Positions 1 through 29,190 of a DNA stretch of 29,190 nucleotides are shown one piece after another (the first letter of the stretch is position 1; each line of letters starts with the position of its first letter). Under the pieces are notes generated by a model, which made no database searches, was not told where the DNA came from, and was given only the letters and a program-made list of their open reading frames with translations. The position numbers were made by a program, and so were the translations under genes. Origin of the DNA: a virus; IMG/VR virus record IMGVR_UViG_3300019758_000022, positions 1-29,190 of that record; one strand, written 5' to 3'.

Positions 1-1
1 G

Positions 2-190
2 CTATTCGTCCCCGATGCTGACAGAGTAGCCAGACCTATGCAACCACAGGCCAACCCGCCACTTTAGAAGATGGACAATCAGGCCTATATACACAATATC
101 GTCCTGTGTTATCGTAACGCCTAAAGATGTTTTCCCAGTGACGCCGTTGTCAAATGAAGCCCCAAAATACTTTAAAAATGTTCCCTTCAT
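2..190 (-). CDS. hypothetical small protein (62 aa)
   Basis: A complete ORF on the minus strand, with its TAG stop at the very edge of the window. A good ribosome binding site (AAAGGGGT) lies about 6 bases before ATG, of the same type used by other early genes here. The protein has a moderately hydrophobic centre (around residues 33-50, VYIGLIVHLLKWRVGLWLH) that could associate with a membrane. I recognise no family. It is divergent from the genes starting at 400, and the two share an intergenic control region. Confidence 0.6.
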   Translation of the reverse strand: MKGTFLKYFGASFDNGVTGKTSLGVTITQDDIVYIGLIVHLLKWRVGLWLHRSGYSVSIGDE

Positions 191-223
191 ATTTTACCCC
201 TTTGTTAGCCTCCAATCTACCAG

Positions 224-253
224 ACTAAACTGAATAATCAACCTAATTGTAAA
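224..253 (-). promoter_or_regulatory. weak candidate promoter for the leftmost minus-strand gene
   Basis: Read on the minus strand, TTTACA (253-248) is followed by an 18-base spacer and TTTAGT (229-224). The -35 overlaps the GTAAACTTTAC palindrome. The -10 matches the consensus at only four of six positions, so this is tentative. Confidence 0.3.
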
Positions 254-277
254 CTTTACGCATCGTGTAATTAATAC
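249..277. promoter_or_regulatory. composite operator-like motif, copy 1
   Basis: GTAAACTTTAC (249-259), an inverted repeat of 5-base arms about a central base, is followed after exactly 9 bases by AATTAATAC (269-277). The same geometry, GTAAACTTTAC-N9-AATTGATAC, recurs at 19859-19887. It lies in the divergent region between the genes at 190 and 400. A phage regulator binding site is the simplest reading; the binding protein is not known. Confidence 0.45.
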
Positions 278-284
278 AAATCTG

Positions 285-313
285 TTGAAAAGCTGAATAT
301 CGTGGAGTAAATT
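285..313 (+). promoter_or_regulatory. promoter for the left early gene cluster
   Basis: TTGAAA (285-290), a 17-base spacer and TAAATT (308-313) form a sigma70-like promoter with predicted start near 320. The -10 hexamer TAAATT is also used by plus-strand promoters at 26258 and 27389. It would transcribe the genes from 400 onward. Confidence 0.55.
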
Positions 314-318
314 AGAGT

Positions 319-343
319 CACATTAATACTAACTATTGATGTG
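319..343. repeat. inverted repeat at the predicted transcript start
   Basis: CACATTAATA (319-328) and TATTGATGTG (334-343) are inverted repeats matching at nine of ten positions around a 5-base spacer. The repeat begins at the predicted +1 of the promoter at 285-313. It could be an operator or a 5-prime hairpin in the leader. Confidence 0.5.
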
Positions 344-399
344 TGTTTTGTGTTCGCCCTGGGAGTGTGTCCTGGGGCTTTCAAATAAGGGGAATAAGA

Positions 400-669
400 A
401 TGAGCTACAGAAAATTAAATGAACAGATTTGCGAAGAAATAGAGAGCAAGCTACAGGACGAGCTAAACTGTGGGGCCATACAGGAAGATTTTATCCACTT
501 GGTCATGGAAGTCATGGGCAGTATTCAGTTCGATGAGATAGCTCACGATTCAGAATACGTTAAGGAGCTTATAGCTGACAGTGTTACGGACTTGGAAGAT
601 GAGCTTAACGGCAAGATTGAAGATTTAGAAGAAGAGCTTGAGAAAATGATCGCTCAAAGCAATAAATAA
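400..669 (+). CDS. hypothetical acidic helical protein (89 aa)
   Basis: The start at 400 is preferred over an in-frame ATG at 343 because AAGGGGAATAAG directly precedes it. The sequence begins MSYRKLNEQICEEIESKL. It is rich in Glu and Asp and probably all helical, with a coiled-coil-like C-terminal third (ELNGKIEDLEEELEKM). No enzyme motif is visible and I do not recognise a family. It is the first gene after the promoter at 285-313, in a run of small genes typical of phage early regions. Confidence 0.75.
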   Translation: MSYRKLNEQICEEIESKLQDELNCGAIQEDFIHLVMEVMGSIQFDEIAHDSEYVKELIADSVTDLEDELNGKIEDLEEELEKMIAQSNK

Positions 670-682
670 ATTAAGGGGAATA

Positions 683-841
683 ATGAGCAAACTAAATTGG
701 GATAAAGTAAAGTGGTTTTATCGGCAGGGTTATAGGGTATACGTCGGTAGAGGTTCGCTTATATGGGGGAGAAAGGGGAGGAGCTTAATCCTTATTGGAG
801 AATTTGAGTACTTCCACAACAGGTGGATTGAAAGGCTATGA
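683..841 (+). CDS. hypothetical small basic protein (52 aa)
   Basis: A short ORF preceded by a near-perfect TTAAGGGGAATA binding site. It begins MSKLNWDKVKWFYRQGYRVY and is rich in aromatic and basic residues, including a GRGSLIWGRKGRS stretch. Its TGA overlaps the next ATG as ATGA. The strong binding site and tight overlap support it as a real gene; function unknown. Confidence 0.65.
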   Translation: MSKLNWDKVKWFYRQGYRVYVGRGSLIWGRKGRSLILIGEFEYFHNRWIERL

Positions 842-1050
842 GATTCTACATTGCCTTAGCTGTATTCTTTGCCTGCCACGCTCTGAGCACTCTATATGCG
901 TCTGAGATGGCCAGAATAAGAGGGCTAGGAAGTGTTTCTTACTGGAAGTATGCCGCTAGCGATCCGTACTACTATGTTATTTATAAGACGAAGTGGGCTA
1001 TGGCTTGCTATTTGAACGGTGAAATACTGATAGATTGCGAGGAACTATGA
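838..1050 (+). CDS. small membrane or exported protein (70 aa)
   Basis: Starts at an ATGA overlap with the preceding gene and ends in another ATGA overlap. Residues 1-22 (MRFYIALAVFFACHALSTLY) form a hydrophobic segment after a single Arg, fitting a signal anchor or signal peptide. The rest is Tyr- and Trp-rich with Cys57 and Cys67. Function is not recognised. Confidence 0.6.
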   Translation: MRFYIALAVFFACHALSTLYASEMARIRGLGSVSYWKYAASDPYYYVIYKTKWAMACYLNGEILIDCEEL

Positions 1051-1208
1051 GAAGATTTTACTTGTTTGCCACGACTACGTGCATGGCTTCTACTGTCATT
1101 TTGGCAGGAATGATAGCTCTTGACGCCAGCAGTTCGGCAAAAATCATACTTGTGGCGCTAAATGCCGCGGGGTATCTTTATTTCGGGAAAAAGTACAATG
1201 AGCTATAA
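1047..1208 (+). CDS. small membrane protein (53 aa)
   Basis: Begins MRRFYLFATTTCMASTVILA at an ATGA junction. Two hydrophobic stretches are visible, residues 5-25 and 33-46 (IILVALNAAGYLYF), after a basic N-terminus, so a one- or two-pass inner-membrane protein is likely. It ends in KKYNEL and overlaps the HNH gene by 11 bases. No family recognised; coupling to its neighbours is the main support. Confidence 0.55.
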   Translation: MRRFYLFATTTCMASTVILAGMIALDASSSAKIILVALNAAGYLYFGKKYNEL

Positions 1209-1455
1209 AACACAAGGACGCTGCATTATCTGCAACAAGCAAGGCGCGGACCTCCACCACATTTACAGCCGTAAAGCTCACCCTGACAAGAAAGAAGAGG
1301 CTTATAATCTGTGCCCCTTGTGTCGATCTTGCCATCAGTCTATTCATTCGATTGGCCGCTCAACTTTCGCCAAAAAGCACGTTTCCTTCTACCTTTGGCT
1401 GTGTCGCAACGGATGGAAGCTATGCAATTTGTCGGGCAAGTGGTATCATGATTAA
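1198..1455 (+). CDS. small HNH endonuclease (85 aa)
   Basis: The protein has the compact HNH layout: a zinc-binding CIIC (C9, C12), LHHI (H20, H21), Asn37, then CPLCRSCH (C39, C42, C45, H46) and H50. The two Cys pairs probably hold a structural zinc, and H21/N37/H46 would be the catalytic trio. Start 1198 is favoured over 1162 because GGGAAA precedes it and the longer form would lie deep inside the upstream gene. Small HNH proteins beside head genes often aid terminase-driven packaging in cos phages; that role is inferred from family knowledge, since no terminase is seen here. Confidence 0.8.
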   Translation: MSYKTQGRCIICNKQGADLHHIYSRKAHPDKKEEAYNLCPLCRSCHQSIHSIGRSTFAKKHVSFYLWLCRNGWKLCNLSGKWYHD

Positions 1456-1508
1456 GCAGAGTAAGGCGCGGAAATAGGAGCTAAGGCTTCCCGCGGTTCT
1501 GCATTATA

Positions 1509-1567
1509 GAAGGCACCCTACCTACATTCAGTTATCTTACCATGACCGAGTAGGCGGGGCTTCTTTT
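1509..1567 (+). terminator. possible weak terminator in a 160-base non-coding stretch
   Basis: The 1456-1616 interval has no convincing gene. GAAG...CTAC (1509-1521) can pair with GTAG...CTTC (1550-1563), followed by TTTT. The stem is interrupted by mismatches and the loop is long. A second imperfect hairpin, GCGGAA with TTCCCGC, lies near 1468-1494. It may end the HNH transcript or be a packaging or regulatory site; I found no tRNA pattern in it. Confidence 0.25.
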
Positions 1568-1582
1568 AACTTCTTACATCGA

Positions 1583-1610
1583 TTGACGCTCTGCTATTAT
1601 CTGCTACCAT
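1583..1610 (+). promoter_or_regulatory. promoter for the HTH gene
   Basis: TTGACG (1583-1588), a 16-base spacer and TACCAT (1605-1610). The predicted start of transcription is about 1617, which is the first base of the ATG of the next gene. The -35 matches at five of six positions and the -10 at four of six. Confidence 0.45.
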
Positions 1611-1616
1611 TTATGT

Positions 1617-1952
1617 ATGAGCACTCTGTCTAATTGGCTATTAACTGATGGATACACTATCGAAAACCCCGCCGATATTTATTATCAGAAGAATTTCACG
1701 CTCGAAATAAAGCCTACCTCGGAGCCCAAAGCTCCATTACATACTGAGACACTATCCCTTGAAATTAAGTTAGATCCCAACGCTGTTAGAATTAACTGCG
1801 AATCACTGCCCGATCGTATTCTCGACGGGCTCATCGAAACAATGCGCTCGATAGGCTGGACTAATGCCGCAATGTCGAGAGCTTTAAATATATCAGCAAG
1901 AACTATCTACACTAGAATACAGAAAATTGACGCTAAGAAAGTATTAGAATAG
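1617..1952 (+). CDS. Fis-type helix-turn-helix regulator (111 aa)
   Basis: The C-terminal 45 residues resemble the DNA-binding helices of Fis and NtrC-class proteins: LIETMRSIGWTNAAMSRAL, then ISARTIYTRIQKI as recognition helix. The N-terminal 65 residues are not recognised and contain no AAA+ module. The ORF has no visible ribosome binding site, and its ATG falls at the predicted +1. It stands alone just before the portal gene, so a transcriptional activator of the virion operon is the favoured role. A small terminase subunit is the alternative given the position, although those usually carry the HTH near the N-terminus. Confidence 0.7.
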   Translation: MSTLSNWLLTDGYTIENPADIYYQKNFTLEIKPTSEPKAPLHTETLSLEIKLDPNAVRINCESLPDRILDGLIETMRSIGWTNAAMSRALNISARTIYTRIQKIDAKKVLE

Positions 1953-1955
1953 TAT
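1927..1955 (+). promoter_or_regulatory. candidate promoter for the virion operon
   Basis: TTGACG (1927-1932), a 17-base spacer and TAGTAT (1950-1955), inside the 3-prime end of the HTH gene. The predicted start near 1962 leads into the portal gene at 1989. It shares TTGACG with the promoter at 1583. Confidence 0.4.
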
Positions 1956-1965
1956 TAATCTAACT

Positions 1966-1976
1966 GTAAACTTTTC
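1966..1976. promoter_or_regulatory. operator-like motif, imperfect copy
   Basis: GTAAACTTTTC differs by one base from the palindrome GTAAACTTTAC seen at 249 and 19859. It lies just downstream of the predicted start for the virion operon and 12 bases before the portal ATG, where bound protein could block transcription or initiation. Confidence 0.35.
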
Positions 1977-1988
1977 AACAGGTAAAAC

Positions 1989-3374
1989 ATGGCATTAATT
2001 AATAAAATCCCCGCTATTTTAAAGTATATCGAGAAGCATCAAAAGAAGCTTGATGATAACCAAATTATATTCAATATCCTAGAGGGTGACGTTTTAACTC
2101 AGGTTTATAACGCAATCGACCAGCAATTGTCAGGGTCATCGGCTCAAGTTTCTAAGCAGAGAGCGGTTCCTATTAATATCCTGAGGAAAGTAGTTGATAA
2201 ACAAACCTCAATTTATGCAGAGAGCCCAGAGAGAACTACAGATCTACCAAAAGACCTTGAGCTAATGGAGAGCTACGAGCAATCTCTCGATATTAACGAC
2301 CAATTCAACACTGTAAACGAGTCTTTTAACGCATATAAGTACGGCGTAGAAGAGATTTACTACGAAGAATCGACCAAAGAGGTCAAGACTAGGACAGTAG
2401 CAACAAATCTATTCCTCCCATACGGTGACGATCTAAATAATCCCCTTAAAGTAACTGAGATGATTAAAATCATGGGATCGTATCGTAAAACAGTAGGCGC
2501 AGCAGTTAAAAACGCGGCTATTTACCACATTTATTCGGACGATGAGTTCATTATCATCGATGAGGACGGGTCAGTTTTATACGACCAGATGGCAGAATAT
2601 GGCATCGATGACGGTGTCAATCCTTATGGGGTGATCCCTTTTAGCTACGTATCGCGCTCTAAGTACTTATTGGTTCCGTTGACTGATACAGACCAAATTG
2701 CAATGTCGATTTTGGTTCCGTTGCTTATGACCGAGCTGAATTATGGAATGACCTTCCTATGCAACCCTATCATTTATGGGGTCGATGTAGACGTAAAGAA
2801 TCTACAGGTCGCGCCAAATACCTTCTGGTCTGTTTCAAGTGATGGGTCAAGCGAAAACAAGGGCGAGCTTAAAGTCCTACAGCCGAATATGAATATACCA
2901 AACCAGTCTAACTGGATTATGGAGCAAACCGCTGTTTGGCTCGAGACTAAGAATATCAAGGCAAATCACCTTGTTAATGTTAATGGGAGCGAGTCTATTT
3001 CAAGTGGTATCGCTCTTATTATTAGAGAAATGGACACAACAGAAGATAAGAGAAAGCAAACTAAATACTTTCAGACTTTCGAGTCTGATTTCTGGCGTAG
3101 ACTGGCAAAGATTCACAACTACCTAGCTGCATCATCTATGCTGAAAGACAACACTAAGTTTTCAGATGATTTTGACGTAAGGGTATCGTTCAATGTTAAT
3201 CAGGTTATCGAGACAACAGAAGCGGTATGGACTAGAGTAAACGCGGCTTACGCTGCTGGTACTATCTCAAAAGAAAGAGCCTTGATGGAGCTTTACCCAG
3301 AGTGGTCAGAGGAGCAGCTGGAAGAGGAGTTGGCGAGGAATACAATCACATTACCTACTGTTAGCGAGGAATAA
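1989..3374 (+). CDS. portal protein (461 aa)
   Basis: The dodecameric portal forms the DNA gateway and packaging motor docking site at one capsid vertex. Length, an acidic C-terminus, first place in the head module and the order portal-scaffold-capsid all fit. Typical portal stretches are visible: an N-terminal helical segment with VDKQTSIYAESPE, a mid-region AISTELN-like MSILVPLLMTELNYGM, and a clip/stem region with IIREMDTTEDKRKQTKYFQTF followed by DFWRRLAKIHNYL. It best resembles SPP1/P22-group portals by eye. Start supported by CAGGTAAAAC before ATG; the stop overlaps the next start as TAATG. Confidence 0.82.
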   Translation: MALINKIPAILKYIEKHQKKLDDNQIIFNILEGDVLTQVYNAIDQQLSGSSAQVSKQRAVPINILRKVVDKQTSIYAESPERTTDLPKDLELMESYEQSLDINDQFNTVNESFNAYKYGVEEIYYEESTKEVKTRTVATNLFLPYGDDLNNPLKVTEMIKIMGSYRKTVGAAVKNAAIYHIYSDDEFIIIDEDGSVLYDQMAEYGIDDGVNPYGVIPFSYVSRSKYLLVPLTDTDQIAMSILVPLLMTELNYGMTFLCNPIIYGVDVDVKNLQVAPNTFWSVSSDGSSENKGELKVLQPNMNIPNQSNWIMEQTAVWLETKNIKANHLVNVNGSESISSGIALIIREMDTTEDKRKQTKYFQTFESDFWRRLAKIHNYLAASSMLKDNTKFSDDFDVRVSFNVNQVIETTEAVWTRVNAAYAAGTISKERALMELYPEWSEEQLEEELARNTITLPTVSEE

Positions 3375-3865
3375 TGGCGAAGTATGCCTATAAGATCCTA
3401 TTAAAAGACCTTTTAGAGGATGGCGAGAAGATTAAGCCATCTGACAAGGCAAAGGTTACTAAGCTCATAGGCGCAAGAGCTATCGAGCTAATGAAAAAGG
3501 ATATGGACAGGTACAGGTCGCCTGTTACTGGTACGCCGTTTAAGGCCCTCAAGGATAAAGACTACCAAAAGATTAAAGGCACAACTAAATCTAACTTAAA
3601 GCTATCTGGCTCACTACAGGAAGGCATAGAACATAGTTCTACTACTCAGAGTGCAACAATCTCTATAAATGAAGATAACAGCTTGAAAGCCGAGAACCAT
3701 TTAAAGACTTATCAGAGCGGTAACGAAATAGCTAAAGCGGCAGAGTCAAAGACAGGCGTTAGGCAAAGGAAGTTTTTCCCTACTGGAAACGAGAAGCTTA
3801 GAAAGGGGATTATGAAAGAGCTTAGAGCGATAGTTGAGGGGTTTGTGGACAATGGCGACGATTAA
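3374..3865 (+). CDS. phage virion morphogenesis / gp10-like protein, paralogue 1 (163 aa)
   Basis: Features of the HK97 gp10 / Mu gpG-like family are present: a Lys-rich N-terminal helix, then RSPVTGTPFKALKDKDYQKI, a LKLSGSL turn, a beta stretch (TISINEDNS) and the closing RKFFPTGNEKLRKGI. Such proteins act in head-tail or tail completion. It starts on the TAATG of the portal gene. The following gene encodes a protein with the same motif order, so the two look like diverged duplicates. Placement directly after the portal rather than among the neck genes is unusual. Confidence 0.6.
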   Translation: MAKYAYKILLKDLLEDGEKIKPSDKAKVTKLIGARAIELMKKDMDRYRSPVTGTPFKALKDKDYQKIKGTTKSNLKLSGSLQEGIEHSSTTQSATISINEDNSLKAENHLKTYQSGNEIAKAAESKTGVRQRKFFPTGNEKLRKGIMKELRAIVEGFVDNGDD

Positions 3866-4310
3866 GCCAAACGAGCTTTCAAAGTACCTGAAAAATAGAG
3901 TCAATGACGCTAATAAAAAGACGTTTAAGAAGTGGCAGACTAGGGCAAAGAAAGAAATTAAAGTTGAAATGCTCGAATATATAAGCAAAGGCAAGTCGCC
4001 AGTAGAGGGCGAGGGGAATTATGAGAAGTATTCCGACTCATATAAGAAGCAGATTAGAAAAAGCCTATCTAAGAAGTATGGCAAAAAAATAAGGCCCGTA
4101 AATTTAAAGCTCACTGGGGCAATGTTGAAAAGCTTAAAAAGTCGTGCAACAATTAAGGGAATTAGCGTGTGGTTTAGCTCAAAGATAGCCAAATATCACA
4201 ACGGAGATGGGAGAGTGCGCAGGGCATTACTTCCAAGGGATAACGAGAGATTTAATCGGCCTATCAGAAATAAGTTAGCCGATATTTATATCAAACTATT
4301 CAAACTTTAA
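3852..4310 (+). CDS. phage virion morphogenesis / gp10-like protein, paralogue 2 (152 aa)
   Basis: The motif order of the preceding protein is repeated: GKSPVEGEGNYEKYSDSYKK, NLKLTGAMLKSL, a beta stretch, KYHNGDGRVRRALLPRDNER and a C-terminal helix. Start 3852 is chosen over 3834 because GAGGGG sits 10 bases upstream; it overlaps the previous gene by 14 bases. The protein is very basic (many Lys and Arg). Likely a connector or completion protein, but the exact role is inferred from the family alone. Confidence 0.6.
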   Translation: MATIKPNELSKYLKNRVNDANKKTFKKWQTRAKKEIKVEMLEYISKGKSPVEGEGNYEKYSDSYKKQIRKSLSKKYGKKIRPVNLKLTGAMLKSLKSRATIKGISVWFSSKIAKYHNGDGRVRRALLPRDNERFNRPIRNKLADIYIKLFKL

Positions 4311-4322
4311 GGAGTTTAAAAA

Positions 4323-4913
4323 ATGAGTGGAGCAACAACTGACGGTAGTACCGTTGACAGTAACGCTAGTGGCGAAGCTGGGGCAGCTAAAGACTCTGTG
4401 TCTTATGATTCTTATTCAAAATTACTCAACCAGCGTAAAGCCGACAAGCTCAAAGCCGAGGCACTAGAAGCAAAGCTCAAGGAATTAGAGCAGGGTATCG
4501 CTTCTAAGCAAGAGGAAGAGCTAAAAGAGCAAAACAAGTTCAAAGAGCTTTACGAGAAGAGCGTAAAAGAAAAGGAAGAATTGTCGCAGAAGTTCATGGG
4601 CTTGAATGAATCGATTGTCAGAGCCGAGAAGATTCATGCTTTTGAACAAGCAGCAGGTGCGCAACTCAAGCACGAGGCCTTCTATAGTCACATTAACCTA
4701 GATGGAATCCAGAGAGATGAGTCGGGCGATATTGACATTGATAGCCTGAATACCGTTGTAGGTGAATTTAAAAACACTTTCGGCGAATCTTTATTTAATA
4801 TTAATACTGCCAAGACTCTACCTAGTGGATCGCCTAAGGGAGTAGCAACTAAAGGACTAGATGACCTAACTGCTGCTGAAATCAAAGCGAAACTCTTAGA
4901 GCTTGGCCAATAA
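4323..4913 (+). CDS. capsid scaffolding protein (196 aa)
   Basis: Located immediately before the major capsid gene, where scaffolds of the gp20/Gp7 type usually lie. Residues 40-100 are charged heptad-rich coiled coil (KLKAEALEAKLKELEQ onward). The C-terminus LDDLTAAEIKAKLLELGQ is a short amphipathic helix of the kind that contacts coat protein. The N-terminus is a low-complexity Ser/Gly/Ala segment. AAGGAG precedes ATG. Scaffolds drive procapsid assembly and are later lost or cleaved; no protease gene is visible nearby. Confidence 0.75.
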   Translation: MSGATTDGSTVDSNASGEAGAAKDSVSYDSYSKLLNQRKADKLKAEALEAKLKELEQGIASKQEEELKEQNKFKELYEKSVKEKEELSQKFMGLNESIVRAEKIHAFEQAAGAQLKHEAFYSHINLDGIQRDESGDIDIDSLNTVVGEFKNTFGESLFNINTAKTLPSGSPKGVATKGLDDLTAAEIKAKLLELGQ

Positions 4914-4925
4914 AGCGAGGAAATT

Positions 4926-5768
4926 ATGGCCGCTAACAATCTTACAAACACAAAAGCAGAGCTAATCAGCTCACTAGTGCAAAAAGAGCTTTTAAACTCT
5001 GCACTTCTTACTAACTTTATGACTGACCTCTCTTCTATGGCGATGAAAGGGTACAGCTCAATCTCTATCCCTAAGCTTACTGGTTTTACAGTAGGTGACA
5101 GAGCTTTTGGTGCTGAAGGTGCTGACAATGCTGCTCTAGTTGACAGCAAAGACACAATCAACCTCGATCAAAACAAGATCGTAAAGTGGAACTATGACTC
5201 ACACGATGCAATGCAATCAAGCATCAACTACCAGACAATGGCCGCTGAAAGAGCTGCTTCTGCTCACGGTAGAGCGCTTAACTCTGCAATCGTTACTCTT
5301 TGGGACACAATCGCAGGTCTTGACCTAGCTTCTGTTGCCGACATTACTGTTGATAACATTCTTACAATGCGTAAGAATATGCTAGACAACAACGCTGATA
5401 TGTCTAAGGTTGCTCTTATCGTTGCAACTGACCAAGAGAAAGCTATTCTTAGCCTTCCTGAGTTCTCTGAGTACCAATACAGAGGCGACGGTGCTGCTCC
5501 TGTTACAACTGGCGTTATTGGTCGCGTATATGGGATTCCTGTATATGTTAATACAGCTGTTGCTGATGGACAGGCGTTCATGGTTGAAACAACTGGTTCA
5601 GCTATTGCTTTCCAATCAACTGCTAAGTATGCAGAGCAAGACAACCTAGACTACGGTACAGGCGGGAAGAAAGCCGTTGTAGATGCTGTTTACGGTCTAG
5701 GCGGATTACAAATCGCTGAAGGAACTGCTGCCGCTGGTAAGTCTCCTTTCGTATGTAAGTTAGCTTAA
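4926..5768 (+). CDS. major capsid protein, HK97-fold (280 aa)
   Basis: Follows the scaffold and precedes a TTCG-loop terminator. The pattern fits an HK97-type coat: N-terminal helix (AELISSLVQKELLNSALLTNF), E-loop-like GFTVGDRAFGAEGADN, long spine helix (YQTMAAERAASAHGRALN), P-domain SKVALIVATDQEKAILSL and the closing GRVYGIPVYVNTAVADGQAF with a beta strand AIAFQSTAKYAEQDN. Its codon use is more regular than that of neighbours, consistent with high expression. GAGGAAATT precedes the ATG. Confidence 0.85.
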   Translation: MAANNLTNTKAELISSLVQKELLNSALLTNFMTDLSSMAMKGYSSISIPKLTGFTVGDRAFGAEGADNAALVDSKDTINLDQNKIVKWNYDSHDAMQSSINYQTMAAERAASAHGRALNSAIVTLWDTIAGLDLASVADITVDNILTMRKNMLDNNADMSKVALIVATDQEKAILSLPEFSEYQYRGDGAAPVTTGVIGRVYGIPVYVNTAVADGQAFMVETTGSAIAFQSTAKYAEQDNLDYGTGGKKAVVDAVYGLGGLQIAEGTAAAGKSPFVCKLA

Positions 5769-5776
5769 TTTTATAG

Positions 5777-5800
5777 CGGGGGCTTCGGCCCTCGTTTTTT
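5777..5800 (+). terminator. terminator after the capsid gene
   Basis: CGGGGGC TTCG GCCCTCG forms a 7-base-pair stem (one G-T pair) with a stable TTCG loop, followed by six T. Related hairpins follow the tail tube gene and the gene at 20030. As the downstream gene has no obvious promoter, this is probably a partial terminator that sets high capsid mRNA levels. Confidence 0.85.
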
Positions 5801-5816
5801 CATTTAAAGGTGTATC

Positions 5817-6059
5817 ATGTCAACAAGCGCGTTCAATAATACTATTCCAACATTTATCAAAGCAAAGACAGCAACAGAGCTGCGCAACATGATGATAAAA
5901 CTAAACACCGACAACAGCACAAATTACAGCTTCTACAGTATTTATTCAGATGGAAAGCACCATTATGCGTGGTATTGGGTACGCCAAAGCGACCTAGTTA
6001 ACGCACTTATAAGCCAAGAAAAAGAAGAAAAACCTACAGCAAAAAAGGTTAAATTATAA
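5817..6059 (+). CDS. hypothetical protein after the capsid gene (80 aa)
   Basis: Preceded by AAAGGTG and ending on a stop that touches the next start. It is rich in Asn, Ser, Thr and Tyr (NTDNSTNYSFYSIYSDGKHHYAW) and ends in a basic Lys-rich tail. Not recognised. Position between the capsid and large structural genes suggests a virion or head-decoration role, by context only. Confidence 0.65.
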   Translation: MSTSAFNNTIPTFIKAKTATELRNMMIKLNTDNSTNYSFYSIYSDGKHHYAWYWVRQSDLVNALISQEKEEKPTAKKVKL

Positions 6060-7924
6060 TGAGTGAAACAACTTACGGATTCAATACACCGGAAAAATAT
6101 AACTATGACACAGCCACAGTAAAAGTAGATGGTGGTAGCGCGTCATTGAACCTGATCCCGTTACCAGGGCAAACATTCAGCGAGGACTATTCCTCAGATA
6201 CTGGATTCACATACGACAATGCGATGGTTGAGTTCTCTGGAGGAGAGGCTAGGCAAATCGACAATTACGACGGGTCAACTTTCGTTACTGACTTCTCTAA
6301 TGGTGTGAATGCCAACGCAGGGGAAGGCAACCTAGTAGGCACGCTCTCTGGTGGAGCGGTAATCGCTAACAGCATTTTAGACCTTACGCAGGCAGACTCT
6401 GCATTAATGTCATTCAACGCAACTGGAAAGATTAACGCCAATGTCGGATCTATCAGGTTTACATACATACCTGGTTACAACGATAGGCCAAACGGATTCA
6501 ATGCCAATATTTTAGAGTTTGAGAATACAATGGACAGTAATCTCAACTTTACAGCAATCAGAAACGATGTTCTGGGAAGGTTATCGGTAAACACTAGAGA
6601 CAACACTGGGGCAAATATTCAGCCCGAGAACACTGTATTCGACACATTCTCATTTGTGTTGGGCCAGAGTTACGATATCGTGTACACATGGGACTTCACA
6701 GCAGGCGACCATAGGCTGTTTATTGATGACGTTCAAATAGGCCCTACATTAACCCAGACTGGGACAAGATCAGACAACCTGACAGACGTTGGCTATTTTT
6801 CGCTAGGGTGGCAGTTTAAAAATCTAGCTTCATTCGATAAAGTAATGATTTTCCCTACTGCCAAATATTTGACTCCACCATTTGATGCTATTCCTATCGT
6901 TCCATATCGGTACGAGGAGAGTTGTATTGTTTCTCCACTTGAAACCGCTGGTGGATCTCCTGATGGTGTTCTTTTGTCAATTGAAGAGTGGACAGTGGTT
7001 GGCGACAATTCCCCTAGGTTCACGTTTAATTCATCTGCTGGCACACCATACTGGTATAACCATGTAACGATGGCGTGGGAGCTATCGGATACCACTTATG
7101 CACAATCAAATACCCCTGATGATTTAATCGCCCACCTAACAGAGTTCCCTTTTGAGGGAGGAACCACAGAGTTTAAGTATGGGGTTTCTTTTAGCGCTAG
7201 TAATACCCTTAGGAGCAGCATTGCGCAGTTGGACGTAGAGTATACTCATCAAGAATATTCAAAGACCCCGCAAGAAATAACAGTTAATAACTGTTGCAGA
7301 TTTTGGGCGAACGAAATGTTTAGCTTTTTGGCTGATGCGACATTTACAGCTACCGAGGACGTTAAGTTCATTATGCTGCTTAGTGGAACAAAATACTGGT
7401 ATGACGGTGCTGCATGGGTGCTAAGTAACGGCACAATTGCACAGGCAAATAGCGCGGCTGAAATAGCGGCCAACATAACTACACTGACAGACACTAGAAA
7501 GCAGATAGCATTTGAAGCACTCCTATACTCTTCTGATGGAATGGCAACACCTTTATTGAACAGCGTTTTTATGTCATACGACGAAGCTCTAGCGGACCCA
7601 TCAAGGCTGCCGAGGTTAGTTGATATCAATGGGTACATATATGACAACAATGGACCAATTGAAGGGCTTAAAATAGAAATTAGACCGTATAGAAGCGGCT
7701 TTAATAACCCTAACGATAACCTAGGCGGAGGAGTTTTCCACGCTTATGTTAAGAGGGAGCTTGGCACAACATTAGCCGATGGTTTCTTTTCCGGTGGGGC
7801 ATATCTACAGCCAGATGGAGATTTTTGGGAGTTTAAGGTTGGTACTCAGTGGTATAAGGGGCACTTACCAGACCAGGACGCAGTAGACTTTAACGAGCTA
7901 ACTCTAACGCTAATGGAGGACTAA
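6059..7924 (+). CDS. large structural protein with LamG-like and repeated domains (621 aa)
   Basis: Residues 20-80 contain two strand motifs (TATVKVDGGSASL and NAMVEFSGGEARQ). Residues about 80-270 look like a concanavalin/LamG jelly roll (GKINANVGSIRFTYIP, YDIVYTWDFTAGDHRLFIDD). Two repeats follow, about 314-397 and 425-510, sharing YWY...W.LS..T.AQ.N. The C-terminus (LVDINGYIYDNNGPIEGLKI) resembles a small Ig/carboxypeptidase-regulatory sandwich. Likely exposed virion decoration, whisker or neck appendage that binds sugars. Ends in TAATG with the next gene. Function inferred; the domain calls are by eye. Confidence 0.6.
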   Translation: MSETTYGFNTPEKYNYDTATVKVDGGSASLNLIPLPGQTFSEDYSSDTGFTYDNAMVEFSGGEARQIDNYDGSTFVTDFSNGVNANAGEGNLVGTLSGGAVIANSILDLTQADSALMSFNATGKINANVGSIRFTYIPGYNDRPNGFNANILEFENTMDSNLNFTAIRNDVLGRLSVNTRDNTGANIQPENTVFDTFSFVLGQSYDIVYTWDFTAGDHRLFIDDVQIGPTLTQTGTRSDNLTDVGYFSLGWQFKNLASFDKVMIFPTAKYLTPPFDAIPIVPYRYEESCIVSPLETAGGSPDGVLLSIEEWTVVGDNSPRFTFNSSAGTPYWYNHVTMAWELSDTTYAQSNTPDDLIAHLTEFPFEGGTTEFKYGVSFSASNTLRSSIAQLDVEYTHQEYSKTPQEITVNNCCRFWANEMFSFLADATFTATEDVKFIMLLSGTKYWYDGAAWVLSNGTIAQANSAAEIAANITTLTDTRKQIAFEALLYSSDGMATPLLNSVFMSYDEALADPSRLPRLVDINGYIYDNNGPIEGLKIEIRPYRSGFNNPNDNLGGGVFHAYVKRELGTTLADGFFSGGAYLQPDGDFWEFKVGTQWYKGHLPDQDAVDFNELTLTLMED

Positions 7925-9294
7925 TGGCACTACCAGCTTCAACAGCAGATAGAGAGAAGGCAAAGTTTGACCGCAATAATAACGTCAAGGTGGCGCTAGG
8001 AAATGAGCTAGGGGCAATTGATATCCAGAATCCGCTTCCGTGTGATGGCGATTCTATTTACGCCAAAGACATAGATGAGGATAATTCCGACCTTTTTGGT
8101 TTCGATGGCGAGATAACAGACTTTTTTACCAGTTTAACCTCTGTTAGTACGGATAGAGCTAGTGCAAACCCTAAAAGGCTTAAATTCTGGTTCAACAGAA
8201 CAATTTACAGCTCTGCCGTTGGGTTAGGCTGCAACGATCCAGTAGGCACATTCTCAAATGTTAAGCTTATCTTATTAGGGTCAGGCGAAGCGGTTAGGAG
8301 GGAGATAGACCTAAGCGCAGATAACACTAAATATACATCATTGCTGATTCAGTTCGAACCTTCTGCATTTAATGGGTTTATATTAGAGTTCTACACTGCT
8401 GATACAGTATGCCTATCTAACATAACAGCAAGAAAAGACGTCAAGGTAGACGCTCAACTTGAGGCGCAGAAGTCAGACGGAACAATGGTTCATATTAAAG
8501 CGTCCAACTCTGGAAATTTACAGATTCAAGATGCTGAAAGCGGTCTGGCAATAGCTAAGGGCGACGTGCAGGACACCACATTTATTCATAAATTCGGTGA
8601 CGCTCCAAACTTCGGTATAGCTGACGGGTTCGTGACGGTGTGGGACGGTGCTAACGGGGCTCTAAATACGCCAGTTGATTACGTTTATTCGGCAACGGCT
8701 GACATAGGGGAGGTTTCATCATCTTCTGCTGCTGATACCGGGCTCTTAGAAGTGCAAGGGCTAGATTCTAATTACAGCATTATTACCCAGACAGTAGCGC
8801 TAACTGGACAGGCTAAAGTTTCACTTCCTACGCCACTTATCAGAGTGTTTAGAGCTAAAAACGTAGGCTCAACAGATCTAGTCGGGCAGGTTTACGTTTA
8901 TGTTACTGGATCGGCCATAACTGGTGGGGTTCCTGCTGTAGCGAACAATGTTAGGGCGATAGTAAACAACGGCAATAATCAAACATTAATGGCAGTATTT
9001 ACAATACCTGCTGGATATACAGGGTATATGCGCGACTGGTACGCAGCCGCATCAGCCGCAAAGCGAGACAGCGTCCACCAAATAGAGCTAGTTGCAAGGC
9101 CTTTCGGGCAAGTGTTCCAGATGAAACACAAATCAAGTATTTCAATCACTGGCACCAGCTACATTCAGCACGTTTACAATGAACCAGAAGTATTTACAGA
9201 GAAAACAGATATAGAAATACACGCTAACACCGATCAGGCCGATGCTGGTGTGTCTGCTGGATTCGATATAGTATTAGTTAAAAACGAGGTTTAA
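7924..9294 (+). CDS. virion structural protein (456 aa)
   Basis: Beta-rich protein coupled by TAATG to the preceding structural gene. Residues 60-165 look like a jelly-roll-like domain (KRLKFWFNRTIYSS, SLLIQFEPSAFNGFILEFY). The C-terminal half (DAPNFGIADGFVTVWDG, NNGNNQTLMAVFTIPAGYTG, DIEIHANTDQADAGVSAGFDIVLVK) resembles a sandwich domain common in virion proteins of marine phages, by recollection. Gene position between capsid and tail terminator suggests neck or head appendage. No enzyme motif. Confidence 0.55.
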   Translation: MALPASTADREKAKFDRNNNVKVALGNELGAIDIQNPLPCDGDSIYAKDIDEDNSDLFGFDGEITDFFTSLTSVSTDRASANPKRLKFWFNRTIYSSAVGLGCNDPVGTFSNVKLILLGSGEAVRREIDLSADNTKYTSLLIQFEPSAFNGFILEFYTADTVCLSNITARKDVKVDAQLEAQKSDGTMVHIKASNSGNLQIQDAESGLAIAKGDVQDTTFIHKFGDAPNFGIADGFVTVWDGANGALNTPVDYVYSATADIGEVSSSSAADTGLLEVQGLDSNYSIITQTVALTGQAKVSLPTPLIRVFRAKNVGSTDLVGQVYVYVTGSAITGGVPAVANNVRAIVNNGNNQTLMAVFTIPAGYTGYMRDWYAAASAAKRDSVHQIELVARPFGQVFQMKHKSSISITGTSYIQHVYNEPEVFTEKTDIEIHANTDQADAGVSAGFDIVLVKNEV

Positions 9295-9295
9295 A

Positions 9296-10093
9296 ATGTT
9301 TATAGCACTTTCAAAGATTAGCGGTTCATTAGAAGATATCACAAGATATACGAAGAAATACGGAGAAGGCAGCAAGGAATTAACTGTCGCAAGCGGTGAT
9401 TGCATTTACCTAGGCACTAGAGTCAAGTTTAACCACGCTTTTATCAAACTGGACACTGTATCAGCTACGCCTATCGATCTTTCGGTAAAACTATGGTCAG
9501 GGAGCACATTCTCCGACGCTGCAAGGCTGACTGATGAAACTGACGGGCTAATTAATAGCGGGATTATTGAGTTTTCACCTAGCAGCAAGCAATCATGGGA
9601 CAACCAGGACAGCGAGCAAATTGCAGAGATCGAGTCAATCAAATACTACAACTTGTATTGGATGAAGCTTGAATTTGCATCTGCTGGGACGTTCACAATT
9701 GACTATATCGGGCATAAGTTTAGTAATGATTTTGACCTGTTTATTGAATGGCCACAGCTAAATAATGCTAACTTTCTGGCCTACTTCAACCAACCTGACT
9801 ATGAAGCTCAAAGCATCAAGGCTGCTGACCTAATCGAAAAAGACCTTATCAAGCAAGGGGTGGCCGAGTCTAACTTGCAGATCCTTGAATGGTCAGACCT
9901 CACACTAGCGAGCACATCAAAGGTAGCTGAGATTGTTTACGGCTCTTTCGGCAATGAATACGTGGACAATGTAGCAGCACTCAGAAAAGAGTATTCTGCT
10001 CGCATTTCTAGTGCCTATCCGATCGTTGACAACAACAACACTGGGATAAAAGAAACCAATAAATCAATCACGCAAGGGACTCTTTACCGATGA
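9296..10093 (+). CDS. putative head-tail adaptor with N-terminal beta domain (265 aa)
   Basis: Two parts are visible. Residues 1-145 are beta-rich and look like a jelly-roll or discoidin-type domain (FNHAFIKLDTVSATPIDLSVKLWSG, KYYNLYWMKLEFASAGTF). Residues 155-265 are helical (YEAQSIKAADLIEKDLIKQ, STSKVAEIVYGSFG, NVAALRKEYSARISSAYPI), as in DUF1320/gp15-like adaptors that bind the portal. Position just before the tail terminator supports a connector. Start has GAGG upstream; the stop overlaps the next gene by ATGA. Confidence 0.5.
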   Translation: MFIALSKISGSLEDITRYTKKYGEGSKELTVASGDCIYLGTRVKFNHAFIKLDTVSATPIDLSVKLWSGSTFSDAARLTDETDGLINSGIIEFSPSSKQSWDNQDSEQIAEIESIKYYNLYWMKLEFASAGTFTIDYIGHKFSNDFDLFIEWPQLNNANFLAYFNQPDYEAQSIKAADLIEKDLIKQGVAESNLQILEWSDLTLASTSKVAEIVYGSFGNEYVDNVAALRKEYSARISSAYPIVDNNNTGIKETNKSITQGTLYR

Positions 10094-10545
10094 ATATTGA
10101 CAACGTAATCACAGAAATTGAGTCTATCGCGACAAATGGCGGTAAATTGCTACTACCTAACCCGTATGAGCCTGAGCTTAATAGCGATATGTTTATAGAT
10201 AAAGGCTTTGGGGTAAACGTAGGCGCCGGCAGTTCAGATGAGGGATTCAGCTACAAGCAGCCATTTTACATGGTAAATAGAGAGCTAGGGCTAGTGTTCA
10301 CGGCTAAGATTATCGGCAATCCGCAATCTAGTGCTATTATTAAGCAGGCCGAGCAATCTATTAGGCAACAAGCTTTTGACCTATTTAAAGAAATCTATAA
10401 TAATACTACTATAGCGAAGTTTGTGACCTCGCTTAGTTTTAGCTCTGATGAATTAATATTTTTTGGTGGAGATAATGGCTATGAAAATATGGCCTTTACT
10501 CTTAACGTAAACTTTCTTATCCGCGAAGCCGTAACAGGCTGCTAG
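10090..10545 (+). CDS. putative tail terminator (151 aa)
   Basis: Size and place, directly before the tail tube gene, match lambda gpU / HK97 gp10-type tail terminators that cap the tail tube and join it to the head. Layout is helix (IDNVITEIESIATNG), a long loop, strand (LGLVFTAKIIGN), helix (IIKQAEQSIRQQAFDLFKEI) and C-terminal strands. No signature motif is definitive. Starts at ATGA with the preceding gene. Confidence 0.5.
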   Translation: MNIDNVITEIESIATNGGKLLLPNPYEPELNSDMFIDKGFGVNVGAGSSDEGFSYKQPFYMVNRELGLVFTAKIIGNPQSSAIIKQAEQSIRQQAFDLFKEIYNNTTIAKFVTSLSFSSDELIFFGGDNGYENMAFTLNVNFLIREAVTGC

Positions 10546-10582
10546 CTCTGACAAGCCAGTATAAGAAATCAGGAGAAAAAAC

Positions 10583-11425
10583 ATGGCAATGAAAAACCCA
10601 GATCAATTTTTTGGAATCTGTAGAGCGGTGCTCTACGACGTAAATACGAGAGAATTCTTTGGACCACCTATTAGAGTTCTTCAATCATCTTCATTCAGCT
10701 CTGACAGAGAGCTTATTGAAAACGCTGGCGGCTGTTCAGCTTTCCCTTATTCTATCGCTGCTGGTAGATCAAGCTCAGAAGGGAGCCTAGCTTTTACAGA
10801 GCTATCACCTTGGATGCTCTCTAAGATCGCTGGCGGTACAGTTGTTATTAACGGGGCTGAGTCTGGCGGGAACGTCGAGGCTCTTGCTGATGTTGTCGGG
10901 ACTTCAATCTCTGATGCGGCTGAAGGCCTAACGGTAGCAGTTGAGGCAGGGCTAGAGTCAGAACTTAAGTTCGGGCAATACAGAGTTATCGCAAAGACAG
11001 CTACAACAGTAGACGTTTTTTGTGCAACTAGCTCACTAGACGATACAATGGTTGTTGCGACTGATCTTGACGTAAGTCTAGACGCTTCTGTTGTAGGATT
11101 TGGAGTAGAGCTATTGGCTAACGGAACAACTGCTTTAGTAGTTGGCGACGTTGCAGTATTCGATGTTAGACCAATCAACGCGGGATCAAGCATCTCTGTT
11201 GTAGGTAGTTCAAGTGCAGTAATTCCTGAGGTTGGAATTCTGCTCTATGCTCCTAATCAAGACGGAAACCTTTTAGAGGTAGACGTTTACAGAGCTAAAT
11301 TTGCAGGGCTTCCGATGAATATGACCTCTAACGAATATATGGCGTTTGAAGCATCATTCAAGGCATTTTACGATTCTACTAGAGACGGAACATTCTCAAC
11401 CAAGATTGTAAACGGCGCAAGCTAA
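10583..11425 (+). CDS. major tail tube protein (280 aa)
   Basis: Preceded by a strong AGGAGAAAAAAC site and followed by its own terminator, as expected for an abundant tail protein. The beta-rich sequence has the tube-protein pattern: N-terminal FFGICRAVLYDVNT, a GGCSAFPYSIAAGRSSSEGSLAF strand pair, a central inserted domain (about residues 100-205) and C-terminal LEVDVYRAKFAGLPMNM with KAFYDSTRDGTFSTKI. The next gene is the frameshifted chaperone, the usual siphovirus order. Confidence 0.75.
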   Translation: MAMKNPDQFFGICRAVLYDVNTREFFGPPIRVLQSSSFSSDRELIENAGGCSAFPYSIAAGRSSSEGSLAFTELSPWMLSKIAGGTVVINGAESGGNVEALADVVGTSISDAAEGLTVAVEAGLESELKFGQYRVIAKTATTVDVFCATSSLDDTMVVATDLDVSLDASVVGFGVELLANGTTALVVGDVAVFDVRPINAGSSISVVGSSSAVIPEVGILLYAPNQDGNLLEVDVYRAKFAGLPMNMTSNEYMAFEASFKAFYDSTRDGTFSTKIVNGAS

Positions 11426-11438
11426 TTAGATTAACAAT

Positions 11439-11460
11439 GGGGGCTTCGGCCCTCTTTCTT
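11439..11460 (+). terminator. terminator after the tail tube gene
   Basis: GGGGGC TTCG GCCCTC (11439-11454) is followed by TTTCTT. Same core as the hairpins at 5777 and 20277. It separates the abundant tail tube message from the chaperone genes and is probably partial. Confidence 0.75.
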
Positions 11461-11471
11461 GCAGGTGGCTA

Positions 11472-11900
11472 ATGGAAAAATATTTCTGCAACATAAACGG
11501 TGAGGTTTTGGAATTCAGAGGGCTAACGCTGCTCGACGAAATTAGAATCCAAGAACTTATGCCTGACTATATGGACAAATCTTTATCCAATAGCCTCGAT
11601 ATGGCGTCTGTGTGCAAGACTATGGCAATGGTATACGTAGGTGGGGCACTCAATCCAGTGGCGCATGGGGATAGTGTTTTGCAGCCGTGGGAAGTATTGG
11701 CAAGCAAAATCACCTCAGAAGAAGATAGCGCAAGGCTAGTTAATACATATTCGGCTGTGTGCCGTGGGTCTAGGCCAGTCGATGACGCCGACGATATAGC
11801 TCAAAAAAAAAAGGCAGTGGCGAGAAGGTTGAAGAAAATCTTTTTTGGCTCGTTCCTTTTTTCAGCAGGAATTTTGGTTGGCAGCCTTCTGAAACCTTAG
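11472..11900 (+). CDS. tail assembly chaperone, G form (142 aa)
   Basis: Zero-frame product upstream of the tape measure gene, in the place of lambda gpG. The N-terminus (MEKYFCNINGEVLEFRGLTL) and helical core fit such chaperones, which hold the tape measure during tail assembly. The zero-frame C-terminus after the A10 run (VARRLKKIFFGSFLFSAGIL) is basic then hydrophobic, and is probably the less structured tail of the unshifted product. Confidence 0.7.
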   Translation: MEKYFCNINGEVLEFRGLTLLDEIRIQELMPDYMDKSLSNSLDMASVCKTMAMVYVGGALNPVAHGDSVLQPWEVLASKITSEEDSARLVNTYSAVCRGSRPVDDADDIAQKKKAVARRLKKIFFGSFLFSAGILVGSLLKP

Positions 11901-12028
11901 GGTTATCGCTAAAAATGATCGGCAGTATGCTTGACCACCAGGAGCCGCCAAAGGCTCAAAGTGCCGACTTAACAGAGGCGCAAGATGCGGCCATACTAAA
12001 GGCAATGGGAGCACATAGAAATGGCTGA
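11472..12028 (+). CDS. tail assembly chaperone, GT frameshift fusion (about 185 aa)
   Basis: A -1 shift on the ten-A run at 11803-11812 leaves the zero frame and enters an open frame that continues KGSGEKVEENLFWLV, passes the zero-frame stop at 11898, and runs to TGA at 12026-12028. The added T part contains FGWQPSETLGLSLKMIGSML and a helical KAQSADLTEAQDAAILKAM. It has no other credible start and ends 7 bases inside the tape measure gene. This is the conserved G/GT arrangement of siphoviruses; only the exact slip position is inferred. Confidence 0.75.
11803..11813 (+). other. programmed -1 frameshift slippery site
   Basis: Ten A then G. In zero frame the codons are CAA AAA AAA AAG. The -1 frame is open on both sides as AAA AAA AAA GGC. 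Runs of A ending in G are efficient -1 slippery sites, since lysine tRNA re-pairs fully after slipping. Confidence 0.75.
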
Positions 12029-14171
12029 TACAGTAAACATAAATTTAGACGTTGACACAAAAAAAGCGCAAGCAAATGTTGCGGCTTTTCAAGGCAAAAT
12101 AGTAAACGCATCCGACTCGGCAAAGTCGCTAAAGATGAGCCTAACAGGGGCTTTCGCTGCCGTCACTGGCGGTAATATAGCGGCGAGAATAATCGGTTCG
12201 CTAGCGCAATCTTTCCGAGAGTCGTTCACCGAGGCGATAAAGTTCGAAACGGCGATAAAAGAGATCAACACTCTTCTTCCGCGTACAGCGCAGCTCACTG
12301 ATAGCCTAGTGCAGGAGCTGACCGACCTATCGGTCCAGTACGGGACAACTCAAACACAACAAGCTAAATCTTATTACCAGGTCGTTTCTGCCGGCATAAC
12401 AGACACGTCGCAGGCGTTAAAGGTTTTAACAGCGGCCAATACACTTGCCGTTGGTGGTGTTGGTGACGTAGAGACAGCAATCTTAGGTATAACGAAAGTT
12501 CTAAACAACTACGGTGGCGCAGCTGGTTCTGCTGCTGATATATCTGACGTTTTGTTTACTGCTGTAAAGAACGGGCAGACCAGAATCGATGAGTTCGCTG
12601 GCGAGTTGCCAAAGGTTCTATCTATATCTGAACAGCTTGGCGTTTCATTCGAGGACACGGCAGCCGCACTAACGACTCTCACGAATAGAAGTGAAAACAC
12701 GTCGGTTGCAGCGACCGAACTTAGGGCGCTACTTGCATCTCTTGTTAAAAACCAAGACGATCTGAGTAAGGTCACTGACGCTAATGGGAAGTCCTTCTCT
12801 ATCGCGCAGCTAAGAGTAAAGGGGCTGGTAAAGTTCCTTAACGATCTAAAGGTTGCTACTGGTAGCACTGAGGGGTTACAGGCGGCTCTAGGTGGAAGAA
12901 TCCAGTCTCTAAATGCTGTCTTAAAGCTATCATCTGGTGGGTTCAAATCATTATCGAACAACATAAAGGAATTTAATAATGCATCTGGGGCAGCAGAAAC
13001 GGCAGCAGCAAGGATTCAGGACTCGTTCGAGAAAAAGGTAGAAAGGGCAACATCAGCGGTAAGCCGGACATTCACCGGTATGCTTAAGATCGTAACGCCT
13101 GGGCTGGGGAAGCTTGCCGACGGCGTAGCGAACTTGCTAACTCCAAACCAAAACGAAAACGCTCTTGCCGACGAGTTAAAGAAAATAACTACTGCATACG
13201 ATGAGGCTAAAAAGAAGGCTGACTCTTTTGCATCGAGCAGGACGCAAGGCGAGGCAGATCCTTTTGTGGTTCAGCTTAGGGCCGAAACGCTTGCACTTGA
13301 AGTCCAAAAGAACGCTATAGAGGCACTTGTGGCCTCGGAGAAAAAGCTAAAGGCAGAAAAGGCGAAGCCGACTGTCACTGGGTCAACTGACGAGCAAATA
13401 AAAGAGAACCAGGAAAAGCAAAAGCGAGAGCAAGAATTTCTCGAAGCAAAGGCAGCTCTTACGGAAAAGTATGAGGACCAGAGTGCCGAAAAGAGAGTCG
13501 AGAGGCTTGAGAAAATAAGAACTCAAGAAATAGAGAATAGAGAAGCCGACATTATCGCAAAAGCAGAAGAGCTTGAGCGTAGCGGCAAGCACGAAGAGGC
13601 TTTATTTTTGCTAAAAGACCTTAGACTAAAGAGGGAGGCGAGGCTTCAAAAGCAGTCTCTTGTATTAGAGCAGCGCACGTCTAAAGCAAGGGTAGACATA
13701 GCGTCGGCATCAGCTAACCTTATAGCCGCTGTTTCTGCTGATGGGTCAAAGGCTGCGTTTGTTGCTCAAAAGGCCGCTGCTATAGCCCAAGCTGTGGTTG
13801 CAACTAACCTCGCTGCTACTCAAGCTCTGGCCACCCCACCAGCGCCAAACTTGCCTTTGGCAACTCTCGCGAAAGTAGCAGGCGGGATAAATATTGCTGC
13901 TATCGCCGCGACTGGGATAAAGGGATTCGCTGACGGCGGGATCATTCCAGACGGTGACGATAGAGTAATCGGCGTAAGAAAGCGTGAGATGGTTTTAACC
14001 GAACAGGACCAACAGTCATTGCTAGATATGATTAGAGGCGAGGGCGGTGGATCTGGTGGGTCGGCTACCGATGTAAATATTAACTTAAATGCTGGTATTT
14101 TTACTGACGCACTAGAGATAGAAGTCGTAAAGAGAGACAGAGAAAACAGAACACCACTGGCGGTAAGATAA
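12021..14171 (+). CDS. tape measure protein (716 aa)
   Basis: Sets tail length and passes into the host membrane during DNA delivery. The first 350 residues match the TP901/TIGR01760 core style: ATELRALLASLVK, QVVSAGITDTSQALKVLTAAN, GVGDVETAILGITKVLNNYG, GELPKVLSISEQLGVSFEDT. Residues about 380-560 are charged coiled coil. The C-terminus holds an Ala-rich hydrophobic helix pair (560-640) and the usual GFADGGIIPDGDDRVIG turn. At about 0.15 nm per residue a tail near 100 nm is expected. ATG overlaps the chaperone stop; the stop overlaps the next ATG as TAATG. Confidence 0.9.
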   Translation: MADTVNINLDVDTKKAQANVAAFQGKIVNASDSAKSLKMSLTGAFAAVTGGNIAARIIGSLAQSFRESFTEAIKFETAIKEINTLLPRTAQLTDSLVQELTDLSVQYGTTQTQQAKSYYQVVSAGITDTSQALKVLTAANTLAVGGVGDVETAILGITKVLNNYGGAAGSAADISDVLFTAVKNGQTRIDEFAGELPKVLSISEQLGVSFEDTAAALTTLTNRSENTSVAATELRALLASLVKNQDDLSKVTDANGKSFSIAQLRVKGLVKFLNDLKVATGSTEGLQAALGGRIQSLNAVLKLSSGGFKSLSNNIKEFNNASGAAETAAARIQDSFEKKVERATSAVSRTFTGMLKIVTPGLGKLADGVANLLTPNQNENALADELKKITTAYDEAKKKADSFASSRTQGEADPFVVQLRAETLALEVQKNAIEALVASEKKLKAEKAKPTVTGSTDEQIKENQEKQKREQEFLEAKAALTEKYEDQSAEKRVERLEKIRTQEIENREADIIAKAEELERSGKHEEALFLLKDLRLKREARLQKQSLVLEQRTSKARVDIASASANLIAAVSADGSKAAFVAQKAAAIAQAVVATNLAATQALATPPAPNLPLATLAKVAGGINIAAIAATGIKGFADGGIIPDGDDRVIGVRKREMVLTEQDQQSLLDMIRGEGGGSGGSATDVNINLNAGIFTDALEIEVVKRDRENRTPLAVR

Positions 14172-14980
14172 TGGCACAACAAATAAGATTCTTTGAAATA
14201 CCTGCGAGCGATTACAGCTTTCCAAACTTCTCGTTTACGATAACTGATACTCTAGCGGATGATAACGGTCAGATAATCGCTGATTTTATGAGAAACAGAA
14301 ACCTTACTAGCTCTTGGATTACTACTGGGTCGGCTGACTCAAATAATACTGAGGTTTTAGCTGACTTCGGTGACGCTCAAGACCTAACAAGCATTTTCCT
14401 AGTTAAGCATAACCTTAAGGATTTTACGCTAGAGTATTTTAACGGTACAGCGTGGATAAACTTTTCAACTATAACAGGTAATGCGCTAGAAACAACTGAG
14501 CATAAATTGCCTACTGGCGTTAGCGTTTACAAAGTTCGGCTTACAATCACAGGGACAATGGTTCCAGATGATGACAAGCGAATCACTCAATTTTTAGGCA
14601 CAAGAGAGATAGGCCAGCTAGAGTCTTACCCTGAGATTACTAGAATGAACCACGCTCAAGGCATAAGAAACAACACCATGCTATCGGGGAAGCACAATAT
14701 CTCTAATAGTGTTGGGTCCACCTCATTTACCCTAGGAGTGAAGGTCAACGAGAGCCAAGCAGACGTTGATTTGTTTGAAAGCTTCTACTACACATACAGA
14801 AGAGGCGTAATGGTTTACCTTAATGGAGGCGACCAGGACCAGTTTAGACTAAAGCTAAGAGGGTATAGGCTAGAGGACTTCTATGTTGTGAAGCCTGCAA
14901 AGGATTATCGGGATGACCTCTACAAATCGCTATATCAATCAGGTGTAAAGCAGGCTTTTGAATTTCAAGAGGTGGTGTAA
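14171..14980 (+). CDS. distal tail protein candidate (269 aa)
   Basis: First gene after the tape measure, where distal tail or minor tail proteins lie. Residues 35-130 look like a discoidin/galactose-binding sandwich (TEVLADFGDAQDLTSIFLVKHN, FTLEYFNGTAWINFSTITG). The second half (TSFTLGVKVNESQADVDLFESFYY, DQFRLKLRGYRLEDFYV) resembles a belt-like beta domain. TAATG at both ends. The role is inferred from order and fold type, not from a signature. Confidence 0.55.
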   Translation: MAQQIRFFEIPASDYSFPNFSFTITDTLADDNGQIIADFMRNRNLTSSWITTGSADSNNTEVLADFGDAQDLTSIFLVKHNLKDFTLEYFNGTAWINFSTITGNALETTEHKLPTGVSVYKVRLTITGTMVPDDDKRITQFLGTREIGQLESYPEITRMNHAQGIRNNTMLSGKHNISNSVGSTSFTLGVKVNESQADVDLFESFYYTYRRGVMVYLNGGDQDQFRLKLRGYRLEDFYVVKPAKDYRDDLYKSLYQSGVKQAFEFQEVV

Positions 14981-16245
14981 TGGCTTTCGGGGCTCAAACT
15001 TGGAAAGTAGAAATTGCTCCACAAGTCGCACCGATGATTTATGGAGCTTATATAGACGTATCTAATTACGTAGATATTGGCTCGCTAGGTTCTATTAAGA
15101 TTCAAACAGAGCAATCAGACTTCTCCGTAGGCGTTGCAAAGACCTCATCTATTACGCTCAACTTAAAAAACGACACTGGATTATTTTCTGACGAGAGAAA
15201 GAGCGACACAATATTTACATATAAGAGGGCAGGCTCAAAGGTACGAGTATCATACTATGAGGGGCTAGAGGAGGCTCGCTATGGTTCTGCTATCTACGGT
15301 GACTCTACTTATGGCGGGCAGGTTAGCATTTTCACCGGAATCATATCTACCGAGTCGCCAAGAACAGACGTAAAAACAGACTTTTTGAGCCTATCAGTGC
15401 TTGGATACGAGTCAATATTTGAAAATACGGCCTTTAGCATATCGGACGTAAATACCACTCAAAGTGTTAGGTTTATATTTGAGAATATTCTAAATAAGCC
15501 ATCTATTACCTCACTTGCTGTCGTATCAGTTTCTAATTTTACGGTGGGTGTTGATTTTGTACTTGATAACCTCGATGATTTCGAGGACGTTGATACCGTA
15601 GACGAGGCGCTTAAGCTGCTTCTAAGAGTGTCTAACTCGATTCTAGTCATACAAGACGACACAATATACATATCAGATAAAGAGCCATCTACAGAGGTGC
15701 TATACAGCTTCTACGGGCAGGCTTCGAACCTTGGCATTGAAAACATTCAGGACATAGCAAACGACTCTGACGGTATCCCTAGGACTTATAACCTATGGCG
15801 CTGGGACCCTGATACTGTAGAGGAAGGGCAACCGCTACCTAGTCCAGTCCAAAACACAAATTCACTCGACAAATACGGGCTAAGAAAGCAGATCGTAGGC
15901 ATTAACGGAATCACTGCAACACTTGAGCGTAACTTAATACTAAATTCATATTTAGATGAATACGGTGTGCCAAAACAAGAGCTACAATTGACCACCCCAA
16001 CGACTTCTGGGACCGTCATTTTGCCGCTATTAGGCAAAGTAGATATCGATTACCCGACTCCGCTTATTCCATTTGGTGGTGGGGACCTTCCAATATGGGG
16101 AACTAGCTCGATGGTATGGGGCACTTTTGACTGGTCTTACACTCTTTTTAATTACGAAATACTACAGACTACAAAATTTAAAATTATTGGGATAGAATTT
16201 AAGCTATCTAAAGACCTAGTAACCTTTAACCTGAGAGAAATTTAA
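14980..16245 (+). CDS. tail hub / baseplate protein (421 aa)
   Basis: Follows the distal tail gene and precedes the fibres. The N-terminus (APMIYGAYIDVSNYVDIGSLGSIKI) and IFTGIISTESPRTDV with LSLSVLGYESIF look like the beta domains of gp27/gpJ-like hub proteins. A long middle section (FENILNKPSITSL onward) is followed by a C-terminal strand-rich end. Likely the central tail tip connecting the tube to fibres. Assignment is mostly by position and general pattern. Confidence 0.5.
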   Translation: MAFGAQTWKVEIAPQVAPMIYGAYIDVSNYVDIGSLGSIKIQTEQSDFSVGVAKTSSITLNLKNDTGLFSDERKSDTIFTYKRAGSKVRVSYYEGLEEARYGSAIYGDSTYGGQVSIFTGIISTESPRTDVKTDFLSLSVLGYESIFENTAFSISDVNTTQSVRFIFENILNKPSITSLAVVSVSNFTVGVDFVLDNLDDFEDVDTVDEALKLLLRVSNSILVIQDDTIYISDKEPSTEVLYSFYGQASNLGIENIQDIANDSDGIPRTYNLWRWDPDTVEEGQPLPSPVQNTNSLDKYGLRKQIVGINGITATLERNLILNSYLDEYGVPKQELQLTTPTTSGTVILPLLGKVDIDYPTPLIPFGGGDLPIWGTSSMVWGTFDWSYTLFNYEILQTTKFKIIGIEFKLSKDLVTFNLREI

Positions 16246-16911
16246 ATGGGAGATAATACACTACAGACCATTGTTCCAGGGGCCTCAAAGCCTAACGATG
16301 TGAACCAATATAAAACCGCACTAAGTGGCGACATTCTCCCTAGAAATGCGAACGGAGAGGTTGAGGATGGGGCTGGAAGCTTGGGAAGTTCATCGCGCCC
16401 ATTTACTAAGCTTTACATAAAAGAGTCTATCAATGTTGATGGCGTTCAAGGTGGGTTTTGCCCTGCTGGGGTAATGCTCCCTTACACAGCTAGCGAAACC
16501 GTTGCGCCTCCAGGGTGGATTTTTGCAGACGGGAAAACCATAGGCAACATTGGCTCTGGCGCTGATTACGAGGGCGAAGAGTTTAGGTATCTATTCAACC
16601 TTTATCGGCTAGTCTCAAATTACGGAAACGCTGGGGCAGAGGACTTTAACTCTGGGGATACTGTAAAAACTCCAAATCCTAACGGCAACTTTATTAGATC
16701 GATGGGTTCTGCCGACCCGTCGATAAGAACAATGGGAAGCACTCAGAGCTCGCAAAACTTGTCGCACGCTCACACTTTCAGGACGTTTAGCTCAGGAACA
16801 GACAGCGCTGGAGTCGGCGGATCAGCGGGGGGCACTACAACCACGTCGTCAAGCGGCGGTAGCGAGGCGCGCCCGATCAATATGGCGTTTCCATACATAA
16901 TAAAGGTGTAA
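16246..16911 (+). CDS. tail fibre with phage collar domain (221 aa)
   Basis: The middle and end match the tail collar family (PF07484): GFCPAGVMLPYTASETVAPPGWIFADGKTIG and the C-terminal SEARPINMAFPYIIKV. N-terminal residues 1-60 (NDVNQYKTALSGDILPRNANGEVEDGAGSLGSS) are the usual attachment and repeat segment. A His (SHAH) and Gly/Ser-rich region lies before the end. The protein would trimerise at the tail tip and contribute to receptor binding. Confidence 0.8.
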   Translation: MGDNTLQTIVPGASKPNDVNQYKTALSGDILPRNANGEVEDGAGSLGSSSRPFTKLYIKESINVDGVQGGFCPAGVMLPYTASETVAPPGWIFADGKTIGNIGSGADYEGEEFRYLFNLYRLVSNYGNAGAEDFNSGDTVKTPNPNGNFIRSMGSADPSIRTMGSTQSSQNLSHAHTFRTFSSGTDSAGVGGSAGGTTTTSSSGGSEARPINMAFPYIIKV

Positions 16912-16913
16912 CA

Positions 16914-17285
16914 ATGGCAATACCAACTAGAATAAACGGCGAAATTATCTACGCAGCTCACATGAACACGATGCGCGACGATATAGTGGCCCTAGAGACT
17001 AATCCAATAACAACCACTGGCGACTACGTAGCAGAGAACACCTATCGACTGATAGTGTGCGACCCTGCTTCTAATGCAATTGAGGTCACACTCCCAGATG
17101 CTACCGTAAACGAGAAGAAAAACTACATTGTTAAAACTCTCGAAACTGGTGCCTCTTATGACCTTACTTTTCCCGTTACGATAACAAGCGTTAGCGGGAT
17201 AGACGGGGATGCAGCCATAACGGTAAACGAAAACAAGCAATCATTTAGATTTATATCAACAGGAACAACATGGGTGATCGTATAA
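16914..17285 (+). CDS. small tail fibre-like protein (123 aa)
   Basis: Preceded by AAGGTG. N-terminus (IPTRINGEIIYAAHMNTMRDDIVALE) is a short helical attachment segment found in fibre proteins. The rest (EVTLPDATVNEKKNYIVKTL, VTITSVSGIDGDAAITVNENKQSFRFISTGTTWVIV) matches the TLPDA-type beta domain common in phage fibre tips. Ends on TAATG with the large fibre gene. Confidence 0.65.
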   Translation: MAIPTRINGEIIYAAHMNTMRDDIVALETNPITTTGDYVAENTYRLIVCDPASNAIEVTLPDATVNEKKNYIVKTLETGASYDLTFPVTITSVSGIDGDAAITVNENKQSFRFISTGTTWVIV

Positions 17286-19372
17286 TGAGACAACTACTTC
17301 TATTACTTATTTTATCGCTAATCTCATTCGAGGTATTTGGGGCGTACTCAAAAGATACCTGGAAAAATACAGACAACTATACCGAGCTTGTTAGATCTGG
17401 TGCCCCAGTTAAAATTGATGGCGGGTGCTTTAGATACGACTCAGGTAAAATGCAATCATCAAACGACTGTATTCTATACGAGAATATTGGTTCAGTTAAT
17501 GCCCTGAATGACATTGCAGACGTTGACGTAACAGGTGCGACAGACGGGCAGGCTTTAGTCTATGACTTTGGCACAGCTACATGGATAGCGGGGACCATTG
17601 ATGCACTACCAGCACAAGCAAGCCAAGAGCATAAGATTCTCAGAACAGACGGGACAACCGCGAGCTGGTCGGAGGAGCTACTTGCATGGCAACCGTCAAC
17701 GCTATACCGAACCGGTGACGTGGTAACTGAGTCCAACTCTATTTATAAGTGCGTAACACCTAACTCTGACGCAACATTTACACCGTCTAACTGGCAATCT
17801 CTAGGTGGCGGAACGCTCCCGACTGACTTAGTTAATACTGATGAGACAACAATCCTCGATAACTTTCTAGTAGCGTGGGATTCTGTAGCTAAGAAGATCA
17901 AGAAAGCTGGAAACTCTATACTTGATGGCGTACTTAAAGCGGCGGGGTTTGTAGGTCCATATACAGAAAGAGCAAACTTTGCAGTACAGCAAGGCGACGC
18001 ATACAACTCAACAGACTCGACGCTAGCTGGAACTAGTAAGGTCGCAACATCGGGAAGCGGCAAGCTAATACTAGCAACATACACACCAGATGGGACTAAC
18101 TTTGGCTCACTGATCGCTTTTGATAGCGTATCTGACCCAGAGATCAAGAAGGGCGCATGGTACGGAGCCAAGTTCAACTATGGCATTAGCGGAGATACAG
18201 ATGGGCTATACAGCGTAAATGTATATGACAATGGTGTAGCTATTGGCAACGCTGTTATCTTGGACGCTACTGACGATCAGAACGCTCCGGCTAAAGTCAC
18301 ATTCACAATGCCAAGTTCTCCTACTAAGCTACAGCTAATTGCTACTGACCTATCGGCAACTACCGAGGCACTTACTATTACAAGTATCCAGTGGACAAGT
18401 GACCCATTGGTGACGATGGATATTAGGCAAGAGGATGTTTTAGTTGAAGCCGCTGGTAATGCTGGACAGACGGTAGGGGCTGGCGCTGGAATACCCTTCA
18501 TACTGTCTTCAGAGTCAGACACTGGCTCTTGGGACGGAATAAACTTTACGGCCACCACAGATGGTAGATATTTAGTTTCAGGAGCAACTTTTTGGAATGG
18601 TCCGACCGTTACTGGAATAGTCTTATACAAGGGCATAACCGCTATTAAGTACATTGGACTTGGGGCAAGTTCTACAGTAGTTCCTTTTTCTGGGGCAATT
18701 GACCTAATTGCTGGTGAGTCTATTGCGGTAGTAACTGACTCCGGCGGGACATTGGTAAATGCACCGACAATACATACACTTTCAATCACAGCAATTGCAA
18801 CAGGTTCATCTAAGGGGTATGTGCAAGGGGCAGATATTCCACTAGAGAATTATACATGGCCTAGTTATGATGAATCTGAGGTTACGGTCACTGGCACTAG
18901 CTCATGGGCACCTGTGAAAGTTTCACTTACGCCAGAACGAGATAGTGCTGGCAATATGTTTATTAGTGGCTCTATTAACGGCACGTCCTCTGCTGTCACT
19001 GGGATTACGGTAACTATACCAAGTGTAACAACATGGAGCGTGAAGAATCCGGTGTTGCTATCTGTAAATGCAGGCTCGCCAAATGACGCCAGATTCACCG
19101 AGGGAACAGGACAGATTGTTACGTCCTCCACAGGGGGGTCGCCTACAGAGTGGAGGCTTGAGTTTTCAAGGACTCCTATAACTTCATGGCCAACATGGGC
19201 AACTAAGAAGAACAGCTTTACTGGAACTATCGTAGTGCAGCCAGCAATTCCAGGAACGCCTGCAACATCATCGGATAGCTGTATGGTTGGTGAGATTAAA
19301 GTGGATGCGTCTTATATCTACGTTTGCAGAGCGACAGATACCTGGGTAAGAAGTAGTGCCGCAACATGGTAG
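17285..19372 (+). CDS. large fibre-like / host-binding protein with signal peptide (695 aa)
   Basis: Start 17285 (TAATG with the previous gene) is favoured over 17270. The first 19 residues, MRQLLLLLILSLISFEVFG then AYS, look like a typical Sec signal peptide, which is odd for a tail protein. Residues about 132-175 match a chitin-binding CBM5/12 pattern (LAWQPSTLYRTGDVV, SIYKCV, TPSNWQSL). Residues about 395-500 resemble a C1q/TNF-like jelly roll (TATTDGRYLVSGATFWNG, GESIAVVTDSGG). The C-terminus ends GEIKVDASYIYVCRATDTW. It lies at the end of the tail module just before lysis. Either a receptor-binding fibre or a secreted binding protein. Confidence 0.65.
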   Translation: MRQLLLLLILSLISFEVFGAYSKDTWKNTDNYTELVRSGAPVKIDGGCFRYDSGKMQSSNDCILYENIGSVNALNDIADVDVTGATDGQALVYDFGTATWIAGTIDALPAQASQEHKILRTDGTTASWSEELLAWQPSTLYRTGDVVTESNSIYKCVTPNSDATFTPSNWQSLGGGTLPTDLVNTDETTILDNFLVAWDSVAKKIKKAGNSILDGVLKAAGFVGPYTERANFAVQQGDAYNSTDSTLAGTSKVATSGSGKLILATYTPDGTNFGSLIAFDSVSDPEIKKGAWYGAKFNYGISGDTDGLYSVNVYDNGVAIGNAVILDATDDQNAPAKVTFTMPSSPTKLQLIATDLSATTEALTITSIQWTSDPLVTMDIRQEDVLVEAAGNAGQTVGAGAGIPFILSSESDTGSWDGINFTATTDGRYLVSGATFWNGPTVTGIVLYKGITAIKYIGLGASSTVVPFSGAIDLIAGESIAVVTDSGGTLVNAPTIHTLSITAIATGSSKGYVQGADIPLENYTWPSYDESEVTVTGTSSWAPVKVSLTPERDSAGNMFISGSINGTSSAVTGITVTIPSVTTWSVKNPVLLSVNAGSPNDARFTEGTGQIVTSSTGGSPTEWRLEFSRTPITSWPTWATKKNSFTGTIVVQPAIPGTPATSSDSCMVGEIKVDASYIYVCRATDTWVRSSAATW

Positions 19373-19848
19373 TTAGATTTATAAACTGGATAAAAAGCTT
19401 ATTCGCTCCATCTTTAGAGGGGGCTAAGGCTCCACTAACAAAAACGCCTGTTAATGTTAGTAGATCAATCGATAAGATCATTATCCACTGCACAGCTTCA
19501 GATGTAGATAAGCATGGGCGCAATATGCAGTACTATCTGTATAAGTGGCACGTAGAGGAAAGAGGGTTTAGCGATATTGGCTATCACTTCGGAATCGATC
19601 TTGATGGGCAATTGCTTGCTTTTCGCCCTATAGGAAAAATCGGAGCACATTGCTTCGGTCATAACGCTGGGTCAATAGGAATAGCTGTTCATGGGAAAGA
19701 TAAGTTCTACCAGTGGCAATTCGATGAGCTTAAGTCACTGGTGAATAAACTGTGCAAAGAGTATGGGCTAACATTAGACGATGTTTACCCTCACAGTGCA
19801 TTTAGCGACAAAGCTTGCCCTAATTTTGATATAAAAGAAGTTTTGTAA
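19366..19848 (+). CDS. endolysin: T7-type N-acetylmuramoyl-L-alanine amidase (160 aa)
   Basis: Amidase_2 motifs are clear. Zinc ligands would be H41 (KIIIHCTAS), H143 (YPHSAFSD) and C151 (DKACPNFD), with Y73 (GYHF) and K149 matching the T7 lysozyme catalytic Tyr and Lys. GAHCFGHNAGSIGI is the family core. It cuts the amide bond between muramic acid and L-alanine. Residues 1-33 are an extension relative to T7, with a hydrophobic MVVRFINWIKSLFA; this may anchor it or act as an uncleaved export signal. The ATG lies within the last codons of the fibre gene (ATGGTAG) and lacks a strong binding site, suggesting coupling. Confidence 0.9.
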   Translation: MVVRFINWIKSLFAPSLEGAKAPLTKTPVNVSRSIDKIIIHCTASDVDKHGRNMQYYLYKWHVEERGFSDIGYHFGIDLDGQLLAFRPIGKIGAHCFGHNAGSIGIAVHGKDKFYQWQFDELKSLVNKLCKEYGLTLDDVYPHSAFSDKACPNFDIKEVL

Positions 19849-19858
19849 TTTTTACAAT

Positions 19859-19893
19859 GTAAACTTTACTTAGAGGGCAATTGATACTATATT
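19859..19893 (+). promoter_or_regulatory. promoter with overlapping operator, copy 2 of composite motif
   Basis: GTAAACTTTAC (19859-19869) overlaps the -35 TTTACT (19865-19870); a 17-base spacer leads to -10 TATATT (19888-19893). AATTGATAC (19879-19887) sits directly before the -10, at the same distance from the palindrome as in copy 1 at 249. Predicted start is about 19900, upstream of a non-coding RNA candidate. Confidence 0.55.
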
Positions 19894-19899
19894 CATATT

Positions 19900-19976
19900 G
19901 TTCTTACTCGAGAACGCGCCTGATCCCCTTCGGGCAATAGAAGCCTTCGTATTTAACTGTACGAGGGCTTTTTTTT
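19900..19976 (+). ncRNA. candidate small RNA (about 77 nt)
   Basis: Between the promoter at 19859-19893 and a strong terminator there is no ORF. The RNA would start with hairpin GTTCT(19900)...AGAAC(19915), contain CCC-CTTC-GGG (19925-19933), and end in a long hairpin with eight T. A separate promoter for the next gene begins at the terminator's T run, so this is a self-contained unit. Not recognised as a known RNA. It could act in trans, or be the terminated leader of an antitermination system as with the lambda late 6S transcript. Confidence 0.5.
19941..19976 (+). terminator. strong intrinsic terminator
   Basis: AAGCCTTCGTA (19941-19951) pairs with TACGAGGGCTT (19960-19970), 11 base pairs with one T-G, followed by TTTTTT. 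It ends the small RNA and would also stop any transcript from the fibre and endolysin genes. Confidence 0.85.
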
Positions 19977-20003
19977 GACTCATCTTCCAATATCTGCAAT
20001 AAT
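19975..20003 (+). promoter_or_regulatory. strong promoter for the 71-residue gene
   Basis: TTGACT (19975-19980), 17-base spacer, AATAAT (19998-20003): five of six matches at each hexamer. Predicted start about 20010, 20 bases before the ATG. The -35 abuts the preceding terminator. Confidence 0.6.
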
Positions 20004-20029
20004 TTTACCTAACCAACCGGAGGTAAGAA

Positions 20030-20245
20030 ATGGAAGTAGTAAACCAAGACGTTTCAAAAGAGTTAGCTTTTAATATTAAATTTGAAGATGGTAAGGCCAT
20101 TGTTGAAGTAGGGTACGAAGGAAAAGGCGGCGGCGTGACTGTTATCGGTACACTAAACGCTGAGTATTTCCTCGATCTACTGGCAGATGCGATCCCAGGG
20201 CAACTTGATAATGCAGTAATCTTCGCGCTTAAAGCGGCGATTTAA
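20030..20245 (+). CDS. hypothetical 71-residue protein in its own transcription unit
   Basis: Near-consensus GGAGGTAAGAA precedes ATG, one of the best binding sites in the window. The protein is acidic and probably soluble: LAFNIKFEDGKAIVEVGYEG, a Gly-rich turn, then GTLNAEYFLDLLADAIPGQLDNAVIFALKAAI. No membrane segment or catalytic motif. It has a promoter directly upstream and a terminator directly downstream (20277-20294), the layout of a moron, and stands between endolysin and the membrane lysis genes. Function unknown; lysis control, exclusion or lysogenic conversion are possibilities only. Confidence 0.7.
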   Translation: MEVVNQDVSKELAFNIKFEDGKAIVEVGYEGKGGGVTVIGTLNAEYFLDLLADAIPGQLDNAVIFALKAAI

Positions 20246-20276
20246 TAATAACAAAATTAGTTATTAGGTTTCACAT

Positions 20277-20294
20277 GGGGCTTCGGCCCCTTTT
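20277..20294 (+). terminator. terminator after the 71-residue gene
   Basis: GGGGC TTCG GCCCC followed by TTTTCTTTT. A perfect 5-base-pair stem with the same TTCG loop as the hairpins after the capsid and tail tube genes. Confidence 0.85.
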
Positions 20295-20308
20295 CTTTTA
20301 GGGGGAGC

Positions 20309-20620
20309 ATGGACGCAGACACAATAAACGACTCACTAGAAAACATATCTAGCGCTACAAGCGATCAAGTAAGTAAGTTCCTAACAAATTACGTTTTAAC
20401 GACTCTGCTAATCCCTGCTACTGGCTTTTGGTATATGCTAATAAAACCACTAGTTGGCAAGGTGGTTGATATCGTCGTGTCTAAACTGTTCCAAGAAACC
20501 ACTCTGGGGATACAAAAGCAGGTGGACATAATTGAGGGATCGTTAATAATAAAAGAAGTAAATCAAGCTGTGGAGAATCAAGATGAAGATGCTTATGTTG
20601 ATGCTATTGGCAAGTATTAG
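20309..20620 (+). CDS. single-span membrane protein, holin candidate (103 aa)
   Basis: Strong AGGGGGAGC before ATG. Residues about 24-50 (NYVLTTLLIPATGFWYMLIKPLVG) form one hydrophobic span, with a short acidic N-terminus and an amphipathic C-terminal half rich in Val/Ile then acidic residues. Place after the endolysin and before a lipoprotein fits a holin or another lysis membrane protein. Its last 38 bases overlap the next gene in another frame. No family signature is certain. Confidence 0.5.
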   Translation: MDADTINDSLENISSATSDQVSKFLTNYVLTTLLIPATGFWYMLIKPLVGKVVDIVVSKLFQETTLGIQKQVDIIEGSLIIKEVNQAVENQDEDAYVDAIGKY

Positions 20621-20906
20621 CCTATTAGGCTGTAACGAGCCGCCAGTGCTAAAAGAGACGTGTGTTCCTAGCTCTGTATTTGGCAAGGCGTACTGTAATG
20701 ACTATTCGCTCAAGAGCATGGAGTGGGTAAATCGAGATTTTACTGTAAAGCCTATAAGCGCAGTTGACGACGCTATTTGTATCAGCAAAGAGGCATTTTT
20801 AAAAGAGCTTAAGCCGTGGATGAAGGACCAGGATCGCCGCAAAAGAAAGAAAAAGCGCATTCGAGTAGATGATTATATGTGGATTAGAAACGCCTACGAG
20901 CTATAA
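20583..20906 (+). CDS. lipoprotein, putative outer-membrane spanin (107 aa)
   Basis: N-terminus MKMLMLMLLASISLLGC is a lipoprotein signal with lipobox LLGC; Cys17 would be lipidated. The mature part has paired Cys (ETCVPSSVFGKAYC, DDAIC) and a strongly basic stretch KDQDRRKRKKKRIRVDD. It begins inside the preceding gene, GGAG being 7-10 bases upstream. In lysis clusters a lipoprotein next to a small coiled-coil membrane protein usually forms the spanin pair; it is longer than Rz1 and lacks its proline-rich region, so the role is inferred. Confidence 0.5.
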   Translation: MKMLMLMLLASISLLGCNEPPVLKETCVPSSVFGKAYCNDYSLKSMEWVNRDFTVKPISAVDDAICISKEAFLKELKPWMKDQDRRKRKKKRIRVDDYMWIRNAYEL

Positions 20907-20910
20907 ACAG

Positions 20911-20939
20911 TTGAATGTTTGCTAGATTGCATTTATGCT
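20911..20939 (+). promoter_or_regulatory. candidate promoter for the last lysis gene
   Basis: TTGAAT (20911-20916), 17-base spacer, TATGCT (20934-20939). The predicted start is about 20945, the first base of an in-frame ATG, so the message would be leaderless like that at 1617. Confidence 0.4.
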
Positions 20940-20944
20940 TAATT

Positions 20945-21193
20945 ATGGACTCTAAGAAAGCTAATATATTCGATAAAGTAATTCCCTCCCTCTTAACAGC
21001 ATTTATAATTGGTGCCGTTGGGCTACTCGTAACTGGCGCATCTGCTGACTTTGCCAAAGCTGACAAGGTAAGTGACCTTGAAAAAAGAATTATCATTGTA
21101 GAAGAAGGCCAGAAGAATACACGCGAGGACTTGGCAGAAATCAAGGAAACTACTCGCAGCATAGCTAAATATTTACTTGAGAAGAAGAAGTAA
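20945..21193 (+). CDS. membrane protein with coiled coil, inner-membrane spanin or holin-like (82 aa)
   Basis: An in-frame ATG at 20915 would add ten residues, but neither start has a binding site; 20945 fits the promoter just upstream. MDSKKANIFDKVIP is followed by a transmembrane span (SLLTAFIIGAVGLLVTGASA) and then a charged coiled coil (KVSDLEKRIIIVEEGQKNT to the end). One N-terminal span plus periplasmic coiled coil is the i-spanin (Rz) plan, though short. Some holin accessory proteins look similar. The 3-prime end overlaps the convergent nuclease gene by 21 bases. Confidence 0.55.
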   Translation: MDSKKANIFDKVIPSLLTAFIIGAVGLLVTGASADFAKADKVSDLEKRIIIVEEGQKNTREDLAEIKETTRSIAKYLLEKKK

Positions 21194-21565
21194 TTCGTCT
21201 TTATCGTTGCGCAAATATGCCTTGATTATCTCGATAGCTTTAGGCCCACCCCTTACGCACACCCCAAGATTCCCATACTTATTTAAATCACTGAGCCAAA
21301 TCTTTTGCTCGGGGGACAAGCGCCCGCCGGATTCTCTTTTAAGTTCAATATTTAACGACGAATAGCCACACCTTGCCACTTGAAGCAGAATATCACATGA
21401 GCCTTTCTTGTATCCAGCTCTAAGCAGCTTTCTCCATGTTCCTATAGACAGTTTAACGCCTGCTATACGAGCGCTTAAAAGCTTTAACTCTGGCATTATC
21501 TTAGTCTGCATCTCTGCCCATTGGAAGATTTGGCATTGAGATTCGTGCTCTGTTGGTTCAGCCAT
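21173..21565 (-). CDS. VRR-NUC domain nuclease (130 aa)
   Basis: Family landmarks of the VRR-NUC/PD-(D/E)XK group are present: N-terminal Glu/Gln helix (TEHESQCQIFQW), GYKKGSCDILL with D58, then LNIELKRESGGRLSPEQ with E74, K76 and Q87, and the closing LGVCVRGGPKAIEIIKAYL. Stand-alone viral forms can cut branched DNA, so a recombination or junction-resolving role beside ERF and SSB is likely. Last gene of the minus-strand replication operon, tail-to-tail with the lysis genes. Confidence 0.85.
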   Translation of the reverse strand: MAEPTEHESQCQIFQWAEMQTKIMPELKLLSARIAGVKLSIGTWRKLLRAGYKKGSCDILLQVARCGYSSLNIELKRESGGRLSPEQKIWLSDLNKYGNLGVCVRGGPKAIEIIKAYLRNDKDELLLLLK

Positions 21566-21767
21566 TCAATCTCCTATGTAGCTCATCGATATACTGCTGC
21601 GAAACAAAATTCGAGCATTGTTGAGGGTCATATATCCACGCAGCTTCAATCATTTCATCATACTTAGAATAATGACGGTCACAGCTTTCTATAAAATCGC
21701 AATTTGTTTCAATGCATAGAGTTTCTATATTGACCTCAAGTGAAAAGGGAGCGCTATATTCTAACAC
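21558..21767 (-). CDS. hypothetical protein, GTG start (69 aa)
   Basis: Open frame ending 8 bases inside the nuclease gene. An upstream in-frame stop leaves GTG at 21767 as the only good start, with GGGGA immediately before it, an unusually short spacing. The protein is acidic with four Cys (LCIETNCDFIESCDRHY, QQCSN). Not recognised. Coupling to the nuclease gene supports it; the exact start is uncertain. Confidence 0.55.
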   Translation of the reverse strand: MLEYSAPFSLEVNIETLCIETNCDFIESCDRHYSKYDEMIEAAWIYDPQQCSNFVSQQYIDELHRRLNG

Positions 21768-21808
21768 TCCCCGATATGCTTAATCAATAACGCTCTAAGT
21801 GCCTGAAA

Positions 21809-22186
21809 TCAGAAGGGGATATCCTCTGATGTGAAAGAGGCCTCGTGATAAATCTGTGGCTTTGCTTCGCCTTGCTCTTTAAAATCTACTATCTGAACGT
21901 TGTTCACAATCAAATCTGCAGTATTAACCTTTGTGCCGTCCTGTTTAGAAAATTCGCCAAATTCCATGCGACCAGTTACAAGAATTCTCCCGCCCTTGCA
22001 GGTATATTCTTCCAGCACCTCGGCCTGGCGGTTGAATGCCGTGCATCTGTACCAAGTGGTCTTAGATTCCCCCTTAAATCTTTCTGACACGGCCAATGAG
22101 AACTTGCCAACTTTTGCGCCTGAGCTTGTTGCCTTAACTTCAATTGCTTGTCCGATTCTACCTAATACTGTTGTCTGATGATACAT
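21809..22186 (-). CDS. ssb: single-stranded DNA-binding protein (125 aa)
   Basis: OB-fold SSB features: MYHQTTVLGRIGQAIEVKAT, the SLAVSERFKGESKTTWYRCTAFNRQAEVL core with the usual W and aromatic residues, GGRILVTGRMEFGEF, and the acidic C-terminal tip SEDIPF that recruits partner proteins. AAAGGAAG precedes the ATG at 22186. An alternative start at 22237 forms TAATG with the upstream gene and would add 17 residues not typical of SSBs. It coats single strands in phage replication and recombination. Confidence 0.9.
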   Translation of the reverse strand: MYHQTTVLGRIGQAIEVKATSSGAKVGKFSLAVSERFKGESKTTWYRCTAFNRQAEVLEEYTCKGGRILVTGRMEFGEFSKQDGTKVNTADLIVNNVQIVDFKEQGEAKPQIYHEASFTSEDIPF

Positions 22187-22236
22187 TTCTACTTCCTTTG
22201 TTGCGCCTTTCGGCTTATTGATTATCCAGTGACCCA

Positions 22237-22779
22237 TTATTTACTGGCCACCATAAATTTCTGCTCAATCTCTGTTAAGCTTGCCTTGCCGCTTAGTCTT
22301 TTTCTGAGCTCTGTTACCATTTGTGGGCCTAGCTGCTTAATAGTCTTGCCTTTAAGCTTCTCACCCCATTCAGCAGGGCACTTAAACGGCTCTTCGCCAA
22401 CAGGAGCCTGTGCGTCTGCATCTTTTGTGTCGTCGATTGCGAACATACCGTTGAGCATATACTTGCGAGAATAGCTACTACAGCTGCCTGTCAACTGAGC
22501 ATCGTCCATGCCTTTCTTGGTGGCAGTTTCTCTTGCGTATGCAGAAACTTCGATTGTTTCCTTTCCGTCTGATAGCTTACCGGTAGCCTTTACGTAATAA
22601 CGCTCTCCAATCATCTCGATTGAATCACTAATTACTAGCGACAACTCTCCCAGCAGAGGCTTAACGGCCTCAACAATATCCTCACAGGAGCGATAATTAT
22701 AGTTGCCAAAGTTGTTCCTCTGGTTTTTAGGTGCTTTTAGTTGCTGCTGGATCTCAGCCAGTCTTTTGTGGATACTCAT
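22237..22779 (-). CDS. erf: ERF-family single-strand annealing protein (180 aa)
   Basis: Matches ERF proteins (P22 Erf group): HKRLAEIQQQLKAP, FGNYNYRSCEDIVEAVKPLL, ADGKLS-like KATGKLSDGKETIEV, and the hallmark GMDDAQLTGSCSSYSRKYML with GMFAIDDTKDADA. It anneals complementary single strands in homologous recombination and genome circularisation. Residues 130-180 form a helical C-terminal extension. Start has AAGGGGAATAA. SSB follows directly, a common recombination pair. Confidence 0.9.
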   Translation of the reverse strand: MSIHKRLAEIQQQLKAPKNQRNNFGNYNYRSCEDIVEAVKPLLGELSLVISDSIEMIGERYYVKATGKLSDGKETIEVSAYARETATKKGMDDAQLTGSCSSYSRKYMLNGMFAIDDTKDADAQAPVGEEPFKCPAEWGEKLKGKTIKQLGPQMVTELRKRLSGKASLTEIEQKFMVASK

Positions 22780-22788
22780 TTATTCCCC

Positions 22789-22851
22789 TTATTCGTCTGC
22801 GTTTACAATAATTTGATCTAAAATATCTATAAGCTCTGCTTTGTCCAGCAT
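22789..22851 (-). CDS. possible tiny ORF (20 aa)
   Basis: An acidic ORF (MLDKAELIDILDQIIVNADE) fills the space between the 49-residue gene and ERF. Only a weak GAG lies upstream and no homologue is recognised. It may be real through close packing, or be chance. Confidence 0.25.
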   Translation of the reverse strand: MLDKAELIDILDQIIVNADE

Positions 22852-22857
22852 CTCAAA

Positions 22858-23007
22858 CTAAGCTCTTAGTGCTTTTTCTCTTTCACAAGGGCTTTGCTCA
22901 TTTGAGACATAAAAATCACCCTTGTCATGATCAATGCTACCGCCGTAGTAGCCAATGCTCAATATGTACTCTTTGCCGAGAGATTTAAACTTAGAATATC
23001 CGCACAT
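22858..23007 (-). CDS. hypothetical small protein (49 aa)
   Basis: Sequence begins MCGYSKFKSLGKEYILSIGY and ends with a helical ERKALRA-like tail. The start follows GGGTGG and the previous gene's stop by only 3 bases. Not recognised; compact operon context supports it. Confidence 0.55.
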   Translation of the reverse strand: MCGYSKFKSLGKEYILSIGYYGGSIDHDKGDFYVSNEQSPCEREKALRA

Positions 23008-23010
23008 TTT

Positions 23011-23262
23011 TTACCACCCTGTGTCTATGTTCATAATTTCAGATATTCTTACAAGCTCATCGTATATCATGGCCAGATCATCATATTTATACATCTGCAT
23101 AATATCAGACTTGCCCGCTCTATCTACGGCTTGCATTACGTTGTTATTAGACACACCGCCAAACATGGCAGCAACAGCTATTAGATCAGCTTCGCTCTCT
23201 ATGCGTATTGAAACAGAGAATGGCTCAAAGCACTTGTGCGGAACAGTTGAATCGACTTTCAT
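23011..23262 (-). CDS. hypothetical protein (83 aa)
   Basis: Preceded by AAAGGGGAAGTAAAA and by a promoter at 23289-23317. The sequence has VSIRIESEADLIAVAAMFGGVSN followed by a helical region with several Met and Asp. This pattern of a short beta strand then helix recurs in phage early proteins, but no function is known to me. First gene of a possible ERF-SSB-nuclease sub-operon. Confidence 0.65.
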   Translation of the reverse strand: MKVDSTVPHKCFEPFSVSIRIESEADLIAVAAMFGGVSNNNVMQAVDRAGKSDIMQMYKYDDLAMIYDELVRISEIMNIDTGW

Positions 23263-23288
23263 TTTTACTTCCCCTTTGTTGAATAGGC

Positions 23289-23317
23289 ACTATAGGCCTT
23301 TAGTCTTGGTCTGTAAA
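23289..23317 (-). promoter_or_regulatory. internal minus-strand promoter
   Basis: On the minus strand TTTACA (23317-23312), a 17-base spacer and TATAGT (23294-23289). Both hexamers and the spacing are identical to the main replication promoter at 26290-26318. It would add transcription of the recombination genes. Confidence 0.6.
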
Positions 23318-23339
23318 TATGTGTGTATTATTTACTCTG

Positions 23340-23618
23340 CTATTTATACGGCCTAACTTTATGTAATGGACACGTTTCAACAGTACAAAGCCGCACTTCT
23401 TCCTTTTGAAGGCAGCAGCAATCTAAGCACTTCAATTTTACGGCGCTGGCAAGCGACTTCTTGCCGTAGAAATGACGGCCAAACGCTAAACGCATACCTA
23501 AGGGTAGGTTGAGAATAAAATTTCTGTACGGTGCCTCTGGAGCGGTGTACGAGGCTAATTCTGCTTCCTGGTCTTTTTTGATTTCTTCTGGCGGTCTCTT
23601 ATTCTTTACTGCTTTCAT
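23340..23618 (-). CDS. cysteine-rich phage protein, zinc-binding type (92 aa)
   Basis: The C-terminal third carries the recurrent phage motif LASAVKLKCLDCCCLQKEEVRLCTVETCPLHKVRPYK, in two parts around C66-C70 and C81-C86, which probably binds zinc. This family is common in phage and prophage early regions and is of unknown function. The N-terminal half is charged and proline-containing. Start overlaps the upstream gene as ATGA, with GGAG upstream. Confidence 0.75.
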   Translation of the reverse strand: MKAVKNKRPPEEIKKDQEAELASYTAPEAPYRNFILNLPLGMRLAFGRHFYGKKSLASAVKLKCLDCCCLQKEEVRLCTVETCPLHKVRPYK

Positions 23619-23791
23619 TTTTTCAACTCCTGTTTAATATACTCATTCGTTCTACGGGCCAACTCTCTCTTTGCAATCGCATCTTGCTTGTTAGCTCCGA
23701 CACAATCACATAAAAGCTGATTTAGTTCTTGATCTTCTTCTGTGAAGTAATCCTTTTCGACGATTATTTCTCTGCAATATGGACAAATCAT
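23615..23791 (-). CDS. small zinc-ribbon-like protein (58 aa)
   Basis: Short gene linked by ATGA overlaps to both neighbours. MICPYCREIIVEKDYFTEED has CPYC (C3, C6) and a second pair CDC (C28, C30), fitting a small zinc-binding knuckle, followed by a basic helix (KQDAIAKRELARRTNEYIK). It would make a small DNA- or protein-binding factor; no known family is certain. Confidence 0.65.
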   Translation of the reverse strand: MICPYCREIIVEKDYFTEEDQELNQLLCDCVGANKQDAIAKRELARRTNEYIKQELKK

Positions 23792-24021
23792 AAGCCAATC
23801 TCCTTCAACTCTTCTGCTGTTAGCTCAGTATCGCCAATGTCTTTTGACTTGCTTGCTAGTATTTCCAGGTAAACCGCCTTGGCTTGATTTTCATTCTCGA
23901 ATACCCATTGCGTCCACCCGTCACTGGTATAAAAGCAGATTCTCAACCCGCCCCAATCGAACCTTCTAACTAGGTCAAGATTCGTTGGCACTTGCCCCTT
24001 AACGTGTATAAAATCACTCAT
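23788..24021 (-). CDS. hypothetical protein (77 aa)
   Basis: ATGA-coupled on both sides. Sequence MSDFIHVKGQVPTNLDLVRRF, then a strand-rich segment with WGGLRICFYTSDGWTQWVFE and a helical C-terminus rich in Glu. Not recognised; operon position suggests a DNA-metabolism accessory. Confidence 0.65.
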   Translation of the reverse strand: MSDFIHVKGQVPTNLDLVRRFDWGGLRICFYTSDGWTQWVFENENQAKAVYLEILASKSKDIGDTELTAEELKEIGL

Positions 24022-24470
24022 CTATTCACCTCAATGTATCCAAGTTTTAAAAATGTCTCTTTTGCTCTTTGAGCATCACATTCAGAGTTATATCTAAGAC
24101 AATAGTCGGTTCCGTTGTCGCATCTTGCAATTAACTCATTGCCGTAAACCTCAAGACTTTCAATTTCTTGTGTCTTGCGTGGAGTTCTCTTCGCCTTTCC
24201 CCCGAAGTGAATAAAGCAATTTTTAAGCGCCTCAGTGTAATCGGACCCAGCTTGTACTCTTTGCATGAGCATATCAATCACTCTTGCATCAATCGCTGAC
24301 ATTTGGCCCTTACAGTGCGCTACCGATCTAAGTGCGTCTTTTACTGGAAGCTTACACTCAATTGCCAGCAATAGATTGTGTGTAAAAGTTACATACTCAT
24401 CCGTTAGTTCGTATTTGCTTGCAAGCTCAACCGCAGATAGCTTGCTTTCAAACTCTTTGTTTATTTCCAT
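24018..24470 (-). CDS. hypothetical protein (150 aa)
   Basis: Start has AAAAGGGGAAAAC upstream. Residues 1-95 are helical (SKLSAVELASKYELTDEYVTFT, AIDARVIDMLMQRVQAG), then a basic stretch GGKAKRTPRKT, then a small beta domain (IESLEVYGNELIARCDNGTDY, CLRYNSECDAQRAKETFLKL). No motif identifies it. The basic hinge could touch DNA. It follows the helicase gene after a 57-base gap containing a dyad. Confidence 0.65.
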   Translation of the reverse strand: MEINKEFESKLSAVELASKYELTDEYVTFTHNLLLAIECKLPVKDALRSVAHCKGQMSAIDARVIDMLMQRVQAGSDYTEALKNCFIHFGGKAKRTPRKTQEIESLEVYGNELIARCDNGTDYCLRYNSECDAQRAKETFLKLGYIEVNR

Positions 24471-24502
24471 GTTTTCCCCTTTTCAGCAATATACTACAAT
24501 CT

Positions 24503-24516
24503 GTCATAATTTTGAC
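24503..24516. promoter_or_regulatory. dyad in a 57-base intergenic gap
   Basis: GTCATAATTTTGAC is an inverted repeat matching at six of seven pairs, between the helicase gene and the 150-residue gene. No good promoter is visible beside it (TATATT is present on the minus strand but lacks a -35). Possibly an operator or mRNA hairpin; low certainty. Confidence 0.3.
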
Positions 24517-24527
24517 GTAGTGTGTAA

Positions 24528-25334
24528 TTATTTTAGTATATTTCTTTGTCCGTAGTTTTCCTTCATTGTTTCAAAATCTATGGGCCAATCTTGAATATAA
24601 GAATTTGCTTTAGGGCTGTACTCAAGCGCAAAGAATTTACCTTCGATCTGCTGGCTTCTATGCTTCTCGATATTGATAAAGTTAAAATAACTCTCCCCAA
24701 TAGAAAGCTTCTGAAACACGTAGAGAAACTCAATGAAATTTATAACGCCTTTAGAGCCTCTAATATCGTTTCCGCTCAGTAGGCCCTGATTATAAATATT
24801 AATATCGCCTTTTGTGTGTGCAACAAACAGAATCGGGATATTAGTCTCGGCCGCGTACTTTTTCATTTCTCTGATTACTGAGTTTTGAACACTAGGTTTA
24901 AGATCAGCGTAAGCTGCTGAGGTGGTGATATTATCAAAAATAACAATATCAGGATTACATTCTGCTACGTGTGCCTTGAGTGCGTTTACTATTCCCATGC
25001 CCTCTGAGTTTATGCATAGGGGAGACTCAAGCTCTGACACAACTGTTATATTTTTGATTAAGCTGTTGGATATTCCCTTGTTGGCGATATGCTTTCTAAA
25101 CGTCTTCTCAGTTTCTTCTGATAGCCAGTAGAGGATTTTAACGTCTTTGGCCATATCGAAAATAATAGACTTCATAAGCGTTGTCTTGCCAGATCCCGAT
25201 GTACTAAGCAGCATATGAAGCTCGCCAGGTCTAAACCCATTGTGGGTCATGAGAAATTTAAACTTGCTTTTAAAGTAAACAGTCTCGTCCTCTTCGATCA
25301 GCTTTAAGCGATCAAACTCACTAATTTCCAGCAT
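24528..25334 (-). CDS. RecA/DnaB-fold replicative helicase-type ATPase (268 aa)
   Basis: Single RecA-fold ATPase domain. Walker A is LSTSGSGKTT (44-52), where the first Gly of the GxxxxGKT pattern is replaced by Ser44. LSEE (71-74) holds the likely catalytic Glu; Walker B is DIVIFDN (129-135); FVAHTKGD near 170 and GSKGVINFIEFLYVF near 200 resemble DnaB motifs H3 and H4. It lacks the DnaB N-terminal collar. Gene order after the initiator supports a DnaB- or RepA-like helicase, though a loader ATPase is possible. GAGGAGAAATTTT precedes the ATG; overlaps the initiator by 14 bases. Confidence 0.8.
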   Translation of the reverse strand: MLEISEFDRLKLIEEDETVYFKSKFKFLMTHNGFRPGELHMLLSTSGSGKTTLMKSIIFDMAKDVKILYWLSEETEKTFRKHIANKGISNSLIKNITVVSELESPLCINSEGMGIVNALKAHVAECNPDIVIFDNITTSAAYADLKPSVQNSVIREMKKYAAETNIPILFVAHTKGDINIYNQGLLSGNDIRGSKGVINFIEFLYVFQKLSIGESYFNFINIEKHRSQQIEGKFFALEYSPKANSYIQDWPIDFETMKENYGQRNILK

Positions 25335-26070
25335 AAAATTTCTCCTCGGCTTCCTCTAACGATAAAACACCCGCAGGCTTTTTAAATATCTCTTTGAAAA
25401 TTTCCTCTTGGGTTTTGGGCCTTTCAATATCAGCGAAGTCCTCCCATTCTCCCGCGAAGGTAGAGAAGTGCTTTATAAATCTCGGCTCTTTGTTTTCAGC
25501 TTTGCACATGGCGGCATAGTTTTCTATTGCTCGTGTAAGTTTTTTATACTGCTCAAGCGATGTGATATCTTTTTGAAGCTTTGCAATGCCTTTAGATTTC
25601 CCTTTTTTCAGAGGGTAGAGCTCATAGGCAGATTCAAGATCAAAAGCAGGAGCAGGGGAAACTTTAACAACAGACTCAACCTCTTTCCTTTTCTTTACTT
25701 TACTTTTCTTTACTTTAGGAGCAACTTCTGAAATTTTGGCTGTGTACTTCCCTAAATATTTCGCCGTATTAGGCATATCGAACTCTATAAAATGTCCCGA
25801 GAAAGTCGCGACAAAGACGCCACTTTGTTCCAACTTTGTTATGACTTTGTTGCAACTCTTTGACTGCTTTCTCCAAAGACTTCTGACACTTTGTTGGTGA
25901 ATTCTTATCGGATTAACCACTTCGTCCTGACATTGTCGGTACAATAATTCCAACAATGAGAAGTAATATCCGTACCCCTCAAAGCCAAGATCATCGATAA
26001 TTGCCTGTATCTTTTCATCGTCTGTCGCAAAAAGAGAGTGCCTAAAATAGAGCTTTTTACCACTGGCCAT
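25321..26070 (-). CDS. replication initiator, Lin1244/DUF4373-type (249 aa)
   Basis: Residues 1-75 (YFRHSLFATDDEKIQAIIDD, FEGYGYYFSLLELLYRQ) match the Lin1244/Lin1753 N-terminal domain of phage replication proteins, a winged-helix-like fold. A Lys-rich linker (KVKKSKVKKRKEVE) follows. Residues 145-215 (AYELYPLKKGKSKGIAKLQK, YAAMCKAENKEPRFIKHFSTFAGEWEDF) match the C-terminal domain often seen in phage primosome proteins. It probably binds the origin and delivers the adjacent helicase. Start has GGTGGAG and TAATG coupling. An origin was not recognised. Confidence 0.8.
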   Translation of the reverse strand: MASGKKLYFRHSLFATDDEKIQAIIDDLGFEGYGYYFSLLELLYRQCQDEVVNPIRIHQQSVRSLWRKQSKSCNKVITKLEQSGVFVATFSGHFIEFDMPNTAKYLGKYTAKISEVAPKVKKSKVKKRKEVESVVKVSPAPAFDLESAYELYPLKKGKSKGIAKLQKDITSLEQYKKLTRAIENYAAMCKAENKEPRFIKHFSTFAGEWEDFADIERPKTQEEIFKEIFKKPAGVLSLEEAEEKFYAGN

Positions 26071-26219
26071 TACTCCACCTCTTTGCGCTCAATTATTATT
26101 TCGGCCTCGTCATTATGGGGGTCATAACATACATGAATGAGATCGGATTCAGTTAGACGAAGAGCAGTCTCCAACTCAAACCTGGTAAAAGTTAGATTTT
26201 CAGTTTTAATTGTTATCAT
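26070..26219 (-). CDS. small acidic leader protein of the replication operon (49 aa)
   Basis: First gene after the replication promoter. GATAGGAGGTTCT before ATG is a canonical binding site, unlike the AAGGGG type of its neighbours. Sequence MITIKTENLTFTRFELETAL then a beta-type end EAEIIIERKEVE. Coupled to the initiator by TAATG. No known family; length and place suggest a small regulator or coupling peptide. Confidence 0.65.
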   Translation of the reverse strand: MITIKTENLTFTRFELETALRLTESDLIHVCYDPHNDEAEIIIERKEVE

Positions 26220-26234
26220 AGAACCTCCTATCGG

Positions 26235-26263
26235 TTGACATAGAGGTAGGATTATTCTAAATT
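26235..26263 (+). promoter_or_regulatory. plus-strand promoter facing the replication promoter
   Basis: TTGACA (26235-26240, perfect -35), 17-base spacer, TAAATT (26258-26263). Start predicted near 26270. It points toward the minus-strand replication promoter (start near 26283), and no plus-strand gene follows before the terminator at 26286-26332. Confidence 0.55.
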
Positions 26264-26273
26264 AACCCTACCT
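26244..26273. repeat. 11-bp dyad in the replication leader
   Basis: AGGTAGGATTA (26244-26254) and TAACCCTACCT (26263-26273) pair with one wobble around an 8-base loop. The dyad covers the -10 of the plus promoter. In the minus-strand mRNA it forms a hairpin 25 bases before the start codon at 26219. Operator or leader structure. Confidence 0.6.
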
Positions 26274-26332
26274 ATAAAATTGAATCCCCACTATAGAGCA
26301 GGCTTAAAAACTTGTAAAGTAGTGGGGTTTTT
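26270..26332 (+). ncRNA. candidate antisense small RNA (about 63 nt)
   Basis: From the plus promoter to a terminator: CCCCACTA (26286-26293) pairs with TAGTGGGG (26320-26327), followed by TTTTT. The 26-base loop contains a smaller CAGG/CTTG pairing. No ORF. The first ~14 bases are complementary to the 5-prime end of the replication mRNA. It could reduce replication gene expression by pairing or by promoter interference, as with other phage antisense RNAs; untested. Confidence 0.45.
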
Positions 26333-26335
26333 ATT
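26286..26335 (+). terminator. terminator embedded over the replication promoter
   Basis: An 8-base-pair GC-rich stem with a 26-base loop and a TTTTTATTT tail on the plus strand. The same bases hold the minus-strand -10 and -35, so the dyad also spans the promoter for the replication operon. Confidence 0.5.
26290..26318 (-). promoter_or_regulatory. main promoter of the replication operon
   Basis: On the minus strand TTTACA (26318-26313), 17-base spacer, TATAGT (26295-26290). Start near 26283, giving a leader of about 64 bases before the first gene at 26219. Identical hexamers occur at 23289-23317. Confidence 0.65.
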
Positions 26336-26359
26336 TGTAATGTTTATAATTCAAGACAA

Positions 26360-26374
26360 GTGTAAATTTTACAC
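26360..26374. promoter_or_regulatory. perfect 15-bp palindrome, operator candidate
   Basis: GTGTAAATTTTACAC has 7-base arms around a central T and is a fuller version of the GTAAANTTTAC motif. It lies 42 bases upstream of the replication -35 and next to the terminator of the regulatory operon. Confidence 0.55.
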
Positions 26375-26398
26375 AAAAAAAAGAGGGCCTCAGCCCCC
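26375..26398 (-). terminator. terminator of the minus-strand regulatory operon
   Basis: On the minus strand GGGGGC TGAG GCCCTC is followed by eight T. The stop codon of the gene above overlaps the first base of the stem. It isolates the replication operon from upstream transcription. Confidence 0.85.
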
Positions 26399-26610
26399 TA
26401 AATCAAATCTTTAAACCGCTCTATTAGCTCCTCAATCTCTTCTATTTTCTGCTCAAATATAGCGATCGATCGCTTGTCGTCTTTACAGCACATCTTTACC
26501 AGGTGCTTGTAGTCCTCTAGCCTCTTATCAAGACCGCATTGGATCATAACAGATTCGTTTATATTAAGACTAATATCGTACCTTCTCAGGTATCTTACTT
26601 TATCTTCCAC
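26398..26610 (-). CDS. hypothetical protein, GTG start (70 aa)
   Basis: GTG at 26610 is chosen because AAGGAGG lies 6 bases upstream; a longer ATG frame (26679) would extend deep into the preceding gene. Sequence begins (M)EDKVRYLRRYDISLNINESV and ends in a coiled-coil helix (AIFEQKIEEIEELIERFKDL). Two adjacent Cys (MCCKDD). Function unknown; last gene before a terminator. Confidence 0.65.
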   Translation of the reverse strand: MEDKVRYLRRYDISLNINESVMIQCGLDKRLEDYKHLVKMCCKDDKRSIAIFEQKIEEIEELIERFKDLI

Positions 26611-26827
26611 CGTGTACCTCCTTGAGCCTAGCAGCAAAAAACTGATTACCGTCAAAGCTTGACTTGCCACCAAATTCAAAGGTTTTGCCGACCATTTTGA
26701 GCCTGTCTATTGGCATAATTTCACTGATGCCTGTAATTTTTACACATATCAGCCCTTTTTCATCTAAACATAAAAACTCTTCGTTAAAATCACAGTACTT
26801 TTTAACCTCGACAATTATCGTTTCCAT
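26600..26827 (-). CDS. hypothetical protein (75 aa)
   Basis: Start at 26827 is supported by AGGGGGG just upstream; a longer form from 26848 would overlap the preceding gene. METIIVEVKKYCDFNEEFLC is followed by strand-rich sequence (GLICVKITGISEIMPIDRLK) and FAARLKEVHGGR. Probably a small beta-type domain. Not recognised. Overlaps the next gene by 11 bases. Confidence 0.6.
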   Translation of the reverse strand: METIIVEVKKYCDFNEEFLCLDEKGLICVKITGISEIMPIDRLKMVGKTFEFGGKSSFDGNQFFAARLKEVHGGR

Positions 26828-26835
26828 ATGCCCCC

Positions 26836-27051
26836 CTATTTTTTCCATACGTCACAATCATCAACTAGAACAAAAGTCTTTGTCTCGCCATTGTCCATTT
26901 TAACCGTAACAGTAGCAGAGTGATGAGCAACAGCAAGTTCGAGTATTTCAAGCCCAAGCCGAAAAATAGCACTCTTTGAAAGATCGTTGTCTTTGATAAA
27001 TAGTTCTTCCTCTTCTGATATCCTAGCGTGGACCCGCTTAGTTTTATTCAT
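26836..27051 (-). CDS. ribbon-helix-helix regulator candidate (71 aa)
   Basis: AAGGGGGC before the ATG at 27051 favours this over the start at 27075. KRVHARISEEEELFIKDNDL, SKSAIFRLGLEILELA fits the Arc/MetJ ribbon-helix-helix pattern: a basic strand (residues 4-10) and two helices with a Ser-Lys-Ser turn. Such dimers bind palindromic operators. A beta extension (ATVTVKMDNGETKTFVLV) follows. Several palindromes flank this operon, so autoregulation is likely but unproved. Confidence 0.6.
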   Translation of the reverse strand: MNKTKRVHARISEEEELFIKDNDLSKSAIFRLGLEILELAVAHHSATVTVKMDNGETKTFVLVDDCDVWKK

Positions 27052-27250
27052 GTTGCCCCCTTCGTGCTTTTTCAACCTTCTCTACATTTGAAGGCCCTTT
27101 ATTATTAATGCGCTCATTGCACTCTTTAACTGACATATCAGCAGAACAATACATAGATTCGTATTTATTGCTCTCATAGTGCCCCTCTGATATTCCCCAC
27201 TGGTGTGAGCCAATTATTAGAGTGGTTGCTATCGCGATTATTAGTCCCAT
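27044..27250 (-). CDS. small membrane or exported protein (68 aa)
   Basis: AAGGGGGAATC precedes ATG. MGLIIAIATTLIIGSHQWGI forms a short hydrophobic N-terminal span; the rest is hydrophilic with two Cys (SMYCSADMSVKEC) and may face the periplasm. First gene of the regulatory operon. Superinfection exclusion proteins often look like this, but that is only a possibility. Confidence 0.55.
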   Translation of the reverse strand: MGLIIAIATTLIIGSHQWGISEGHYESNKYESMYCSADMSVKECNERINNKGPSNVEKVEKARRGQHE

Positions 27251-27274
27251 GATTCCCCCTTGTTGATATACCTA

Positions 27275-27303
27275 ATTCTATCATGTACGCACAGCTTTGT
27301 ACA
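27275..27303 (-). promoter_or_regulatory. promoter of the regulatory operon with overlapping palindrome
   Basis: On the minus strand TGTACA (27303-27298), 17-base spacer, TAGAAT (27280-27275). The palindrome TGTACGCACAGCTTTGTACA (27284-27303, matching arms of 5) covers the -35 and spacer, an ideal repressor position. Confidence 0.5.
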
Positions 27304-27331
27304 CACAAGATTTCTTAAGATTGGCTAAGTG

Positions 27332-27359
27332 TGTAAAAACGCTATGGGAATATTTTACA
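27332..27359. promoter_or_regulatory. spaced palindrome upstream of the right accessory genes
   Basis: TGTAAAA (27332-27338) and TTTTACA (27353-27359) are perfect 7-base inverted arms separated by 14 bases. The arms match the half-site of the palindrome at 26360. It lies between two divergent promoters. Confidence 0.5.
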
Positions 27360-27365
27360 ATGCTC

Positions 27366-27394
27366 TTTTAAATGCGTGACTGATGTAGTAAATT
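27366..27394 (+). promoter_or_regulatory. candidate promoter for the right accessory genes
   Basis: TTTTAA (27366-27371), 17-base spacer, TAAATT (27389-27394). The -35 is poor, but the -10 equals those at 308 and 26258. Start near 27401, just before the binding site of the gene at 27422. Confidence 0.35.
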
Positions 27395-27421
27395 GATCGA
27401 AATTCAAACAAGGGGAATAAG

Positions 27422-27643
27422 ATGGAAATGACAATTAAGGCAGATGCTCGCGTGGAAGAGCTGGCGGAACTATTGGCGAAAACGAGCGATAAAGAGCAAG
27501 GGCACTTTATCGACAGCTTTGTGACCGCACTCAAGAAAACGTGTGAATCAGACTACCGTTTCGGAACGCAGATGGCCGCCATTCACGAGAAGCTAGGCAG
27601 CTTTGCCAAAGAGCAAATAGCTTCATACTGGGGCGAGCAATGA
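27422..27643 (+). CDS. hypothetical helical protein (73 aa)
   Basis: Good AAGGGGAATAAG site. Mostly helical: ADARVEELAELLAKTSDKEQ then FIDSFVTALKKTCESDYRFG and a C-terminal helix. Not recognised. The stop overlaps a tiny ORF as ATGA. First gene of the right accessory cluster, divergent from the regulatory operon. Confidence 0.65.
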   Translation: MEMTIKADARVEELAELLAKTSDKEQGHFIDSFVTALKKTCESDYRFGTQMAAIHEKLGSFAKEQIASYWGEQ

Positions 27644-27690
27644 GCCTAATTAGAACAATGAAAACAAAAGAATACATTGGAGGGGAATAA
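27640..27690 (+). CDS. tiny coupling ORF (16 aa)
   Basis: Begins at ATGA of the previous gene and reads MSLIRTMKTKEYIGGE, ending directly before the next ATG. Its last codons contain the GAGGGGAATAA binding site of that gene. Its main role may be to couple translation; it may not be a functional peptide. Confidence 0.25.
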   Translation: MSLIRTMKTKEYIGGE

Positions 27691-28266
27691 ATGAATACAC
27701 ACAAATTAACCAACAAAAATGGCGAGTCTATCGAGTTTGATAGTGCTAAGTATCCTGAGTTTATGAGGAAGTATGATAGTGGAGACAAAACCTGCGCTAA
27801 TACAATAACACCCTATCTAAGCTGCTACAAGTGTCCTGCTCGCGAGACTGTGTGCGATGGCGAGGAAGTAGACAGATTCTCACTTCTAAAGGTTGAGCCA
27901 CTAGAAGAGACTTTCACGCTATTAGATTTGACTGAGGGCGAGGAGTATGAGCTAGTGGAAGATGAGCCCTATGGGAGATATAAGGTAGTTGACGATGATT
28001 TGTGGGTGCTATATCCGCTTAAGCCTAGATACCAAAAATGCACTAGGGTACTAGGCTTTAAAGTTTGCACTTTTCGCAAGATCAAGAAAGAGCTTAAATT
28101 TGCTGACTTGAGTATTGGCGATATTGTTACCCCTAGCTCTTGTGGCGAACAGTGGAAGGTTGTTGATCTTAGAGAAAATTGCAGCAGGGCAATTGTATAT
28201 TATGCAGAGCAGATTATTAGTCTTGGAGAAGACCAAATTAAAAACTGGAAAAAGGTAGAGGGGTAG
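27691..28266 (+). CDS. Cys-cluster protein with repeated beta domain (191 aa)
   Basis: An N-terminal segment holds C35, C45, C48 and C55 (TCANTITPYLSCYKCPARET), spaced like a zinc knuckle. Two similar segments follow: FTLLDLTEGEEYELVED to RYKVVDDDLWVLYP (about 76-110), and LKFADLSIGDIVTPSSCGEQ to WKVVDLRENCSRAIVYY (about 137-172), which look like tandem small SH3-like units. Not a family I can name. GAGGGGAATAA precedes ATG. Confidence 0.6.
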   Translation: MNTHKLTNKNGESIEFDSAKYPEFMRKYDSGDKTCANTITPYLSCYKCPARETVCDGEEVDRFSLLKVEPLEETFTLLDLTEGEEYELVEDEPYGRYKVVDDDLWVLYPLKPRYQKCTRVLGFKVCTFRKIKKELKFADLSIGDIVTPSSCGEQWKVVDLRENCSRAIVYYAEQIISLGEDQIKNWKKVEG

Positions 28267-28270
28267 AGCG

Positions 28271-28492
28271 ATGGACATTATTGGGGAATTTTTTGCAGGC
28301 GTTGGGATTTTTCTAATCATACTCTTCGCCTTTTTGGGCGGCTGTTTTCTGCTGGAAGTCGAATGGGTTATGCCGTCAACTTTTGAGGCTGGGGTGGTGA
28401 GAGTTGACGAAGATCGGACATATCTGTGTAGGCCAGATGATAGAACGAAAAAGATAGCAGAGGTCAAAAGAAAACTAGAGGAGCTTAAATAA
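28271..28492 (+). CDS. small membrane protein (73 aa)
   Basis: GAGGGGTAGAGCG precedes ATG. One membrane span is evident at residues 4-30 (IGEFFAGVGIFLIILFAFLGG). The C-terminal part is charged (DEDRTYLCRPDDRTKKIAEV, KRKLEELK), predicted helical. Ends on TAATG with the HNH gene. Function unknown. Confidence 0.6.
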   Translation: MDIIGEFFAGVGIFLIILFAFLGGCFLLEVEWVMPSTFEAGVVRVDEDRTYLCRPDDRTKKIAEVKRKLEELK

Positions 28493-29127
28493 TGGCAATC
28501 ACAATAGAAGAACTAAAGCCAGTTGGGCACGGCACTAGACATGGTTATTCCGGTAGGAAGAGGCGGCCAGAGTATAGTGTGTGGTCAGAGATGAAACAAC
28601 GGTGCCAAAATAAAAATAACAGTGGGTATTATAAGTATGGGGCTCGAGGGATAAAAGTCTGCGATAGATGGCAGAGATTCGATAATTTTATTGAAGACAT
28701 GGGCGACAGGCCATCTGATTACCACTCTCTAGAGAGGATAGATAATAACAAGGGCTACAGCCCTGATAATTGCCGATGGGCAACAGTAAAAGAGCAGGCA
28801 AACAATAGAAGGAATTGCAGGCTGCTAAGCGCCTATGGTGTGACTCTAAATATTACACAGTGGGCTGAGGTGTTAGAGGTTCCAAAAAGCAGATTGGCGG
28901 CTAGATTTTACAAGGGGATGAGTGACCACGATATTCTATTTAAAGAATCTCGCTATCAAGAAAAGCTGTCCCGCAAGAGTAAAGATATTAAGCATCTTGA
29001 GGCGAAGCTAGAGATAGCGGTTAAGGGGATGGAGTTTGCAGTTCACACTTTGGACGGCGTAGGAATGAGAAAGCTTGCTTCTAGCAAATTGAAACAGACA
29101 CTAGCAGAAATAAGAGCTGAGAAATGA
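28492..29127 (+). CDS. HNH homing-type endonuclease with C-terminal HTH (211 aa)
   Basis: Residues 25-108 show the recurrent phage motif series PEYSVWSEMKQRCQN, YYKYGARGIKVCDRW, FIEDMGDRPSDYHSLERIDN, GYSPDNCRWATVKEQANNRR. C38 and C57 may bind metal; H78, N85/N86 and N93 lie in the HNH-type active core. Residues 113-152 (YGVTLNITQWAEVLEVPKSR, LAARFYKGMSDHDIL) look like a helix-turn-helix DNA-recognition segment, followed by a coiled coil. Proteins like this are usually free-standing homing endonucleases. Coupled by TAATG to the gene before and ATGA to the next. Confidence 0.75.
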   Translation: MAITIEELKPVGHGTRHGYSGRKRRPEYSVWSEMKQRCQNKNNSGYYKYGARGIKVCDRWQRFDNFIEDMGDRPSDYHSLERIDNNKGYSPDNCRWATVKEQANNRRNCRLLSAYGVTLNITQWAEVLEVPKSRLAARFYKGMSDHDILFKESRYQEKLSRKSKDIKHLEAKLEIAVKGMEFAVHTLDGVGMRKLASSKLKQTLAEIRAEK

Positions 29128-29158
29128 GAGGGAGCGTACGAATACGAGGTGGAGAGCT

Positions 29159-29190
29159 ATGAATAAACCAGATCAAACTATTAACGACTA
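29159..29190 (+). CDS. start of a gene cut by the window edge
   Basis: GGTGGAGAGCT precedes ATG; only MNKPDQTIND is present. It overlaps by ATGA a 12-codon ORF (29124-29162), which is probably just a coupling spacer after the HNH gene. Product cannot be judged. Confidence 0.45.
   Translation, partial: MNKPDQTIND

What the first reader, a model, noticed from the sequence alone, without database searches (positions are those of the whole stretch)
26235..26332. Face-to-face promoters with a terminated antisense RNA at the replication operon
A plus-strand promoter (TTGACA-N17-TAAATT) and the minus-strand replication promoter (TTTACA-N17-TATAGT) point at each other with predicted starts about 13 bases apart. 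The plus RNA meets no ORF and would stop at a terminator whose stem overlays the opposite promoter. The 5-prime ends of both RNAs would be complementary over about 14 bases. Such a layout could form a compact switch by promoter interference and antisense pairing, so that the replication genes and the small RNA exclude each other. I know of related logic in P2/186 and lambda OOP, but not of a terminator stem doubling as the competing promoter.
Basis: partly seen in the sequence, partly recalled or inferred. Interest (0 to 1): 0.72.

Follow-up and report, generated by a model that had tools for sequence, protein, structure and literature searches.

The report
Small-RNA gene opposing phage replication promoter
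In an unnamed phage, the promoter for the DNA-replication genes directly faces and overlaps a strong promoter for a predicted 66-base non-coding RNA, so the two probably block each other and limit replication-gene expression; this is a compact version of known arrangements (transposon IS10, phage lambda), not a new kind of system.

Summary
The layout is real. P+ (26235-26263) scores highest of all promoter-like sites in the window and P- (26318-26290) ties for third. Their predicted starts are 13 bases apart. P+ is followed by a strong intrinsic terminator (hairpin 26286-26327, -19.1 kcal/mol, then TTTTTATTT) that the simple scanner missed. In 400 shuffles of the window, no strong promoter was followed by such a terminator, and 1.5% had any face-to-face pair. 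No plus-strand gene lies upstream, so P+ plus terminator is best read as a ~66-nt non-coding RNA gene. P- is supported by a twin promoter at 23317-23289 and is the only good start for the replication operon, because the upstream operon ends at its own terminator.

Most likely mechanism: mutual exclusion of RNA polymerase, with P+ damping the initiator operon. A 12-16 bp 5'-5' RNA duplex is possible but lies 41 nt or more from the ribosome site. Bistability is unsupported. The 'terminator stem doubling as competing promoter' has a precedent: IS10 RNA-OUT's hairpin overlies pIN. Lambda pO/pR and pMV158 RNAII are also close.

No relative of this region was found, so conservation is untested, and no RNA data exist. 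New variant of a known kind.

By-product: a TGTAAANTTTACA operator family, 7 sites against 0.09 expected.

The parts
26235..26263 (+). P+: TTGACA-N17-TAAATT, predicted start A26270; promoter of the putative small RNA
   Evidence: Highest promoter score of the window, 11.5 bits; scan
26270..26336 (+). Putative ~66-nt non-coding RNA: 16-nt unpaired 5' tail, hairpin, U-rich 3' end
   Evidence: Fold -20.7 kcal/mol, z -3.2; no coding potential; no Rfam family
26286..26336 (+). Intrinsic terminator of the small RNA: CCCCACTAT...AGTAGTGGGG then TTTTTATTT
   Evidence: -19.1 kcal/mol, z -3.7; among the strongest + strand terminators
26290..26318 (-). P-: TTTACA-N17-TATAGT, promoter of the replication operon; -10 lies in the 5' arm of the terminator stem
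   Evidence: Joint 3rd promoter score; twin at 23317-23289
26241..26276 (-). Hairpin at the 5' end of the replication mRNA; as DNA, an inverted repeat straddling the P+ -10
   Evidence: 12 of 14 pairs, loop 8; -14.2 kcal/mol, z -3.8
26224..26229 (-). Shine-Dalgarno AGGAGG of the first replication-operon ORF
   Evidence: Sequence
26070..26219 (-). First ORF of the operon, 49 aa, no family
25321..26070 (-). Replication initiator, 249 aa (Lin1244_N; phrog_2562)
   Evidence: E 6.6e-8 Pfam, 1.5e-8 PHROG
24528..25334 (-). DnaB/RecA-like ATPase, 268 aa
   Evidence: phrog_239 E 3.8e-13, AAA_25 E 2.3e-11
25822..25895 (+). Iteron-like ACTTTGTT repeats (three tandem at 11 bp, one more at 25888): candidate origin inside the initiator gene
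   Evidence: All four window copies lie here
26361..26373 (.). Perfect TGTAAATTTTACA palindrome, centre about -84 from P-; possible regulator site
   Evidence: 7 sites of at least 11/12 in the window against 0.09 expected
26382..26399 (-). Terminator of the upstream minus operon; insulates P- from read-through
   Evidence: AGGGGGCTGAGGCCCTCT + TTTTTTT

Best explanation
P+ and its terminator form a ~66-nt non-coding RNA gene built across the promoter of the phage replication operon. P+ and P- occupy the same ~100 bp, so RNA polymerase can hold only one at a time. Each elongation run also passes over the other promoter: from P+ through the P- -10 and -35 up to the terminator, and from P- through P+. 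P+ has the better consensus, so it should normally dominate and damp transcription of the initiator operon, and with it transcription through the candidate origin in the initiator gene. An activator, perhaps at the TGTAAANTTTACA palindrome upstream of P-, or a repressor of P+, would tip the balance. Pairing of the two free 5' tails is a possible secondary effect on mRNA stability. Shown here: sequence elements, folds, gene context, chance statistics. Inferred: transcription, dominance, interference, regulation.
For: P+ and P- rank 1st and joint 3rd in the window, with starts 13 bases apart. Promoter-plus-terminator combination 0/400 in shuffles; face-to-face pair 1.5%. The terminator has no plus-strand gene to serve: all genes from 27250 down to about 21173 are on the minus strand. 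P- has a twin with the same hexamers and spacer length plus shared CTATAGTGNNNATTCAA, which has no other match with fewer than 3 mismatches. P- is the only site of at least 10/12 between the upstream terminator (26382) and the first ORF. Interference with steric exclusion is established in similar layouts: helD (PMC12802891), 186 pR/pL (PMC6593788), lambda pO on pR at a replication operon (PMC3985674).
Against: No RNA data. Host unknown, so sigma-70 consensus is an assumption. No relative of the replication module was found, so nothing shows that P+ or the terminator is conserved. The weight matrix was approximate and written from memory. Strong sigma-70-like sites are common by chance (2.6 per shuffled window).
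Confidence: 0.55

Rival explanations
1. The plus RNA acts in trans as an antisense RNA: its free 16-nt 5' tail pairs with the free 5' end of the replication mRNA, as pMV158 RNAII or IS10 RNA-OUT do, and lowers expression or stability of the mRNA.
For: Both RNAs carry unpaired, perfectly complementary 5' tails next to strong hairpins; duplex -17.4 kcal/mol, complex -52.6 against about -40.8 separately. The anatomy resembles pMV158 RNAII: 17-nt single-stranded 5' tail, hairpin, 8-nt U-rich end (PMC4485353).
Against: The complementarity follows automatically from overlapping starts. The duplex is 41 nt or more from the Shine-Dalgarno site and leaves it free; in IS10 35 nt pair and cover the translation start. 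12-16 bp is short for RNase III.
Confidence: 0.2
2. P+ is a chance match; the inverted repeats are protein operators or mRNA structure, and P- alone works.
For: Shuffled windows contain 0.5 sites as good as P+. The palindrome at 26241-26276 covers the P+ -10, so its bases may be constrained for another reason.
Against: The downstream hairpin has a one-sided U-tract on the plus strand, as a terminator and not an operator would, and sits at a small-RNA distance; 0 of 400 shuffles give this combination.
Confidence: 0.17
3. The plus transcript, or transcription from P+, serves replication itself (primer or origin activation).
For: It lies in the replication region, ~400 bp from iteron-like repeats; oop was once proposed as a lambda primer (PMC3985674).
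Against: It is transcribed away from the candidate origin and terminates after 66 nt. For lambda the primer idea was considered unlikely.
Confidence: 0.05
4. It is the central lysis-lysogeny switch of P2/186 type.
For: Face-to-face geometry; a scattered palindromic operator suggests a phage-wide regulator.
Against: The plus transcript encodes nothing, and no repressor or integrase was recognised among the proteins scanned.
Confidence: 0.03

Closest known systems
IS10/Tn10 pIN-pOUT, RNA-IN/RNA-OUT
   Same: Face-to-face promoters with overlapping 5' ends; short (69-nt) antisense RNA whose hairpin overlies the competing promoter (R5 and HH104 in pIN destabilise RNA-OUT; RNA-OUT ends at nt 47) (PMC5006887)
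   Different: 35-nt overlap covering the translation start against 12-16 nt far from it here; a transposase gene, not a replication operon
Phage lambda pO/oop against pR
   Same: Short terminated leftward RNA opposing the replication operon; pO activity lowers pR transcription and affects replication (PMC3985674)
   Different: In lambda pO lies far downstream of pR and oop pairs with cII mRNA; here the promoters themselves overlap and no repressor gene is involved
B. subtilis helD/pps convergent dual promoters
   Same: Convergent sense/antisense promoters, ~90-nt terminated antisense RNA, control by interference (PMC12802891)
   Different: 39 bp between starts (two polymerases fit) against about 14 bp here; no rifampicin logic implied
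Phage 186 pR/pL and P2 Pe/Pc
   Same: Convergent phage promoters with transcriptional interference (PMC6593788)
   Different: Both promoters drive protein genes and are further apart; here one side is non-coding
pMV158 RNAII
   Same: Antisense RNA at a replication operon; 17-nt 5' tail + hairpin + U-tail (PMC4485353)
   Different: RNAII inhibits repB translation; here the mRNA overlap is only at the 5' ends

Membership tests
Intrinsically terminated small-RNA gene | Promoter, short non-coding stretch, intrinsic terminator, no gene served | tested here: met
Intrinsically terminated small-RNA gene | RNA detected in cells | not testable with these tools
   No transcriptome data
IS10 RNA-OUT-like antisense system | Antisense hairpin overlies the competing promoter, 5' ends overlap | tested here: met
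   Hairpin 26286-26327 contains the P- -10 and most of the -35
IS10 RNA-OUT-like antisense system | Pairing covers the translation initiation region | tested here: not met
   Duplex ends at 26270; Shine-Dalgarno at 26229-26224
IS10 RNA-OUT-like antisense system | Homology to IS10 RNA-OUT | tested here: inconclusive
   No Rfam family reaches its gathering score in the window; the RNA-OUT sequence itself was not compared
Lambda oop-type RNA | Short terminated RNA opposing the replication operon promoter | tested here: met
Lambda oop-type RNA | Overlaps the 3' end of a cII-like gene | tested here: not met
   The plus RNA overlaps no gene
P2/186 lysis-lysogeny switch | Both face-to-face promoters express switch proteins | tested here: not met
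   The plus transcript is non-coding
pMV158 RNAII-type copy control | Antisense RNA inhibits initiator translation through its 5' tail | not testable with these tools
   5' tail present, but it pairs far from the ribosome site

The most novel reading that the evidence does not exclude
The phage throttles its own replication operon by a minimal mutual-exclusion device in which both promoters lie inside the structured 5' regions of each other's transcripts (P- inside the small RNA's terminator stem, P+ inside the mRNA's leader hairpin), so any mutation changes promoter and RNA together. It would be tuned by a phage-wide regulator that binds the TGTAAANTTTACA sites.
Probability: 0.15. Interest if true: 0.6.

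Novelty: new variant of a known kind. Interest (0 to 1): 0.42.

Why it matters
If both promoters work, this is a very tight convergent pair at a phage replication operon (about 14 bp between starts, under the spacing at which helD regulation fails). It would test pure steric exclusion of RNA polymerase, without collision or antisense pairing, as a way to set replication-gene output. It would also extend the IS10 design to phage replication control.

Tried and rejected
Relatives: DNA search in phages, tblastn of ATPase and initiator in phages (only 29-40% coverage at 31-37% identity in Lactococcus phages), IMG/VR scans with the ATPase, initiator, capsid, ERF and tape-measure proteins and GTDB genomes. 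One capsid relative on a 5-kb contig (L002) and many ERF loci turned up, but none with this replication region. These scans need an exact peptide match, so relatives below about 65% identity can be missed.

Promoter motif TTTACA-N17-TATAGTG-NNN-ATTCAA in IMG/VR gave one hit, inside a T4-type uvsW-like gene: chance. The small-RNA gene pattern gave none.

Rfam: nothing at gathering score. Trans targets of the 5' tail or loop at phage start sites: no better than shuffled tails.

RHH-like regulator at 26836-27051: single-sequence AlphaFold pLDDT 60, no Pfam match, so the binding protein stays unidentified.

Rejected: terminator serving an upstream plus gene (none exists); hairpin as terminator for the minus strand (no U-tract that side, and a dedicated terminator at 26399-26382).

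Full report
Setting. The window is one 29,190-base IMG/VR virus record, an apparently partial tailed-phage contig: portal-like, major head, tape measure and endolysin proteins are recognised, with no tRNA; no terminase large subunit was recognised among the proteins scanned. A minus-strand operon starts at 26219. It holds a 49-aa ORF, a 249-aa replication initiator (Lin1244_N, phrog_2562), a 268-aa DnaB/RecA-like ATPase, several small ORFs, an ERF recombinase, an SSB and a VRR-NUC nuclease. Upstream, another short minus operon ends at a strong terminator, 26399-26382. The finding lies in the 178-bp gap between them.

Check of the observation. Both promoters and their spacing are as described. 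With an approximate sigma-70 weight matrix, P+ has the best score of the window (11.5 bits) and P- ties for third (10.5), with predicted starts 26270 and about 26283. The pattern scanner missed it because the closing loop of the outer stem is long. In 400 dinucleotide shuffles a face-to-face pair of this strength within 30 nt appeared in 1.5%, a strong promoter followed by such a terminator in none, and the joint layout in none. Each promoter on its own is not exceptional (2.6 expected, 4 seen).

Why P- is probably real. It has a twin at 23317-23289, in front of the gene at 23262, with identical hexamers and spacer length and the shared downstream sequence CTATAGTGNNNATTCAA; the other matches in the window have three mismatches. 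The upstream operon is terminated at 26382, and P- is the only site of at least 10/12 in the remaining gap.

Why P+ plus terminator is probably a small-RNA gene. No plus-strand gene lies upstream for about 5 kb, so the terminator has nothing else to end. The RNA would be about 66 nt, starting with A, with a 16-nt free 5' tail and a hairpin with a U-rich end. It codes for nothing recognisable and matches no Rfam family.

How it most likely works. The two promoters share about 100 bp, so polymerase at one excludes polymerase at the other, and each elongation run passes over the other promoter. P+ has the better consensus and should dominate unless P- is helped; this step is inferred. In the B. 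subtilis helD system the starts are 39 bp apart, and shortening this by 17 bp abolished inducibility, as the authors predicted from steric clash (PMC12802891). Here the distance is about 14 bp, so steric exclusion rather than collision is expected. Lambda offers a functional parallel: pO activity lowers pR transcription, and its loss disturbs replication (PMC3985674). The replication parallel is strengthened by iteron-like ACTTTGTT repeats in the initiator gene at 25822-25895, which transcription from P- would cross.

Antisense pairing. The 5' tails can form a 12-16 bp duplex (-17.4 kcal/mol). It ends 41 nt from the Shine-Dalgarno sequence and leaves it free, unlike IS10, where 35 nt pair over the translation start (PMC5006887). 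The duplex is therefore at best a secondary effect on mRNA stability. No phage start site pairs with the tail or loop better than shuffled sequences do.

Comparison with known systems. The claim that a terminator stem doubling as the competing promoter is unknown does not hold: in IS10, R5 and HH104 are changes in pIN that also destabilise RNA-OUT, whose hairpin overlies pIN. The free 5' tail, hairpin and U-tail resemble pMV158 RNAII (PMC4485353). P2/186 switches differ because both promoters there express proteins. I file this as a new variant of convergent-promoter/antisense control, not as a member of any one of these families.

A symmetric feature. The replication mRNA also begins with a strong hairpin, 26276-26241 (-14.2 kcal/mol, z -3.8), whose DNA covers the P+ -10. 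Each promoter thus lies in the structured 5' region of the other's transcript. Whether this is a constraint of compactness, a DNA operator or an mRNA stabiliser cannot be told from one sequence.

A regulator site. A perfect palindrome, TGTAAATTTTACA, lies upstream of P- at 26361-26373. Seven matches of at least 11/12 occur in the window against 0.09 expected, with none of 200 shuffles reaching five; several lie in gaps next to promoters. This is statistically the strongest regulatory signal seen, and a plausible way to tip the P+/P- balance. The binding protein is unknown.

Limits. No relatives of the replication module were found in phage records, IMG/VR or GTDB genomes, so there is no test by conservation or covariation. 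There are no RNA data, and the host is unknown.

Noticed in passing
248-260, 1965-1977, 19844-19856, 19858-19870, 24381-24393, 26361-26373, 26732-26744: Family of TGTAAANTTTACA palindromes (at least 11 of 12), 7 against 0.09 expected; several overlap or flank predicted promoters in gene gaps. Looks like a phage-wide operator set.
   Followed up: partly
23317-23289: Second minus promoter inside the replication operon with the same hexamers and spacer length as P- and shared CTATAGTGNNNATTCAA.
   Followed up: yes
25822-25895: Four ACTTTGTT repeats (three tandem at 11-bp steps) inside the initiator gene: candidate iterons/origin; the motif occurs nowhere else in the window.
   Followed up: partly
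27284-27307: Two near-identical 10-mers (TGTACGCACA, TGTACACACA) 14 bp apart overlapping the minus promoter 27303-27275 of the upstream operon; possible operator pair.
   Followed up: no
26836-27051: 71-aa ORF whose N-terminus looks like a ribbon-helix-helix regulator by eye; Pfam gave no match and the single-sequence model was poor.
   Followed up: partly
7924-9294: 456-aa protein whose C-terminal part resembles tail-fibre or hypothetical proteins of Synechococcus phages (about 34% identity).
   Followed up: no
L002: 5-kb IMG/VR contig with a capsid protein 65% identical to the window's; the only near relative found, without a replication region.
   Followed up: partly
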